DNA of 64,000 nt from SAR92 bacterium BACL16 MAG-120619-bin48 (GTDB lineage: Bacteria > Pseudomonadota > Gammaproteobacteria > Pseudomonadales > Porticoccaceae), in contig LIDE01000002.1 in the NCBI GenBank assembly GCA_001438605.1, positions 1 through 64,000 of the forward strand, in the 5' to 3' direction. The translations under genes and the position numbers were made by a program. Under the pieces are notes generated by a model, which saw nothing but the letters and a program-made list of their open reading frames with translations, was not told the origin of the DNA and did no database searches. Below are positions 1 to 64,000 of this stretch, one piece after another (position 1 is the first letter of the stretch; the number at the start of each line of letters is the position of its first letter).

Positions 1-456
1 CCAGACCATGCGATCTAGGAACCAACTTTTGCCAAGATAAGCGGCGCTGACGCCGACTATTGCTCCGGCGAACGAGTAACTGACCGCTGCCCAAATTGCC
101 ACAATTAGACCAATGGAGGAAACCGTATTGAGAATGGCGAAAAGGGGTGTGCGGTGAATAGCGGGGATATCGACTTGGTCTCGATTCATAAACACCCGCT
201 CGCCCAAAACGGCTTTTGAGGCCCAATTTTTGGTCGACGTCGGTTTTTGAAAAAGTATGGGGTTGAGAAACATCCAAGCAATCGACAGGGCGATGGGAAT
301 CAGACACCAATAGCCTATCCAAACTCTACTCCAGAGAGTGAGAACAATAATGGGAAGGACCGAATACCGTGACCAGACACTGATGGGATTGGCATCTCTC
401 ATCCAATTTTCGTCAGTTAAATGAAAGGCTTTAGCGATTTTTTTCTCGATAACCAT
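1..456 (-). CDS. DUF6653-like membrane protein, 3' end cut off by window
   Basis: The reverse strand is open from an ATG at 456 to the window edge (152 codons, no stop), so the C-terminus lies outside. The N-terminus (about residues 5-30) has a conserved-looking stretch ending in NPISVWSRYS. It is followed by two close hydrophobic segments (about residues 32-68), a polar stretch containing LGERVFMNR, and another hydrophobic segment (about 112-135). This layout resembles the uncharacterised DUF6653 family, whose members share an ANPWSxWTR-like motif near the start; the match is from memory. No function is known. Its upstream neighbour ends in a hairpin, so it is probably transcribed separately. 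Confidence 0.6.
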   Translation of the reverse strand, partial: MVIEKKIAKAFHLTDENWMRDANPISVWSRYSVLPIIVLTLWSRVWIGYWCLIPIALSIAWMFLNPILFQKPTSTKNWASKAVLGERVFMNRDQVDIPAIHRTPLFAILNTVSSIGLIVAIWAAVSYSFAGAIVGVSAAYLGKSWFLDRMVW

Positions 457-580
457 TTAACACCCCAAGGCATGAAAAGAAACATGCCGGAAGCCCCCAA
501 TATTGTTATCACTTGCGGGCTATTATCAAGATTTATTACACAAGTAGGCGAAAGGATAATCTCCGTCAGGAAATTATAAA

Positions 581-601
581 TGAGCGCGGCTGGCGCGCTC
601 A
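581..601 (-). terminator. Hairpin terminator after the 617-1021 gene
   Basis: An 8-bp perfect stem (TGAGCGCG / CGCGCTCA) with a 5-nt loop lies 16 nt past the stop codon of the minus-strand gene above it. On that strand it is followed by TTTATAATTT. The T-tract is interrupted, so termination may be partial. Confidence 0.55.
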
Positions 602-616
602 CTCCATAAAATTGAA

Positions 617-1021
617 TTACGCCGGTTTATATACCGCTGCCAGAATAGCGCCGGAAACAGTACATAGTACTAATGCATCTACTATCCAATAGACAGCCAT
701 CGCGAAGGGTATGGGCATCACGGCATACATTACAAAACTGCCATGCGCCATTAAAATACCAATCAGCAGTCCATAACGCACGCCTTCCATGACACCTTTG
801 TTTTCATACCCTTTCAAAAAAATATAACAAAACATAACTGATAGAAGTGCATACCCTATCCACATCCAGAGCATATAGTCTTCCATCGTTTCTGTTGGGC
901 GCCAAAGCTCGGCGGTCTGTCCATATAACTCACCAACCAGATATTGGTGATAAAGCATTTCGAAAAAATTCACAAAAACAAAAACAGCAACTACTGCGAG
1001 AAGAAATCGTTTTGTATTCAT
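617..1021 (-). CDS. Small four-helix integral membrane protein, unknown function
   Basis: 134 residues starting MNTKRFLLAVV. Four hydrophobic segments are visible, at about residues 5-22, 50-70, 80-102 and 107-130. The loop after the first helix carries a polar stretch around LYGQTAELWRP. A GGGAC ribosome-binding sequence sits about 7 nt before the ATG, and a hairpin terminator follows the stop. I do not recognise the family; similar 130-150 residue four-helix proteins are usually annotated only as hypothetical or as DUF families. Neighbouring genes suggest no pathway. Confidence 0.65.
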   Translation of the reverse strand: MNTKRFLLAVVAVFVFVNFFEMLYHQYLVGELYGQTAELWRPTETMEDYMLWMWIGYALLSVMFCYIFLKGYENKGVMEGVRYGLLIGILMAHGSFVMYAVMPIPFAMAVYWIVDALVLCTVSGAILAAVYKPA

Positions 1022-1265
1022 CGTAGGTCCCTTTATTGATATGAGAGTGAGTTTTCTTAACTACCGCTTCCAAACAACTTTTCTGAGCGTAGACCCTGTT
1101 TAACCAGACTGCCAGTCTCTGCGCTGCTATTAAATGTAGACCAAAAAATGCCTCAACCATTTTCAGTTGAATATGTTATGCGGCGCGTGTTTGGCGAAAC
1201 AGGATTGGGGGCAATAGGCGTTTGAGGGGGAATGCTGGATAAACAGTATCGGCTGGCGCGGGGGC

Positions 1266-1655
1266 TTAGCCCCGCGCCTGAAGCATTGCACCCATATTTT
1301 GATGGATTAAATTAACGGCTTTTAACGGGCGGATCATGACTTTGAAATCATTTATGAGCCCTTCTTCATTCCAGCTGATCATGTCCACGCCATTGACCTG
1401 AATACCGTCTATCTCTACCTCAAATTCAAGAATGGCTTGGCGCTCACCGGTGGCTTCACGCACATACTTAAACGTATCGTTATAGAAAACCAGTAGCGCG
1501 GCGCCAAGGTATTTGCCAGTAATTGTCTTACCAACTTGCGGTGTATGGACGACCGGCGAATGGAAGACGGCGTCATCTGCCAGCAGTCGATGCAGGCCTT
1601 CGATATCTTGGTTTTTTGCCACGCTGTGCCAGGTGGCCATGGTGTCGATTGTCAT
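1266..1655 (-). CDS. SnoaL-like / NTF2-fold small protein
   Basis: 129 residues from the ATG at 1655 (MTIDTMATWHSV), preceded by a GGGA ribosome-binding sequence. An upstream in-frame start would add 26 unconvincing residues. The pattern of an N-terminal helix, HRLLADDAVFHSPVV, then GKYLGAALLVFYNDTFKYV and a beta-rich C-terminus (AILEFEVEIDGIQVNGVDMISWNEEGLI) is typical of the NTF2/SnoaL cone fold. This fold covers polyketide cyclases, isomerases and many small-ligand binders, so no reaction can be assigned. The stop codon lies in the loop of a GC-rich hairpin (1255-1278). Confidence 0.75.
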   Translation of the reverse strand: MTIDTMATWHSVAKNQDIEGLHRLLADDAVFHSPVVHTPQVGKTITGKYLGAALLVFYNDTFKYVREATGERQAILEFEVEIDGIQVNGVDMISWNEEGLINDFKVMIRPLKAVNLIHQNMGAMLQARG

Positions 1656-1762
1656 AAATTCCCATCGGTCGGTGCATGTCGTTAGGGACTGAGTCTGACC
1701 ATTCGATGGCAACTTGTAAAGTGTCGGGTGCACTGCCTGCCGAGCCTTGAAACACGCTCAGC

Positions 1763-1785
1763 AAAAAGGGCGCACTTGCGCCCTT
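1763..1785 (-). terminator. Rho-independent terminator of the tkt-epd-pgk-fba operon
   Basis: Perfect 8-bp stem (AAGGGCGC / GCGCCCTT) with a 4-nt loop, followed on the minus strand by TTT. It lies just after the fba stop and ends the sugar-phosphate operon before the SnoaL gene. Confidence 0.8.
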
Positions 1786-1808
1786 CCTGTCACGTCACTG
1801 CATTGAAC

Positions 1809-2873
1809 TTAGTTGATTTTAGGGTTCAACTCGCCGCTCTGATAACGGCTGGTCATTGCATCTAGACTCATCGCTTTGATCTTCGATGCGTTGCCGGCGG
1901 TACCAAACGACTCGTATCGGGCGACGGCAATGTCCATCATGGCAACGGTGGTCTCCTTCAGAAAGGCTCGCGGGTCAAAAGCGCTGGGGTTTTCTGCCAA
2001 AAAGCGTCTCACCGCACCAGTTGATGCAAGGCGCAGGTCAGTATCAATATTAATTTTGCGCACGCCGTGCTTAATACCTTCGCAAATCTGGTCAACTGGC
2101 ACGCCGTAGGTCTCAGGAATGTCGCCGCCGTATTGATTGATAATGGCGAGCCACTCTTGCGGCACAGAGGACGAACCGTGCATGACCAAATGTGTATTGG
2201 GTATGCGTCGGTGGATTTCTCGAATACGATCGATGGCCAGAATATCGCCTGTCGGTGGTCGGCTAAATTTATAGGCGCCATGGCTGGTGCCACAGGCGAT
2301 AGCGAGAGCATCTACGCCGGTTTTGGCGACGAAATCTGCCGCTTCTTCTGGGTCGGTGAGCATTTGGTCGTGGGTCAGCACGCAGTCTGCGCCAACGCCG
2401 TCTTCTTCCCCAGCGGCGCCGGTTTCGAGGGAGCCGAGGCAGCCCAACTCACCTTCGACGGAAACACCACAGGCATGGGCCATATCGACGGTGCGCTTGG
2501 TGACATCAACGTTGTACTCATAGCTAGAGGGTGTTTTACCGTCTTCCTCTAACGACCCGTCCATCATGACTGAGCTGAAGCCCTGCTGAATGGAGCGCTG
2601 ACAAACTGCGGCACTGGTGCCGTGATCTTGGTGCATACACACGGGAATGTGCGGCCACTCTTCAATAGCAGCGAGGATGAGGTGGCGTAAAAACGGCGCA
2701 CCTGCGTATTTTCTCGCGCCTGCAGAGGCCTGAACTATCACGGGGCTGTCTGTGCGGTCTGCTGCCATCATGATGGCACGCATCTGTTCGAGGTTGTTCA
2801 CATTGAATGCCGGCACGCCGTAGCTGTACTCGGCTGCGTGATCCAGCATTTGACGTAATGAAATTAAAGCCAT
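1809..2873 (-). CDS. fba: Class II fructose-bisphosphate aldolase
   Basis: Interconverts fructose-1,6-bisphosphate with dihydroxyacetone phosphate and glyceraldehyde-3-phosphate in the cytoplasm, using a divalent metal. The 354 residues begin [10 protein letters not shown]. They contain the metal-site HQDHG motif (81-85), a [10 protein letters not shown] segment, [18 protein letters not shown] and the C-terminal INIDTDLR phosphate-binding region. The length and the insertions around [17 protein letters not shown] match the class IIB, Calvin-cycle-subtype enzymes found in Pseudomonas. It is last in tkt-epd-pgk-fba, 34 nt after pgk, and is followed by a terminator. Confidence 0.96.
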
Positions 2874-2907
2874 GGTCTCTTCCTATAGTTGACTCACGTT
2901 TTGTTGC

Positions 2908-4065
2908 CTATGCGCGCTGCTGCAGCGCTGTCACGGCCGGTAATTCTTTGCCTTCTACGTATTCTAAAAATGCGCCGCCGCCGGTTGAAATGTAGGACAC
3001 TTGATCAGCAATACCATATTTGTCTATGGCCGCTAGCGTGTCGCCACCCCCGGCAATTGAAAACCCTGCGCTGCCAGCGATGGCGAATGCTAAGGTCTTG
3101 GTGCCCTCGCCGAACTGGTCAAACTCAAAAACACCCACTGGGCCATTCCAAATGATGGTACCCATGGAGGCTAAAAGACCCGCAAAATGCTTGGCGGTGT
3201 CGGGGCCGATGTCGAAAATCATATCGTCTTCTTCAACATCGTCAACGGATTTTACGGTGGCCACGGCGCTCTCGGAGAATGCCTTGCCAACAACAACATC
3301 GGTGGGCAGCGGGATACTGACCTTGCTCATCAGGTCTTGAGCAACACGAATCAGGTCTACTTCACAGAGGGACTTGCCCACTGGCTTGCCTGCGGCGGCA
3401 AGGAAGGTGTTGGCAATACCACCACCGACAATCAACTGGTCAACTTTTCCGGAGAGGCTCTCAAGTACCGTCAGTTTCGTTGACACTTTGGAGCCGCCGA
3501 CGATCGCAACAACAGGCCGCGCGGGGGCATGGAGTGCGCGCTGCAGGGCATCTAGCTCTTTGGCGAGCAAGGGTCCGGCACAGGCGATGGGCGCGTATTT
3601 TATCACGCCGTGAGTCGAAGCTTGGGCGCGATGGGCTGTGCCAAATGCGTCCATCACAAAAATATCGCAGAGGCGGGCATAGGCTTTCGCCAGCGCGTCG
3701 TCGTCTTTCTTTTCACCGGGGTTGAAGCGCACATTCTCCAGCAATACCACGTCGCCATCAGCTAAGGTGAGGCCGTTGTCCCAAGCGGACTCTAGGCGTA
3801 CGGGCTTGCCCAATAATTGCGCGAGATGGTCGGCAACGGGTTTGAGCGAGTAGATCTCTTCAAACTGACCTTCGGTAGGCCGCCCGAGGTGAGACATGAG
3901 AATGACTTTGGCGCCCGCTTCGAGGGCGAGTTGTATGGTCGGCAGCGCTGCGCGAATACGCGCATCGCTAGTGACTTTGCCGTCTTTTATGGGAACATTT
4001 AAATCTTCACGGATAAGCAGTCGTTTGCCTGTGAGCTCCAGCTCGGTCATCAATTTGACGGTCAT
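2908..4065 (-). CDS. pgk: Phosphoglycerate kinase
   Basis: Transfers phosphate between 1,3-bisphosphoglycerate and ADP in glycolysis and gluconeogenesis. 385 residues, normal for a bacterial PGK. The N-terminal domain shows [13 protein letters not shown] and [10 protein letters not shown] (substrate binding). The C-terminal nucleotide domain has [18 protein letters not shown] and the glycine-rich [10 protein letters not shown] close to the end. It lies 19 nt after epd and 34 nt before fba in one transcription unit. Confidence 0.97.
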
Positions 4066-4084
4066 AACAGTCCTTTAAAAATAA

Positions 4085-5110
4085 CTAGTGTTTTAACTTG
4101 GGCAGCCCCTGCCAATACATCAGAGTATCGAGCATTCTATTCGCGTAGCCCCATTCGTTGTCAAACCAGATCAAGACTTTGACTAATTTTTCCTGACTGA
4201 CACGGGTTTGGCTGGCGTCAACAATGCCACTGCGCGGGTCGTGGTTAAAATCGCAGGAGGCCAGTGGCTCTTCAGTATAGCCCAAGACACCCTGCAAAAA
4301 TCCGTCGGCAGCCTCTGCAAGAGCGCTGTTAATCGCAGCAACATCGACCTTTTCGCGCACCATTAGCGAGAGGTCAATGGCCGAGACATTCATGGTTGGC
4401 ACTCGCATGGCCTGCGCTTGGAAGCGCCCCGTGAGTTCTGGCATTAAGCGGTCAATCCCGAGCGCGAGACCGGTGTCGACAGGAATAATCGACTGCATCG
4501 CAGCGCGGGTTTTACGCAAATCGGTGTGGTGATAGGCGTCAATCACAGGCTGGTCGTTCATAGCCGAGTGAATGGTAGTGATGGCGCCGCCCTCCACATA
4601 AAAGCGGTCGTGAAGCACTTGAATCACTGGGACAACACAATTGGTGGAGCAGGAGGCGCTGGAAATAACGGTTTCACTGCCAGTCAAGGTTTCATGATTA
4701 ATGCCATAGACAATGGTGGCATCAACACTGGATTCCGCGGGCTGCGAAAACAGTACTCGCTTGGCACCGCTGTGAATATGCTGCTCGGCGGTATCACGGT
4801 CGGTGTAGCTGCCGCTGCACTCCAGCACGACATCAACCGCCAGTGCGTGCCAAGGCAAGTTGCTCCACTGCTTTTCGTGAAAAATGGCAATGGTATCGCC
4901 ATTGATGCAGAGGCTGTCGTCGTGATCAGTAACAATACCGGGGAAACGACCGTGGGTAGAATCGTAGCGGGTTAAATGGGCGATGGTTTTACTGTCGGCG
5001 AGCTCATTAATGGCGACCACTTGAACAGTGTTGCGCGCGCCCGATTCGTAAAGGGCGCGCAGCACGGAGCGGCCAATGCGGCCGTAGCCATTAATGGCTA
5101 TACGCAGCAT
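4085..5110 (-). CDS. epd: D-erythrose-4-phosphate dehydrogenase (GapA family)
   Basis: Oxidises erythrose-4-phosphate to 4-phosphoerythronate with NAD, the first step of the DXP-dependent pyridoxal phosphate branch. 341 residues with the NAD-binding [15 protein letters not shown] and the catalytic cysteine in SASCSTNC (Cys154). Features favouring Epd over GapA are INELAD near residue 35, YDSTHGRF, and [14 protein letters not shown] after the active site, plus its place between tkt and pgk as in Pseudomonas and E. coli. Its ATG overlaps the tkt stop by one base (TAATG), which suggests translational coupling. GAPDH side activity cannot be excluded from sequence. Confidence 0.9.
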
Positions 5111-7104
5111 TAACCGATGGCCGCCAACGTGTTGGCAACGACATTCTCAACGGTAAAACCAAAGGCTTTCATCAACTGATCGCCTGGGGCAGATTCGCCG
5201 AAGCTGGTCATGCCGACAACACGACCGTCCAGACCGACAAACTTGTACCAGTAATCCGCATGCAGCGCTTCAACAGCAACTCGGGCGCGAATGCTCGGCG
5301 ATAAAACGGCGTCGCGGTAGGCGGCATCTTGGGCTGAGAACAGTTCGGCACAGGGCATTGACACCACGCGCGCCTGAACACCTTGGGCTGCCAGCTGTTC
5401 TGCAGCGAGCATGGCCAGCTCAACCTCTGAACCGGTAGCAATCAAAATCGCCTGCGGGGCAAGGCAGTCGCGCAACACGTAACCACCGCGACTGATGGCG
5501 GCAACCTGCTCTTCAGAGCGGGCCATTGGTGCAAGATTTTGGCGGCTAAATACTAGGGCACTGGGGCCATCGCGACGTTCGATAGCACTTTTCCAACAGA
5601 CCGCTGACTCCACGGTGTCACAGGGGCGCCACGTGTGCAGGTTAGGTGTTGAGCGCAGCGCGCTGAGCTGCTCAACCGGCTGGTGGGTTGGACCATCTTC
5701 ACCGAGACCAATCGAGTCGTGGGTGTAGACAAAAATACTTTGCTGCTTCATCAATGCTGCCATGCGCACAGCATTGCGTGCGTATTCCATAAACATCAGG
5801 AATGTCGCGCCATAGTTAATGAAGCCACCGTGCAGTGCGATACCGTTCATCATGGCACTCATGCCAAATTCGCGCACACCGTAATAAATGTAGTTTCCGT
5901 TGGCATCGTCGCCACTAACGCCTTTCGAACCAGACCAAATGGTCAGATTTGATCCCGCAAGGTCAGCGGAGCCACCCAGCAGTTCTGGCAACATTGGGCC
6001 AAAGGCATTGAGGCAGTTTTGTGACGCTTTGCGCGAGGCAATTTTTTCCATCTTCGCTTGGCATTCACGAATATAGGCATCGGCCTTGGCGCTAAAGTCG
6101 GCTGGTAAATCGCCGCGCGTACGGCGCTCAAAATCAGCGGCCAGCTCTGGGAAGGCTGCGCGATAGCTGGCCAATTTCTTCTGCCAAGCAGCCTGTGCAG
6201 CCGTGCCTTTGGCAACACCGTTCCATGCGGCGTAGTGCTCTGCAGGAATCTCGAATGGCGCGTGGTGCCAGCCCAAGGCTTCCCGTGTCAGCGCAACTTC
6301 CGCAGCACCTAGTGCGGCACCGTGGCAATCTTCTTTGCCCTGCTTGTTGGGCGAGCCGAAACCAATAATTGTTTTACAGCAAATCAAGGTTGGCTTGCCT
6401 GTCTCAGCGTGGGCTTGTTCTATGGCCGCTTTAATCGCAGCGCTATCGTGGCCGTCAACATTGGCAATCACTTGCCAGCCATAGGCGGCAAATCGCGCAG
6501 GAGTGTCGTCACTGAACCAGCCTTCAACTTCACCATCAATAGAGATGCCGTTGTCATCGTAAAACGCAACCAACTTACCTAGCTTGAGGGTGCCAGCGAG
6601 AGAGCACACTTCATGGGAGATACCTTCCATCAAGCAACCATCGCCAAGAAATGTATAAGTGTGGTGATCAACAAGTTCGTGGCCTGGACGGTTGAATTGC
6701 GCCGCGAGAATTTTTTCAGCCAGCGCCATACCGATGGCGTTGCTGATACCCTGACCCAACGGGCCAGTGGTTGTTTCCACGCCCGGCGCATAACCATATT
6801 CGGGGTGCCCCGGGGTCTTGGAGTGCAACTGGCGGAAATTCTTTATTTCCTCGATCGGCAAGTCGTAGCCCGTGAGGTGCAGCAATGAATAGAGCAGCAT
6901 TGAGCCGTGGCCATTGGAGAGAACGAAGCGATCTCGGTTGACCCAGGCTGGATCGGCAGGGTTATGGGATAAGTAGTCATTCCACAGCACCTCGGCAATA
7001 TCTGCCATGCCCATAGGGGCTCCGGGATGACCGCTATTGGCCTGTTGTACTGCATCCATGCTAAGGGCGCGAACTGCGTTGGCAAGGTCTCGACGTGAGG
7101 CCAT
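5110..7104 (-). CDS. tkt: Transketolase
   Basis: Thiamine-diphosphate enzyme of the pentose phosphate pathway, moving two-carbon units between sugar phosphates. 664 residues, the usual length. The ThDP motif [12 protein letters not shown], the early [12 protein letters not shown] segment, and the pyrimidine domain with [24 protein letters not shown] are all present. The C-terminal domain carries [12 protein letters not shown]. It is the first gene of tkt-epd-pgk-fba and faces away from sahR-metK across a roughly 195-bp divergent promoter region. Confidence 0.97.
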
Positions 7105-7247
7105 GGATTGTCACTCCTAAAAGGGAAATTTTGAGGCGCGTATTGTCGCCCAGACGGGGGTCTCAGTAAACCGATATCGCGTGATTTAGCCTAGTTTCTA
7201 AGAGGCTTTGGCCAATTGATTAGACGCTGTTTGATTGCATTTGGAGC

Positions 7248-7271
7248 ATATATAAAAATATTTTGATATAT
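7248..7271. promoter_or_regulatory. Near-perfect 24-bp palindrome, candidate SahR operator
   Basis: The AT-rich element reads ATATAT-A-AAAATATTTT-G-ATATAT. It equals its own reverse complement except for one mismatched pair (A/G at the seventh base from each end). It lies 28 bp before the likely ATG of the ArsR-type regulator at 7300 and in the divergent region shared with tkt. ArsR-family repressors bind such dyads, so autoregulation of sahR-metK-ahcY is the simplest inference. I cannot compare it with published SahR motifs here. Confidence 0.6.
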
Positions 7272-7299
7272 AAAAATGGCTATGCTACAGTCCCGCCCG

Positions 7300-8304
7300 A
7301 TGAATAATCTCAGTCAATTTTCCGATCAGCCGCGCTCTGCGACCGATACGAGCGCCATCACCGCCCTCTGTAAAGCGGCGGGCGATCCTCTGCGCATGCA
7401 GGTATTGAAGGTATTGCAGCAAAACGCCTATGGGGTGCTTGAGCTGTGTCAGGTGTTTGACATTCGACAGTCGGCCATGAGTCATCACTTGAAGATTTTG
7501 GCCAACGCGGGCTTGGTGGCGACACGCCGCGAGGGCACAACGATTTTTTATCGCCGCAATCAGCTGCATCCCGATACCGATTTACAGAGCTTGCAGCAAG
7601 TTCTGTTCCACACCATTGACGATGCAGCGCTGGATCCCGGCTTACGCACACGCCTGGAAACCATCAACAAAGAGCGTGCAGCGGCGTCGGTGGCCTTTTT
7701 TAACCAGAACGCTGCGCGGTTTGAAGAAAACCAAGATTTAATTGCTAGCTGGTCTGACTATGGCGACAGCGTCGAGAATTTTTTGGCCAGCAGTGCACAT
7801 CTGCGTCACTCAGCGTTGGAAATAGGACCCGGTTACGGCCAATTTCTGCCTAAACTGTGTAGTCTTTTTCAGCAGGTAACGGCCCTTGATAACGCTGCCG
7901 AAATGCTTGAACAATGCCGCAGCAGGGCCACCGCCCAGGGCTTGACCAATATTCAGCTGCTTTTGGGTGATACTGATCTCGCCTTGAGCAAAGGCCTGCG
8001 CAGCGACTGTATTTCACTGAACATGGTGCTGCACCACAATCCCACCCCCGGAGAGATTATCGCCGACTGCGCAAAGCTGCTAAACGCCGATGGCGTTCTG
8101 TTGATCACCGATCTCTGCGCGCACAATCAAGAGTGGGTTAAGGCCGCCTGCGGCGATCTGTGGCTCGGGTTTGAGCCGCAAGAGCTAACACGCTGGGCAG
8201 AAAGCGCGGGACTTGAAGAGGGCAATAGCCTTTATCTTACCCAGCGCAACGGCTTTCGCATTCAACTTCGTCAGTTTGTAAAACCCGCGCTTACAAGAGC
8301 CTGA
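7300..8304 (+). CDS. sahR: ArsR-type HTH regulator with SAM-methyltransferase-like sensor domain (SahR-like)
   Basis: 334 residues from ATG 7300. An in-frame ATG at 7276 lies almost against the 24-bp palindrome and is less likely. Residues about 16-85 form an ArsR winged helix ([14 protein letters not shown], recognition helix [13 protein letters not shown]). From about 165 a class I methyltransferase fold begins with motif [10 protein letters not shown] (173-181), followed by [11 protein letters not shown]. Known SahR proteins have this architecture: the methylase-related domain senses S-adenosylhomocysteine and releases the repressor from SAM-cycle genes. Here it directly precedes metK, ahcY and metF, which fits. 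A true methyltransferase activity is the alternative. Confidence 0.85.
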
Positions 8305-8359
8305 TATTAACCATTGGTGGAAATCACCACGCTATTTAACATTGAGAGCAACTAAACTT

Positions 8360-9514
8360 ATGTCCAACTACTCTATTTTTACCTCCGAATCGGTCTCTGA
8401 GGGCCACCCCGACAAAATGGCTGATCAAATCTCTGACGCCGTCCTAGATGCCATTCTTGCAGATGATCCGCACTCCCGTGTCGCCGTGGAGACGTTGGTT
8501 AAAACAGGCATGGCGATTATTGCCGGTGAAGTGCGCACCAATACCTATGTCGATCTTGAGCAAATTGTCCGCGATGTGATTACGGACATCGGTTACGACA
8601 GCTCGGACGTGGGTTTCGATGGTAATTCCTGCGCGGTACTTAATGCGATAGGCAAGCAGTCCAGCGATATTGCCCAGGGCGTCGACGAGAGCGAGAACAA
8701 AGATATCGGTGCTGGCGACCAGGGTTTGATGTTTGGCTACGCCAGCAACGAAACGCCTGTGCTGATGCCTGCGCCCATTTATTACGCCCATCGGTTGATG
8801 GAACGCCAAGCGCGTCTGCGCAAAAACGGTGTTTTGCCGTGGCTGCGTCCAGACGCGAAAAGTCAGGTCACACTGCGCTACGAAAACGGCAAACCCGTCG
8901 CCATTGATGCGGTTGTTCTGTCTACTCAGCACTCGCCCGCGATTTCTCAGGGCGATTTGCGCGAGGCTGTCTTGGAAGAAATTATTCGCCCGGTTCTGCC
9001 TGCAGAGTGGTTACACGCTGGCACCCAGTACCACATCAACCCGACTGGCCAGTTTATTATTGGTGGCCCAATGGGCGACTGCGGGCTCACCGGCCGCAAA
9101 ATTATTGTCGACACCTATGGCGGCATGGCACACCACGGCGGCGGCGCGTTTTCGGGCAAAGATCCTACCAAAGTGGACCGCTCTGCGGCTTACGCGGGTC
9201 GCTATGTGGCCAAGAACATTGTCGCAGCGGGCTTGGCTGACCGCTGTGAAATTCAGGTGTCCTACGCTATTGGTGTCTCTGAGCCAACATCGATCAGTGT
9301 TGATACCTTCGGCACAGGCAAACTCCCCGATAGCGAAATAGTCGCCTTGATCCGTGAGCACTTTGATCTTCGCCCGCGCGGACTGATCGAGATGCTTGAT
9401 CTGCGACGCCCCATTTATCAAGCAACTGCTTCGTACGGTCATTTTGGTCGCGAAGAAGAAAATTTCACGTGGGAAAGAACAGATAAAGCTGCTGAGCTGA
9501 AAAAAGCACTTTAA
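8360..9514 (+). CDS. metK: S-adenosylmethionine synthetase
   Basis: Makes SAM from methionine and ATP. 384 residues from ATG 8360, the same length as the E. coli enzyme; an upstream in-frame TTG would only add MRATKL. It starts [15 protein letters not shown] (ATP-binding His) and has [13 protein letters not shown], the phosphate-binding [19 protein letters not shown] and a C-terminal [14 protein letters not shown]. It lies 55 nt after sahR and 46 nt before ahcY in one operon. A small TGGTG/CACCA hairpin sits in the sahR-metK gap. Confidence 0.97.
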
Positions 9515-9560
9515 GACTTCCTCTATTCCATACAAAACATATTCTTACAGGCAACAATTT

Positions 9561-10940
9561 ATGAGCAACGCATTGAACACCACCTTTACCGACTACAAAG
9601 TCGCTGATATCTCTTTAGCCGACTGGGGCAAAAAAGAAATTTCTATTGCCGAAACAGAAATGCCGGCTTTGATGACCCTCCGCGAGAAGTATCGCGCAGC
9701 GCAACCACTGGCCGGCGCACGTATTCTCGGCTGTATCCACATGACCATTCAGACCGCAGTTCTGATTGAAACTCTCGAAGCCTTGGGCGCAGAAGTGCGT
9801 TGGACTTCGTGCAATATTTTCTCCACCCAAGATCATGCCGCTGCTGCAATCGCAGCCAACGGCACGCCAGTCTTTGCGTGGAAAGGCGAGACAGAAGCAG
9901 AATACGAGTGGTGCTTAGAGCAGCAGGTGCTCAAAGACGGGGTACCCTGGAATGCCAATATGATTTTGGACGACGGTGGCGACCTCACAGACTTGCTGCA
10001 CAAGAAATACCCCCAAGTGTTAGAAAATGTTCACGGTATTACCGAAGAGACCACCACCGGTGTTCATCGCCTGTATGAAATGCTCAAGCGCGGCGAACTC
10101 AAAGTGCCTGCGATCAATGTAAACGACTCCGTCACTAAGTCGAAGTGCGACAACAAGTACGGCTGTCGCCACAGTCTCAACGACGCCATTAAGCGCGCGA
10201 CCGACCATTTGCTCTCCGGCAAGAAAGCGATCGTTATTGGCTACGGCGATGTGGGCAAAGGTTCCGCGCAGTCACTGCGTCAGGAAGGCATGATTGTTAA
10301 AATTACCGAAGCTGACCCGATCTGCGCCATGCAGGCCTGCCTCGACGGTTTCGAAGTCGTGTCAACCTACATCGACGGCGATGTCAGCAAAGGGGTCAAT
10401 ACTCAGCTACTCGCCAATACCGACATGCTGGTGACCAGTACTGGCAACTACAATGTCTGCGGTGAAGATATTCTCAGCGCCCTGAAAAGCGGTTGTGTTG
10501 TCTGCAATATCGGCCACTTTGACAATGAAATCGACACCGCCTTTATGCGTAAGACATGGCAGTGGGAAGAGATCAAGCCACAGGTGCACAAGATATACCG
10601 CAACCGCGAGAGCAACGATCATCTGTTGTTGTTGGCGGAAGGCCGCCTGGTCAACTTGGGCAACGCCACAGGTCATCCAAGCCGCATCATGGACGGTTCG
10701 TTTGCCAACCAAGTGCTGGCGCAAATGGATCTCTTCACCAAGCAATATGCTGCACAGGACGAGGCCACTAAGGCCGCCATGCTCAGTGTTGAAGTGCTGC
10801 CAAAGCATCTTGACGAAGAAGTCGCGCGCTATATGGTGCTTGGCTTCGGTGGCGTTATCACCAAGTTGACACAGGCCCAGGCAGATTACATTAATGTACC
10901 CATCAATGGTCCATTCAAGGGTGACAGTTACAAGTACTAA
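9561..10940 (+). CDS. ahcY: Adenosylhomocysteinase
   Basis: NAD-dependent hydrolysis of S-adenosylhomocysteine to adenosine and homocysteine, removing the inhibitor left by methyltransferases. 459 residues. Visible motifs are [32 protein letters not shown], the catalytic [11 protein letters not shown], the Rossmann GYGDVGKG and a C-terminal [10 protein letters not shown] ending in the conserved Lys-Tyr pair. The 46-nt gap before it is too short for an SAH riboswitch, so control probably comes from the upstream SahR-like gene. A 15-bp perfect hairpin follows the stop. Confidence 0.97.
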
Positions 10941-10950
10941 ACACCGCAGA

Positions 10951-10985
10951 CGTACCCTTGCGCGCGTCAGGCGCGCAAGGGTACG
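10951..10985 (+). promoter_or_regulatory. Perfect 15-bp hairpin between ahcY and metF
   Basis: CGTACCCTTGCGCGC pairs exactly with its complement across a 5-nt loop (GTCAG), starting 10 nt after the ahcY stop and ending 43 nt before metF. No T-run follows, so it is not a standard terminator. It may stabilise the ahcY message, be a processing site, or lower metF expression. Confidence 0.65.
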
Positions 10986-11028
10986 ATCAGCCTGCGACAG
11001 AAAGAATCGCTATATAGGATAACCGTGA

Positions 11029-11874
11029 ATGAACAGCAGCCCACTTCTCAGCTTTGAGTTTTTCCCGCCCAAGACCGATCAAGGAAAAGTAAACCTCGCG
11101 ACCACACGCAAAGAGCTGGGCAAGTTTTCCCCAGAGTTCTTCTCGGTAACCTACGGCGCGGGCGGCTCGACGCGCTCCACCACCCTCGATCAGGTGAAGG
11201 CAATTTTGGCCGATGGCTACGATGTTGCACCTCACATATCCTTTGGCGGCAGCAGTGAAGATGAAGTACTGACACTGCTGAATGATTACAAAGCCATGGG
11301 TGTTAAAAATCTCGTCGCCCTGCGCGGTGACTTGCCCTCAGGTATGGGTGGCGCTGGTCAGCTAGTCCACGCCAACCAACTGGTGGCCTTTATTCGGGCA
11401 AAAACCGGCAATCACTTTAATATTAACGTGGCCGCCTACCCCGAGATTCACCCTGAGTCAGAAAGCTACAGCCGCGACATTTTTTGGCTCGGCGAAAAGT
11501 TTAAAGCTGGCGCAAACCGTGCAATTACCCAGTATTTTTACAATGCCGATGGCTATTTTAAATTTGTTGAGGAATGTGCCAAAGCGGGCATTGGCGCGCC
11601 GATTATTCCAGGCATTATGCCGCTCACCAACTATGCCAATTTGGTCCGCTTCTCCGAAAGCTGCGGCGCCGACATCCCGCGCTGGTTGCGCTGGCAGCTG
11701 AAAGAGCGCAGTAGCAATCAGGAAGACTTGATCAGCTACGGCATCGATATTATTTCCGAACTCAGCCAAAAGCTAATCGATGGTGGCGCACCCGGTTTAC
11801 ACTTTTACACCATGAATCAATGGCAAGTTACTGATATCCTCTGTCGCAACCTTGGCTTTTCGGAAACTGTTTAA
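11029..11874 (+). CDS. metF: 5,10-methylenetetrahydrofolate reductase
   Basis: FAD-dependent reduction of methylene-THF to methyl-THF, the methyl donor for methionine synthase. 281 residues with the TIM-barrel start LLSFEFFPPKT (catalytic Glu), SVTYGAGGSTR, VALRGDLP, AAYPEIHPES and QYFYNADGYFKF. It is the fourth SAM-cycle gene in the row sahR-metK-ahcY-metF, separated from ahcY by the strong hairpin. No methionine synthase gene lies in the window. Confidence 0.95.
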   Translation: MNSSPLLSFEFFPPKTDQGKVNLATTRKELGKFSPEFFSVTYGAGGSTRSTTLDQVKAILADGYDVAPHISFGGSSEDEVLTLLNDYKAMGVKNLVALRGDLPSGMGGAGQLVHANQLVAFIRAKTGNHFNINVAAYPEIHPESESYSRDIFWLGEKFKAGANRAITQYFYNADGYFKFVEECAKAGIGAPIIPGIMPLTNYANLVRFSESCGADIPRWLRWQLKERSSNQEDLISYGIDIISELSQKLIDGGAPGLHFYTMNQWQVTDILCRNLGFSETV

Positions 11875-11883
11875 ACAACGCCT

Positions 11884-12621
11884 ATGCGCATACCTCGAAT
11901 ATTTACCGAGCTGCACCTCGCCAGTGGCGCAGAGCTGAGCCTCGACGAGCGCGCAGCACGCCACCTTGCGTCGGCACTACGCATGACTGTCGGTCAAGAA
12001 ATCACACTTTTTAATGGCGAAGGCGGTGAATATGCCGCAGAGCTATTGGCGGTGGGGAAAAAAGGGGTCAGCGTCAAAGTGACCGCGCACCGCAATGTCG
12101 AACGTGAGTCCCCACTTCACCTGCATCTCGCTATTGGCGTGTCTCGCGGCGAGCGCATGGACTGGATTGTGCAGAAAGCGACGGAACTTGGCGTCAGTGA
12201 AATTACGCCGCTGTTTACCGAGCGCACCGAAGTCAAACTCAGCGGCGATCGCCTTGATAAAAAACAACAGCACTGGCAGCAGATAGCCATTAGCGCCTGC
12301 GAGCAATCCCAGCGCAATCGCGTGCCCACGCTGCATACCCCCACACATATCGACCAGTGGCTGAGCGCTGGAGGTGACACCGCGGCAGAGCTGAAGCTCG
12401 TTTTGCACCACCGCACAGCAAAAAAGCTTAGCGAACATGCACCTCAGACCCATATTTGTCTCTTGGTGGGTCCAGAGGGTGGCCTCAGCGACCACGAAAT
12501 CGATCAGGCAATGGCGGGCCAATTCCAGCCACTGGCATTAGGCCCGAGAGTTATGCGAACAGAAACTGCGCCGCTGGCCGCCATCAGTATTCTGCAATCA
12601 CTGTGGGGAGACATGGGCTGA
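11884..12621 (+). CDS. rsmE: 16S rRNA m3U1498 methyltransferase
   Basis: SPOUT-fold enzyme methylating U1498 of 16S rRNA. 245 residues: an N-terminal PUA-like part (MRIPRIFTELHL to about residue 70) and a C-terminal knotted SAM domain with ATELGVSEITPLFTER, LLVGPEGGLSDHEID and LGPRVMRTETAPLAAI. It begins 9 nt after metF, so it is probably cotranscribed with the SAM-cycle genes. A protease gene follows 20 nt later. Confidence 0.94.
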   Translation: MRIPRIFTELHLASGAELSLDERAARHLASALRMTVGQEITLFNGEGGEYAAELLAVGKKGVSVKVTAHRNVERESPLHLHLAIGVSRGERMDWIVQKATELGVSEITPLFTERTEVKLSGDRLDKKQQHWQQIAISACEQSQRNRVPTLHTPTHIDQWLSAGGDTAAELKLVLHHRTAKKLSEHAPQTHICLLVGPEGGLSDHEIDQAMAGQFQPLALGPRVMRTETAPLAAISILQSLWGDMG

Positions 12622-12641
12622 GCCAGCCTGTCAATTATCTG

Positions 12642-13544
12642 ATGACACAACCGTGGTTACTCGCTGCTCAACGGTTTCCTCTCCTTCGTGCACTGTTGCT
12701 CGCCCTTGCTGGTGTCGGCACCATTGCCCAAGGCGCCATATTTGGCGACGGCAATCCCCACAATGGCATCGAAGACCAACGCTCAGTCAGCGCCCTAGCC
12801 CTACTCGACGCAACGGGAACGATCTACTGTAACGGTGGTTTACGCGGGACAGCGGCCCATGTGACCGTTCCAGGTGCCGATGTAAAAACGCTGGCTATTA
12901 TTGTCACAGCCGCCCATGTTTTGGTGGATAGCACAACGGGTGATGCCTTCGATCAATGTCACTATCGGCCGAAAAACCAACGCTTCGACGAAGTTGCCTT
13001 TAAGCGCACCTCTGCGCACCAGTTTGACCCTCAGAGAGACAACAAAATCGAACAGGCTGAAACGGATATTGCCTTTGTCGAACTCGTGAAACCCCTCAGG
13101 CAGCCTGCGTTGCGGCTTGCAATTGCGCCGCCGAATAATCCAGTGATGGGAGAGCAGTCTTTGCTGCTGATCGGCTACAACAGCGACTTAGACAAAATCA
13201 CCAGCTCCGCAGACTGTGAACTCTTTACTTCAGCGCAGTTTGCCAGTGACGCCCTGTTACTGCACAACTGCGACGCGACGCGCGGCGCGTCAGGCGGACC
13301 TATCATTAGCGTCTATCCCGGCGGCGAAAGTCATTTTTCCCCCAGCACCGCCGAGATTATTGCCGTCCACGGCGGCACTTTTTTCCTAAACTCGCGTGAC
13401 GGCAGCCCAGATAGCACAACAGCACCCGAAGGTGCTGTTGTCGATCCTGAACGTTGGATTAATCAAGCGCGAAAAATAGATCCGTCACTGTTGCAACAGC
13501 TGCAGCACTTCACTGCATATCCGGCCAAGGATTCTCGGTTTTAA
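12642..13544 (+). CDS. Exported trypsin-like (S1/V8-type) serine protease
   Basis: 300 residues from ATG 12642; longer starts run back through rsmE and lack protease character. A hydrophobic segment (about 13-32, ending AQGA) looks like a signal peptide. The chymotrypsin-fold triad is visible: His92 in TAAHVL, Asp142 in ETDIAFVEL and Ser217 in GASGGP, where GDSGGP is more usual. Cysteines at 63, 106, 192 and 210 could form disulfides, fitting an exported enzyme. The substrate is unknown. Its last 35 bases overlap the 3' end of the convergent ketoacyl synthase gene. Confidence 0.75.
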   Translation: MTQPWLLAAQRFPLLRALLLALAGVGTIAQGAIFGDGNPHNGIEDQRSVSALALLDATGTIYCNGGLRGTAAHVTVPGADVKTLAIIVTAAHVLVDSTTGDAFDQCHYRPKNQRFDEVAFKRTSAHQFDPQRDNKIEQAETDIAFVELVKPLRQPALRLAIAPPNNPVMGEQSLLLIGYNSDLDKITSSADCELFTSAQFASDALLLHNCDATRGASGGPIISVYPGGESHFSPSTAEIIAVHGGTFFLNSRDGSPDSTTAPEGAVVDPERWINQARKIDPSLLQQLQHFTAYPAKDSRF

Positions 13545-15408
13545 ACAGCACTGACTGCGCAAAGCCGGGGAGACGAAGCTCCCGACGAGAGATGGTTACT
13601 TCAGCATCATTAATTAAATCGTCGCCAAAGCGATAGATCACATTTAACTCCGCCGCGTCTGCTCGCTCAGCGTAATCGGCAGCGGCGGCGCGGGTTTTCT
13701 CGCGCTGAAGCAGATAATCCTGAAACTTGTCGCCATAGCGCGCGGCTAACATGCTATCGACCTTGCGCGGCGAGAGAACCACGGCCGTGGCATTATTGCC
13801 GCCAAAGCCCTTGGAGTTAATAAACGCCACATCCATTTTAGTGGCACTGACATCGAGGTCTTGCAGCGGAAAGCGCGCGCGCTGCTGATGCACATCCGAC
13901 GCAACCTGAGTGATTGTCTTAATCCCAGGAATCAGATCGTACTTAAATGTGCCCAAGGCCGCGACCAACTGATCTCCACTGGCAGTAGACAGTGAGTGCC
14001 CTACATAGGCCTTGATGGCTGTCACCGGCCACTCATCGATATCAAAAGCCTGGGCCACGCGATCAATCAGCTCCGATTCCGTGGTGCGATTCGCCGGAGT
14101 GCTGGAGCCGTGTGCGTGAACAAAGCTGTGTTTTTGCACGGTCTCAGCACCGACAATACTAATCGCCGTAGCCACTGCTTTCGAGAACGAAATGTAGTTG
14201 CCCACGCCCGGCGCAGAGATCGACTTTTTCACACCGTCTGCATTGATAAAGACATCTGGAACAGCGCCGTGAATATCCGCACCCAGCTCCATCGCCAAGG
14301 CATCATCCATCAGCACGATATACTGCGTGGCCTCCGACAGGGTAAAGCCACAATTGTCACCGAACGGGCGGCTAGCGCGCCGCCAATCAGCGGTTTTAGT
14401 GCCGTCCAGCTTGCACAAATTCTCTTCACTGGCGAGGGCACTCATATTGGCAAAGCCCTCCATAATTTCTGGGGTGACACCGGCTTCGGCGTTACCCAAA
14501 ATTGCCACGCGCCGACGACCGCTGCGGATGTCCCGCACTGCCGCTTGCAACACATAGAGAAAACTTGCGCAGGCGCCCGTAATGGCTTCGGTGTGCCCAA
14601 CACTGCCCAGCACATAGGCATTGATAAAGTCGGCTGGCATTGAGTTCAGCCCTAACGGCAGCTGCTTGGCGGTGGTGCGGTTGCCTTTCAGGCGCGACTG
14701 TAAAAGACCGCCAAAACCCTCATCGCACATTTGACTTAACACGCTTGATGAGTAAACACCCACTTCGTCTGGCTGAACCGAGTTTGCTATCTTATCCCAA
14801 GGGATTCCCAGTGAATAAATGGCATCGCTAGCGCCCAATAGGGCCATTTGAAGACCGCGCGGATGAAAGCGGCTGTTGTAGTGGTCTGAGGGATTAAACC
14901 CAGTCGGCAGCTCGCCCGCCGACTTTGCCACTAGCTCATAATAGGATTCCACCAGCAGCGAGCTGGTGCTTGGTGCCGTTATTTCTGTCGTGCCGTCGTC
15001 AAGGTCGCGCACCTGCCAATCGCTGGGGATAGTTTTCGGCAAATCCCGTTTGGCCATGGTAAAAGTAATATCGCTGCCCTGCGCTTGGGTCAGCGAAATT
15101 TTCTTATTTCCGGGGACGCGGGCGGGGTCAAATGACTCAATTCGGCGAATCAGCGTGCCGTTGATAATGTCTGCTCGGTAACGACTGTCCACCTCTGCGG
15201 CTGTCAGCAACTGTCCACTGGCGTCGCGGTAACCCTGCCCCTCCTTGGTAACTCGCGCCATCAGACAGGCGAGGCTGACAACCGTCTGCTGTTGCTCTGC
15301 AACAGAGAGAGACTCGAGCACCATGCGGCGAAACGCTTGATGTGAAGAACTGCGTCCGGCAGCGTTGTAGCCTCCGAAGCCAACAATAACAGGCAGCGCA
15401 TTGACCAT
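13510..15408 (-). CDS. fabY: FabY-type beta-ketoacyl synthase
   Basis: 632-residue thiolase-fold condensing enzyme starting MVNALPVIVGFGGYNAAGRSS. The catalytic residues of decarboxylating ketoacyl synthases are in order: Cys280 in ITGACASFLY, His433 in VHAHGSSTPANRTTE and His471 in KAYVGHSLSTASGD. A roughly 200-residue N-terminal extension and the overall length match Pseudomonas FabY, which starts fatty acid synthesis in place of FabH by making acetoacetyl-ACP. Assignment to FabY is from memory of that family; a secondary-lipid synthase is the alternative. No fab genes adjoin it. It is divergent from an AraC-type regulator. Confidence 0.75.
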   Translation of the reverse strand: MVNALPVIVGFGGYNAAGRSSSHQAFRRMVLESLSVAEQQQTVVSLACLMARVTKEGQGYRDASGQLLTAAEVDSRYRADIINGTLIRRIESFDPARVPGNKKISLTQAQGSDITFTMAKRDLPKTIPSDWQVRDLDDGTTEITAPSTSSLLVESYYELVAKSAGELPTGFNPSDHYNSRFHPRGLQMALLGASDAIYSLGIPWDKIANSVQPDEVGVYSSSVLSQMCDEGFGGLLQSRLKGNRTTAKQLPLGLNSMPADFINAYVLGSVGHTEAITGACASFLYVLQAAVRDIRSGRRRVAILGNAEAGVTPEIMEGFANMSALASEENLCKLDGTKTADWRRASRPFGDNCGFTLSEATQYIVLMDDALAMELGADIHGAVPDVFINADGVKKSISAPGVGNYISFSKAVATAISIVGAETVQKHSFVHAHGSSTPANRTTESELIDRVAQAFDIDEWPVTAIKAYVGHSLSTASGDQLVAALGTFKYDLIPGIKTITQVASDVHQQRARFPLQDLDVSATKMDVAFINSKGFGGNNATAVVLSPRKVDSMLAARYGDKFQDYLLQREKTRAAAADYAERADAAELNVIYRFGDDLINDAEVTISRRELRLPGFAQSVLFKTENPWPDMQ

Positions 15409-15476
15409 AGTGATTCCTTTGTAATCATTGAACAGATGCCGCTTAGTGTAGGCGGAGAACTGGCATTAATATTTTG

Positions 15477-15510
15477 TATATTAGCCATTGTCTTTAATAT
15501 ATTCGCCATT
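15477..15510. promoter_or_regulatory. Tandem 13-bp direct repeats with 21-bp period, candidate AraC-family operator
   Basis: TATATTAGCCATT (15477-15489) and TATATTCGCCATT (15498-15510) differ at one base and sit exactly two helical turns apart. A degenerate third copy starts at 15517 (TATATTTTTGTCA). They lie between the divergent fabY-like gene and the AraC-type regulator starting at 15532. AraC-family proteins usually bind direct repeats about 21 bp apart, so control of one or both genes is the likely role. Confidence 0.55.
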
Positions 15511-15531
15511 ATGTGGTATATTTTTGTCACT

Positions 15532-16524
15532 ATGGCCTTTAACCTTACCCTTTTACTCTGTGACAATATGCTCGTATCGAGCAGTACGCTGGCGGCTGAA
15601 ATTTTCCAGTTTGCCGAGGCAATGGCGCGGGCGACGAAGCGCAGCCAGAGTGAGGTCATTGTGCGCAGAGTGAGCGCTGACGGTAACTCTGTGCAGACAT
15701 CGGCAGGATTTGAGCTGATGCCCACCCATTCTATTGATGATCAGTTCAGCAGCGATCTTATCCATATCCCCGCTCTCTGGCGCAACCCGCGCCCTGCGGT
15801 GCTAAAACACGCCGCCTTTATTCCATGGCTACAGGAACAGCACATACGTAACAGTAGCTTTACCGCTGTTGGCACGGGTGTCTGTTTTCTCGCGGAAGCA
15901 GGCTTGCTCGACGATAAGCCCGCAACAACCCACTGGCACTATTTTGATCAATTGCAGCGCAATTATCCGCGCGTAAAATTAGCTCGCCAACACTTCACCA
16001 CACAGGCCGGCAATATCTACTGTGCGGCGAGTATTAATGCGATGGCCGAGCTGATCATGCACCAAGTTGAGCGTATATTTGGACGTGTGATTGCGCGTCA
16101 AGCGCAGCGTAATTTCTTTCATGAAATCCGCAACCTTACCGACCCATTAGGCTACAGCGATCAACAGATTCGACACAGTGATGAGGCCATTGTGCAGGCG
16201 CAGATGTGGCTGCAAGACAATCACAACAAGCTGCTGTCAGTGCCCGACCTCGCAGCACAATTTGGTATGACAACGCGCACATTTAATCGACGGTTTGTTG
16301 CGGCAACTCAGAAAACCCCGGGGGAATACATTACCGAGGTGCGTATGACGTTTGCCTGCGATCTGCTGAAAAACACTGACCTGTCGATCTTGGAAATCGC
16401 AGGGTACAGCGGTTACAACGATGCCAGTTGGTTTTCGTCGAGGTTTAAACAGTGGTCGGGGAATAGCCCAAAGGAATACCGAGACACCGTCAGGGCAAAA
16501 CTTTTTTCGGCGGGGAAAGGTTGA
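15532..16524 (+). CDS. AraC-family regulator with DJ-1/GATase1-like sensor domain
   Basis: 330 residues from ATG 15532; the longer in-frame reading would add a spurious hydrophobic leader read through the operator repeats. The N-terminal part (about 1-190, FNLTLLLCDNMLVSSSTLAAEIFQF) resembles the DJ-1/PfpI-like amidotransferase domain of GlxA/FtrA/CdhR-type regulators. The C-terminal pair of helix-turn-helices (about 225-325) has LSVPDLAAQFGMTTRTFNRRF and ISEIAGY-like LSILEIAGYSGYNDASWFSSRFKQ split across two helices. It is divergent from fabY and has tandem repeats directly upstream, so it may control that gene. The effector is unknown. Confidence 0.85.
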   Translation: MAFNLTLLLCDNMLVSSSTLAAEIFQFAEAMARATKRSQSEVIVRRVSADGNSVQTSAGFELMPTHSIDDQFSSDLIHIPALWRNPRPAVLKHAAFIPWLQEQHIRNSSFTAVGTGVCFLAEAGLLDDKPATTHWHYFDQLQRNYPRVKLARQHFTTQAGNIYCAASINAMAELIMHQVERIFGRVIARQAQRNFFHEIRNLTDPLGYSDQQIRHSDEAIVQAQMWLQDNHNKLLSVPDLAAQFGMTTRTFNRRFVAATQKTPGEYITEVRMTFACDLLKNTDLSILEIAGYSGYNDASWFSSRFKQWSGNSPKEYRDTVRAKLFSAGKG

Positions 16525-16549
16525 TCAAAGACAAAAAGAAGGGGGAAAG

Positions 16550-16574
16550 GCCCCAAAAGCAGGGCCTTTGGGGC
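16550..16574. terminator. Hairpin between convergent araC-type and serA genes
   Basis: GCCCCAAA pairs with TTTGGGGC across a 9-nt loop, in the 69-bp gap between two convergent genes. On the minus strand a pyrimidine-rich tract with TTTTT follows about 10 nt later. Probably a weak bidirectional terminator. Confidence 0.5.
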
Positions 16575-16593
16575 TTGTCACAACCAGTCGTGC

Positions 16594-17763
16594 TTAGATA
16601 ATGCGAACGTGCACCACACCATCAACAGCGGCAATTTTTGACGCCAGCGATTCATCGAAGTCACCCTCGACGTCAATAATGTTGTAGGCAATTTCGTCGC
16701 GGCTTTTGTTGACCATATCAACCACATTGAGCTCGCTGTCGGCCAAGATGGCCAACACACTGCCCAAAATCTTTGGCACATTCTTATTGGAAAAGGTGAT
16801 GCGCGTGCCGCCGTTGCGCACCATCTTGATCGGCGGGTAGTTCACGGAATTGCGAATATTGCCGTTCTCTAAAAAGTCCATCAGCTGATTCGCGGCCATA
16901 ACAGCGCAATTTTCTTCCGCTTCTTCAGTGCTGGCGCCAATATGTGGCATCAGCAAAACGTCTTTGCGGCCAAGCAGTTCTGGGGTTGGGAAATCGGTGA
17001 TATAACCTGCCACTACGCCATTATCCAGCGCTGTAATCATATCTGCGGTGCTCACGATTTCTTCGCGAGCAAAATTCAGAATTTTCGCTGTGCTTTTCAT
17101 AATGCCCAGCGTTTTACTGTTGATCAGGTGCTTAGTTGCTGCGATTGCGGGTACATGCAGGGTAATAAAATCTGAGCGCGCCAGCAGCGCTTCGATACTC
17201 TCCATGCGCTCAACACTGCTCGATAGCTGCCACGCCGCTTCGACAGAAATCGCCGGATCGTAGCCGACTACATTCATGCCCAAATCCAGTGCCAAATTGG
17301 CAATCATGGAACCAATGGCGCCCAAACCAACAACGCCCAGTGTCTTACCCTGAACTTCACCGCCAGCAAAGTGCGTCTTTTCTTTTTCGAGCAGCTGGCC
17401 CATTTCGCCTGAATCGGTGATATGAGTCAGACCTTGGACATAATTCATGCCACCGTATATATCGCGAGAACCCAACAACAGGGCCGCAACAATCAACTCT
17501 TTCACGGCATTGGCATTAGCCCCTGGGGTGTTAAACACCACAATGCCCTGCGCGGTGTAATCGGCCACGGGGATATTGTTCACCCCCGCCCCAGCGCGCG
17601 CCACGGCAACAACCGATGCAGGCATGACTTCTGAATGCAGCTTCTGGCTGCGCAACAGCACACCATCGGGATTGGCACAGTCACTGGCCACGTGGTAGCG
17701 GTTAGAGGGGAAGCGTTCCAGTCCTTTGGATGAAATTGCGTTGTAGGTACGAATGTTATACAT
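16594..17763 (-). CDS. serA: D-3-phosphoglycerate dehydrogenase
   Basis: First step of serine synthesis: 3-phosphoglycerate to 3-phosphohydroxypyruvate with NAD. 389 residues. The substrate domain has ARAGAGVNNIPV and FNTPGANANAVKEL. The Rossmann motif is VVGLGAIGS (144-152), the catalytic His is in LMPHIGAST (His274), and an ACT domain fills about 315-389 and may sense serine. The usual NxARGxxV motif reads NFAREEIV here, so Arg is kept but Gly is Glu. It lies 53 nt after serC, as a serC-serA operon. Confidence 0.93.
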   Translation of the reverse strand: MYNIRTYNAISSKGLERFPSNRYHVASDCANPDGVLLRSQKLHSEVMPASVVAVARAGAGVNNIPVADYTAQGIVVFNTPGANANAVKELIVAALLLGSRDIYGGMNYVQGLTHITDSGEMGQLLEKEKTHFAGGEVQGKTLGVVGLGAIGSMIANLALDLGMNVVGYDPAISVEAAWQLSSSVERMESIEALLARSDFITLHVPAIAATKHLINSKTLGIMKSTAKILNFAREEIVSTADMITALDNGVVAGYITDFPTPELLGRKDVLLMPHIGASTEEAEENCAVMAANQLMDFLENGNIRNSVNYPPIKMVRNGGTRITFSNKNVPKILGSVLAILADSELNVVDMVNKSRDEIAYNIIDVEGDFDESLASKIAAVDGVVHVRII

Positions 17764-17816
17764 GCGGTATTCTCAGGCTATAGGTTTTGTTTTTGTTGTG
17801 CAGGCCGCGCTAATAA

Positions 17817-18944
17817 TCAAGCCGAGACTTCATGGTAGGCCCAATCGAGCCAAGGCAGCAGCGCCTCAAGGTCGGACTTCTCGACCGTAGCACCACACCA
17901 AATACGCAGGCCCGCTGGGGCGTCGCGATAGGCGCCAATGTCAAAGGCCACTGCTTCCGCATCGAGTAATTTGACGATTTGTTTCACTTGATCTTCGTTC
18001 AGGTCCAAGGTCAGACAAACGCTTGTGTTGGAAATTTGAGCAGGATTTTGCGCCAAAAAGTGTGCCCAAGGGCGACTGGCGACAAAGCCTTTAATGACAT
18101 CGAGATTGTCGCTGGATTTCGCAATTGAGGCGGGCAATCCGCCAATGGAGCGCACCCAATCCAACGCGTCGAGATAGTCCGCAACACACAGCATTGACGG
18201 TGTATTGATTGTTTCACCGCGGAAAATTCCCTCGACCAGCTTGCCGCCTTTAGTCATGCGGAAAATTTTCGGCATCGGCCATGTCGGCGTGTAGCTCTCC
18301 AGACGCTCAACCGCCCGTGGGCTGAGAATTAACATACCGTGAGCGCCTTCTCCGCCGAGGACTTTCTGCCAGCTGTAGGTAATAACGTCGAGCTTTTCCC
18401 ATGGCATATCCATGGCAAAGACCGCCGACGTGGCGTCGCAGATGGTCAAGCCGGTGCGGTCGTCGCTAATCCAGTCAGCATTCTCAACTTTAACGCCAGC
18501 CGTGGTGCCATTCCACGTGAAAATGGTGTCGTGATCAGGGTTAGCTTGCGTGAGATCCGGAAGATGTCCGTAATCAGCGGTGTAGGTATTAACGTTGTCG
18601 AGCTTGAGCTGCTTGGTGACATCAGTTAACCAGTCTCGACCGAACGCTTCCCAGGCAAAAATATCGACGGGCCGCGCACCCAACACAGACCACAAAATCA
18701 TTTCAACAGCACCGGTGTCTGACGCGGGAACCACGCCAACACGATAACCTTCTGGCAGGCCGAGAATCTCCGCTGTATCACTGCACGCCCGACCAAGGGC
18801 GGTCTTGCCGATGCTTGAACGATGCGAGCGCCCCAACGTGGAAATATCAAGATTATTGACATCGTAACCTGGGCGCTTTGAGCAGGGTCCAGAGGAGAAA
18901 TTCGGGTTTTTTGGCTTGGCTGAAGGCTTGGGTAGGTTCGTCAT
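17817..18944 (-). CDS. serC: Phosphoserine aminotransferase, Methanosarcina/alphaproteobacterial type
   Basis: PLP-dependent transamination of 3-phosphohydroxypyruvate to phosphoserine. 375 residues from ATG 18944; the longer upstream reading is not protein-like. It starts [20 protein letters not shown] and has the PLP lysine in [15 protein letters not shown] (Lys194). The sequence resembles the SerC subfamily common in Rhizobiales and methanogens (TIGR01365 type), not the E. coli type, which starts NFSAGPAxLP. That suggests ancient gene replacement, though serC-serA linkage supports the same job. Confidence 0.88.
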
Positions 18945-19045
18945 TTTAGGCGCGAGTTCTATGTGTTGTAGGAACAGGAAAAAGGGTGTTGAGTCTACTG
19001 TTTGAGGTGCTGCAAATAAAGTATTTTTGCTAATGTCGACTATTG

Positions 19046-19067
19046 ATGCAGCCCATGAGGGCTGCAT
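19046..19067. terminator. Perfect 9-bp hairpin downstream of dsbA
   Basis: ATGCAGCCC / GGGCTGCAT with a 4-nt loop (ATGA), 26 nt past the dsbA stop. TTTT follows on the plus strand but no T-run on the minus strand. It may mark the end of the dsbA message. Confidence 0.45.
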
Positions 19068-19093
19068 TTTAAGACTGTATTAAAAGAGTAAAA

Positions 19094-19750
19094 CTATTTT
19101 CCGGCTGCAGCGGAGGCGCGTGCGGCGCGCTCTTTCTCAATCAGAAAATCAGCGACGCGAAGCATGCCTTCAAAGCCGCCGGCCATAGCCGCACTAATTC
19201 GGTACTTGCCGTTCACCACCATTTCTGGGGTTCCCTGAGTACGATAGCCGCGCATTTTCGCCTTACCCTGATTGACCATGCTGGTCATGCCAAAAGAGTT
19301 GAAGGTTTGAGAGAATTTAACAGGATCAACACCCGCCGCGCTGAAAAACGGCACGAGGGCTTGCTCTGTTTGCACGGGCTGTCGGCGCACATGGATAGCC
19401 TCAAAAATCGGCTCATGCACCTTGTCGAGCACTCCCAACATCACCGCAGTGTAATAAGCGCGAGCGTACACTTCGAGGGAGGGCTGCCATGCGGCCGGCG
19501 TGCGCTGAAAATCAACGTCGCTGCCAAGATTTTGCGACCAAGGATGTAACGCCGCTTCGAAGTTAAAGCAGTGGCCGCAGTGGTAAGAAAACATCTCGTT
19601 GACTTCGATTTTGTCAGGGTCAGCGGTTCTCATCACCTGAGGCAGTACTTCGTAGTGGACGCCAGCCGAGTATTTTTCCTCAGCCGCACAACCCAACGAT
19701 ACCGGTAACAACACCAGAAGTAACATGTAGCTAGCGAAACGACGCAACAT
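19094..19750 (-). CDS. dsbA: Periplasmic thiol:disulfide oxidoreductase DsbA
   Basis: Introduces disulfide bonds into exported proteins. 218 residues with a signal peptide (about 1-22, hydrophobic MLLLVLLPVSLG). The thioredoxin-fold active site is CGHC (Cys58-Cys61) in FSYHCGHCFNFE, followed by an alpha-helical insertion. The cis-proline region is visible as TQGTPEMVVNGKYRI. The SLGCA sequence at the end of the signal could be read as a poor lipobox. It lies next to cytochrome c4, engB and polA as in Pseudomonas. Confidence 0.92.
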   Translation of the reverse strand: MLRRFASYMLLLVLLPVSLGCAAEEKYSAGVHYEVLPQVMRTADPDKIEVNEMFSYHCGHCFNFEAALHPWSQNLGSDVDFQRTPAAWQPSLEVYARAYYTAVMLGVLDKVHEPIFEAIHVRRQPVQTEQALVPFFSAAGVDPVKFSQTFNSFGMTSMVNQGKAKMRGYRTQGTPEMVVNGKYRISAAMAGGFEGMLRVADFLIEKERAARASAAAGK

Positions 19751-19847
19751 AAGACTCTCCTTTAAATTCGTTCAACTCGTAAAAAGATGTATCCCGAAAA
19801 CAGCGCGGCACACAAGCGTGCCGCTATCATCATTCATCACTACAGTC

Positions 19848-20489
19848 TTAGTTAAGACCGGAAATAAAATTCGCAACGGCCTTAATCTCTTTGTCGCTCA
19901 ACCGCTCAGCAACACCCTGCATAATTTTTGCATTGCCGCCGCTGGCGCGCTCGCCGCTGCGGTATTTTGTCAGCTGACTGGCGATGTAATCTGCGTGTTG
20001 ACCACCCAGCGCTGGATAGCCCGCGGGGTCATTGCCGTTGCCTGCAGGCGAGTGACAGCCAGTGCATGATGGCACACCTGTCTTGAGGTTGCCCGCACGG
20101 TAAATATTTTCGCCAAGTTCGAGTACAGCATTGGCATCACTATAGCCGATCAGGGTGATCTCAGTCGCACCGGACACCTGTCGTTTCTGGCTGTTATAAA
20201 AAGCCGCCATATCTTGCAAGTCTTGATCGGAAGAGGCGTTCAGCAAGCCTGTCATTTCAACAATAACGCGCTCTCCAGACTGAATTGTTCGCAACTGGCG
20301 AACCAGATAATTCTCGCCCAACCCCGCAAGCGTTGGGAAAGAAGAAACCATGCTGTTTCCATCATTGCCGTGACAACCGGCGCAAACAGCTACCTTAGAT
20401 TTTCCTGCTGCAGCATCACCAGATGCTATAGCCTGATCCACTGTTAATGCAGCCATCAGACAAATAATACTTAAAAAGCTTTTTTTCAT
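19848..20489 (-). CDS. Diheme cytochrome c4
   Basis: Periplasmic electron carrier, often delivering electrons to terminal oxidases. 213 residues with a signal peptide (cleavage near IASG, residue 22) and two heme sites: CAGCH at 36-40 and CTGCH at 142-146. Each is followed by the usual NDGN or AGN segment and a distal Met region, showing internal duplication. Probable partner of the caa3 oxidase encoded at 32-36 kb, but this is inference. Divergent from engB. Confidence 0.93.
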   Translation of the reverse strand: MKKSFLSIICLMAALTVDQAIASGDAAAGKSKVAVCAGCHGNDGNSMVSSFPTLAGLGENYLVRQLRTIQSGERVIVEMTGLLNASSDQDLQDMAAFYNSQKRQVSGATEITLIGYSDANAVLELGENIYRAGNLKTGVPSCTGCHSPAGNGNDPAGYPALGGQHADYIASQLTKYRSGERASGGNAKIMQGVAERLSDKEIKAVANFISGLN

Positions 20490-20685
20490 GGTTAATCAAC
20501 TCGTGCAATCCGCTAGAATAGCGGGCGGCCCATGGAGTGGGGCGGCCCATAAACGGCCTGAAGTGTCGATAAAGCGTAACCGCTCATCGCCACTGCGACC
20601 ATTAAACAATAGCCATACTGGCTAAAGCGCGCGCATTATAACCAACGCGCGGCAATTCTTACAGCGAGATAATGACCCTTTAGCC

Positions 20686-21330
20686 ATGGATTCAACGCAT
20701 ATCGATTATAAAAGTGTTTCATTTCTGACAAGCGCGCCCTCTATTAAGCAGTGTCCGGCAGATACTGGCAGAGAGATTGCCTTTGCCGGCCGCTCAAATG
20801 CGGGCAAGTCTAGCGCGATTAATACGCTTACCCGCACCAAAGGGCTGGCCAGAACCAGTAAAACCCCCGGTCGCACCCAGCTGATTAACTTCTTCGAACT
20901 GGGCGCCGACCGTCGCTTGGTTGATTTGCCTGGTTACGGATACGCAAAAGTACCGATAGCGATGAAGCGTGAGTGGGACAAGCACCTCGCCGAATACCTG
21001 CAGATGCGCCAAAGCATTGCCGGGCTGGTGTTGTTGATGGATATTCGCCATCCGCTGCAGGAGTTTGATCAGCAGATGCTCAACTGGGCGGCTCAAGCTG
21101 GCCTGCCAGTACACATTTTATTAACCAAAGCCGACAAACTGAAGCGCGGTCCCGCGCAAAGCGCCCTGCTGATGGTTGAGCGCCATCTGCGCGATATGGA
21201 TCCCGGCTGCACTCTGCTCAGTGCGCAGACTTTTTCATCCCTAAAAAATCAGGGACTGCCTGAGCTTGAGTCAGTATTAAACCACTGGTTCAAAGGCGAT
21301 CTTGTTGATGATGAGGGCGAGCTGGCATAG
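20686..21330 (+). CDS. engB: Ribosome biogenesis GTPase EngB/YihA
   Basis: Essential GTPase for large-subunit ribosome assembly. 214 residues. The G motifs are in order: G1 GRSNAGKSS (35-43), switch [13 protein letters not shown]3 DLPGYGYA, and G4 LTKADK. It is convergent with polA across the small-RNA interval, the same order and orientation as polA-spf-yihA in E. coli. Confidence 0.95.
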
Positions 21331-21416
21331 ATTGCCTAGTAACTAAAATAGCTCAACTGTTCTCCTTTGCGCGGCACCACTTCTATATCCTCGACACGCA
21401 CGCCCTAACGCTAAAA

Positions 21417-21525
21417 TCAAAAAAAACCCCAGTCCAAACTGGACTGGGGTTTGCATCACCTTGCTTGGGAGTTTTGGCGTTGCAGTTGCTTAGGTTCGGG
21501 GGAGAGTTAAGCAATATCGTCTTGC
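21417..21525 (-). ncRNA. Candidate Spot 42/ErsA-type trans-acting small RNA
   Basis: About 110 nt on the minus strand between engB and polA, the position of Spot 42 (spf) in E. coli and ErsA in Pseudomonas. The 3' end is a strong terminator (21424-21452) followed by a T-run; its CCCCAGTC/GACTGGGG core matches the Spot 42 terminator as I remember it. Near the 5' end TTGCTTA pairs with TAAGCAA (21486-21514) and presents a 15-nt loop containing CTCCCCC, suited to pairing with ribosome-binding sites. The start is inferred from a promoter-like sequence at 21532-21557. No convincing protein is encoded here. Hfq binding is plausible from the 3' U-tail. Confidence 0.7.
21424..21452 (-). terminator. 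Terminator of the small RNA
   Basis: A 13-bp perfect stem (AAACCCCAGTCCA and its complement) with a 3-nt loop; the closing pairs are A-T. On the minus strand it runs into eight T's in total. It may also stop plus-strand transcripts from engB, although the T-run on that side is short. Confidence 0.85.
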
Positions 21526-21531
21526 CCTTAT

Positions 21532-21557
21532 TCAGACCATCAAAAATCAGATAGTTC
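21532..21557 (-). promoter_or_regulatory. Extracytoplasmic-sigma-type promoter candidate for the small RNA
   Basis: On the minus strand GAACTA (21557-21552), 15 bases, then TCTGA (21536-21532). This resembles the RpoE/AlgU consensus GAACTT-N16/17-TCTGA with one mismatch and spacing short by one. It would start the RNA near 21525. ErsA in Pseudomonas is known to depend on AlgU, which makes the match notable but not proven. Confidence 0.4.
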
Positions 21558-22008
21558 AAAAATAATTGCAAAAAAGTGAAAATATTTTTTATTTTTGAGT
21601 ATTAAGTCCGCATCAGCCTCTCAAATTCACACAAAAATCGTGGTATTTGCCCATTAAAACGACTACCAAATGGCTTTTTTGGCCACTCAGCCGCAACAAC
21701 TTGCCAAACAGTTGACCTGGATCAGGCAGAACGAAAAATAGGGGCCTAGATAAGCTTGCGAGCCAGGAAGTCTCTTCCTACCCTTACTGTGGTTTGATCA
21801 TTTGCAGGATGCAGATAGCTGAAGCAATCAATGGAGTTGGTTGCCGAACCCGCGGCTAAACAGGTCAATTTTGACTTGCTTGCCAGCAGTAACGCACCAA
21901 ATCCTCCGCTTTCTCCAGATTGACGCTGCAGCGCAGTTAAACCCAGTGTCAGGTGTTTTTTCGTCCGGCGCATGTCACTGCCAATAACAAGGACGTGGAG
22001 AAGATGTT
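21558..22008. other. AT-rich non-coding stretch before the VPLPA-CTERM gene
   Basis: About 450 bases without a credible gene. Short readings here lack protein character. It should hold the promoter of the plus-strand surface-protein gene; TTGACC at 21712-21717 is a possible -35, but I see no clear -10. A GGAG-like ribosome-binding sequence lies just before the ATG at 22009. Confidence 0.5.
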
Positions 22009-22680
22009 ATGAAGAAAACAATTGTAAAACCTTTGTGTTTAGCAGGCCTATTGGCTCTCGCAGCCGCGCCGGTTTCCGCGACAACGTGGATGATCGGCGA
22101 CAATGATGGCTACGGTGCGGGCATCCCCGACAACGCCAACCACCCGTTCAATGGATCTAGTGCAAACTACGATGGCCGCAGCGCTGCAGAAATGGCTGCC
22201 ACCAATGGCGCACAGTACACCGACACGTACAGTACCACGCACCCCGGATACGGCCCGCAACCTGGCACCGTCGCCACGTTTGTCTTTGAAGGTCTCGGCA
22301 ATGGCTGGACTGAAGGCAGCATGTGGTTTGATATGGCTGACTTCCAAGCCTCTACGTTTGGCGCTGTCAAAACCACCTACAACGGCATTGCGCAAAACTG
22401 GGCCTTCAATGATGGCTTTCCAAGCACAAAAATCCGCTTTTTTGACTTAGCTCAGGACGTGATTGACTCGATCAACAGCCTCGGCTCACTGACCGTAGCC
22501 ATTGACCGCGCCGGTTCTGGGGATTTCTACGGATTTGACTTTGCGCTGCTCTCTGACCGCGTCGGGGACAACACCAATATTGGTGAAGTACCGCTACCCG
22601 CCGCTGTTTGGCTGTTCGGATCAGGCGTAATGGGACTCCTGGGTCTGCGTCGCCGCAAAAGCGCGGTTGCCGTAGCCTAA
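22009..22680 (+). CDS. Secreted protein with VPLPA-CTERM sorting signal
   Basis: 223 residues. A signal peptide (about 1-24, ending VSATTW) is followed by a mature region rich in Gly, Asn, Asp and aromatic residues, with no Cys. The C-terminus has the tripartite sorting signal: VPLPAAVWLFGSG, a hydrophobic helix, and an RRRK cluster (about 197-219). Such proteins are recognised and cleaved by an exosortase and usually end up on the surface or in the exopolysaccharide matrix. The exosortase is not in this window. A strong terminator follows. The gene sits between polA and the small RNA, where E. coli has none, so it looks like an accessory insertion. Confidence 0.85.
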   Translation: MKKTIVKPLCLAGLLALAAAPVSATTWMIGDNDGYGAGIPDNANHPFNGSSANYDGRSAAEMAATNGAQYTDTYSTTHPGYGPQPGTVATFVFEGLGNGWTEGSMWFDMADFQASTFGAVKTTYNGIAQNWAFNDGFPSTKIRFFDLAQDVIDSINSLGSLTVAIDRAGSGDFYGFDFALLSDRVGDNTNIGEVPLPAAVWLFGSGVMGLLGLRRRKSAVAVA

Positions 22681-22714
22681 ACTCCCTCGGCGTAACCAAT
22701 ACGCCACTCCAAGG

Positions 22715-22750
22715 CATTGTGGCTCCCACTGGCGGAGCCACAATGTTTTT
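22715..22750 (+). terminator. Rho-independent terminator after the VPLPA-CTERM gene
   Basis: A 12-bp perfect stem (CATTGTGGCTCC / GGAGCCACAATG) with a 7-nt loop and TTTTT immediately after. It separates the plus-strand gene from convergent polA. Confidence 0.9.
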
Positions 22751-22780
22751 ATTGCTGCCGGTTTGGTGTCTGGGCCCCAG

Positions 22781-25570
22781 CTAGTGCGCTTCATCCCAAT
22801 TGTCACCCACGCCCACATCAACCACCAACGGCACCAGTAGCTCGGCGGCGCTTTCCATGCGTTGAATCAAGCCCGCTTGGATCAGTTGCAGCTCTGACTC
22901 GGGCACTTCAAGTACCAATTCATCGTGTACCTGCATAATCATGCGGCTTTTAAGTGTGCCCTGCCGCAGCCAATCGTCAACGGAGACCATTGCGCGTTTA
23001 ATAATATCCGCGGCCGTTCCCTGCATGGGTGCATTGATGGCGGTGCGCTCTGCGGCCTGGCGGCGCATGCCGTTTCGGGCATTAATTTCCGGCAAATAGA
23101 GACGTCGGCCAAAAATGGTTTCCACGTAGCCTCTTTCGGCCGCGGTGTGACGAATAGTGTTCATGTAGTTCTGCACGCCGGGGTAGCGTGCGAAGTAGAG
23201 CTCTATATAGTCGGCAGCTTGTTTGCGGCCAATGGTGAGCTGGCGCGCTAAGCCAAAGGCTGACATGCCGTAGATAAGGCCAAAGTTGATGGCTTTTGCG
23301 CTGCGTCGCTGATCGGCGGTTACCTCGTCGGTGGCAACACCAAATACTTCTGCTGCGGTGGCGCGGTGAATGTCCTGACCGCTTTTGAACGCCGCTAGCA
23401 GGCTGGGATCTTCTGACAGATGGGCCATAATTCGCAGTTCTATTTGCGAGTAGTCGGCTGCCACGAGCTTGTGGCCTGGCGCGGCAATAAAGGCTTGGCG
23501 AACGCGCCGCCCCTCGGCTGAGCGAATAGGAATATTCTGTAAATTGGGATCCGATGAGGAGAGTCGGCCTGTGGCGGTGCCTGCCTGATGGTAGGAGGTG
23601 TGAATGCGTCCCGTGGTCGAGTTGATCATGACCGGCAGTTTGTCGGTATAGGTGGATTTCAGCTTAGCGAGCCCGCGGTGCTCAAGCAGTACTTTCGGCA
23701 GCGGATAATCGAGAGCTAGCTCTTGCAGCACCTCTTCCTTGGTGGAGGGTGCGCCTTTTTCGGTTTTCTTGAGTACTGGAATACCCAGTTTGTCGAAGAG
23801 TATTTCACCCAGCTGCTTAGGCGATGCAAGGTTAAATTGCTGGCCGGCGAGGTCCCATGCTTCTGTTTCAAGTTCGGCAAGGCGCTCAGCGAGCTCTTGG
23901 CTCTGCTGGAACAGCAGCGTGCTGTCGATCAGCGCACCGGTGCGCTCGATACGCGAGAGCACGGGGACAAGCGGCAGCTCAATATCACTGAACACTGTGG
24001 CCAAGGTTGGCTCAGCCACTAGTTGCGGCCACAGCGCTTGGTGTAGGCGCAGGGTAATATCGGCATCTTCCGCGGCGTAGGGGCCAGCCTGCTCGAGAGC
24101 CACTTGATTGAAGGTGATTTGGGCGGCGCCCTTGCCCGCGACGTCGGCGAAGGAGATGGTGGTTTCATTGAGGTACTTTAAGGCCAAACTGTCCATATCA
24201 TGGCGTGTCGCGACAGAGTCAAGCACGTAGGATTCAAGCATGGTGTCAAAGGCAATGCCCTGTAAATTGATGCCATGCTGTGCAAGCACGCTCATATCGT
24301 ACTTAAGATTTTGACCAACCTTGTTGATCTGTGGGTTTTCCAGTAGAGGCTTGAGCTGCTCGAGGACAAAGTCGCGCGACAGCTGCTGAGGCGCACCCAT
24401 ATAGTCATGCGCAAATGGAATGTAGGCGGCTTGGCCTGGCGTTACTGCGACGGACACGCCGACGAGTTCTGCCTTCATGTAGTCGAGGCTGGTGGTCTCG
24501 GTGTCAACGGCGATTAAGTCTGCCGTGTTTAAGCGCTCAAGCCAGTCTGCAAAATGTGCTTCGGTGAGAACGGTTTGATAGTCTTTGACCAATGTCGCTT
24601 TTTCGATGGGTTGCGCGGGTTCTTGAGAGGCTTTTTCGGGGTCTTTTTCAGTGGCTTTGGCGGCAGACGGTTGCGCCACGGCTGCTCCGTTCGAGCCGGC
24701 CAATGCCTCCTCAACCCACGATTTGAACTCCATATCTTGGAATAATGCCAGCAACTGGTCGTTGTCGGGCGTGCCGTTCTTCAGATCGCCAATGTGTAAT
24801 GGCATTTCAACGTCGGTTTTGATGGTGGCTAGCTGGTAAGAGAGGTAAGCCAGCGCTTTGTGCTCTTCGAGCTTGGCTGCCATGGTCTTGGCGCCGCGAA
24901 AATCCAGGGTACCGACATCATCGAGGCGACTGTAAATCGCATCCAGGCCCCCTATTCCCTGCAACAACCGCAACGCCGTTTTCTCGCCCACGCCGGGCAC
25001 GCCGGGAATATTGTCTGACTTGTCACCCAACAGCGCGAGATAGTCGATGATCAGCTCGGGTGGTATGCCAAACTTCTCAATCACCCCTGCCCTGTCTAGA
25101 TAGGTATTGGTCATGGTGTTGATGAGAGTAATGTGCTCATTGACCAACTGGGCAATATCTTTGTCGCCGGTTGAAATAATTACCGGCTGCTGGGCCGCTG
25201 TGGCCTGCAGCGCGAGGGTGCCAATAACATCGTCGGCCTCAACGCCATCGATAATTAGCATCGGCAGGCCCATCGCCTGAATAATATTGTGAATCGGCTC
25301 TATCTGTAGGCGCAGGTCGTCAGGCATGGGCGGGCGCTGGGCTTTGTAATCCGCGTACAAATCGTCGCGAAAGGTTTTGCCTTTTGCGTCAAACACCACA
25401 ACTACCGTGCTTTGAGGATAGTCTTTCTGCATGCGGCGCATCATATTGATCACCCCTTTTACCGCACCTGTGGGCTTGCCTTTGCTGTTCGTCAGCGGTG
25501 GCAGCGCGTGGAAAGCGCGATACAGATAGGAGGAGCCATCAACAAGAATTACCGGGGTGTTAGTGTCCAT
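22781..25570 (-). CDS. polA: DNA polymerase I
   Basis: Repair and Okazaki-fragment polymerase. 929 residues, normal for the family. The 5'-3' exonuclease is N-terminal ([46 protein letters not shown]). The 3'-5' exonuclease is in the middle, with its metal-binding DTETTSLD present, so proofreading looks intact. The polymerase domain is C-terminal: motif [15 protein letters not shown], motif [17 protein letters not shown] and motif [14 protein letters not shown] lysine- and glutamate-rich linker follows the 5' nuclease. It lies next to znuA and engB, as in Pseudomonas. Confidence 0.97.
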
Positions 25571-25666
25571 AGAGTTTGAAATCTGCAGCTAATAAAGAAA
25601 GCAGGATACACGATTTAGGTGAGCCTGTTGACCAATTGATGGCCTAAGTTTTATGGCCTTGCCGCT

Positions 25667-26518
25667 CTAAAAGCAGGCTTTAAATTGTGTCACAAAGCCC
25701 TGCATAAATTCGCTGTACGCGTCGTGAGTTAGCGCCTGGCTGAAGCCTTGAGGATCGAGGGTGACCAGCGGCACATTGAGCTCCTCTGCCAACACCTCGG
25801 CATCTTTCCCAGCGTATTGAGGCTCGCTAAAAACACAGCTCACACCTAAGGTTGCGGCGCGCTGACGCAGCAAGTACAGGCTTTTGGCTCCCTGACTCGC
25901 ACCGCGAATATCGCGAATGGACAGGCCCGCGCGCAAGTTAAATGCCTGCGCAAAGTGCCCATAGGCGTCGTGATGACTGAGATAGTCGCGATGTTGCAGC
26001 GGCGCGAGCTGCTCGCTCAGGTCTGCGCGCTGGGCTGCTGTAAGTACATCATGCAAAGGCAACCCGAGTCGCTGCTGAATAACGCTGGCAATAATGTTGG
26101 CATTGTCTGGATTGAGCCAAACATGAGGGTCGACATGCAAATCGCCATGGGTCCCAGACGCTGTGTGGGGCTCAGTCTCTGCCGCGGCAATTGCGGGCAA
26201 TTGCAAAACTGTTATCCGCTGTTGCGCAGGAAGGCGCGTCATTGTCTGCGCGATGCGCGGCTCAAAGCTGTCGCCAATCCAGACCACAAGATCGGCCTGT
26301 TTAATCTTTCTGTGGGCCGACAATGGCAAGGTGACATCGTGCTCAGACTGAGCTGCGGACTGCAGGTAGTCGACGCTGGCGCTGTCGCCGACGGCCGCTT
26401 TAGCAATAATTGCCAGCGGCTTAATCGTTGTCACAATGACCCGCTTAGGCGCAGTCTGGTCGGAAGCCGCGGCATGAGCCGCGCAAATTAGGGTCAAAAT
26501 AAGCAGACAGGCCGACAT
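25667..26518 (-). CDS. znuA: Zinc ABC transporter substrate-binding protein
   Basis: Periplasmic zinc-binding component of ZnuABC. 283 residues from ATG 26518 (MSACLLILTLICAAHA, a signal peptide). An in-frame TTG at 26572 would put the proximal Zur-like site inside the gene and is less likely. Candidate metal ligands are His60 (QSEHDVTLP), His132 (DPHVWLNP) and the His in LSHHDAYGHF, with a conserved FSEPQYAGK near the end. The His-rich loop typical of ZnuA is very short (HTASGTHGDLH). Divergent from zur-znuC-znuB with Zur boxes between. Confidence 0.92.
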   Translation of the reverse strand: MSACLLILTLICAAHAAASDQTAPKRVIVTTIKPLAIIAKAAVGDSASVDYLQSAAQSEHDVTLPLSAHRKIKQADLVVWIGDSFEPRIAQTMTRLPAQQRITVLQLPAIAAAETEPHTASGTHGDLHVDPHVWLNPDNANIIASVIQQRLGLPLHDVLTAAQRADLSEQLAPLQHRDYLSHHDAYGHFAQAFNLRAGLSIRDIRGASQGAKSLYLLRQRAATLGVSCVFSEPQYAGKDAEVLAEELNVPLVTLDPQGFSQALTHDAYSEFMQGFVTQFKACF

Positions 26519-26528
26519 CGATGGCAAA

Positions 26529-26545
26529 ATGTTATATTGTATCTT
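26529..26545. promoter_or_regulatory. Degenerate second Zur-like site
   Basis: ATGTTATATTGTATCTT has a good left half (ATGTTATA) and a poor right half compared with the Zur dyad. It lies 11 bp before the znuA ATG, where bound repressor would block transcription. Confidence 0.4.
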
Positions 26546-26621
26546 TTTATTCTGTGGCAAAATAATGACCAACCCTTATTAAGTGGGCGGCGATGCCAAG
26601 CTAAAAGCACCACTCGCGAAT

Positions 26622-26636
26622 TGTTATATTATAACG
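26622..26636. promoter_or_regulatory. Zur box between znuA and zur
   Basis: TGTTATATTATAACG is a near-perfect inverted repeat around a central T and matches the Zur core TGTTATA-n-TATAACA at 13 of 14 positions. It sits in the divergent znuA / zur-znuC-znuB promoter region and should repress both sides when zinc is sufficient. Confidence 0.85.
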
Positions 26637-26677
26637 TAACATGCTATTAGACCAAAGCACTTAGAGCAGAATAGCCT

Positions 26678-27208
26678 ATGTTGACCAATTCAAGACTCGT
26701 CCATCAAGCCCATGACCATGGGCGCTGCATCAATGCCGCGCTCAGCCGCGCCGAGGCGCTGTGTACCGAAAACCAGGCGCGACTCACCCCTACCCGTGAA
26801 TCTGTTTTGCGCTTGCTCTGGCAGAGCCACCAACCGCTGGGCGCCTATCAGCTGCAAGATCAGCTGAGCAAACAGTCGGGCAAAAATATTGCGCCGCCCA
26901 CCATTTACCGCGCCATTGAATTTCTTCTGCAATTGGGTTTAATTCACCGCATTGCCTCGCTCAACGCTTACATTGGCTGCCCATTCCCCGGCAGTGATCA
27001 CAGCAATTTGTTTATGATTTGCAGTGACTGCGGCAGCGCTGCTGAAGTAAGCCACAACAGTATTAACGATCTGTTGCAAAGTGCCAGCGATAAAGCCAAT
27101 TTTACACTGCAGGGGCAAAGCTTGGAGCTATTTGGTCTGTGCCCCAATTGCGCAGGACCAAAAATTCAATTGGATAGCCAACAGTCACAGGATCCATCTC
27201 ATGAGTAG
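26678..27208 (+). CDS. zur: Zinc uptake regulator Zur (Fur family)
   Basis: Zinc-responsive repressor. 176 residues. A winged-helix DNA-binding half (LTPTRESVLRLLWQSHQPLGAYQL, APPTIYRAIEFLLQLGLIHRI) is followed by a dimerisation half with two structural CxxC pairs (Cys115/118 in CSDCG, Cys155/158 in CPNC) and SDHSNLFMIC metal ligands. A His/Asp-containing N-terminus (HQAHDHGRC) is present. It is first in zur-znuC-znuB, overlapping znuC by 8 bases, and preceded by a Zur box, so it is autoregulated. Confidence 0.94.
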   Translation: MLTNSRLVHQAHDHGRCINAALSRAEALCTENQARLTPTRESVLRLLWQSHQPLGAYQLQDQLSKQSGKNIAPPTIYRAIEFLLQLGLIHRIASLNAYIGCPFPGSDHSNLFMICSDCGSAAEVSHNSINDLLQSASDKANFTLQGQSLELFGLCPNCAGPKIQLDSQQSQDPSHE

Positions 27209-27962
27209 CCCACTAATCACCCTGAAGGGGGTCAATAAAGCCTTCGGCGGCCGGTCTGTGCTGGACAATATTTCCATGCAGTTGATGCAGGGCGAGATCA
27301 CCACACTGATTGGCCCAAACGGCGCGGGTAAGTCTACATTGGTGCGTATTATCCTTGGGCTTATCCAGCCAGACAGCGGTACTGTGTCGCCCAGCGCTGG
27401 ACTGCGCGTGGGTTACATGCCGCAGAAAATGCACATTGACCCGACGCTGCCGCTGACCACCTGTCGTTTTCTGCAACTGGCCAACACCTCACACCACGCC
27501 TGCCACGAAGCGCTGGAGCGTGTTGGGATAGGGCATCTTGCCACATCGCCAATCCAAAGCCTGTCGGGGGGCGAGGTGCAGCGCGCACTGCTGGCGCGAG
27601 CCATTTTGCGCAAGCCTAACTTTCTGGTGCTCGATGAGCCAGTGCAGGGTGTCGATGTAACGGGGCAAAACGCGCTCTACCGCATGATTGGGGAGCTCAG
27701 CAAAGCACTCAATTGTGGCGTGCTAATGGTGTCCCACGACCTGCATCTGGTGATGTCGGCAACTGATCGAGTGATTTGCTTAAATCAGCACATCTGCTGT
27801 CAGGGACACCCTGAACAAGTCACCCAAGATCAGGCCTATATCGATATTTTTGGCCAGACAACGGCCGTTTACGCTCACCAACACGACCATCATCACAGCC
27901 TGCACGGCGATGTTCTCGATGGGCATAATCACCAGCACGGCGAGGGCTGCAACCATGACTGA
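27201..27962 (+). CDS. znuC: Zinc ABC transporter ATP-binding protein
   Basis: Energises zinc uptake from the cytoplasmic face. 253 residues from ATG 27201, overlapping zur by 8 bases. Walker A GPNGAGKST, signature LSGGEVQRALLARA, Walker B FLVLDEPVQGVD and the switch His in MVSHDLHLV are all visible. The last 30 residues are histidine-rich (HQHDHHHSLHG, HNHQHGEGCNHD), a likely zinc-buffering tail seen in other ZnuC proteins. Confidence 0.95.
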   Translation: MSSPLITLKGVNKAFGGRSVLDNISMQLMQGEITTLIGPNGAGKSTLVRIILGLIQPDSGTVSPSAGLRVGYMPQKMHIDPTLPLTTCRFLQLANTSHHACHEALERVGIGHLATSPIQSLSGGEVQRALLARAILRKPNFLVLDEPVQGVDVTGQNALYRMIGELSKALNCGVLMVSHDLHLVMSATDRVICLNQHICCQGHPEQVTQDQAYIDIFGQTTAVYAHQHDHHHSLHGDVLDGHNHQHGEGCNHD

Positions 27963-28740
27963 TTTTCTGTTGTATGCGCTTCTGGCAGGACTTGGGGTTG
28001 CTGCAGTGGCAGGACCACTGGGATGTTTTGTGGTGTGGCGACGAATGGCCTACTTCGGCGACACGCTGGCTCACTCTGCACTACTGGGTGTCGCGCTGGG
28101 GGTGCTGCTTGAGGTTAATCTCAGTATCAGTGTCGCCGCGGTGCCGCTGCTAATGGCGCTGGGCTTGGTTTATCTTGAGCAGCGGGGCATTCTCTCGCTG
28201 GATACGCTCTTGGGGATTTTGTCTCACTCGGCACTGGCAACGGGCTTGGTGGTGATTTCCCTGCTGCCAGATGTGCGGGTTGATCTTATATCACTGCTGT
28301 TTGGTGATTTGTTGTCGGTGACGGTGGACGATCTCTATGTGATTTACGCAGTGGCGGCAGCGGTGCTGGGCCTGCTGATACTGCTGTGGAAACCATTAAT
28401 AAGTATCACAGTACAGGCTGAACTGGCCGCTGTAGAGGGTATTAAGGTGTCGGCGGTGCGCACCGCGCTAATGCTGATTACCGCGCTGGTCATTGCCATT
28501 GCCATGAAAATTGTCGGTGTGCTGCTGATTACCGCACTGCTCATTATTCCGGCTGCTACGGCGCGACGAATGAGCCGCACACCCGAACAAATGGCGTTGG
28601 TGGCCAGTGCTATCGCGATGCTCACCGTGGTCTTGGGTCTGTCGATGTCGTGGCAACTCGATACACCCGCAGGCCCTTCTGTGGTTGTCTGCGCGGCACT
28701 GTTGTTTATGTTGTCACTGGTGGTGCGGCAGAGAGGTTAG
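27955..28740 (+). CDS. znuB: Zinc ABC transporter permease
   Basis: Inner-membrane channel of ZnuABC. 261 residues from ATG 27955, overlapping znuC by 8 bases, which indicates coupled translation. Multiple hydrophobic helices span the protein; GCFVVWRRMAYFGDTLAHSALLGVALG near the N-terminus is typical of ABC-3 family permeases. Longer in-frame starts run back into the znuC His-rich tail. Last gene of the zur operon; convergent with sco. Confidence 0.95.
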   Translation: MTDFLLYALLAGLGVAAVAGPLGCFVVWRRMAYFGDTLAHSALLGVALGVLLEVNLSISVAAVPLLMALGLVYLEQRGILSLDTLLGILSHSALATGLVVISLLPDVRVDLISLLFGDLLSVTVDDLYVIYAVAAAVLGLLILLWKPLISITVQAELAAVEGIKVSAVRTALMLITALVIAIAMKIVGVLLITALLIIPAATARRMSRTPEQMALVASAIAMLTVVLGLSMSWQLDTPAGPSVVVCAALLFMLSLVVRQRG

Positions 28741-28773
28741 TCTCTGCCGTTGTCTGCGGAGCCGCTAGCCGCG

Positions 28774-29415
28774 CTATTCGAACGCACCCGCCATTGAGCG
28801 CCATGTCTGACGAATTCCGATAGCGCCGTGGGGCGACGAATAGAAGGCGTGGTAGTGGCCTTTTGGATTAATAAGTATGAGCTGACTGCTGTGATCGATG
28901 GTGTAATTGTCACCCTCGAGCGGGACTTGGTTGTAGGCAATGGTCAGCTCTGCCGTTAACCGCCGAATAAAATGCTTGTTGCCCGTGACACCCACAAAGT
29001 CGCTGTTGAAATAAGGCACATATTCCGCCATCTTCTCTTGCGTATCTCGCTCAGGGTCGAGGGATACTAACACCACCTGAAGCTTTTCTTTTTCACCGTC
29101 ACTCAACGGCTCGTACATTTCCGCAAGGGTCGCCATGGTGGTCGGACAAATGTCAGGGCAGTTGGTGAAACCAAAGAAGATAATACTCCACGTCCCCTTG
29201 AGGTTCTCCAGCGTAAACGCATCGCCGTTGTGGTCGATAAGCTCAAAGTCGCTGAAAATCCGTGGGTTGTTCAGTTGCACAGCGCCATTGGCCCGCAGTT
29301 CCTGGCTGTTCATAATCACCGGCTGTGACATTCGCCAAACAAAGCCAACCACCACTAACACAATCAGGCACAGCACGGCGGCGATGGTTAAACGAATTCT
29401 TGTTTGCTGGTTCAT
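28774..29415 (-). CDS. SCO1/SenC-type copper chaperone for cytochrome oxidase
   Basis: Membrane-anchored periplasmic thioredoxin-fold protein that helps load CuA on subunit II. 213 residues: one N-terminal helix (about 8-28), the copper-binding Cys86 and Cys90 in FTNCPDICPTT, and the third ligand His in YTIDHSSQLILI. VSLDPERDTQEKM is also typical. Last of the surf1 - Sco-like - ctaB - sco accessory operon. Confidence 0.93.
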   Translation of the reverse strand: MNQQTRIRLTIAAVLCLIVLVVVGFVWRMSQPVIMNSQELRANGAVQLNNPRIFSDFELIDHNGDAFTLENLKGTWSIIFFGFTNCPDICPTTMATLAEMYEPLSDGEKEKLQVVLVSLDPERDTQEKMAEYVPYFNSDFVGVTGNKHFIRRLTAELTIAYNQVPLEGDNYTIDHSSQLILINPKGHYHAFYSSPHGAIGIRQTWRSMAGAFE

Positions 29416-29440
29416 AGATCAGGCTCCGTGGATAAATGGC

Positions 29441-30355
29441 TTAAGCAAGCGGGATAAAGCGCGTCGGCTCAATCAAATAGTGGTCTAGCAACATCACGCA
29501 GAACAACACCATCAGGTACGTTATAGAGTACTTAAAGGTTTTCATTCCAGAATCTTTATCACTTCCCCAGAGCATAACAAACGACCAATAGAGGAAGCCA
29601 AGCCCGAGCGTGAGCGCCCCAGTGAGATAGAGCCAGCCAAACATACCGGTCAAAAAGGGCAGAATTGTGATGACAATCAGCAACAGGGTGTAGAGCACAA
29701 TATTGATTTTTGTGTACCGCTCACCATGGGTGACCGGCAACATTGGAATTTTGGCCGTTGCGTACTCTTCTTTGCGATGAATGGCCAAGGCCCAAAAATG
29801 GGGCGGCGTCCAAGCATAGATAATTAACACCAAAAGCAGGGCATTGTAGTGAATTTCTCCGGTCACTGCGGTCCAGCCCAGTAGCGGCGGAGCAGCTCCG
29901 GCCAACCCGCCAATCACAATATTCTGTGGTGTGGCGCGCTTGAGGTACATGGTGTAAATAAACGCGTAGCCAAAAAGTGAGGCTAAGGTCAGCCACGCCG
30001 TGAGTTGGTTGATAAATACTAATAAAATCAGCAACCCGCCGGCCCCGGTGATCAGTGCAAACAGCACCGCTTGGCGCGGCTTAATACGGCCTTGCGCGAT
30101 AGGGCGGTTGTGGGTGCGCGCCATTTGGTTGTCAATCTGGCGATCGACAATATGGTTGACCGCTGCCGCTGACCCAGCACAGAGCGCAATTCCTAAGTTA
30201 CCCAGCAGTAAAACATCAAGTCCAACCATGCCGTCGGTGGCGAGCAACATACCAATCAGCGACGTGAGAATCATCAAGGCGACCACATTCGGCTTGCACA
30301 ATTCTAGATAGTCGCGCCACTCAACAGGGCTCTCGTTTATATCAGTTTGCGGCAT
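29441..30355 (-). CDS. ctaB: Protoheme IX farnesyltransferase (heme O synthase)
   Basis: Attaches a farnesyl chain to heme B to give heme O, precursor of heme A. 304 residues of UbiA-type membrane prenyltransferase with about nine helices. Aspartate-rich motif 1 is HIVDRQIDNQMARTHNRPI, and YAWTPPHFWALAIHRKEEY is the conserved heme-side loop. It belongs to the cox accessory cluster. The heme A synthase gene (ctaA) that precedes it in Pseudomonas is absent here. Confidence 0.95.
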   Translation of the reverse strand: MPQTDINESPVEWRDYLELCKPNVVALMILTSLIGMLLATDGMVGLDVLLLGNLGIALCAGSAAAVNHIVDRQIDNQMARTHNRPIAQGRIKPRQAVLFALITGAGGLLILLVFINQLTAWLTLASLFGYAFIYTMYLKRATPQNIVIGGLAGAAPPLLGWTAVTGEIHYNALLLVLIIYAWTPPHFWALAIHRKEEYATAKIPMLPVTHGERYTKINIVLYTLLLIVITILPFLTGMFGWLYLTGALTLGLGFLYWSFVMLWGSDKDSGMKTFKYSITYLMVLFCVMLLDHYLIEPTRFIPLA

Positions 30356-30386
30356 AGTGCTGGGCTCCAGATTGTCAGACTCGCTG

Positions 30387-30992
30387 TTAGCGGTCCGGTG
30401 AATACTTTAAGAGGTGCTTGAGGTCTTCAAGGAGGCCCGTCACATCATTGTCCTGCGTGTAATAGAGAATCGCTTCGTTGTCGGGGGTGACGACAAAATA
30501 GCGGGTGTCGCGCATATCCCAGTCAATGGAGCTGCCTTTTAATAGTTCAGCAAACTCAGACAACCCGGACTGCTGCACGGTCAAAAACGGATGCGCGAGG
30601 TGGAGGTCGTCCAGCGCCTCTTGGCTCAACTGCTCAGAATTAGCCAAATATACCCGCTCGGCGCGGCGCGTGAGCTTACCCAACAAAATATGAATTTGGC
30701 GGGTTTCCAGAATCACTTTCTGACAAGCGGCATCGCAACTCTCGCCGCCAGCAATAAGGATTTTCCATTTCAACGAGGTCGCCGGCTTTTCAGTCAGAAC
30801 AGTGCTGATATCGACCGCAGGCTTAAGCAATGAGCCCTGATTGGTTGTGCCAAACAGCTCAACCATGCGCTGACGCTCTTCCTCGGTATCAGGCACCATT
30901 AAGGTTCCCGCCAGCATTACGCCACCGACCATCAGCAGCATGATCCAAATTTGGATTTTCATTCCTTTATTAGCAGGACTCTGTTCATTCAT
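30387..30992 (-). CDS. Membrane-anchored Sco-like protein of the cox cluster, unknown role
   Basis: 201 residues: one N-terminal helix (about 13-33), then a soluble periplasmic domain. Cys86 and Cys90 (ESCDAACQK) have the CxxxC spacing of Sco proteins, and the C-terminus (TRYFVVTPDNEAILYY) looks like the late beta-hairpin of a thioredoxin fold, but the Sco copper-ligand His is not seen. Pseudomonas has an uncharacterised gene at the same place in its cox cluster. Its start overlaps the surf1 stop by 8 bases. A role in copper or disulfide handling for the oxidase is inference. Confidence 0.8.
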   Translation of the reverse strand: MNEQSPANKGMKIQIWIMLLMVGGVMLAGTLMVPDTEEERQRMVELFGTTNQGSLLKPAVDISTVLTEKPATSLKWKILIAGGESCDAACQKVILETRQIHILLGKLTRRAERVYLANSEQLSQEALDDLHLAHPFLTVQQSGLSEFAELLKGSSIDWDMRDTRYFVVTPDNEAILYYTQDNDVTGLLEDLKHLLKYSPDR

Positions 30993-31755
30993 GTCTGAAC
31001 CCTTTTTTCTGTTTCAACCATAGTGATAGATTTGAATTTGCCACAACTGTCATCAGCACCAAAACCACGGCCATGACAAACCACTGCACGGCATAGGCCG
31101 TGTGCTTTTCCGGCTGGACGGCTACTGTCGGCCAGCCTGTTTCCAACGCCGCGGGAGAATCACTGTCTAGCCGCAACTGGTAAGGGTACAGCGACTCATT
31201 GAACAACTGTTCTGCTCGCGCGACTGAAACCCAGCCAACTCGCGCCGGCCACTCAGACACCCGGCCAATGCCGTCGTCCAGCTGATACCCGCCTTTTAGC
31301 ACCGCGTAGAGCGACCCGCGCAAGGTCACTTCGTCATCTATATCATCAACCTGCGGCCACACACGGCGGTCTAATGATGCCGCTACCCAGCCTCGATTGA
31401 CCAATATCTTTTGCGCTGAGTCGTCGATCGTCAGCAGCTCAAAAACCTCATACCCCGGGCGGCCATCACGGACGCGATTATCCAGCAATAACCGACGCTT
31501 TGCATCCAGTTTGCCCGTTAAAACAGCAGGGCGGTACTGTAAGTTTTCTGCGCTATTCAAGTCAGTAATTTGTGCCGGCGCGGCTTGTTGATTGCTAACA
31601 AACTCGGCCAGAATCTGCCGCTTTTCCTGCGCGCGATCGAGTTGCCAATAACCCAAGGCAACCAGCAAGGGAAGCATCAGCAGCGTAAATAGCAGTATCT
31701 TGGCATTGGGCTGCCATGAAAATTTATCTGCTTTAGCCTGTGGGTCGCTGGTCAT
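30985..31755 (-). CDS. SURF1-family oxidase assembly protein
   Basis: Membrane protein assisting heme a insertion into subunit I. 256 residues with the SURF1 layout: one helix near the N-terminus (LLFTLLMLPLLVALGYWQLDRA), a large periplasmic domain with DNRVRDGRPGYEVFELL and ILVNRGWVAASLDRR, and a C-terminal helix after HTAYAVQWFVMA. It leads the accessory operon and is divergent from the DUF2909 gene. Confidence 0.92.
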   Translation of the reverse strand: MTSDPQAKADKFSWQPNAKILLFTLLMLPLLVALGYWQLDRAQEKRQILAEFVSNQQAAPAQITDLNSAENLQYRPAVLTGKLDAKRRLLLDNRVRDGRPGYEVFELLTIDDSAQKILVNRGWVAASLDRRVWPQVDDIDDEVTLRGSLYAVLKGGYQLDDGIGRVSEWPARVGWVSVARAEQLFNESLYPYQLRLDSDSPAALETGWPTVAVQPEKHTAYAVQWFVMAVVLVLMTVVANSNLSLWLKQKKGFRHE

Positions 31756-31794
31756 TTGTGTTTAAATTCTCACCTTTAATTAGGGGTTCATCGC

Positions 31795-32055
31795 ATGCTG
31801 TTAAAAGTTATTATTATCCTGCTATTTGCCGCAGTCGTCTTTAGCCTTTTTGGCGGGCTAAAATTTCTGGTGAGTGATCTCGGGGACAATCACAAGAAAC
31901 GTCTACTGTATGCGCTGGGAATTCGAATTACCCTCGCCGCACTTTTGATGGCCGCTATCTTTTACGGCGCATACACAGGACAGATCAGCAGCCAAGCGCC
32001 ATGGGACAAGAAATTGCATCCCGAAGCCACAACAGTAATACCCAAACAACCCTAA
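31795..32055 (+). CDS. DUF2909 twin-transmembrane protein
   Basis: 86 residues with two hydrophobic helices (about 2-24 and 40-62) linked by a short charged loop (SDLGDNHKKRLLYALGIR). This matches the small DUF2909 proteins encoded inside cox clusters of Pseudomonas, in the same inverted orientation between subunit III and SURF1. The position suggests a role in oxidase assembly; its function is not established. A bidirectional terminator separates it from convergent subunit III. Confidence 0.85.
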   Translation: MLLKVIIILLFAAVVFSLFGGLKFLVSDLGDNHKKRLLYALGIRITLAALLMAAIFYGAYTGQISSQAPWDKKLHPEATTVIPKQP

Positions 32056-32065
32056 GCGCTAAAAC

Positions 32066-32098
32066 AAAAACGGCCGGGCATGGAGCCTAGCCGTTTTT
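32066..32098. terminator. Bidirectional terminator between DUF2909 and oxidase subunit III
   Basis: AAAAACGGC pairs with GCCGTTTTT, with an inner GGC/GCC pairing. Each side ends in a T-run on its own strand, so it can terminate both convergent units. Confidence 0.85.
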
Positions 32099-32126
32099 AA
32101 GTCACCCTTTTGGCAGAGGGTTTTTA

Positions 32127-33068
32127 TCAAGCAAGGACATAGACAAAAATAAACAAACCCACCCAAACTACGTCCACAAAGTGCCAGTACCATGCCGCCG
32201 CTTCAAAGCCGAACTGATCATCGCTCTTGAAGTGGCCTTTCAGCCCGCGCAAGAAAGCGATTAACAGCATAATAGTACCCAAGGTCACGTGAGCACCGTG
32301 GAAGCCGGTCAACATGAAGAAGGTCGTGCCGTAAATACCCGACTCAAGGGTTAGCCCCATGTGCTGGTAAGCTTCGACATACTCCTCTACTTGTAATACA
32401 AGGAAGAAGGCGCCCATAGCGACTGTCAAACCCAGCCACTGCAGAAATTTCTTGCGGTTGTTGTTCTTCAGCGCAGTGTGCGCAACGTGCACGGTAAAGC
32501 TAGAAGATAGCAGAACCAGTGTGTTCCAAAGAGGTAACCACTGCAACAGTCGGTCCCAGCCTGGGAAACTCATCGATTGGTCAGGACCAACAAACTGGGC
32601 AGCGTCACCATTGGCAGCCTGATCTGGTGTAACCATGACCGGCCACTGTGTTTCATAGCCGGGCCACAGGTGAACATTGTTGGCAACGGCGGCATCCGTT
32701 GGTGTGTTGTCAAACATGCCGAACGCAGCATCGCCACCCAGCCAGGGATTGACGATCGCGCGAACGTAGAACAATGCACCAAAGAAGGCGGCAAAAAACA
32801 TTACTTCAGAAAAGATAAACCACAGCATGCCGAGAACATAAGAATGCTTGAGCTGGTCATTGGCCAAGCCCTGCATATTTTCATCGATAACTGTACTCCA
32901 CCATTTGTACATAACGCAGAACATAACCACTGCGCCAATTAGGAAAACAGTGTTGCTCCCCGACACGACCCAGCTCGCTGCGCCGTATGCCATCAGACCC
33001 ATGCCAGTAGCTGCGATCAGGGGCAGCTTACTGCTTTCGGGTACGTAATAACCACTTTCTGTTGCCAT
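32127..33068 (-). CDS. ctaE: Cytochrome c oxidase subunit III
   Basis: Seven-helix subunit of the heme-copper oxidase. 313 residues with HSYVLGMLWFIFSEVMFFAAFFGALFY (conserved Glu), TGFHGAHVTLGT, and the C-terminal FEAAAWYWHFVDVVWVGLFIFVY. A roughly 60-residue loop between the third and fourth helices (GGDAAFGMFDNTP to MSFPGWDR) carries the extra length, which is common in the Pseudomonas-type enzyme. Last structural gene of coxB-coxA-ctaG-coxC. Confidence 0.95.
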   Translation of the reverse strand: MATESGYYVPESSKLPLIAATGMGLMAYGAASWVVSGSNTVFLIGAVVMFCVMYKWWSTVIDENMQGLANDQLKHSYVLGMLWFIFSEVMFFAAFFGALFYVRAIVNPWLGGDAAFGMFDNTPTDAAVANNVHLWPGYETQWPVMVTPDQAANGDAAQFVGPDQSMSFPGWDRLLQWLPLWNTLVLLSSSFTVHVAHTALKNNNRKKFLQWLGLTVAMGAFFLVLQVEEYVEAYQHMGLTLESGIYGTTFFMLTGFHGAHVTLGTIMLLIAFLRGLKGHFKSDDQFGFEAAAWYWHFVDVVWVGLFIFVYVLA

Positions 33069-33107
33069 TCTTACTCTCCGGTTGGTATTTCCAATAACTC
33101 CAGGAAA

Positions 33108-33665
33108 TTACTTCTGTAACTGTGCGACCGAGTTGCTAACGCTGCTTGTGATATCAAACAGGGTGTAGGAAAGCGTCAGGCTATTGATGCTTTCCGGCAA
33201 ATCTGGGTCAACAATAAATGTCAGTGCTAATTGGGCTTCCTCGCCCGCAGCCAGCGGTTGGCTGTTGAAACAAAAACACTCCGTCTTGTGGAAATAGTCT
33301 GCAGCATTAAAGGGGACAACCCCTGGAATTGCTTGGCCGACCATGTCGCTCTGGGTTTTATTGCGCGCAAAAAACTCAACGTTGGTTGGCTCACCGGGGT
33401 GAACCGTAACGCGCGTTTGCATCGGATAGAAATCCCATGGCATCTCGGCGTTATTCGCGGCGATAAACTGAACAACCACTTCCCTTGACGTGTCTACTCT
33501 CACGTCAACAGCTTCGTAGCTGCCTTTCGTTTTGCCGCCAATTCCGGTGATTTCGCACAGGAGGTTGTACAGCGGCGGCATAACGAATATGGCGAAAGCA
33601 AACATGGCAACCGCAGTGAGCACTAGTTTGACTAGCAATTTACCTGTGGGCGCGCGGGTTGACAT
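33108..33665 (-). CDS. ctaG: Cox11/CtaG copper chaperone
   Basis: Delivers copper to the CuB site of subunit I. 185 residues: one N-terminal helix (about 12-34), then a periplasmic immunoglobulin-like domain with the copper motif CFCF in FHKTECFCFNSQPL, and MPWDFYPMQTRVTVHPGE. It lies between subunits I and III, the usual place. Confidence 0.94.
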   Translation of the reverse strand: MSTRAPTGKLLVKLVLTAVAMFAFAIFVMPPLYNLLCEITGIGGKTKGSYEAVDVRVDTSREVVVQFIAANNAEMPWDFYPMQTRVTVHPGEPTNVEFFARNKTQSDMVGQAIPGVVPFNAADYFHKTECFCFNSQPLAAGEEAQLALTFIVDPDLPESINSLTLSYTLFDITSSVSNSVAQLQK

Positions 33666-33677
33666 AGGGTTTGCTCC

Positions 33678-35231
33678 TTATTTAACTTCGGGTGCTGTTG
33701 AAAACGTGTGGTATGGCGCGGGTGTTGCAACGGTCCACTCCAAGCCCTCTGCACCTTCCCACGTCTTAGCTTCAGACGTTGGCGCACCACTGCGGATGGT
33801 CACGATGACGTTGTACAACAACATCAGCTGAGCGCCACCGTAGATGAAAGCACCAATGCTCGAGACCATGTTCCAGTCGGCAAACTGCAAACCGTAGTCT
33901 GCGTAGCGACGTGGCATACCGGCCAAACCGAGGAAGTGCTGTGGCATAAAGGCAATGTTGAAACCGATGAACGCTACCCAAAACTGCACCTGACCCATGG
34001 TTTCGTTGTACATACGGCCACACCACTTAGGCAACCAGTAGTAGATCGCCGCTGTGCCGCTGAATACCGCACCCGCCACCATTACGTAGTGGAAGTGAGC
34101 AACCACAAAGTAGGTGTCGTGGTACTGGGTATCCGCTGCTGCAACAGACAACATCAGACCGGTGAAGCCACCAAAGGTGAACAGAATGACAAACGCAATA
34201 CTGAAGAGCATGGGCGTTTCAAAGGTTAGCGACCCTTTGTACATGGTCGTAATCCAGTTAAACACCTTCACGCCGGTTGGCACTGCGATCAACATGGTGG
34301 CGTACATAAAGTACAGCTCACCGGCAATCGGCATACCAACGGTAAACATGTGGTGAGCCCAAACAATGAACGACAGGAACGCAATCGCGGCCGTCGCGTA
34401 AACCATTGACGAATAACCGAACAGTGGCTTGCGGCTAAACGTGGGGATGATCTGCGAAACCACACCGAAAGCGGGCAGAATGATAATATAAACTTCTGGG
34501 TGACCGAAGAACCAGAACACGTGCTGGAACAGAACCGGATCGCCACCACCTGCCGCATTAAAGAAGCTGGTGCCAAAGTTAATATCCATCAACATCATTG
34601 TCACGGCACCGGCCAACACTGGCATAACGGCAACGAGCAAGAATGCAGTGATTACCCACGTCCAGACGAACAGCGGCATCTTCATGTATGTCATGCCAGG
34701 GGCGCGCATGTTCATTACGGTCGCGATAATATTGATAGAGCCCATAATAGAAGAGGCACCCATAATATGGATCGCGAAGATGAAGTAGTTTACCGACTCA
34801 GGCGCGTAGGTTGTGGACAGAGGCGCGTAGAAGGTCCAACCGAAGTTTGGACCGCCGCCTTCCATAAACAACGTCGACGTCAGGATCGCGAATGCGAACG
34901 GTAGAATCCAGAAACTTAGATTGTTCATCCGCGGCAACGCCATATCTGGCGCACCAATCATCAGAGGAATCATCCAGTTCGCCAGACCAACGAATGCCGG
35001 CATTATTGCGCCGAACACCATGACCAATCCATGCATGGTAGTCATTTGGTTGAAAAACTCGGGCTTGATCAGCTGCATACCAGGCTGGAACAACTCAGCG
35101 CGGATAACCATAGCGAAAAAGCCACCAAGCAAAAACATTGCAAAACTAAACCATAAATACAATGTGCCAATATCTTTGTGGTTGGTGGTAAATAACCAGC
35201 GACCTATACCTTTAGCGGGACCATGTGCCAT
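33678..35231 (-). CDS. ctaD: Cytochrome c oxidase subunit I
   Basis: Catalytic subunit reducing oxygen and pumping protons. 517 residues, twelve helices. A heme a ligand His is in TMHGLVMVFG. The CuB site is HPEVY (His with cross-linked Tyr) and WAHHMFTVG. The heme a and a3 histidines are in VVAHFHYVMV. The K-channel lysine is in IAVPTGVKVFNW. It is an A-type heme-copper oxidase. The start MAHGPAKGIGRWLFTTNHKDIGTLY is standard. Confidence 0.97.
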   Translation of the reverse strand: MAHGPAKGIGRWLFTTNHKDIGTLYLWFSFAMFLLGGFFAMVIRAELFQPGMQLIKPEFFNQMTTMHGLVMVFGAIMPAFVGLANWMIPLMIGAPDMALPRMNNLSFWILPFAFAILTSTLFMEGGGPNFGWTFYAPLSTTYAPESVNYFIFAIHIMGASSIMGSINIIATVMNMRAPGMTYMKMPLFVWTWVITAFLLVAVMPVLAGAVTMMLMDINFGTSFFNAAGGGDPVLFQHVFWFFGHPEVYIIILPAFGVVSQIIPTFSRKPLFGYSSMVYATAAIAFLSFIVWAHHMFTVGMPIAGELYFMYATMLIAVPTGVKVFNWITTMYKGSLTFETPMLFSIAFVILFTFGGFTGLMLSVAAADTQYHDTYFVVAHFHYVMVAGAVFSGTAAIYYWLPKWCGRMYNETMGQVQFWVAFIGFNIAFMPQHFLGLAGMPRRYADYGLQFADWNMVSSIGAFIYGGAQLMLLYNVIVTIRSGAPTSEAKTWEGAEGLEWTVATPAPYHTFSTAPEVK

Positions 35232-35245
35232 TTTAAATTCCTCCC

Positions 35246-36391
35246 CTACTGGCTTTGCTTGTAATTAAGAACATCGACAGGCTGAACAACATCGCCCACA
35301 TCGTTGCCCCATGCATTTCGTTCATAGTGAACAACAGCGGCGATATCCACTTCAGACAGCTGATCGGCAAACGACTGCATGGACGAGCCAGGCACACCGT
35401 GAATTAACACGCCGATGTGACCTTCAGGCGGACCTAAGGCAATCGGGCTACCTTTGAGCGCAGGGAACACGCCGGGAATGCCATTGCCGTCAGGCTGGTG
35501 ACAGCCAGAGCAGCTGCGGTCATAGACCTCTTCGCCTCTTACCATCAACTCTTCAGCAGACCACTGCTTGCCGATGGTTTGCGCGTATTCAGCAGCTTCT
35601 GCTTTTTTACCTGCCAACCATTCGTTGTAATCAGCTTCTTCTTTAACTTCCACAACGACGGGCATAAACGCGTGGCCCATGCCGCACAGCTCAGTACACT
35701 CGCCGACGTAGATGCCGGGCTTGTCAGTGCGAGCCCAAGCAGACGTAAACAATCCAGGAACCGCGTCGCGTTTAACGCCAAAATCTGGCACCCACCATGA
35801 GTGGATAACGTCGTTGCCGGTAATCAGGAAGCGAACTTTCTTGCCCACTGGAATCACCAGAGGCTGAGTCACTTCGCGAAGGTAGTGCTCGCCCTTGGGC
35901 GCGCGACCATAAACTTCATCGAGGGGCGTGCTCAATTCACTCATGAACTTCACATCTTCACCGATGTACTCGTACTGCCACTTCCACTGATAACCAGTGA
36001 CTTTGATATCAATGTCAGGGTTCTGAGTGTCGTAGACTTTCATCAGCGCAGTAGTTGCTGGAACCGCCATAACGATCAAAATAATCGTCGGGACGATAGT
36101 CCAAAGCAGCTCTACCGTTAAGTTTTCATGGAAATTTTCAGCAACCGCACCACGTGATTTGCGGTGCGCATACATCACGTAGAACATGAAACCAAAAACG
36201 CCGACACCGATAACGGTACAAATCCACATCATAATCATGTGAATGTCATAAGCTGCTTGACTGACTTCGGTGACACCTTGGGGCATATTGAGTTGCCGCG
36301 CTGCGCTTTCAGCGGCTGCGCTACCCGCGAGGGGCAATGAAACAACAAGGCTCAACAGACTCAAGAAAAGTGCTTGCGCTCTTTTCAACAT
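35246..36391 (-). CDS. ctaC: Cytochrome c oxidase subunit II with fused cytochrome c (caa3 type)
   Basis: Electron-entry subunit. 381 residues: signal peptide, two transmembrane helices (about 45-70 and 90-115), and a CuA domain with HSWWVPDFGVKRDAVPG and the GECTELCGMGHAFM ligand set. A C-terminal cytochrome c domain has CSGCH and a probable Met ligand in SSMQSF. The fusion defines a caa3-type enzyme that can take electrons without a free cytochrome at that step. First gene of coxB-coxA-ctaG-coxC. Confidence 0.96.
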   Translation of the reverse strand: MLKRAQALFLSLLSLVVSLPLAGSAAAESAARQLNMPQGVTEVSQAAYDIHMIMMWICTVIGVGVFGFMFYVMYAHRKSRGAVAENFHENLTVELLWTIVPTIILIVMAVPATTALMKVYDTQNPDIDIKVTGYQWKWQYEYIGEDVKFMSELSTPLDEVYGRAPKGEHYLREVTQPLVIPVGKKVRFLITGNDVIHSWWVPDFGVKRDAVPGLFTSAWARTDKPGIYVGECTELCGMGHAFMPVVVEVKEEADYNEWLAGKKAEAAEYAQTIGKQWSAEELMVRGEEVYDRSCSGCHQPDGNGIPGVFPALKGSPIALGPPEGHIGVLIHGVPGSSMQSFADQLSEVDIAAVVHYERNAWGNDVGDVVQPVDVLNYKQSQ

Positions 36392-36710
36392 CGCTTGTTT
36401 TCTCCGTGGTAATTATGAGTTTTAACGCCTTCCACTTACTTAACCGGCCAAACAATTATGCTGGCCCGTGCGAAAGCGGCGGCAGTATAGCAAAGCAAGT
36501 CCACGATCACTACTGTAAAACCGCTTCAATTGCCTGTGCCAACCTGATTGGTTTAGCCTAAAAAGAGGATAAACCGCGCCAAAGTTTGTGGCATGGGTGG
36601 CATTTTCTGCTAGATTAAGAAAGTGGTCACTGACGACATACCCTTAACCGCTAACGAAGATAATCCCTGTGAATGGGATTTCTAACCCAAAAACTAACCG
36701 AGAACGCCCC
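36392..36710. other. Divergent intergenic region upstream of the oxidase operon
   Basis: About 320 bases holding the promoters of ctaC (minus) and the 36711 gene (plus). TAGATT near 36612 preceded by a TTGTGG is a weak plus-strand promoter candidate. I see no strong dyad, hairpin or small gene. Confidence 0.4.
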
Positions 36711-37340
36711 ATGACCCTAACGATGGCGCACAGTAGCGAACCGCTTGCCGCCTACCTAAACGAGCGCATTGGCCACCTGCACCAAGCTATACGTTTACGT
36801 GAGGGAGATGGGACCACTGCTTTAGCAACTTTTATTGAACGTTATGTTGCGCTCGTGCCAGAGTTTATTGAGGTATTTGAAGACTTTCTCGCCAGCGCCG
36901 GTATTAGTGGCGAAATAAAGCGGCAAATCGCAACCGCACAAGAGTTTTTGCATGTCCCCGTCGATATCAGAACCTCTGCGGAAGACCTAGAAGCAAAGAT
37001 GTATCAAGCGTACCTTGCGCACCGTCTGCTAGAAGAGCTGAACGACGTGCTCAACGCACATTACAACTGCAGAGTCATCCCCGTTGATATGACCCGCTCA
37101 AACCTTATTGTGCACCATATTATCGGTGAACCTTTCGCCAATCAGATTGATGGTGCCATTCAGCTGCTCAACGACAAACTGATTGCCTCACTGAGAAAAG
37201 ACCACGCACTCGCTGAAAAGCTGCACACATACACCAACACCCTCAGCCAAGACCCCTCACTGCGATATCCCTGCCTCACCGAATCGTCGAATATACGCCT
37301 GCTGTTTAAGGGGCAAAATTCCAGAGTTCGTTTACAGTAG
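36711..37340 (+). CDS. Conserved helical protein of unknown function next to the cox operon
   Basis: 209 residues from ATG 36711, with GAGAA upstream; a GTG at 36669 would add 14 residues. The protein is predicted largely alpha-helical and soluble, with no signal peptide, membrane segment or cysteine cluster. Two long amphipathic stretches (about 1-75 and 95-185) include YLAHRLLEELNDVLNAHY and VDMTRSNLIVHHIIGEPF. I do not recognise a domain. It is divergent from the oxidase operon and could be regulatory or unrelated. Confidence 0.7.
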   Translation: MTLTMAHSSEPLAAYLNERIGHLHQAIRLREGDGTTALATFIERYVALVPEFIEVFEDFLASAGISGEIKRQIATAQEFLHVPVDIRTSAEDLEAKMYQAYLAHRLLEELNDVLNAHYNCRVIPVDMTRSNLIVHHIIGEPFANQIDGAIQLLNDKLIASLRKDHALAEKLHTYTNTLSQDPSLRYPCLTESSNIRLLFKGQNSRVRLQ

Positions 37341-37370
37341 CCCTAGCGCACTGTGACCCGTCGGACACAA

Positions 37371-37601
37371 TTACTTCGGATCCATTAGCTTGACCGGTTG
37401 TACTTGGACATCAACAGTCTCCGTCACTCGCGTATTCAATTCTCGCGGCGCTGAAAACACCCGCATTTCATCAAGAAAGCCACAGCTAACGCACTCGCGG
37501 TAATCAACGCCCTCGACCGAGAAGGCCTGCATTTTATCCATCAACGCGCACTTGGGGCAGGTCACCCCAGCGATAAATCTTTTTTGAGTTGAAAAAACCA
37601 T
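37371..37601 (-). CDS. yheV: YheV-family putative zinc-ribbon protein
   Basis: 76 residues with two cysteine pairs, CPKC (15-18) and CVSC (37-40), in the pattern RFIAGVTCPKC...YRECVSCGF typical of YheV/DUF2387. The C-terminal tail is longer than in the E. coli protein. The four cysteines should bind one zinc. Function unknown. Divergent from the carbonic-anhydrase-like gene. Confidence 0.85.
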   Translation of the reverse strand: MVFSTQKRFIAGVTCPKCALMDKMQAFSVEGVDYRECVSCGFLDEMRVFSAPRELNTRVTETVDVQVQPVKLMDPK

Positions 37602-37649
37602 CGAAACACCACCACAATAGAAGCCACATTATATTGGCATTGTATCCCT

Positions 37650-38192
37650 ATGAACTATTCAATTCGCTCGCATCGCGGCATTTCCCCGCAACTTGGCCTT
37701 CGTGTCTATATCGATCCAGCTGCCACCGTGATTGGCGACGTGCATCTTGGCGACGACGCCTCAGTTTGGCCCGGCGCGGTGATTCGTGGCGACATGCACT
37801 CGATTCGAATTGGCGCGCGCTCAAATGTTCAGGACAATGCTGTGTTGCACATTACCCACGCCAGTGATTTTAATCCCGGCGGCTGGCCGCTGACGATTGG
37901 CGATGATGTTGTCATCGGACATCGAGCTGTACTGCACGGTTGTACGCTTGGAAATCGAATCTTGATTGGCAACGGCGCCATTGTGAACGATGGCGCAATT
38001 GTTGAAGATGAAGTGATTGTCGGCGCTGGCTGCATGGTCCCGCCCGGCAAACGACTTGAGAGCGGCTTCGTTTACGTCGGCAATCCCTGTAAGCAACTGC
38101 GCGCCTTGGCCGACTCTGAAAAAGTATTCTTCACTTATTCGCCCGCCAACTACGTCAAACTAAAGGACCAATACTTGGCCGAACAAGCTTAA
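37650..38192 (+). CDS. Gamma-carbonic anhydrase family protein
   Basis: 180 residues of left-handed beta-helix, built of hexapeptide repeats through most of its length (VIGDVHLGDDASVWPGAVIRG, IGDDVVIGHRAVLHGC). The three zinc-ligand His positions of the family fit LHITHASD and IGHRAVLHGC. It resembles E. coli YrdA and the CaiE/PaaY group. Carbonic anhydrase activity is variable in these proteins and cannot be read from sequence. Its stop overlaps the aroE stop by 4 bases. Confidence 0.9.
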   Translation: MNYSIRSHRGISPQLGLRVYIDPAATVIGDVHLGDDASVWPGAVIRGDMHSIRIGARSNVQDNAVLHITHASDFNPGGWPLTIGDDVVIGHRAVLHGCTLGNRILIGNGAIVNDGAIVEDEVIVGAGCMVPPGKRLESGFVYVGNPCKQLRALADSEKVFFTYSPANYVKLKDQYLAEQA

Positions 38193-39007
38193 AGCGACTG
38201 ACGCAACGCCGCAATCACAGGGCGTGTCTGAGGCATAACCTGACGCCAGATAAAAAACGACTCCGCGGCTTGCTCAACCAACATGCCAAGCCCGTCTGCG
38301 CTCGCAGCACCCGCACGTTGGCCCCAGCGCAGGAAAGGCGAAGGCTCTGCACCGTAGGTCATGTCGTAACAGGCTCCACCGGGCGCCATCAGGTCATCGG
38401 GAAGGGCTGGAAGGCCGCCCCCCAAGCTGGCGCTGGTGCCATTGATCACAAGATCGAATTCCTGTCCCGGCAGCATATCGAGGCCGCAGCCCAGAATATA
38501 GCCCAACTCGGCAAAACCCTTGGACAACTGCAACGCCTTCGCCAAGGTGCGATTGGCAATCACGATATGTTGCGGCTGCTCCGCCAACAATGACTCCAAC
38601 ACCCCGCGCACCGCACCACCGGCGCCCAACAGCAGCACGCGTTTTCCCCGAATCTGCCAGCCAAGGTTTTGCCGCATATCGCGCACCAACCCAACGCCAT
38701 CGGTGGTATCACCACTGATCGTGCCATCCTCTTGCAGGGTCAATGTATTGACTGCCCCCGCGCGGCGCGCGCGCTGACTGAGTCGAGCGGCATAGGAGTA
38801 GGCATCTTGTTTAAACGGTGCAGTGATATTTAAGCCTTTGCCGCCCGCCGCAAAAAAGGCATCCGCAGCAGCGGCAAACCCGTCGACCGCGACAGTTTGT
38901 TTTTGGTACGCAATTGACTGACCGGTTTGGTCGGCAAACGCAGCGTGAATGTCCGGCGAGCGACTGTGACCAATTGGATTGCCAAAAACAGCGTAATTAT
39001 CAGACAT
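38189..39007 (-). CDS. aroE: Shikimate dehydrogenase
   Basis: NADPH-dependent reduction of 3-dehydroshikimate to shikimate in the chorismate pathway. 272 residues from ATG 39007; the longer reading runs into hemF. Substrate-binding segments YAVFGNPIGHSRSP and NITAPFKQDAY (catalytic Lys), the Rossmann LLLGAGGAVRGVL, NADPH-binding IANRTLAKA and a C-terminal DGLGMLVEQAAESF are all present. It starts one base after the hemF stop, with tsaC and hemF upstream. Confidence 0.95.
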   Translation of the reverse strand: MSDNYAVFGNPIGHSRSPDIHAAFADQTGQSIAYQKQTVAVDGFAAAADAFFAAGGKGLNITAPFKQDAYSYAARLSQRARRAGAVNTLTLQEDGTISGDTTDGVGLVRDMRQNLGWQIRGKRVLLLGAGGAVRGVLESLLAEQPQHIVIANRTLAKALQLSKGFAELGYILGCGLDMLPGQEFDLVINGTSASLGGGLPALPDDLMAPGGACYDMTYGAEPSPFLRWGQRAGAASADGLGMLVEQAAESFFIWRQVMPQTRPVIAALRQSL

Positions 39008-39008
39008 A

Positions 39009-40485
<1,477 letters not shown>

Positions 40486-40492
40486 GGAAGAA

Positions 40493-40999
40493 TTATCTGT
40501 TTTTCAGTCTTTCCTGAAGCTCAGCATCTTTGGCGATAATGGCGGCCGCGTTATCTGCGCGCTCTTGTCGGATTTTTGTGTGCAGTGCTTCATCAGACAC
40601 GGCGATAATTTGCGCGGCTAGGTATGCTGCGTTCTTAGCGCCAGCCTTGCCAATCGCTACTGTCGCTACCGGAATGCCGCCGGGCATTTGCACAGTAGAC
40701 AAAAGTGCATCAAGGCCGTCCAATGAGGAATTGATGGGAACACCGATCACTGGACGCAGGGTAATGGCCGACACTGCACCCGCAAGGTGCGCCGCCATGC
40801 CTGCAGCACAGATAAACGCTGCGCAGCCGCGCTTGTCTGCGTCTGTTACATAGGCGTGAGTAGCCTGCGGCGTGCGGTGTGCAGATGACACTTTTACTTC
40901 AAACGGGATGTCGAACTTTTTCAGGATTTCAAAGCTAGCTTCCATAACCGGTAAATCGGAATCGGAACCCATTAAGATTGCAACAAAAGGCTTGCTCAT
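40493..40999 (-). CDS. purE: N5-carboxyaminoimidazole ribonucleotide mutase (class I PurE)
   Basis: Moves the carboxyl group in purine synthesis. 168 residues with the class I signature [19 protein letters not shown] (catalytic His) and [29 protein letters not shown] in two blocks. Class I PurE needs PurK, whose gene usually adjoins it; here the next gene is tsaC. Confidence 0.95.
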
Positions 41000-41110
41000 T
41001 TAATCATCACCATTGGTTTAAAAAGAAGCGCAGGCTACCGTAACTTATGAGCGCGCGCAACCATTTGCGCCCCTTTTCGATGGGCCTTTTAGGCGAAAAA
41101 TAAGGGTTAA

Positions 41111-42256
41111 TTAACGCAGCCGCTGATAGGCACCATGCTGGTTTTCTACAAGGCCTTTCAGCTCGAGTGACACCAGTAATCGAAACAAATCTACGGAGGA
41201 AAACTGTCCATCTCGGGCCAAGGCGTCCATATCGACAGGGTCGAAACCGATGGCTTCAAGCAATCTGCGCTCGTCGCTATCGATCGAGACATTTGGCGGT
41301 AGCGCTGTATTGGCAGTGGCGTGCCCGTCAAGGCGCTCTAAAGGCTGAAGGCCCTCAATTGGCTGAAGGCTCCCCAGCGCGCTGTGCAGCTCGCCAACAA
41401 TGTCGCCTGCACATTCGACCAAATGCGCGCCCTGCTTGATTAGATGGTGACAGCCGCGACTCTGTGGGTTGTGTATAGAGCCCGGGATAGCAAAGACATC
41501 ACGGTTTTGCTCTAGGGCAAGCCGCGCAGTAATCAAAGAACCACTGCGGATCGCGGCCTCGACCACCAGTACGCCCAAACTCAGGCCACTGATAATGCGG
41601 TTGCGGCGAGGGAAATGGCTCGGTCGCGGCTCGGCACCAGGCTCAAACTCCGTGACCAATGTCCCCCCTTGAGACACAATTTGCTCCGCCAGTCTGTTGT
41701 GAGCGCGAGGGTAAACGACATCGATCCCCGTGCCCATCACCGCAATCGTTTTACCCTGCGCCTTCAGGGCACCTTCATGGGCAAGACCGTCAACCCCACG
41801 AGCAAGGCCGCTGGTGATAACAAAGCCGTGGCGAGCTAAAAATTCGCTCCACTCAAGCGCATTGGTTTCGCCGCCACGGGTCACTCGGCGACTTCCAACA
41901 ACGGCAATCTGTGGCAGATGTAAGTTGTCGCTATTGCCGCGCACATAGAGGATCGGCGGGGCACCGTCGGTCTGGTTTAACAAAATCGGGTAGTCGCTAC
42001 TGGTTATGGGAATAACCTGTGCGCCGCAGCGCTCCAGCCGTTGTTGTGAGTGATCTAGCTTGCGCTGCCAAGAATGCTCGCGGTAGTGCGCCTGAAGTCC
42101 GGCGATAACGGGTTGCGCCTCGGTAGGATAGTCGCTGGGGTCAGCTTCAAAGATGGCACTATAACTCTGGCAGTACTCGAGCAGTTGGCGCTGGCGCTTT
42201 GCGGTGAAGCCGTCAAGCTGCTGCGCGACGAGTGCGTAGTGACATTCCATGTCCAC
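41111..42256 (-). CDS. dprA: DNA-processing protein DprA/Smf
   Basis: Binds incoming single-stranded DNA and loads RecA in natural transformation. 381 residues: an N-terminal SAM-like region, the extended Rossmann fold with IAVVGSRRVTRGG, SGLARGVDGLAHEGAL and FPRRNRIISGLSLGVLVVEA, and a C-terminal winged-helix-like domain (from about 310). Complete, so competence is possible, but dprA is widespread in non-competent bacteria. The LysM gene precedes it. Confidence 0.94.
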   Translation of the reverse strand: MDMECHYALVAQQLDGFTAKRQRQLLEYCQSYSAIFEADPSDYPTEAQPVIAGLQAHYREHSWQRKLDHSQQRLERCGAQVIPITSSDYPILLNQTDGAPPILYVRGNSDNLHLPQIAVVGSRRVTRGGETNALEWSEFLARHGFVITSGLARGVDGLAHEGALKAQGKTIAVMGTGIDVVYPRAHNRLAEQIVSQGGTLVTEFEPGAEPRPSHFPRRNRIISGLSLGVLVVEAAIRSGSLITARLALEQNRDVFAIPGSIHNPQSRGCHHLIKQGAHLVECAGDIVGELHSALGSLQPIEGLQPLERLDGHATANTALPPNVSIDSDERRLLEAIGFDPVDMDALARDGQFSSVDLFRLLVSLELKGLVENQHGAYQRLR

Positions 42257-42315
42257 AGGGCATTCCTTTATTTCAGAGAGAGTATTTGAGTATCGTGCTC
42301 TAAGGCCCGAACCAC

Positions 42316-43344
42316 TTACGGATTCACTAAACGGTCACCAATGTCGATCTGACGGTCTGCCTCCATCACTAAGGCAAAGCTCATCTTTTCATAGGTGTAG
42401 AACACCATCACTAGCCCAATGCGCTCATCGGGAAGGCGAATCTGCTCACCGGTCATGCGGTCTTTTGTGAGATCACCGAGCTTGTAGATGGCCAGCGTAT
42501 CACCGGCTTGCAGGCCCTCGCGCTGACCGCGATTGAGCCCAACCACGTCAAAGGCGCCGGCATTGCGAACACCGTCCTCGACGCTGATAACCGACGCTTC
42601 GATGGACTGGGCTGGCGCGCGTGGGTAGAACGTTGAGGCCAAGGTGCGCTCTTCGCTGGCGAGCAGACGGTCATTGATGCGAATTTCCTGTGCCGCACGG
42701 GTCGCCCCCAGCGTCGCAATATCTCCTTTCACCGCTTTTACTTTCGCGGCGCCGACATCAATAGCGCGAAGCCCTAACAGCTCTCCGCTTGCAGGATCAA
42801 TATAGGGGTCGCCGCGCCGGTAAATACCGTAATTCAACCGATTGGCGGAGAAATCTCCGCGCGCGTAAAAGTCATCGCCGCTACCCACCAAGATACGTCG
42901 CTCTTGGCCACCCAAAATGTAGGGTGCGGCATTCAGGGTGGCATCGTCAGTGACACGGGTTTTTGAGAGGAAATTATCAATAATATCAAGGGGCAGGGCG
43001 GCGATTGCGTCTGCGTGTCCAACACTTCTGGCCTCTGGCGAGAGCTTCAGGTCACGGCTGCGATCAACGCGCAGCTGGGGAACGCCATCCACGTAAACCA
43101 AGCGGATAATGTCACCAGGATAAATCAGATGGGGGTTTTCAATTTGCTGGTTGGCGTGCCAGATTTCCGGCCACAGACAAGGGCTTTGCAAAAACACGGC
43201 GGAGATATCCCATAGCGTGTCGCCGCGCTTCACAGTGTAGCGCTCGGGGACATCTGCCTTTAGCTGAAGATCTTCAGCGATCGCAGGGCTTGGGCCTGCG
43301 AGTAGGAGTGCAAGGAGAGTCGTAACCAATACAGTATTTTTCAT
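42316..43344 (-). CDS. Secreted LysM-domain protein upstream of dprA
   Basis: 342 residues with a signal peptide (about 1-23, ending AIAED). A single LysM domain at about 34-85 (ERYTVKRGDTLWDISAVFLQSP, PHLIYPGDIIRLVYVDG) should bind peptidoglycan. The rest is a long beta-rich region without a recognised catalytic domain. A LysM gene between dprA and def is conserved in Pseudomonas and relatives. Role probably in the cell envelope. Confidence 0.88.
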   Translation of the reverse strand: MKNTVLVTTLLALLLAGPSPAIAEDLQLKADVPERYTVKRGDTLWDISAVFLQSPCLWPEIWHANQQIENPHLIYPGDIIRLVYVDGVPQLRVDRSRDLKLSPEARSVGHADAIAALPLDIIDNFLSKTRVTDDATLNAAPYILGGQERRILVGSGDDFYARGDFSANRLNYGIYRRGDPYIDPASGELLGLRAIDVGAAKVKAVKGDIATLGATRAAQEIRINDRLLASEERTLASTFYPRAPAQSIEASVISVEDGVRNAGAFDVVGLNRGQREGLQAGDTLAIYKLGDLTKDRMTGEQIRLPDERIGLVMVFYTYEKMSFALVMEADRQIDIGDRLVNP

Positions 43345-43377
43345 AGCTGTGAGTCCTTTCTCTGGGCGGGGTTAGTG

Positions 43378-43383
43378 TATAAT
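43378..43383 (+). promoter_or_regulatory. -10 element upstream of def-fmt-rsmB-trkAH
   Basis: TATAAT preceded by GTG, in the divergent gap between the LysM gene and def. No good -35 is seen at the expected spacing. Transcripts would have a leader of about 115 nt. Confidence 0.45.
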
Positions 43384-43424
43384 TCCTCAGGTCCACGAGT
43401 GTTCGTTGAGAATACTTAGTCAGG

Positions 43425-43484
43425 AAAGCGAAATAAGAGGCCGCCGAGTTATCCTAATGGTAGCAGCGCTTTTAACTTTTTTTT
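43425..43484 (+). promoter_or_regulatory. Possible attenuator in the def leader
   Basis: AAAGCG (43425-43430) can pair with CGCTTT (43467-43472), followed by eight T's (43477-43484) shortly before the def ATG. The loop is long and internal pairing is weak, so this is only a candidate terminator-like structure. Confidence 0.25.
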
Positions 43485-43504
43485 AAAAATCTATCACAAT
43501 AGCT

Positions 43505-44011
43505 ATGGCCATTTTAAATATTCTCGAATTCCCCGACCCCAGACTGCGCACGGTTGCCAAGCCTGTGAGCAAGGTCGATGCAACCATAAAAACGCTGATT
43601 AAAGATATGTTTGACACCATGGCATCGGCCAACGGTATTGGGCTTGCAGCGTCACAAGTCGATGTGCATCTTCGCATCATTGTGATGGATTTAGGCGAGA
43701 CGGACTCTCGCCCCCGCGTATTTATAAATCCGCAAATTGAAGTGCTTGATCAAGATCTGAGCCCCTACGATGAGGGCTGCCTCTCAGTGCCGGGTTTCTA
43801 TGAGACCATTGATCGCCCTGCGCACGTTATGATCCGCGCACTGGATGGCGACGGCAATCCATTCGAAGAAGAAGCTCGTGGCCTGCTCGCCGTCTGTATA
43901 CAGCATGAAATCGACCATCTAGAAGGCAAACTGTTTGTTGACTACCTATCGCCGTTCAAACGCCAACGCATCCGCAAAAAACTTGAAAAACTGCACAAGC
44001 AGAACCCATAG
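43505..44011 (+). CDS. def: Peptide deformylase
   Basis: Removes the formyl group from nascent proteins. 168 residues. Motif 1 GIGLAASQ, motif 2 EGCLSVP and the metal-binding QHEIDH are intact. It begins [16 protein letters not shown] as expected, yet no Shine-Dalgarno sequence is visible before the ATG (ATCACAATAGCT). First gene of def-fmt-rsmB-trkA-trkH. Confidence 0.97.
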
Positions 44012-44022
44012 GATGGTTTAGC

Positions 44023-44961
44023 GTGAAAATACTTTTCGCCGGCACGCCTGAGTTTGCGGCGGCACACCTGCAAACCCTGCTAGACAGCCCCGAGCATTCT
44101 GTTGTGGGCGTTTACACACAGCCAGATCGGCCCGCCGGGCGCGGCAAAAAGCTCTCCGCAAGCCCTGTCAAAGCGCTGGCTCTGCAGTACAACCTGCCTG
44201 TATTTCAACCGCCATCGTTAAAGCCGCCCGAGCAGCAAGCCCTGCTGGCACAGCTCGGTGCCGACATCATGGTAGTAGTGGCCTACGGGCTTATTCTGCC
44301 GCAACAGATTCTCGACACCCCGCGACTGGGCTGCATTAATGTCCACGCCTCAATTTTGCCGCGCTGGCGCGGCGCGGCACCTATCCAGCGCGCCATTGCG
44401 GCAGGAGATAAAGAAACCGGCATCACTATTATGCATATGGATGCTGGGCTCGATACCGGCGCCATGCTGAGCATTTCTCGCTGCCCCATAAGCCATGACG
44501 AAACAAGCGCATCACTGCACCTTAAACTGCAACAACTGGGCGGACCGGCACTGTTGAGCAGCCTTGCACACCTTGACGCAGGCAGTGCCGTGGGCATTGT
44601 CCAAGACGATCAGGACAGCTGCTATGCGGCAAAAATTGACAAGGCTGAGGCGCTGATCGATTGGGCGCAACCCGCAGCGGAACTCGATCGACGCATTCGC
44701 GCGTTTGACCCCTTTCCGGTGGCCTATACCACTCTGGGCGATCTGCGCATCAAAATATGGCGGGCACAGGTGGTTCCGGCGACCCATTCCGCCCCGGGGC
44801 AAATTGTCGGGGCCGATTCACAGGGCCTCCTCGTTGGCTGCGGTGAGCAGTCTCTCCTGATCACAGAAATTCAGCTGCCCGGCAAATCTCGAATGGCGGT
44901 GGCCGATAGCCTGAACGCCCGCGCTGAACTGTTTGCCCCCGGCACGCAGTTGGGACGCTGA
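44023..44961 (+). CDS. fmt: Methionyl-tRNA formyltransferase
   Basis: Formylates initiator Met-tRNA using 10-formyl-THF. 312 residues, GTG start, 11 nt after def. Formyl transferase domain with FAGTPEFAAAHL, QPDRPAGRGKKL, and the catalytic region INVHASILPRWRGAAPIQRA. The C-terminal tRNA-binding domain starts near residue 205 (IDWAQPAAELDRRIRAFDPFP). The stop overlaps the rsmB ATG by one base. Confidence 0.96.
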   Translation: MKILFAGTPEFAAAHLQTLLDSPEHSVVGVYTQPDRPAGRGKKLSASPVKALALQYNLPVFQPPSLKPPEQQALLAQLGADIMVVVAYGLILPQQILDTPRLGCINVHASILPRWRGAAPIQRAIAAGDKETGITIMHMDAGLDTGAMLSISRCPISHDETSASLHLKLQQLGGPALLSSLAHLDAGSAVGIVQDDQDSCYAAKIDKAEALIDWAQPAAELDRRIRAFDPFPVAYTTLGDLRIKIWRAQVVPATHSAPGQIVGADSQGLLVGCGEQSLLITEIQLPGKSRMAVADSLNARAELFAPGTQLGR

Positions 44962-46271
44962 TGAACACTCGCGCAGCCACGGCGGAAGTCATAGCACAGG
45001 TGCTGCGCGGAAAATCACTTTCTGCATTGCTACCGGACTATGCAAACAAAGTCGCCGAAAAAGATGTCGGACTGTTGAAAGAGCTGTGTTTCGGCACGTT
45101 GCGCTGGTATCCCGCCATTGAGTTACTGCTCAAAGAGCTGATGCCCAAACCCCTGCGGGAAAAAGAGTTTGAAATCCAAGGGCTGTTAGCGAGCGGACTC
45201 TATCAACTGATGCACACTCGCATTGCCGACCACGCTGCCATCAACGAGACCGTAGCCGCTGTTAGCAAACTCAATCGCCCCTGGGCCAAAGGTTTAGTGA
45301 ATGCTGTGCTGCGCAATTTTCAGCGCCAGCGCGCTGAGCTAGACGCGCAATTGGCGAAAAACCCCGTATTTACCACCGCCCACCCCCAGTGGCTGCTCGA
45401 CCACTTTTTTAACACTTGGGGCGCGCCCATTGCGCAACAAATTATTCTTGCCAACAATCAGCGCGCACCCTTGACCCTGCGTGTCAATCAGCGATGCGTC
45501 AGTCGCGCGGAGTACCTCGGCCAGCTGGCTGATGCAGGAATAGAGGCGACAGCAACGCAATATAGCCAAGAGGGGATTTTGCTCGCCTCACCCCTAGATG
45601 TGGCTGAGCTGCCTCATTTCGCCGAGGGCTTTGTCAGCGTGCAAGACGAGGCCGCGCAATTGGCGGCATCCCTGTTGTTGCTTGCGCCGAACCAGCGTGT
45701 GCTGGATGCCTGCTGCGCACCCGGCGGCAAGACCTGCCACATTTTAGAAACACAGCCGAACTTGCACTCTGTCGTGGCTGTTGAGATGGAAAGTCGGCGC
45801 ATCAAGCGCGTTGAAGAAAACCTCGCTCGCCTCGGTCTGCAGGCCGACCTTAAAGTCGCCGATGCCAGCGCATTGGACAGTTGGTGGGACGGCCAGCCCT
45901 TCGACCGGCTACTAATCGACGCACCCTGTTCCGCCAGCGGCGTTATTCGCCGCCATCCCGATATCAAACTACTGCGCAAAGCTGCGGATATTGGTAAGCT
46001 TGCTGCGGTACAGCTGGGGCTTCTGCGCGCTCTCTGGCAAACCTTAAGCCCCGACGGTATTGCGCTTTACGCGACCTGTTCGGTGCTGCCGGAAGAAAAC
46101 GATCAGGTCGTGATGGCATTTTTGGCAGAAACCCCCGACGCCGAACTACTCCCGATAGAGGCAGAGTGGGGGCTAAAAACCGATTATGGCAGACAACTCT
46201 TCCCCATAATCGACGGTAGCGACGGCTTTTACTACGCGCGCTTGCGCAAGAACGGTCAACAACACGGCTGA
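44961..46271 (+). CDS. rsmB: 16S rRNA m5C967 methyltransferase
   Basis: 436 residues: an N-terminal NusB-like domain (about 1-140) and a C-terminal SAM-dependent methyltransferase. SAM site VLDACCAPGGKTCHIL, DAPCSASGVIRRHPDIK and the catalytic cysteine in YATCSVLPEEND are present. Coupled to fmt through the overlapping stop and start (TGATG). Confidence 0.95.
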   Translation: MNTRAATAEVIAQVLRGKSLSALLPDYANKVAEKDVGLLKELCFGTLRWYPAIELLLKELMPKPLREKEFEIQGLLASGLYQLMHTRIADHAAINETVAAVSKLNRPWAKGLVNAVLRNFQRQRAELDAQLAKNPVFTTAHPQWLLDHFFNTWGAPIAQQIILANNQRAPLTLRVNQRCVSRAEYLGQLADAGIEATATQYSQEGILLASPLDVAELPHFAEGFVSVQDEAAQLAASLLLLAPNQRVLDACCAPGGKTCHILETQPNLHSVVAVEMESRRIKRVEENLARLGLQADLKVADASALDSWWDGQPFDRLLIDAPCSASGVIRRHPDIKLLRKAADIGKLAAVQLGLLRALWQTLSPDGIALYATCSVLPEENDQVVMAFLAETPDAELLPIEAEWGLKTDYGRQLFPIIDGSDGFYYARLRKNGQQHG

Positions 46272-46289
46272 TAACAACCCGGAATCATA

Positions 46290-47672
46290 ATGAAGATAAT
46301 AATTGTTGGTGCAGGACAGGTAGGCGGCACACTGGCAGAAAATCTCGCTCGGGAATACAACGACATTACAGTGGTCGACATTAGCGAAGTCGCCCTGCGA
46401 TCGTTAAAAGATCGCCTCGACATTCGCACCATTGTCGGCACAGGCTCGCACCCCGATGTTTTAGTCGATGCGGGCATTGAAGAAGCCGATATGATAGTCG
46501 CTGTGACCAACAGCGACGAAATTAATATTATTGCCTGCCAAGTTGCTTACTCCCTGTTCCACACGCCAACAAAAATCGCCCGTGTTCGCGCCCCCAATTA
46601 CACCAACCCCAAGTACAAAGAAAAACTCTTCAACGATAAGCATATGCCCGTGGATGTCATGATCACCCCCGAGCAAGTAGTCACGGACTACATTCAAAAG
46701 CTTATCGAGCAACCCGGTGCACTGCAGGTATTGGACTTTGCCGATGGCAGCATTCAGCTGGTTGGTTTGCGTGCCGCAAAAGATAGCCCCTTGGTCGGCC
46801 AACAACTGCGCACCCTGAAAGAACACATGCCCAACGTAGACGCCCGCGTCGCCGCCGTTTTTGGCAAGCAGGGGGCGCTGTTCCCGACCGGTGACACGGT
46901 GATTGAAGACGGTGATGAGGTGTTTTTTGTTGCCGCCAAAAAGAACATCCGCAAAGTTATGAGCGAATTACAACGACTGGAAAAGCCCTACCACCGTTTA
47001 ATGATTGCAGGGGGTGGCAATATTGGCTTCCGGCTGGCGCAAGCGCTGGAAGACAGCTATCAAATCAAGCTGATTGAGTTTTCTCACCGACGCGCCAGCT
47101 ACCTCTCGGAACAACTCAATAAAACAGTCGTGCTGAAGGGATCGGCAACCGACCAAGAGCTACTGCTAGATGAAAACATCAACAAGACCGATGTCTTTCT
47201 AGCCCTCACCAATGACGACGAAGTTAATATCATGGCATCCCTGTTGGCGAAAAAACTCGGCGCGCGGAAAGTTATGACACTCATCAACAACCCCGTCTAT
47301 GCAGAACTGATGCAGGGCGGCGGCATTGATGTCGCCATCTCACCACAACAGGCAACCACTAGCTCACTGCTCACCCATGTGCGCCAAGGCGACATGGTTT
47401 GTGTGCACTCACTTCGCAGGGGTGCTGCAGAAGTGCTCGAAATTGTCGTTCATGGTGATGAAAAAAGCTCGCGCGTTGTGGGTCGCGCAATCGGTGATAT
47501 AAAGTCGCCGCCAGGTGCAACCCTCGCCGCGCTGGTGCGCAACGGGGAAGTACTTATTGCCCACCATGACACGGTTATTGAAAGCGGGGACCACGTCATT
47601 GTCTTCGTGGTCGACAAAAACAACACCAAAGCCGTAGAAAAATTATTTGCCGTTGGTTTTTCCTTTTTTTAG
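46290..47672 (+). CDS. trkA: Trk potassium uptake regulator TrkA
   Basis: Cytoplasmic NAD(H)-binding gating subunit of the Trk system. 460 residues with two RCK units: the first Rossmann motif IIVGAGQVGGTLAENL at the start, the second LMIAGGGNIGFRLAQAL at about 233, each followed by a TrkA-C domain. Sits 18 nt after rsmB and 13 nt before trkH. Confidence 0.96.
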   Translation: MKIIIVGAGQVGGTLAENLAREYNDITVVDISEVALRSLKDRLDIRTIVGTGSHPDVLVDAGIEEADMIVAVTNSDEINIIACQVAYSLFHTPTKIARVRAPNYTNPKYKEKLFNDKHMPVDVMITPEQVVTDYIQKLIEQPGALQVLDFADGSIQLVGLRAAKDSPLVGQQLRTLKEHMPNVDARVAAVFGKQGALFPTGDTVIEDGDEVFFVAAKKNIRKVMSELQRLEKPYHRLMIAGGGNIGFRLAQALEDSYQIKLIEFSHRRASYLSEQLNKTVVLKGSATDQELLLDENINKTDVFLALTNDDEVNIMASLLAKKLGARKVMTLINNPVYAELMQGGGIDVAISPQQATTSSLLTHVRQGDMVCVHSLRRGAAEVLEIVVHGDEKSSRVVGRAIGDIKSPPGATLAALVRNGEVLIAHHDTVIESGDHVIVFVVDKNNTKAVEKLFAVGFSFF

Positions 47673-47685
47673 AGCGTAGCTAACT

Positions 47686-49134
47686 ATGCACTTCAATATC
47701 ATTGCCCGTATTCTTGGCATCTTGCTGATGATTTTCAGCCTGACAATGCTGCCGCCGATTGTGGTGGCCATTATCTACGATGAAAACACATCCGCGACTT
47801 TTGCCCTGGCATTTGCCATCACTCAAGTTGTCGGCCTGATATTTTGGCTACCCTCAAAACGGGTCAATGCAGAGATGCGCACCCGCGACGGTTTCCTGAT
47901 TACGGTCTTCTTTTGGCTGGTATTAAGTACCTTCGGCGCGCTGCCACTGATGCTCTCCGAGGCACCGCATCTGAGCTTTATCGACGCCTTATTCGAGTCG
48001 GTGTCAGGGCTGACTACAACGGGCGCAACCGTGATCTCTGGGCTCGACAACTTGCCCAAGTCTATTCTTTATTACCGGCAGCAGCTGCAGTGGCTGGGCG
48101 GCATTGGTATTGTGGTCATCGCGGTGGCGATTCTACCTATGCTTGGCGTCGGTGGCATGCAGCTCTATCGCACAGAAACACCGGGGCCCATGAAGGACTC
48201 CAAGCTAACGCCGCGCATTACTGAAACCGCCAATGTGCTGTTTAAGATCTATCTCGGCCTCACCGCGCTGTGCGCACTGGCCTATTGGCTTGCCGGCATG
48301 TCCGGCTTTGATGCCATTAGCCACAGCTTTTCGACCGTCGCCATTGGCGGCTTTTCAACCCATGATGCCAGTATCGGTTTCTTCGACAGCTCGGCCATTA
48401 TGGCTATTTGCGCCTTTTTTATGGTTATCTCTGGGATTAACTTTGCCCTGCACTTCCATGTCTTGCACGACCGCAAGCTCTCTCACTACTGGGCAGATCC
48501 TGAAGCGAAAATGTACCTCTGCCTGCTTGGTGGCGGCATTGTCATCACATCGCTCTACCTCTACTACAGCGGAACCTACGGTTGGAATGACAGCTTTAGC
48601 CAAGGCGCCTTCCACCTTATTTCGATCATGACGACAACCGGTTTCACCACTGACAACTTCAGCGCCTGGCCAAGCTTTTTGCCGTTCTTTTTGCTGTTTT
48701 TATCGTTTTTTGGCGCCTGCGCGGGGTCGACCGGCGGTGGGATAAAGATTGGCCGTATGCTGATACTTGGCCAACAGTGTATACGCGAGATCTATCGGCT
48801 AGTGCACCCAAATGCACTGCTGCCCATTAAAATTCAAAACCGCAAAATACCCAATCGTGTGGCCGACGCCATTTGGGCCTTTTTTGGTGCCTATCTAGCG
48901 ATTTTTTATCTGATGGTACTGCTTTTACTTGGCTCTGGACTGGATTATGTAACGGCTTGGTCAGCAACTGCCGCAAGCCTGAATAACTTGGGCCCAGGCC
49001 TTGGTGAAGTAGCGATCAATTTTGCCGACATCAATAGCTTTGCCAAGTGGGTGCTGTGCTGGGGAATGCTGCTGGGGCGGCTTGAAATTTTCACCTTGCT
49101 GGTGCTGTTTACGCCCACATTCTGGAAAAGCTAA
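47686..49134 (+). CDS. trkH: Trk potassium channel subunit TrkH
   Basis: Potassium-translocating membrane subunit. 482 residues. The four pore loops are visible: SGLTTTGATVI, TVAIGGFSTHD, IMTTTGFTTDNFS and TAASLNNLGPGLG. It directly follows trkA, so both halves of the transporter are made from one message. Convergent with the retropepsin-like gene. Confidence 0.96.
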   Translation: MHFNIIARILGILLMIFSLTMLPPIVVAIIYDENTSATFALAFAITQVVGLIFWLPSKRVNAEMRTRDGFLITVFFWLVLSTFGALPLMLSEAPHLSFIDALFESVSGLTTTGATVISGLDNLPKSILYYRQQLQWLGGIGIVVIAVAILPMLGVGGMQLYRTETPGPMKDSKLTPRITETANVLFKIYLGLTALCALAYWLAGMSGFDAISHSFSTVAIGGFSTHDASIGFFDSSAIMAICAFFMVISGINFALHFHVLHDRKLSHYWADPEAKMYLCLLGGGIVITSLYLYYSGTYGWNDSFSQGAFHLISIMTTTGFTTDNFSAWPSFLPFFLLFLSFFGACAGSTGGGIKIGRMLILGQQCIREIYRLVHPNALLPIKIQNRKIPNRVADAIWAFFGAYLAIFYLMVLLLLGSGLDYVTAWSATAASLNNLGPGLGEVAINFADINSFAKWVLCWGMLLGRLEIFTLLVLFTPTFWKS

Positions 49135-49182
49135 TCTATTTTAGGCGCGTTGATGCGTCGGTATAGTAATGATGCCGCGCAG

Positions 49183-49668
49183 TCACTCCGGCCTTACGTC
49201 AGCGCTACCAATGCCGTAAAGCGCGGCGAGGCGCGCTTTGCTGAGGCGACCCAAATTCATTTTTACGGCAGGATCGACAAGAACACGATGGGCCATCGCC
49301 TCGCGGCCTAAGAGCATGCGATAACCCATACTGTCTCTATTTGTCAGCGTTATCTCTGTCTCCCACGTGTGCTCACCAAGTGTTAGCGGAACCTTGATGA
49401 CGTAGCGCCTCTCAATCGTACCCGTGCTGCTTTTTACCGCTCTGCGATCAAAAATTGGCGCTTCGCATTGCCGAACAACAGCGCGATTTTTTTGCAGCGG
49501 GTGCACATCAAAAGAGACCCAGCGCACTCCCTCGCGAGAAAACGCTCGAATATTGAACGCGTGCAGGGCGGACGTCTTAGCACCAGAGTCGACGCGCGCT
49601 TTTACCGCAGGAATGCCGATATCCGGAAGAAGGCACCACTCTTCACTGCCGACAATGATTTTTTCCAC
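49183..49668 (-). CDS. Retropepsin-like protein (ATP-dependent zinc protease family)
   Basis: 161 residues of the pfam Zn_protease/RimK-linked family. The aspartic-protease-like motif VDSGAKTSALHA (Asp27-Ser28-Gly29) and the later ITLTNRDSMGYRMLLGREAM are characteristic. No signal peptide. In other bacteria related domains occur beside RimK-type ATP-grasp ligases; none is here. It starts 16 nt after dctP, so the two may be cotranscribed. Protease activity is inferred from fold only. Confidence 0.85.
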   Translation of the reverse strand: MEKIIVGSEEWCLLPDIGIPAVKARVDSGAKTSALHAFNIRAFSREGVRWVSFDVHPLQKNRAVVRQCEAPIFDRRAVKSSTGTIERRYVIKVPLTLGEHTWETEITLTNRDSMGYRMLLGREAMAHRVLVDPAVKMNLGRLSKARLAALYGIGSADVRPE

Positions 49669-49684
49669 AGTAGCGGCCGCCTAA

Positions 49685-50770
49685 CTATTGTCTGCGGGCG
49701 TTGTAATACGCCTCTTCGGAAATCCCATGATAAGCTTTGGCTTGAATCGCAAAGGCTTTCATTGATTCAGCGATACGGCGAGAGAGGGGATCTTCGCTCG
49801 CCAACTCTTCAACCACTTCCGCAGATAAGCGCTTAAACTCTGCCAGCACATCATCAGGCAATTTTTTAACCTGAACACCGTGCTTTTCCACTAACTCAAT
49901 GAGCGCTGCATTGTTGCGCGCGGTGTACTCGTTGAGCATATCTTGATTGGCGGCAGCGGCGGCAACCTCAACAATGGCTTGCAAATCTGCCGGCAGCGAT
50001 TCGTAAGCGGCTTTATTGATAATCAGCTCCAAGGTCGGACCCGGCTCCTGCCAGCCGGGGTAATAGTAATACTTCGCTACCTGATGGAAGCCAAAAGCCA
50101 GATCATTGTAGGGGCCAACCCATTCTGTTGCGTCAATCACACCTGTCTGCATAGAAGTGTACAACTCGCCGCCGGGCAGGTTGATCGACGTGCCGCCGGC
50201 GCGGGTAAAGACTTCGCCGCCAAGACCTGGAATGCGCATTTTCAACCCTTTGAGATCGGCAATTGAATTAATCTCTCGATTAAACCAACCCGCCATCTGC
50301 ACGCCAGTATTGCCACCGGCGAAGGGAATTAAATTAAAGGGAGCATAAAGCTCTCGCCACAGCTCAAGCCCGCCGCCATATTGCAGCCACGCGTTCATTT
50401 CCTGCGCGTTGAGGCCAAAAGGAACCGCAGTATAAAACACACTGGCCGGCACTTTGCCCTTCCAATAGTAAGAGGCGCCGTGACCAATCTGTGCCGTCCC
50501 TTGAGAGACCGCATCGAAAACTTCAAATGCGGGTACCAGCTGACCAGCGCCAAACACTTTAATCTTCAGCCGGCCATTGCTCATGCGCTCGACGTTTTTG
50601 GCAAAATTCTCAGGCGCTGTGCCAAGACCGGGGAAATTTTTCGGCCATGTGGTCACCAGCTTCCACTGAAAAGACTGCTGCGCCGTGGGCTCAACGTCGC
50701 CCGTGGTGGTAGATCGATCGGCGCAACTGACCAACAGCACGCACAACAAAGCAAAGCTCACTACTCGCAT
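49685..50770 (-). CDS. Orphan TRAP-type substrate-binding lipoprotein (DctP family)
   Basis: 361 residues. A lipoprotein signal ends LLVSC (Cys16), which is unusual because DctP proteins are usually soluble. The DctP fold is shown by WKLVTTWPKNFPGLG, GAGQLVPAFEVFDAV, IRIPG-like LKMRIPGLGGEVFTRAGG and GVIDATEWVGPYNDLAFGF in separate blocks. The YYYPGWQEPG region resembles binding proteins for organic acids such as 2-oxo acids and mannitol-type ligands. No dctQ or dctM permease is adjacent. Substrate unknown. Confidence 0.88.
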   Translation of the reverse strand: MRVVSFALLCVLLVSCADRSTTTGDVEPTAQQSFQWKLVTTWPKNFPGLGTAPENFAKNVERMSNGRLKIKVFGAGQLVPAFEVFDAVSQGTAQIGHGASYYWKGKVPASVFYTAVPFGLNAQEMNAWLQYGGGLELWRELYAPFNLIPFAGGNTGVQMAGWFNREINSIADLKGLKMRIPGLGGEVFTRAGGTSINLPGGELYTSMQTGVIDATEWVGPYNDLAFGFHQVAKYYYYPGWQEPGPTLELIINKAAYESLPADLQAIVEVAAAAANQDMLNEYTARNNAALIELVEKHGVQVKKLPDDVLAEFKRLSAEVVEELASEDPLSRRIAESMKAFAIQAKAYHGISEEAYYNARRQ

Positions 50771-50805
50771 TTAATACCCCTTCTTCTCTGATCTTTAGAA
50801 TTTGG

Positions 50806-52965
50806 CTACAAGGCGGCCAAATTAGCCGATGCCAAAATTAGTATTTTTGTTCCCGCGTCTGCAAAACGCACATGCACTCTAGCCCGCGGGCCCATGCCTT
50901 CAAAGTTTAGAATAACACCCTCGCCATACACCCCGTGAAAAACCCCCTGGCCAAGACTAAAGCCAGTGCTCTCGTTCTCATCGCTAAGCATGCCTGCCCG
51001 AGCGTAACTGGTGGGGCGACTGACCGTGCTCTGCAAACGCACCTCTTCAATCACCTCTTTGGGAATGTCGCGAATAAATCGCGACACGGAATTAAAGGAC
51101 TCGCTGCCGTATATCGAGCGCGTTTCCGCAAACGTCAGATAGAGTTTTTTCATCGCGCGGGTAATACCCACGTAGGCCAGTCGGCGCTCTTCTTCGAGGC
51201 GGCCGGGCTCATCTAATGACATTTTATGGGGAAACAGATTTTCTTCCATACCGGCGATAAACACCAGCGGGTACTCCAACCCTTTGGCGCTGTGCAAGGT
51301 CATCAACTGTACCGCATCCTGGTCTTCATCGGCTTGGCGATCGCCCGCGTCCAGCGCAACTTGATCGAGAAACTGTGGCAGAATCGGCTGTGTTTGATCT
51401 TCTGGCTCGAAATTGCGACAGGCGCCAATGAGTTCCTCAAGGTTTTCTACCCGAGATTGACCGCGTTCGCCTTTTTCGCGACGGTGCATCTCAATTAAAC
51501 CACTCCGGCCAATGGCGTGCTCTGCCTGCTCGTGAAGCGGCAACTCATTGAGCTGACCACTCATCTCGTTAATCAGCTCCAAAAACACGGCCACTGCATT
51601 GCTTGCTCGGGCAGGCATGCGACTTTCACTAACCATGGCGGCCGCTGCAGTCCACAGCGACGTCGACTGCTCGCGGGCGAGACTGCGAATAGCCTCAATG
51701 GTGCGATCGCCAATACCCCGTGGCGGCACGTTAACGACACGCTCAAACGCAGTGTCGTCGTGGCAGTTCATCATCAGGCGCAGGTAGGCGAGGGCGTTTT
51801 TAATTTCCAAGCGCTCGTAAAAACGCTGGCCGCCGTAAATACGGTAGGGAATATCGGCCTGCAGCAACGCTGCTTCAAGCACTCGAGATTGCGCGTTGGA
51901 GCGGTAAAGAATGGCGGCGTCGGCGCGCTGATTCCCCTGCTGAACCCAACTGTGCAGCCGGTCAGCGATATAGCGTGCTTCGTCGTGCTCATTGAAGGCA
52001 GCGTAAAGCGCGATGGGCTCGCCCTCGCCAGAGTCGGTCCACAGATTTTTCCCTAAACGCTCGGCATTGCGGGCAATAACCGCATTCGCGGCGGTCAAAA
52101 TATTGGCAGTGGAGCGGTAATTTTGCTCGAGCTTAACAATATGTGTGCCCGCAAAATGGCGTTCGTAGCTGAGAATATTTTCGACTTTAGCGCCGCGCCA
52201 GCCATAGATTGATTGGTCATCGTCGCCCACCGCAGTAACACCACTGGTGGTGCCAGCGAGTAACCGCAGCCAAGCATATTGCACGGCGTTGGTATCTTGA
52301 AATTCGTCCACAAGAATATGCCGAAAGCGCTGCTGATAATGCTCAAGCACCGCGGGGTGTTGTTTCCACAACTCCAGCGCACGCAGTAGCAATTCAGCAA
52401 AATCAATAACGCCAAGGCGATTGCAGACATCTTCGTACTCACGGTAGATGCGCAGCATGGTTGCCAGATGGGGGTCGCCGGTCTCATGGATATGGGCGGC
52501 GCGCAGACCCTCGTCTTTCTGCCCATTAATCCACCACTGGGCCTGTTTCGGCGGCCAGCGTTGCTCATCGAGATCCATACTGCGCATAACGCGCTTTACC
52601 AAGCGCAACTGGTCGTCAGAATCTAATATTTGAAAATTTTCGGGAAGGCTAACATCGCGCCAGTGCGCTTTTAACAAACGGTGAGCGAGCCCGTGAAAGG
52701 TGCCCACCCACATGCCGCGTAGCGACATCCCCAATAACTCGTCTATCCGCTCGCGCATTTCCCGCGCCGCTTTATTGGTAAAGGTTACCGCTAAAATTCC
52801 GTAGGGCGAGATATTATCGACCTGAATTTTCCAAGCGATGCGATGCACCAATACGCGAGTTTTGCCGCTACCTGCGCCAGCCAACACCAGTAAGTGCTGT
52901 CTGTCACTGGTCACCGCTTCTTCTTGCGCTGGATTGAGATTTTTGAGTATCGAGGTTACGTCCAT
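50806..52965 (-). CDS. uvrD: DNA helicase II
   Basis: 3'-5' superfamily 1 helicase for nucleotide-excision and mismatch repair. 719 residues from ATG 52965, almost the E. coli length, and easily aligned to it from memory. Motif I AGAGSGKTRVLVHR, motif II VDEFQDTN, motif III DDDQSIYGWRGA, motif IV EQNYRST, motif V TLHSAKGLE and motif VI VGITRA are all visible. An in-frame start 7 codons upstream is possible. Divergent from hexR. Confidence 0.97.
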   Translation of the reverse strand: MDVTSILKNLNPAQEEAVTSDRQHLLVLAGAGSGKTRVLVHRIAWKIQVDNISPYGILAVTFTNKAAREMRERIDELLGMSLRGMWVGTFHGLAHRLLKAHWRDVSLPENFQILDSDDQLRLVKRVMRSMDLDEQRWPPKQAQWWINGQKDEGLRAAHIHETGDPHLATMLRIYREYEDVCNRLGVIDFAELLLRALELWKQHPAVLEHYQQRFRHILVDEFQDTNAVQYAWLRLLAGTTSGVTAVGDDDQSIYGWRGAKVENILSYERHFAGTHIVKLEQNYRSTANILTAANAVIARNAERLGKNLWTDSGEGEPIALYAAFNEHDEARYIADRLHSWVQQGNQRADAAILYRSNAQSRVLEAALLQADIPYRIYGGQRFYERLEIKNALAYLRLMMNCHDDTAFERVVNVPPRGIGDRTIEAIRSLAREQSTSLWTAAAAMVSESRMPARASNAVAVFLELINEMSGQLNELPLHEQAEHAIGRSGLIEMHRREKGERGQSRVENLEELIGACRNFEPEDQTQPILPQFLDQVALDAGDRQADEDQDAVQLMTLHSAKGLEYPLVFIAGMEENLFPHKMSLDEPGRLEEERRLAYVGITRAMKKLYLTFAETRSIYGSESFNSVSRFIRDIPKEVIEEVRLQSTVSRPTSYARAGMLSDENESTGFSLGQGVFHGVYGEGVILNFEGMGPRARVHVRFADAGTKILILASANLAAL

Positions 52966-53097
52966 AGGCCCGTATTCTAACAACATGTTCTCTGCAGTTG
53001 TTGGGCAAAATAGAGTTTAAATAGCGTTTATTTCGCCGTTGAACAAACACGCTAGCAAAGATTTTTACTACATAACTAGCATTAAACAGGGTTTTCT

Positions 53098-53112
53098 TGT
53101 AAATTTTTTACA
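53098..53112. promoter_or_regulatory. HexR operator
   Basis: TGTAAATTTTTTACA has both half-sites (TGTAA, TTACA) and spacing of the known HexR palindrome TGTAATTAAATTACA. It lies 20 bp before the hexR ATG in the gap shared with uvrD. TTTTTAC(T)ACATAACTA is repeated nearby at about 53063-53079, which may be a weaker second site. Confidence 0.75.
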
Positions 53113-53132
53113 TAACTAATTTTGGCCGACCT

Positions 53133-53981
53133 ATGAAACCCGCACAATTGACCCAAACTATTAGCGACACTCTCGATAGCCTGCGTAAATCCGAGCGCAA
53201 AGTGGCCGAGTTTGTCCTCAAAGAGCCGCTCGGTGTTATTCGCATGCGCATCGTTGATCTGGCGCGCCAAGCAGCCGTGAGTGAACCGACCGTTGTGCGC
53301 TTCTGCCGCGCCGTCGGCTGTCATGGCTTTCAAGATTTTAAGCTAGCCTTGGCGCAACAGTTGGCCTCGAGCCCGAGCTTTGGCCAAATCGCCGTCACTG
53401 ATACCGACTCAACACGGGAATACACCCACAAAGTCTTTGATTCAACTGTCGACACTTTGCTCAAAGTACGCGATAGCTTGGCACTACAGAACCTTGAAGC
53501 CGCTGTTTCGGCAATTTGTCACGCCGGCCGGGTGGAATTTTACGGCTTCGGCGCCTCCGCCGCGGTAGCTTTTGATGCGCAGCATAAGTTTTTTAGGCTG
53601 CAGATTACCTCTGCCGCTTACTCGGACCCGCATTTGCAAAATATGTCCGCAACGTCGCTACAGCCCGGCGATGTGGTGATTGCTATTTCTCAGTCTGGGC
53701 GCACGCAGGCGCTGCTCGATTCCATGGAGTTAGTGAAAAAAGCGGGGGGCATTATTATTGGTTTGGCGCCCAGCGGATCGCCGATTGCGCGCAGTGCCAC
53801 CATTGCCATAGAAATAGACGCAAAAGAAGATATTCAGATTTACACACCGCTGTCATCGCGTATCGCTCATCTCGCGGTCATCGATGTCTTAGCGATCGGT
53901 GTCGCACAAAAGAAAGGACCACAATTGCAGGCCCATTTACAGCAACTTCAGGCGGGACTGGCGTCTCTGCGCAGCGACTGA
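53133..53981 (+). CDS. hexR: HexR-type transcriptional regulator (RpiR family)
   Basis: Controls central carbon genes in gammaproteobacteria, sensing 2-keto-3-deoxy-6-phosphogluconate. 282 residues: N-terminal RpiR helix-turn-helix (about 1-75, SEPTVVRFCRAVGCHGFQDFKLAL in two helices) and a SIS sugar-phosphate domain (about 120-260, VEFYGFGASAAVAFDAQHKF, VIAISQSGRTQALLDS). The HexR box upstream indicates autoregulation. In this window tkt, epd, pgk and fba would be natural targets, but I see no HexR box before them. Confidence 0.9.
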   Translation: MKPAQLTQTISDTLDSLRKSERKVAEFVLKEPLGVIRMRIVDLARQAAVSEPTVVRFCRAVGCHGFQDFKLALAQQLASSPSFGQIAVTDTDSTREYTHKVFDSTVDTLLKVRDSLALQNLEAAVSAICHAGRVEFYGFGASAAVAFDAQHKFFRLQITSAAYSDPHLQNMSATSLQPGDVVIAISQSGRTQALLDSMELVKKAGGIIIGLAPSGSPIARSATIAIEIDAKEDIQIYTPLSSRIAHLAVIDVLAIGVAQKKGPQLQAHLQQLQAGLASLRSD

Positions 53982-54003
53982 GACGTCCTTTGTCTTAGTT
54001 GTC

Positions 54004-54405
54004 TTAGTGGTGACTCTGAGACACCACTCGCACAATGCCTGCAATAGACACGCGCATGCCGTGATGCACAGCGTCGGCGAATAGGTCAGGATCAATCTCC
54101 GTTGTCCAATCAAGGCGACAGCGATCATCGTCAACCGCTGACACCTGCATTGTCGCCAGATGATGTTTGATCGGTGTGCGGGTTTCAACCGCGGAGTATT
54201 GTAAGGTTTTGGCGTCATTATCGAGCAGCAAAATCCGCTCTTTCACTTGGCCCATGCCCTCCATCTCAAAAACGCGACAGCTTCCCTCGAGCCGAATAGC
54301 GTCAACTGTAGGCACCCAATCGCACCGAGTGACATCCGACAAAATGGCCCAAAGATGCTCGGCGGAACAGGCTAAAACCACGGTTTCTTTAATTATTTTC
54401 AACAT
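54004..54405 (-). CDS. SRPBCC-superfamily protein
   Basis: 133 residues with the START/Bet v1-like pattern: KETVVLACSAEHLWAILSDVTRCDWVP at the N-terminus in two blocks, alternating beta strands, and a long C-terminal helix (FADAVHHGMRVSIAGIVRVV). These small hydrophobic-pocket proteins bind lipids or act as cyclases, so no function is assigned. Convergent with hexR, 22 bp apart. Confidence 0.8.
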   Translation of the reverse strand: MLKIIKETVVLACSAEHLWAILSDVTRCDWVPTVDAIRLEGSCRVFEMEGMGQVKERILLLDNDAKTLQYSAVETRTPIKHHLATMQVSAVDDDRCRLDWTTEIDPDLFADAVHHGMRVSIAGIVRVVSQSHH

Positions 54406-54470
54406 AATGCTGTGGTCCGAATGGTGGATGAGCTTTGTAGCTAACAGTTTTGTAGGCGACGATTTTGTCT

Positions 54471-54701
54471 TTAGGTATTTTTAAATCTTTGATAAAGCGA
54501 TATTGATCCTTTTAAGAACCAAACAACCACGGCTCCCCACCACAATGGAAAAAACCAATCGTTTTTGTCTGTTCCATTCCACTCTAACCACTCAAAAACA
54601 AAACCCTCGACAAACAAATCAAATGACAGAAGAACAAAAAAACCAAATATCCACATTAGGAAAAAATTTAGATTACTTAGTTTTTTCATCCACTGTTCCA
54701 T
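54471..54701 (-). CDS. Small AT-rich membrane protein, possibly acquired
   Basis: 76 residues with two hydrophobic helices (about 11-33 and 50-68) and many aromatic residues (WWGAVVVWFLKG). Base composition is clearly more AT-rich than its neighbours. The start is uncertain: ATG 54701 has no good ribosome-binding site, while an ATG four codons later has GGAACAG upstream. No family recognised. It ends the gap between glmS and the SRPBCC gene and could be a decayed or horizontally acquired gene. Confidence 0.45.
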   Translation of the reverse strand: MEQWMKKLSNLNFFLMWIFGFFVLLSFDLFVEGFVFEWLEWNGTDKNDWFFPLWWGAVVVWFLKGSISLYQRFKNT

Positions 54702-54707
54702 ACAAAA

Positions 54708-56537
54708 TCATTCAACGGTGACCGATTTCGCCAAGTTGCGGGGCTGATCGACGTCGGTGCCTTTTAGTAAGGCGACGTGATATGACAGCATCTGCAGTGG
54801 CAACGTGTAAATAATAGCTTCCAAGCTTTTCGGCACGTGGGGCATTGCAATAACCGTGGTGCCGGGTTCGCTGACAAACCCCGCAGCGGCGTCGGCAAAA
54901 ACAAACAACTGACCGCCACGCGCACGCACTTCGTGTAGATTGGATTTTAATTTTTCCAAAAGCTGGTTGTTTGGTGCAACTGTCACCACGGGCATATCTT
55001 CGTCGACAAGTGCCAACGGCCCATGTTTTAACTCGCCCGATGGATAGGCTTCAGCGTGAATGTAGGAAATCTCTTTAAGCTTCAGGGCACCCTCTAACGC
55101 TATTGGATATTGCTCGCCGCGGCCTAGAAATAACGCGTGATTTTTATTAGCAAAGGACTCTGACACCTTTTCAATCAAGCCATCCAGCGCTAATACCTGA
55201 CCACACAAGGCTGGCAACTGATGCAAGTTTTGCACAAGTTCTTTTTCAATAGCAGGGTCGAGACCTTTGTGCCGACCAAGGGCTAAGGTAAACAGCTGGA
55301 GGGCAACCAATTGTGTAGTAAACGCTTTGGTTGACGCCACACCGATCTCGGGACCCGCCATGGTCATCAACGAAATATCGGATTCACGTACCAACGATGA
55401 GTTGGCGACATTACAAATTGAGACAAATCCAAGATAGCCGCTGTCTTTCGCTTTGCGCAGCGCGGCGAGGGTGTCAGCGGTCTCCCCTGACTGTGAGATG
55501 GTAACAAAAAGGGTTCCTGCGGGAACGGGCACTGTGCGATAGCGGTATTCGCTGGCGACCTCCACTTGGCAGGGAACGCCGACGTATTCTTCGAGCCAGT
55601 ATTTGGCGACTAATCCAGAATGGAAGCTAGTACCGCATGCTACAATGTGGACATGCTGAGTGAGGGCAAATAGATCTTCAGCGCGATACCCAAAAATAGC
55701 TTCGCGGATATGGTCTGCGGCGATACGCCCGGCAAGGGTGTTGGCAAGCACCGTGGGCTGTTCGAAAATTTCCTTTTGCATAAAGTGGCGATACTTGCCC
55801 TTTTCCGCAATTTGATCGGCTTCGTCAAGCTGCTGCACGTCACGACTGACTTGCTGTCCAGACTGGTCAAAAATAGTATAAGCGGCACTGCTAATCTCAA
55901 CTAAATCGCCCTCTTCAAGAAAAATAAAGCGATCTGTCACTTGGCGCAGGGCCATTTGATCGGAGGCAATGTAGTGCTCTTCGATGCCAACGCCTACTAC
56001 AAGAGGGCTGCCGCTGCGGGCGCCAATGATAATGTCTGGGTGACGTTCAGAAATAACGCCCAGCGCATAGGCTCCCTCAAGACGAGTAAGGGTGTGCTGA
56101 ACAGCCGTACGCAGATCGCTGTGAGTTTTGAGGTAATGATGAACAAGGTGAGCAATCACTTCTGTGTCTGTGGCCGAGACAATGGTGTAGCCCAGTCCTT
56201 TAAGCTCCGCGCGCAGTTGATCGTGGTTTTCAATAATGCCGTTGTGCACCACTGACACGCTCCCCGAATTGTGGGGATGAGAATTGACGACGCTGGGCTC
56301 ACCGTGGGTTGCCCAGCGGGTGTGGGAAATGCCAACGTGGCCGGCAGCAGGGTGGCGTTCAGCCTCTTTTTCGAGTTCTACGACCTTACCTACGGTTTTC
56401 CTCGTGTGCAGTTTGTGCTGATCATCAATTATCGAAAATCCCGCAGAGTCGTAACCGCGATATTCGAGGCGACGAAGGCCTTCGATAAGGATTTTATAGA
56501 CATTTCTCTGGGCCGCGGCGCCAACAATTCCACACAT
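54708..56537 (-). CDS. glmS: Glutamine-fructose-6-phosphate aminotransferase
   Basis: Makes glucosamine-6-phosphate for cell-wall and lipopolysaccharide synthesis. 609 residues. The catalytic Cys2 of the glutaminase domain ([13 protein letters not shown]) and EYRGYDSAG are present, followed by two SIS domains ([30 protein letters not shown], and [37 protein letters not shown] across blocks). The C-terminus [11 protein letters not shown] is standard. 15 nt after glmU, as in E. coli. Confidence 0.97.
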
Positions 56538-56552
56538 AGTTCACTGTTCCTT

Positions 56553-57917
56553 TTATTTTTTCGTCGGCCGTTTCCAGCCAGAGATGTTCCGTTGTTTACT
56601 GCGTGCCACTGCTAAGTGGCCCGCTGGTACTTCGCTGTTGACGGTGGAGCCGGCTGCGATGAAGCCGTCAACGCCAATTGATAGTGGCGCAATCAAGGTG
56701 CTGTTGGAGCCAACAAAGCTGTTATCGCCAATCTCGGTTTTGAATTTATTCACCCCATCATAGTTGCAGGTGATGGTACCAGCGCCAATATTGACGTTGG
56801 CGCCGAGCTCTGCGTCGCCAACATAACTGAGGTGATTAATTTTGCTGCCCGGGCCGACAATGGCTTTTTTGGTTTCAACAAAATTGCCCACTTTGGTATC
56901 GCTACCTAGCTGAGTGCCGGGGCGCAGGCGGGCAAAAGGCCCGAGCACAGCCCGATCACCAATGGTTGCCTGCTCAATAACGGTATTGGCATTGACGGTG
57001 ACGTTGTCGCCAAGGGTGCTGTTGATAATCAAACAGTTTGGACCCACAGTGACGCCGGAGCCAATGGTGACATCGCCTTCAAACACGCAATTCACATCGA
57101 TAAAATTGTCAGTGCCCGCGCTCAATGTGCCGCGCTGATCAAAGCGAGCTGGATCCGCCAAGGTCGTGCCAGACGCCATAAGCTGCTCGGCCAGCTGCCG
57201 TTGATAGGCACGCTCTAGTGCTGCGAGTTGCTGGCGATTATTAACGCCCTCAACTTCACTGGCTGAGCTCGGTTGAACGCTGGTGACGCGACAGCCATCG
57301 CGGCGGGCGAGCGCTATGATATCGGTTAGGTAATATTCGCCTTGCGCATTGCTGTTGCCAATCATCGGCAGCCATCGCGCTAACTGTTCAGTCGTTAGCG
57401 CCATAACGCCGGTGTTCACCTCGCAGAGCTTCTGTTGCTCTGGGCTGGCATCTTTTTGTTCGACGATGGATTCTATTTGTCCATCAGCGGCACGAACGAT
57501 ACGGCCGTAGCCGTGGGGGTTTCCCAGTGTGACGGTGAGGAGCCCTAGACTGTTTGAGCTTACCGCTGAGAGCATTTTAGTTAGCGTTGCGGTGGTGATG
57601 AGTGGCACGTCGCCATATAGAATCACAACACTGGCGTCCTCACGCAGGTGCGGTAGGGCTGTCAGCACGGCATGGCCGGTGCCCAACTGCTGAGTTTGCT
57701 CAACCAAAGTGACATTGCTGCTCGCATAAAGGGCGCGGACGGCGTCGCCACCATGACCCGTCACCACTATATTGTGACAGTCGCCAAGGGCAGCGGCGGC
57801 GTCGAGAACATGGCCTAAGAGGGGTTTTCCCGCGAGCTTGTGCAGCACTTTTGGCAATGCCGATTGCATACGGGTGCCTTTGCCCGCAGCGAGAATAACA
57901 ATGTCCGTTTTTGTCAT
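56553..57917 (-). CDS. glmU: Bifunctional GlmU (glucosamine-1-P acetyltransferase / UDP-GlcNAc pyrophosphorylase)
   Basis: Last two steps to UDP-N-acetylglucosamine. 454 residues: N-terminal nucleotidyltransferase with ILAAGKGTRMQSALPKVLHKLAGK in two blocks and GDVPLI; C-terminal left-handed beta-helix acetyltransferase (from about 250) with the catalytic-site region VGDAELGANVNIGAGTITCNYDG in two blocks. It lies between the atp operon terminator and glmS. Confidence 0.97.
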   Translation of the reverse strand: MTKTDIVILAAGKGTRMQSALPKVLHKLAGKPLLGHVLDAAAALGDCHNIVVTGHGGDAVRALYASSNVTLVEQTQQLGTGHAVLTALPHLREDASVVILYGDVPLITTATLTKMLSAVSSNSLGLLTVTLGNPHGYGRIVRAADGQIESIVEQKDASPEQQKLCEVNTGVMALTTEQLARWLPMIGNSNAQGEYYLTDIIALARRDGCRVTSVQPSSASEVEGVNNRQQLAALERAYQRQLAEQLMASGTTLADPARFDQRGTLSAGTDNFIDVNCVFEGDVTIGSGVTVGPNCLIINSTLGDNVTVNANTVIEQATIGDRAVLGPFARLRPGTQLGSDTKVGNFVETKKAIVGPGSKINHLSYVGDAELGANVNIGAGTITCNYDGVNKFKTEIGDNSFVGSNSTLIAPLSIGVDGFIAAGSTVNSEVPAGHLAVARSKQRNISGWKRPTKK

Positions 57918-58054
57918 AATTTAAGGGCTCTTTAGATCACTGAATAATAGCTACTTCGCAGCAATAATCGACCTCACGTTACTGCCAAAGTGTCCACAAC
58001 ACAAGTCTTAGGAGGCCAATCTATTTGGTATTGCATAAAAAAATTTCGGCCATA

Positions 58055-58083
58055 AAAAAAGGGCAGCAGAGCCACCCTTTTTT
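58055..58083. terminator. Terminator of the ATP synthase operon
   Basis: AAAAAAGGG and CCCTTTTTT frame a stem extended by GGGTGGC/GCTGCCC-type pairing with wobbles. T-runs follow on both strands. It lies 14 nt past the atpC stop. Confidence 0.85.
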
Positions 58084-58096
58084 AATGTTTGGCCCA

Positions 58097-58522
58097 TTAA
58101 CCGCCAAGCTTTTTACGAAGTTGTGAGATTGTGCGCAGTTGAGCAGTGGCTTCCGCTAACATTGCCGCAGCTTTGGAGTACTCAATTTCTCCCGACTGGT
58201 TGGCAAGGGCGTGCTCTGCAGATTTAACCGCTTCAGCAGCCGCGGCCTCGTCTAGATCGTTAGCGCGAACCGCAGTATCAGCCAAAATGGAGACCATATT
58301 GGGCTGTACTTCTAAGTAGCCACCAGAGAGGTAGTAGATCTCTTCTTCGCCATTTTGCTTTATCAAGCGGACGGGGCCCGGCTTGAGATCGCTCAGCAGT
58401 GGGGCGTGACCCGCAGTGACACCGAGCTCTCCGAGTGACCCTGTGGCGACAACCATCTCAATCAAACCAGAGAAGATTGATTCGTCCGCACTTACGATGT
58501 CGCAATGAACTGTCATAGCCAT
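58097..58522 (-). CDS. atpC: F1Fo ATP synthase epsilon subunit
   Basis: Rotor and inhibitor subunit of F1. 141 residues: N-terminal beta-sandwich ([31 protein letters not shown]) and C-terminal helical hairpin ([20 protein letters not shown]). Last gene of the atp operon, 24 nt after atpD, with a terminator just beyond. Confidence 0.96.
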
Positions 58523-58546
58523 AATTATACTGCCTGCTTCCTGGTA

Positions 58547-59986
<1,440 letters not shown>

Positions 59987-60847
59987 TTATACAGCAGCAG
60001 CGCCGCTTACAATTTCCGACAGCTCTTGGGTAATCGCTGCCTGACGGGCCTTGTTATAAAGCAGTTTCAATTCGTCGATCATTTCACCGGCGTTATCTGT
60101 CGCACTTTTCATCGCGAGCATTCGCGCAGCTTGCTCACAGGCCTTATTTTCCACCAAACCCTGATAAACCTGTGATTCGGTATAGCGAATCAGCAGGCCG
60201 TCGAGCAGTTCTTTGGCGTCGGGCTCGTAAATATAGTCCCAGTGATGGGAAAGCTTGCTATCGGTGCTTGGCTTCAATGGCAACAGTTGCTCAACCGTGG
60301 GTTGCTGCGTCATGGTGTTAACAAACACGTTGTTGACGACAAACAAGCGATCGATACGCCCTGCGTCGTAGGCGTCTAACATCACTTTCACGCAACCAAT
60401 AAGGTCGCTGGCGCTCGGCTCATCGCCCACGTCTTTAATCGCTGCGACGATGTTGCCGCCAACGCTATTAAAGAATCCGCTGGCTTTGTTGCCCACCGCG
60501 CAAATGTCGATCTCAACGCCTTGGTCAGACAGCGCTTTCATGGAGCGCAAAGCTGCTTTGAAGAGGTTTATATTCAAACCACCGCAGAGCCCACGATCCG
60601 TCGATATCACTATAAAACCAACACGCTTGATTTCGCGCTGTTCCAAATATTGGTGCTTGTACTCAGACACTGCATTGGCGATATGGCTGACCACATCGCG
60701 GATGCGAATGGCATAGGGTTTTCCCAATGCCATGCGATCTTGAGCGCGGCGCATCTTGCTTGCAGCAACCATTTCCATGGCTCTGGTAATTTTCTGCGTG
60801 CTGCCAATACTAGCAATTTTCGTTCTAACTTCTTTTCCGATTGCCAT
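59987..60847 (-). CDS. atpG: F1Fo ATP synthase gamma subunit
   Basis: Central rotor shaft. 286 residues: an N-terminal coiled-coil helix ([34 protein letters not shown] in successive blocks), a globular middle with [13 protein letters not shown], and a C-terminal helix with [28 protein letters not shown] across blocks. Between atpA and atpD as usual. Confidence 0.97.
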
Positions 60848-60870
60848 TTCTTATGCCTGCCTAAAGTGAC

Positions 60871-62415
60871 TTACCAAGTTTGAGTGGAAACAAACTTATC
60901 CAGTGCAGCTTTAAATCCGGCGGCTATATCGTCGTTGTAGCTACCAGAATCGTTGATTTGCTTCATTAAGTCGCTGTGTTCTGCCTTCATGTAGGAGAGC
61001 ACTGCCGCTTCGAAGTCACCGATTTTGTTCACTTCAACAGTTTTCAAGTAGCCATTGTCTGCCGCGTAAAGCATAAGACCCAGTTCCGCGATGCTTTGCG
61101 GTGAGTACTGCTTTTGCTTCATCAATTCAGTAACGCGCTGACCGTGATCTAGCTGAGCCTTTGTGGCCTCATCCAAATCAGAGGCAAACTGGGAGAATGC
61201 CGCCAGTTCGCGATACTGTGCCAGCGCTGTACGAATACCGCCCGACAGCTTTTTAATGATCTTAGTCTGAGCCGCACCACCCACACGAGACACCGATACA
61301 CCGGCGTTCATGGCTGGGCGAACGCCCGCGTTGAACATGTCAGCTTCAAGGAAGATCTGGCCGTCGGTGATCGAGATCACGTTAGTTGGTACGAACGCAG
61401 ATACGTCACCTGCCTGAGTCTCAATAACCGGAAGCGCAGTCAATGAACCTGTCTTGCCTTTCACTTCGCCGTTAGTAAACTTCTCGACGTAGTTGGGGTT
61501 GACGCGTGCCGCGCGCTCGAGCAAGCGTGAGTGCAAATAGAATACGTCGCCTGGGTAGGCTTCACGTCCAGGTGGACGCTTCAAGAGCAGGGAGATCTGA
61601 CGGTAAGCCCAAGCTTGCTTGGTTAAATCGTCATAGATAATCAGTGCGTCTTGACCGCGATCGCGGTAATACTCACCCATGGTGCAACCAGCAAACGGTG
61701 CGAGGTACTGCATGGCCGCTGGATCAGAGGCGGTTGCCGCTACCACAATGGTGTGTTCCATCGCGCCATGCTCTTCAAGCTTGCGCACAACGGCGGCAAC
61801 AGAAGAGGCTTTTTGACCGATGGCTACGTAGATACATTTAATGCCAGAGCCTTTCTGATTGATAATCGCGTCAACTGCAATCGCGGTTTTACCAATCTGG
61901 CGATCGCCAATAATCAACTCGCGCTGACCACGGCCAATCGGCACCATCGCATCAATGGCTTTCAAGCCAATCTGCACGGGCTGGTCAACGGACTGACGAT
62001 CGATTACGCCGGGTGCTACTTTTTCCAGCGGGTCGGTCAGGGCAGCGTTAATAGCACCTTTGCCGTCGATCGGGTTACCCAGTGCGTCAACAACGCGACC
62101 TTCTAACTCTGGACCTACGGGAACTTCCAACACGCGACCGGTACAGCGCGCTTTTTGTCCTTCTGCAAGTGTCTGGTAGTCACCCAATACCACGGCGCCA
62201 ACTGAATCGCGCTCAAGGTTTAGTGCCATACCGTATACACCGCCGTCGAACTCAATCATTTCGCCGTACATAACGTCAGCGAGACCGTGAATACGAATGA
62301 TACCGTCGGATACGGATACAATGGTGCCCTCATTTTGGGCTTCGGACGAAACGTTAAGATTGTCGATGCGACTCTTAATGATTTCGCTAATTTCTGATGG
62401 ATTCAGTTGCTGCAT
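60871..62415 (-). CDS. atpA: F1Fo ATP synthase alpha subunit
   Basis: Non-catalytic nucleotide-binding subunit. 514 residues with P-loop GDRQIGKT (Thr is more usual than Ile at the fifth place; the motif still fits the consensus), the arginine-finger region VSRVGGAAQ (in [12 protein letters not shown]), and [26 protein letters not shown] in two blocks. Confidence 0.98.
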
Positions 62416-62432
62416 GCTTGGGCCTCAAATCC

Positions 62433-62969
62433 TTAGGAGTGTAATGACTCGGCGAGTTTGGCCAAACGGCCACGAATAGATCCGTCAATGACGGTATCCC
62501 CGGCGCGTATGACCGCACCACCCAGCAAGCTCTTATCTAAACGAACTTGCATGTTTACTTTACGTTCTAGTTTTGCACTCAGTGCGTCACTGAGTTGCTG
62601 CTGCTGATCGTCGGTTAGAAGTTGTGCTGAAATCACTTCAACATCAATCGCTTTCTCTCGATTGGCTTTTAAAATTTCGAACTGTCTAGAAATTTCTGGC
62701 AGTAACTGTAACCTGCGGTGCTCGGAGAGCACGGCCAAAAAGTTTTGACCGGCTGCACTCAGCGCGTCGCCGCAAATTTCAACCAACACAGCTGCCTGCT
62801 GCTTTGCAGTATAAGTAGGAGAGGCCAACAATTTGACGACGTTGGGCTGTTCTGCAACAGCGCCCGCAATCGCTAAACTATCGGACCAACCCTGCAGCTG
62901 CCCAGCCTGATCGGCATATTCAAACGCCGCTTTAGCATAGGGTCGAGCCAATGTGCTCAATTCTGCCAT
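62433..62969 (-). CDS. atpH: F1Fo ATP synthase delta subunit
   Basis: Links F1 to the peripheral stalk. 178 residues: an N-terminal helical bundle (STLARPYAKAAFEYA) and a C-terminal region with ISAQLLTDDQQQQL and the conserved DKSLLGGAVIRAGDTVIDGSI in two blocks. Short gaps of 12 and 17 nt to neighbours. Confidence 0.96.
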   Translation of the reverse strand: MAELSTLARPYAKAAFEYADQAGQLQGWSDSLAIAGAVAEQPNVVKLLASPTYTAKQQAAVLVEICGDALSAAGQNFLAVLSEHRRLQLLPEISRQFEILKANREKAIDVEVISAQLLTDDQQQQLSDALSAKLERKVNMQVRLDKSLLGGAVIRAGDTVIDGSIRGRLAKLAESLHS

Positions 62970-62981
62970 GTTTAACCTCGG

Positions 62982-63452
62982 TTACAGCTGGGCTGCTAAA
63001 TTATCAACCAACGCGCGGTGAGCTTTGTCATCGATGGCGTGGCCAAGAACTTTCTCGGCGCCAGCGAGAGCAAGACCTGCCACAGAGGCACGCAACTCTT
63101 CTTTTGCACGATTAATTTCTTGCTCAATCTCTGCTTCAGCGGCCACTTTTATACGGTCACCTTCAGCACGAGCCTGATTTTTGGCCTCGTCAACAATCTG
63201 ACTAGCACGCTTGTTAGCTTGATCAATAATGCCAGCCGCTTCCTGCTTAGCTTCTTTCATCTGGTCCGTTGCTTTGTTCTGGGCCAGCTCAAGATCTCGC
63301 AGAGCGCGGTCAGCCGCATCAAGACCATCGGCGATTTTTTTCTGTCGCGCTTCCATTGCATCAATAATGACGGGCCACACGAACTTCATGCAGAACCACA
63401 CAAAGAATGCGAACGTCACCATCTGACCAAAAAGCGTTAGATTAATATTCAC
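62982..63452 (-). CDS. atpF: F1Fo ATP synthase b subunit
   Basis: Peripheral stalk. 156 residues: one N-terminal transmembrane helix ([21 protein letters not shown]) followed by a long charged coiled coil (residues about 35-140, rich in Ala, Glu, Lys, Gln). The length equals the E. coli subunit. Confidence 0.97.
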
Positions 63453-63499
63453 GCCATTACCTCATTAAAGAATGGATTAAATTTTCGCCTGCTAAATTG

Positions 63500-63754
<255 letters not shown>

Positions 63755-63780
63755 TCAGTCGTTAAAATTAATAATAAAAA

Positions 63781-64000
<220 letters not shown>

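Follow-up and report, generated by a model that had tools for sequence, protein, structure and literature searches.

Within the 64,000 nucleotides of DNA analysed as one stretch (the window), a predicted small RNA transcript of ~109 nt, hereafter the RNA, lies on the minus strand at positions 21419–21527, with a predicted 5′ end at 21527 ± 3 and a predicted 3′ end inside the T run of its terminator. Its convergent neighbour is engB, encoding a ribosome-binding GTPase (20686–21330, plus strand; PF01926, 65.6 bits), and polA, encoding DNA polymerase I (22781–25570, minus strand; PF00476, 558.6 bits), is located upstream on the strand of the RNA. A sequence-only reading of the window had placed an RNA between engB and polA on the polA strand, with boundaries at 21417–21525; position and strand stand and the boundaries shift slightly, giving the transcript above and a promoter at 21532–21557, but the RNA is not adjacent to polA, since a gene for a PEP-CTERM protein (22009–22680, plus strand; PF07589 at the C-terminus, 20.8 bits with a cut-off of 20.7) intervenes. 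This gene is context and outside the RNA system; in 13 close relatives polA ends ~90–120 nt upstream of the RNA promoter, and the interval between polA and the RNA has no room for it. The same reading had identified the site as that of spf in E. coli and of ErsA in Pseudomonas. Both this correspondence (spf being held there in enterics) and the strand, that of polA, are borne out, and the RNA is kept in relatives. We consider it almost certain that the 21419–21527 region is an RNA gene, and one that is apparently undescribed, being neither Spot 42 nor a sequence match to ErsA.

The 3′ portion of the RNA is a Rho-independent terminator (21419–21452, minus strand), in which a perfect 13-bp inverted repeat (21424–21436 and 21440–21452) encloses a 3-nt loop and, read along the minus strand, leads into a T run; these features confirm the strong terminator noted in the sequence-only reading. 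A terminator scan of 1.1 kb returned eight sites, with 1.5 expected, and that of the RNA has the longest stem. The 112-nt segment 21419–21530 folds at −35.4 kcal/mol (z = −3.2), a value equalled by one of 200 shuffles, and the minimum free energy (MFE) fold for the sequence in the window contains all three elements, i.e. stem-loop 1, stem-loop 2 and the terminator. Stem-loop 1 (21486–21514, minus strand) has a UUGCUUA / UAAGCAA stem and a C-rich loop, CUCUCCCCC; stem-loop 2 (21452–21484, minus strand) is formed in the MFE fold by UGCA-a-CGCC / GGUG-a-UGCA around a 15-nt loop, AAAACUCCCAAGCAA.

When 112 family genomes were searched at the DNA level, 15 had matches: the own genome (that of the window), 13 congeners and, with a short match, one genome of another genus. 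The congener matches span ~163–178 nt at 77–82% identity and include promoter, body and terminator, such that the comparison of engB–polA gaps proposed earlier reveals conservation of all three parts. The alignment is a single continuous unit, consisting of an AT-rich block, GAACTA, 15 nt, TCT[TG]A, an RNA body with two invariant blocks, and the terminator; across its 14 genomes, the conserved block begins ~5 nt past the −10 element. At all 14 of these close-group loci polA lies upstream on the RNA strand and engB is convergent. A covariance model built from the 14 close-group sequences (R1), which returns the RNA itself (G000:C2:21421–21527) at 111.5 bits with the own sequence being part of the model, matches 65 of the 112 family genomes and seven of the 14 genera at E ≤ 0.01, the 14 model genomes included, and finds no match in the other 47. 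Neighbouring genes were checked for the fetched family matches: among the inspected loci (14 close and 20 wider; L003–L016, L035–L054), polA is present in 34/34 and engB in place in 32/34.

Across the order, R1 matched 21 of 390 genomes (ten candidates scored per genome), 16 of them within the family; the five matches outside it have neither polA nor engB nearby and were taken as false. L060 (G095, within the family), also with neither gene nearby, and a second match of G013 (L065) were dropped as false too. The lineage is probably Porticoccaceae, the two best named EngB matches coming from bacteria of that family (73% and 68% identity, in a scan that may omit records of the own genome). In the polA–engB gap of the closest of these named relatives (L074), neither the promoter motif nor a comparable RNA is seen; the RNA is thus not universal in Porticoccaceae. 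Genus g10 has two R1 matches in 13 of its 14 matched genomes, 175–211 nt apart in 12, with a GGAACT promoter motif before both copies in six of the eight loci inspected. Duplication of the RNA gene is seen at L038:1460–1790, L036, L037, L040, L041, L043 and L053, and a locus of genus g8 (L058:1460–2340) has three weak copies and a repeat-rich spacer.

For the analysis of covariation, 54 matches at E ≤ 0.01, with antisense and weak ones among them, were reduced to 40 copies at E ≤ 1e-5, with L054, L057 and L058 excluded. In the 36 distinct sequences of these 40 model-aligned copies, 20 of the 24 pairs show changes on both sides, a number reached in none of 500 shuffles; the alignment was fitted to the covariance model and so leans towards structure. 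The terminator contributes 9/10 modelled pairs with both-side changes, stem-loop 1 6/7, and stem-loop 2 3/3 in its inner helix and 2/4 in its outer helix. Pairing cells make up 90.8%, compared with 80.1% in shuffles, and fall to 27–43% when the partners are slid (38–43% for a slide of one column). RNAalifold applied to a MAFFT alignment did not find covariation, which we attribute to the different registers of the terminators (3- and 4-nt loops). Within the close group, the stem-loop 1 pairs are constant bar one cell of one pair. The predicted folds of all three close relatives examined lack stem-loop 1, the C-rich loop sequence being paired with a 5′ GGG instead; accessibility of the first seed therefore hinges on the true start of the transcript. 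Conservation of the stem pairs in relatives had been named as a check that could refute the sequence-only reading, and compensatory changes are what is found, supporting a regulatory-RNA-like gene conserved in relatives. That no convincing protein is encoded is likewise borne out: the spacing of invariant landmarks is 20, 21, 22 or 23 nt among 14 orthologues, a variation of 1–3 nt, so no reading frame is kept, and a peptide-coding reading was rejected. A CsrA-sponge reading was also set aside, the loops carrying CCC and not GGA, the CsrA motif.

The promoter motif of the RNA is TGAACTA-N15-TCTGA, and this arrangement is the known layout of RpoE/AlgU promoters. The sigma-E-type −35 element, GAACTA (21552–21557, minus strand), is the same in 14/14 close-group genomes; the −10 element, TCTGA (21532–21536, minus strand), is TCTTA in most relatives, and the 15-nt spacer is kept in 14/14. 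A largely conserved AT-rich block upstream of the −35 element in the 14-genome alignment (21558–21597, minus strand) may act as an UP element. In the wider family GGAACT or TGAACT precedes most copies, often as GGAACTT-N-GTCTAA or GTCAAA. Letter shuffles predict 0.43 occurrences of a strict sigma-E-type motif upstream of the 40 distinct copies and 0.77 of a loose one; the strict motif stands before 26 and the loose one before 38, two of the latter being out of register. The genome encodes RpoE (309 bits) and Hfq (103.9 bits). As an internal control, a similar motif, CGAACT[AT]-N16-TCT[GT], lies upstream of rpoE of the genus in 16 of 21 parsable loci (of 23) and is absent in the other five. Control of the RNA by RpoE is, on this promoter evidence, very likely. 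Four genomes of 1.2–1.4 Mb (G060, G029, G020 and G034; L172–L175) have no sigma-E-type motif before rpoE; G020 and G060 have a weak R1 match, and G029 and G034 none, which suggests that the rpoE motif and the RNA were lost together in these small genomes.

The C-rich blocks CUCUCCCCC and ACUCCCAAG are unchanged in the 14 genomes, and outer-membrane genes have Shine-Dalgarno regions to which they are complementary. Seed 1 (21498–21506, minus strand) is the sequence of loop 1 and, invariant in 14/14, complements the Shine-Dalgarno regions of some TonB-dependent receptors; seed 2, CUCCCAAG (21464–21471, minus strand; loop 2), lies within the block AACUCCCAAGCAA, also invariant in 14/14. In 12 of the 14 genomes CTTGGGAG occupies the Shine-Dalgarno position of a TorF-type putative porin gene (TIGR02001, 148 bits; PF09694 match), where TATCTTGGGAG is conserved and the flanks have diverged; the two genomes without this site are 85% and 79% complete. 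Among the seed-2 matches fetched (72 stretches, covering 73/76), the most widely recurring gene is that of the TorF-type porin. The porin orthologue of G058 (L385) is frame-broken in the assembly, possibly through a sequencing error. In the own genome and in seven relatives chosen from pattern matches, the start of one TonB-dependent receptor is preceded by CGGGGGAG / TATCTCGGGGGAGAT; this recurrence comes from eight hand-picked matches (L391–L398, six being the same receptor) together with the gene of the own genome (L234) and L280, and the resulting figure of at least eight genomes is not a rate. The start regions of engB and of a cytochrome c gene, used as controls in the same genomes, are equally strongly conserved; conservation of the sites is therefore support for the targets and not proof. 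Seed-matching sites (L333, L234 and orthologues) sit in small inverted repeats, ATCTC-GGGG-GAGAT or, in most porin copies, ATCT-TGGG-AGAT, possibly forming hairpins with the G run in the loop.

Anti-Shine-Dalgarno seeds by nature match many genes. In the own genome TTGGGAG-plus-ATG (seed 2) has 29 matches against 46 for a backwards control, and GGGGAGA-plus-ATG (seed 1) has 23 against 14; across the 14 genomes the counts are 76 against 75 for CTTGGGAG-N-ATG and 204 against 143 for GGGGGAG-N-ATG, the latter including the antisense of the RNA gene itself in at least eight genomes. Overall, therefore, seed-2 matches do not outnumber the control, and those of seed 1 exceed it modestly. Nineteen candidates of the own genome have a reading frame of ≥70 aa, and five of these are outer-membrane proteins, namely the TonB-dependent receptors L204, L209, L215 and L219 and the porin-like L195. 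The own genome has 30 TonB plug domains and 29 usable receptor start regions, two of which have 10-nt seed matches. Seed matches of ≥8 nt occur in 5/29 receptor start regions and in 5/103 of other genes (p = 0.04), GGGGAG at −25 to −1 in 6/29 and 1/103 (p = 0.0004), and GGGG at the same positions in 17/29 and 8/103, much of this being GGGGA without full seed pairing, and all against a crude background set of ORFs of ≥150 aa with guessed starts, some spurious. When shuffled small RNAs were compared with the receptor genes, the observed number of 8-mer matches was 5 (shuffle mean 0.87, maximum 5) and of 7-mer matches 12 (shuffle mean 4.05, maximum 14), some shuffles equalling the RNA. Duplexes of the whole RNA in RNAduplex were long, gapped and uninformative, and duplexes of the loops alone were used instead. 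In place of the targets left as unknown, outer-membrane proteins can thereby be predicted, and on these complementarities the prediction is probably, though by no means surely, correct.

Taken together, the sequence presents an RNA-like element with a terminator, covarying helices, a sigma-E-type motif, conserved seeds and complementary sites in start regions, for which the reading we prefer, with a probability of roughly 0.7, is that of an RpoE-induced trans-acting silencer of outer-membrane proteins, representing a new RNA family with an ErsA- or RybB-like mode of action. From these features we infer transcription, RpoE dependence, Hfq binding, blocked initiation and repression, in the following manner. 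Unfolded outer-membrane proteins would activate RpoE, leading to transcription of the RNA from its own sigma-E promoter, which would end at the intrinsic terminator. The RNA, probably with Hfq, would expose two C-rich single-stranded seeds (CUCUCCCCC in loop 1 and ACUCCCAAG in loop 2), which may base-pair with the mRNAs of the TorF-type putative porin and of several TonB-dependent receptors at their G-rich Shine-Dalgarno regions. Such pairing would stop ribosome binding, such that fewer proteins enter the stressed membrane. If so, the lineage gains an envelope-stress brake on its numerous TonB receptors (30 plug domains), and seed 1 with a receptor and seed 2 with the TorF-type porin are ready test pairs.

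The polA–engB gap was also compared across the Gammaproteobacteria. The 80 named EngB loci yielded 43 parsable gaps, of which 30 measure 90–700 nt. In these 30, a sigma-E-type motif is present on the polA strand of 18 and on the engB strand of three, and dinucleotide shuffles have it in 2.4 gaps on average (maximum 7 in 100 runs); for a stricter motif the numbers are 13, 0 and 0.29, respectively. Pseudomonadaceae gaps served as a positive control, with eight parsed and L131 left out as unparsable. All eight contain the motif, and in seven the distance from the predicted start to the T run is 127–135 nt (132 nt for ErsA). The 5′ end of Spot 42 is found in eight of the 43 gaps, and in three of these the loose search also places a sigma-E-type motif at another position (Alteromonas L097 and L140, and a gammaproteobacterial MAG, L087, with a gap of 2.4 kb); this co-occurrence makes Spot 42 and the sigma-E-type RNA look like different genes. 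The Alteromonas Spot 42-like RNA reaches just 22.9 bits with the Rfam model, and a match to the RNA in Alteromonas L097 was set aside as overlapping that Spot 42-like RNA. Weak R1 matches on the right strand and in the gap are found in Sedimenticola (23.8 bits), a Porticoccaceae MAG (20.3 bits) and others. The polA–engB site can thus probably hold two different RNAs, a precedent being VSsrna24 beside spf in Vibrionaceae (PMC3295665).

Several other explanations of the locus have to be weighed. The hairpin is strong and stands between convergent genes, as would a terminator serving polA or the convergent end of engB with no independent RNA gene, but this is highly improbable, given that the promoter motif and upstream body are conserved along with the terminator, that in the window the opposite-strand PEP-CTERM gene separates the hairpin from polA, and that g10 has two copies per gap with the promoter motif on both in six of eight loci. 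Even less credence attaches to the idea that the carbon-catabolite regulator Spot 42 (spf) is present here in diverged form; the RNA shares gap and strand with it and has a similar terminator stem. The RNA region scores 18.2 bits (E = 3.2) with the Spot 42 model RF00021, far under the gathering threshold of 80, and the CCCCAGTC/GACTGGGG stem that had been called Spot 42-like proves to be the version found in this species of the covarying terminator, the relatives having CCCCGGTCC, CCCGGTTC and CCCGGCTC. Furthermore, the 5′ end of Spot 42, GTAGGGTACAGAGG (taken from the enteric gaps L136 and L151), is missing from the RNA, the body of which begins GGGCAAGAC behind a sigma-E-type promoter motif, and three of the eight gaps with a Spot 42 5′ end hold a separate motif of this type. 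Of six scanned loci with the Spot 42 5′ end, RF00021 exceeds gathering in two, so the model misses some diverged Spot 42. A sigma-E-dependent small RNA whose main targets are not outer-membrane proteins, with seeds that bind other mRNAs or act on protein, would account for the lack of a global excess of seed-2 matches and for the majority of candidate start sites lying in other genes; it is nevertheless unlikely, in view of the TorF-type porin having the widest recurrence among the fetched seed-2 matches and of the GGGG start regions carried by the receptor class.

Compatible with the silencer mechanism is the possibility that the RNA is a true, highly diverged ErsA orthologue, the same gene by descent, to which we give a substantial chance, somewhat short of even. 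Gap, strand and gene order are shared, the sigma-E-type motif is present in every parsed Pseudomonadaceae gap, and C-rich segments are present in Pseudomonadaceae gaps. In the Rfam covariance search suggested by the sequence-only reading, however, the ErsA model RF01719 (gathering 50) matches nothing at E ≤ 10 in the 3 kb surrounding the RNA, yet finds ErsA at 117–133 bits in the matching place in all three Pseudomonas loci scanned; site and promoter type are nonetheless common to both RNAs. R1 is likewise silent at E ≤ 10 in the eight Pseudomonadaceae loci, and the C-rich run differs in position, being in the apparent terminator loop in ErsA and in loops 1 and 2 in the RNA. A broader model (R2) adds matches on the right strand and in the right place in five of the eight Pseudomonadaceae loci, all weak (14–17 bits, E 0.6–2.1), but is unspecific, as elements with no polA or engB nearby reach 32.8 (L065) and 30.9 bits (L056); its weak Pseudomonadaceae matches may therefore reflect the terminator alone.

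Beyond the preferred reading of an RpoE-induced silencer, a wider scenario is speculative, and we hold it only tentatively. The polA–engB gap would be an old gammaproteobacterial site of a sigma-E small RNA, with ErsA, the RNA, and comparable units of Neptuniibacter, Neptunomonas, Sedimenticola, Alteromonas and others all derived from one RpoE-driven outer-membrane silencer, and Spot 42 a separate neighbour, alone in the two enterics seen. The Porticoccaceae RNA would then be a form with a pair of anti-Shine-Dalgarno loops adapted to TonB receptors and TorF-type porins, duplicated in some genera. Should the preferred silencer reading hold, Spot 42 and the ErsA-type RNAs would be set apart as two histories at one address, and it would become testable whether ErsA is one branch, in Pseudomonas, of a far broader family.

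In the literature covered, which does not extend to many subscription journals, no small RNA is described for Porticoccaceae or SAR92, and no description of the RNA appears among the papers listed within the same coverage. ErsA is reported to be 132 nt long (PMC5819304) and to repress the porin OprD with Hfq (PMC7264166); further sources are PMC8545117 for ErsA, PMC2864571 for Pseudomon-1, and PMC13250501 and PMC11882849. ErsA (Pseudomon-1, RF01719), an AlgU/sigma-22-dependent RNA of Pseudomonas, resembles the RNA in its location in the polA–engB gap on the polA strand, its GAACT-N-TCAGA-type promoter, its C-rich segments and its strong terminator. It differs in length (~109 nt for the RNA), in having its C-rich run in an apparent terminator loop, whereas the seeds of the RNA lie in the loops of two stem-loops, and in its targets, algC and oprD being under Hfq-dependent post-transcriptional control and the predicted targets of the RNA being others; there is no useful covariance match in either direction. 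Spot 42 (spf, RF00021) has the same genomic site, strand, general size and terminator, differs in sequence, 5′ end and promoter motif, and can share a gap with a sigma-E-type motif.

VSsrna24 of Aliivibrio is a second small RNA gene in the polA–spf–engB interval, located 262 nt downstream of spf; according to PMC3295665 it is ~60 nt long, reported in Vibrionaceae only, glucose-repressed, and without a dramatic response to the stresses tested. Both it and the RNA are small RNA genes in the polA–engB interval, but the RNA is not preceded by Spot 42. RybB, MicA, VrrA and MicV, none of which is among the five weak matches of the Rfam search around the RNA, share its predicted logic, that of an RpoE-induced small RNA pairing with the 5′ regions of outer-membrane mRNAs (PMC7602753). 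They differ from the RNA in sequence, and the RNA is distinguished by its two anti-Shine-Dalgarno loop seeds and by TorF-type porin and TonB receptor mRNAs as its predicted targets.
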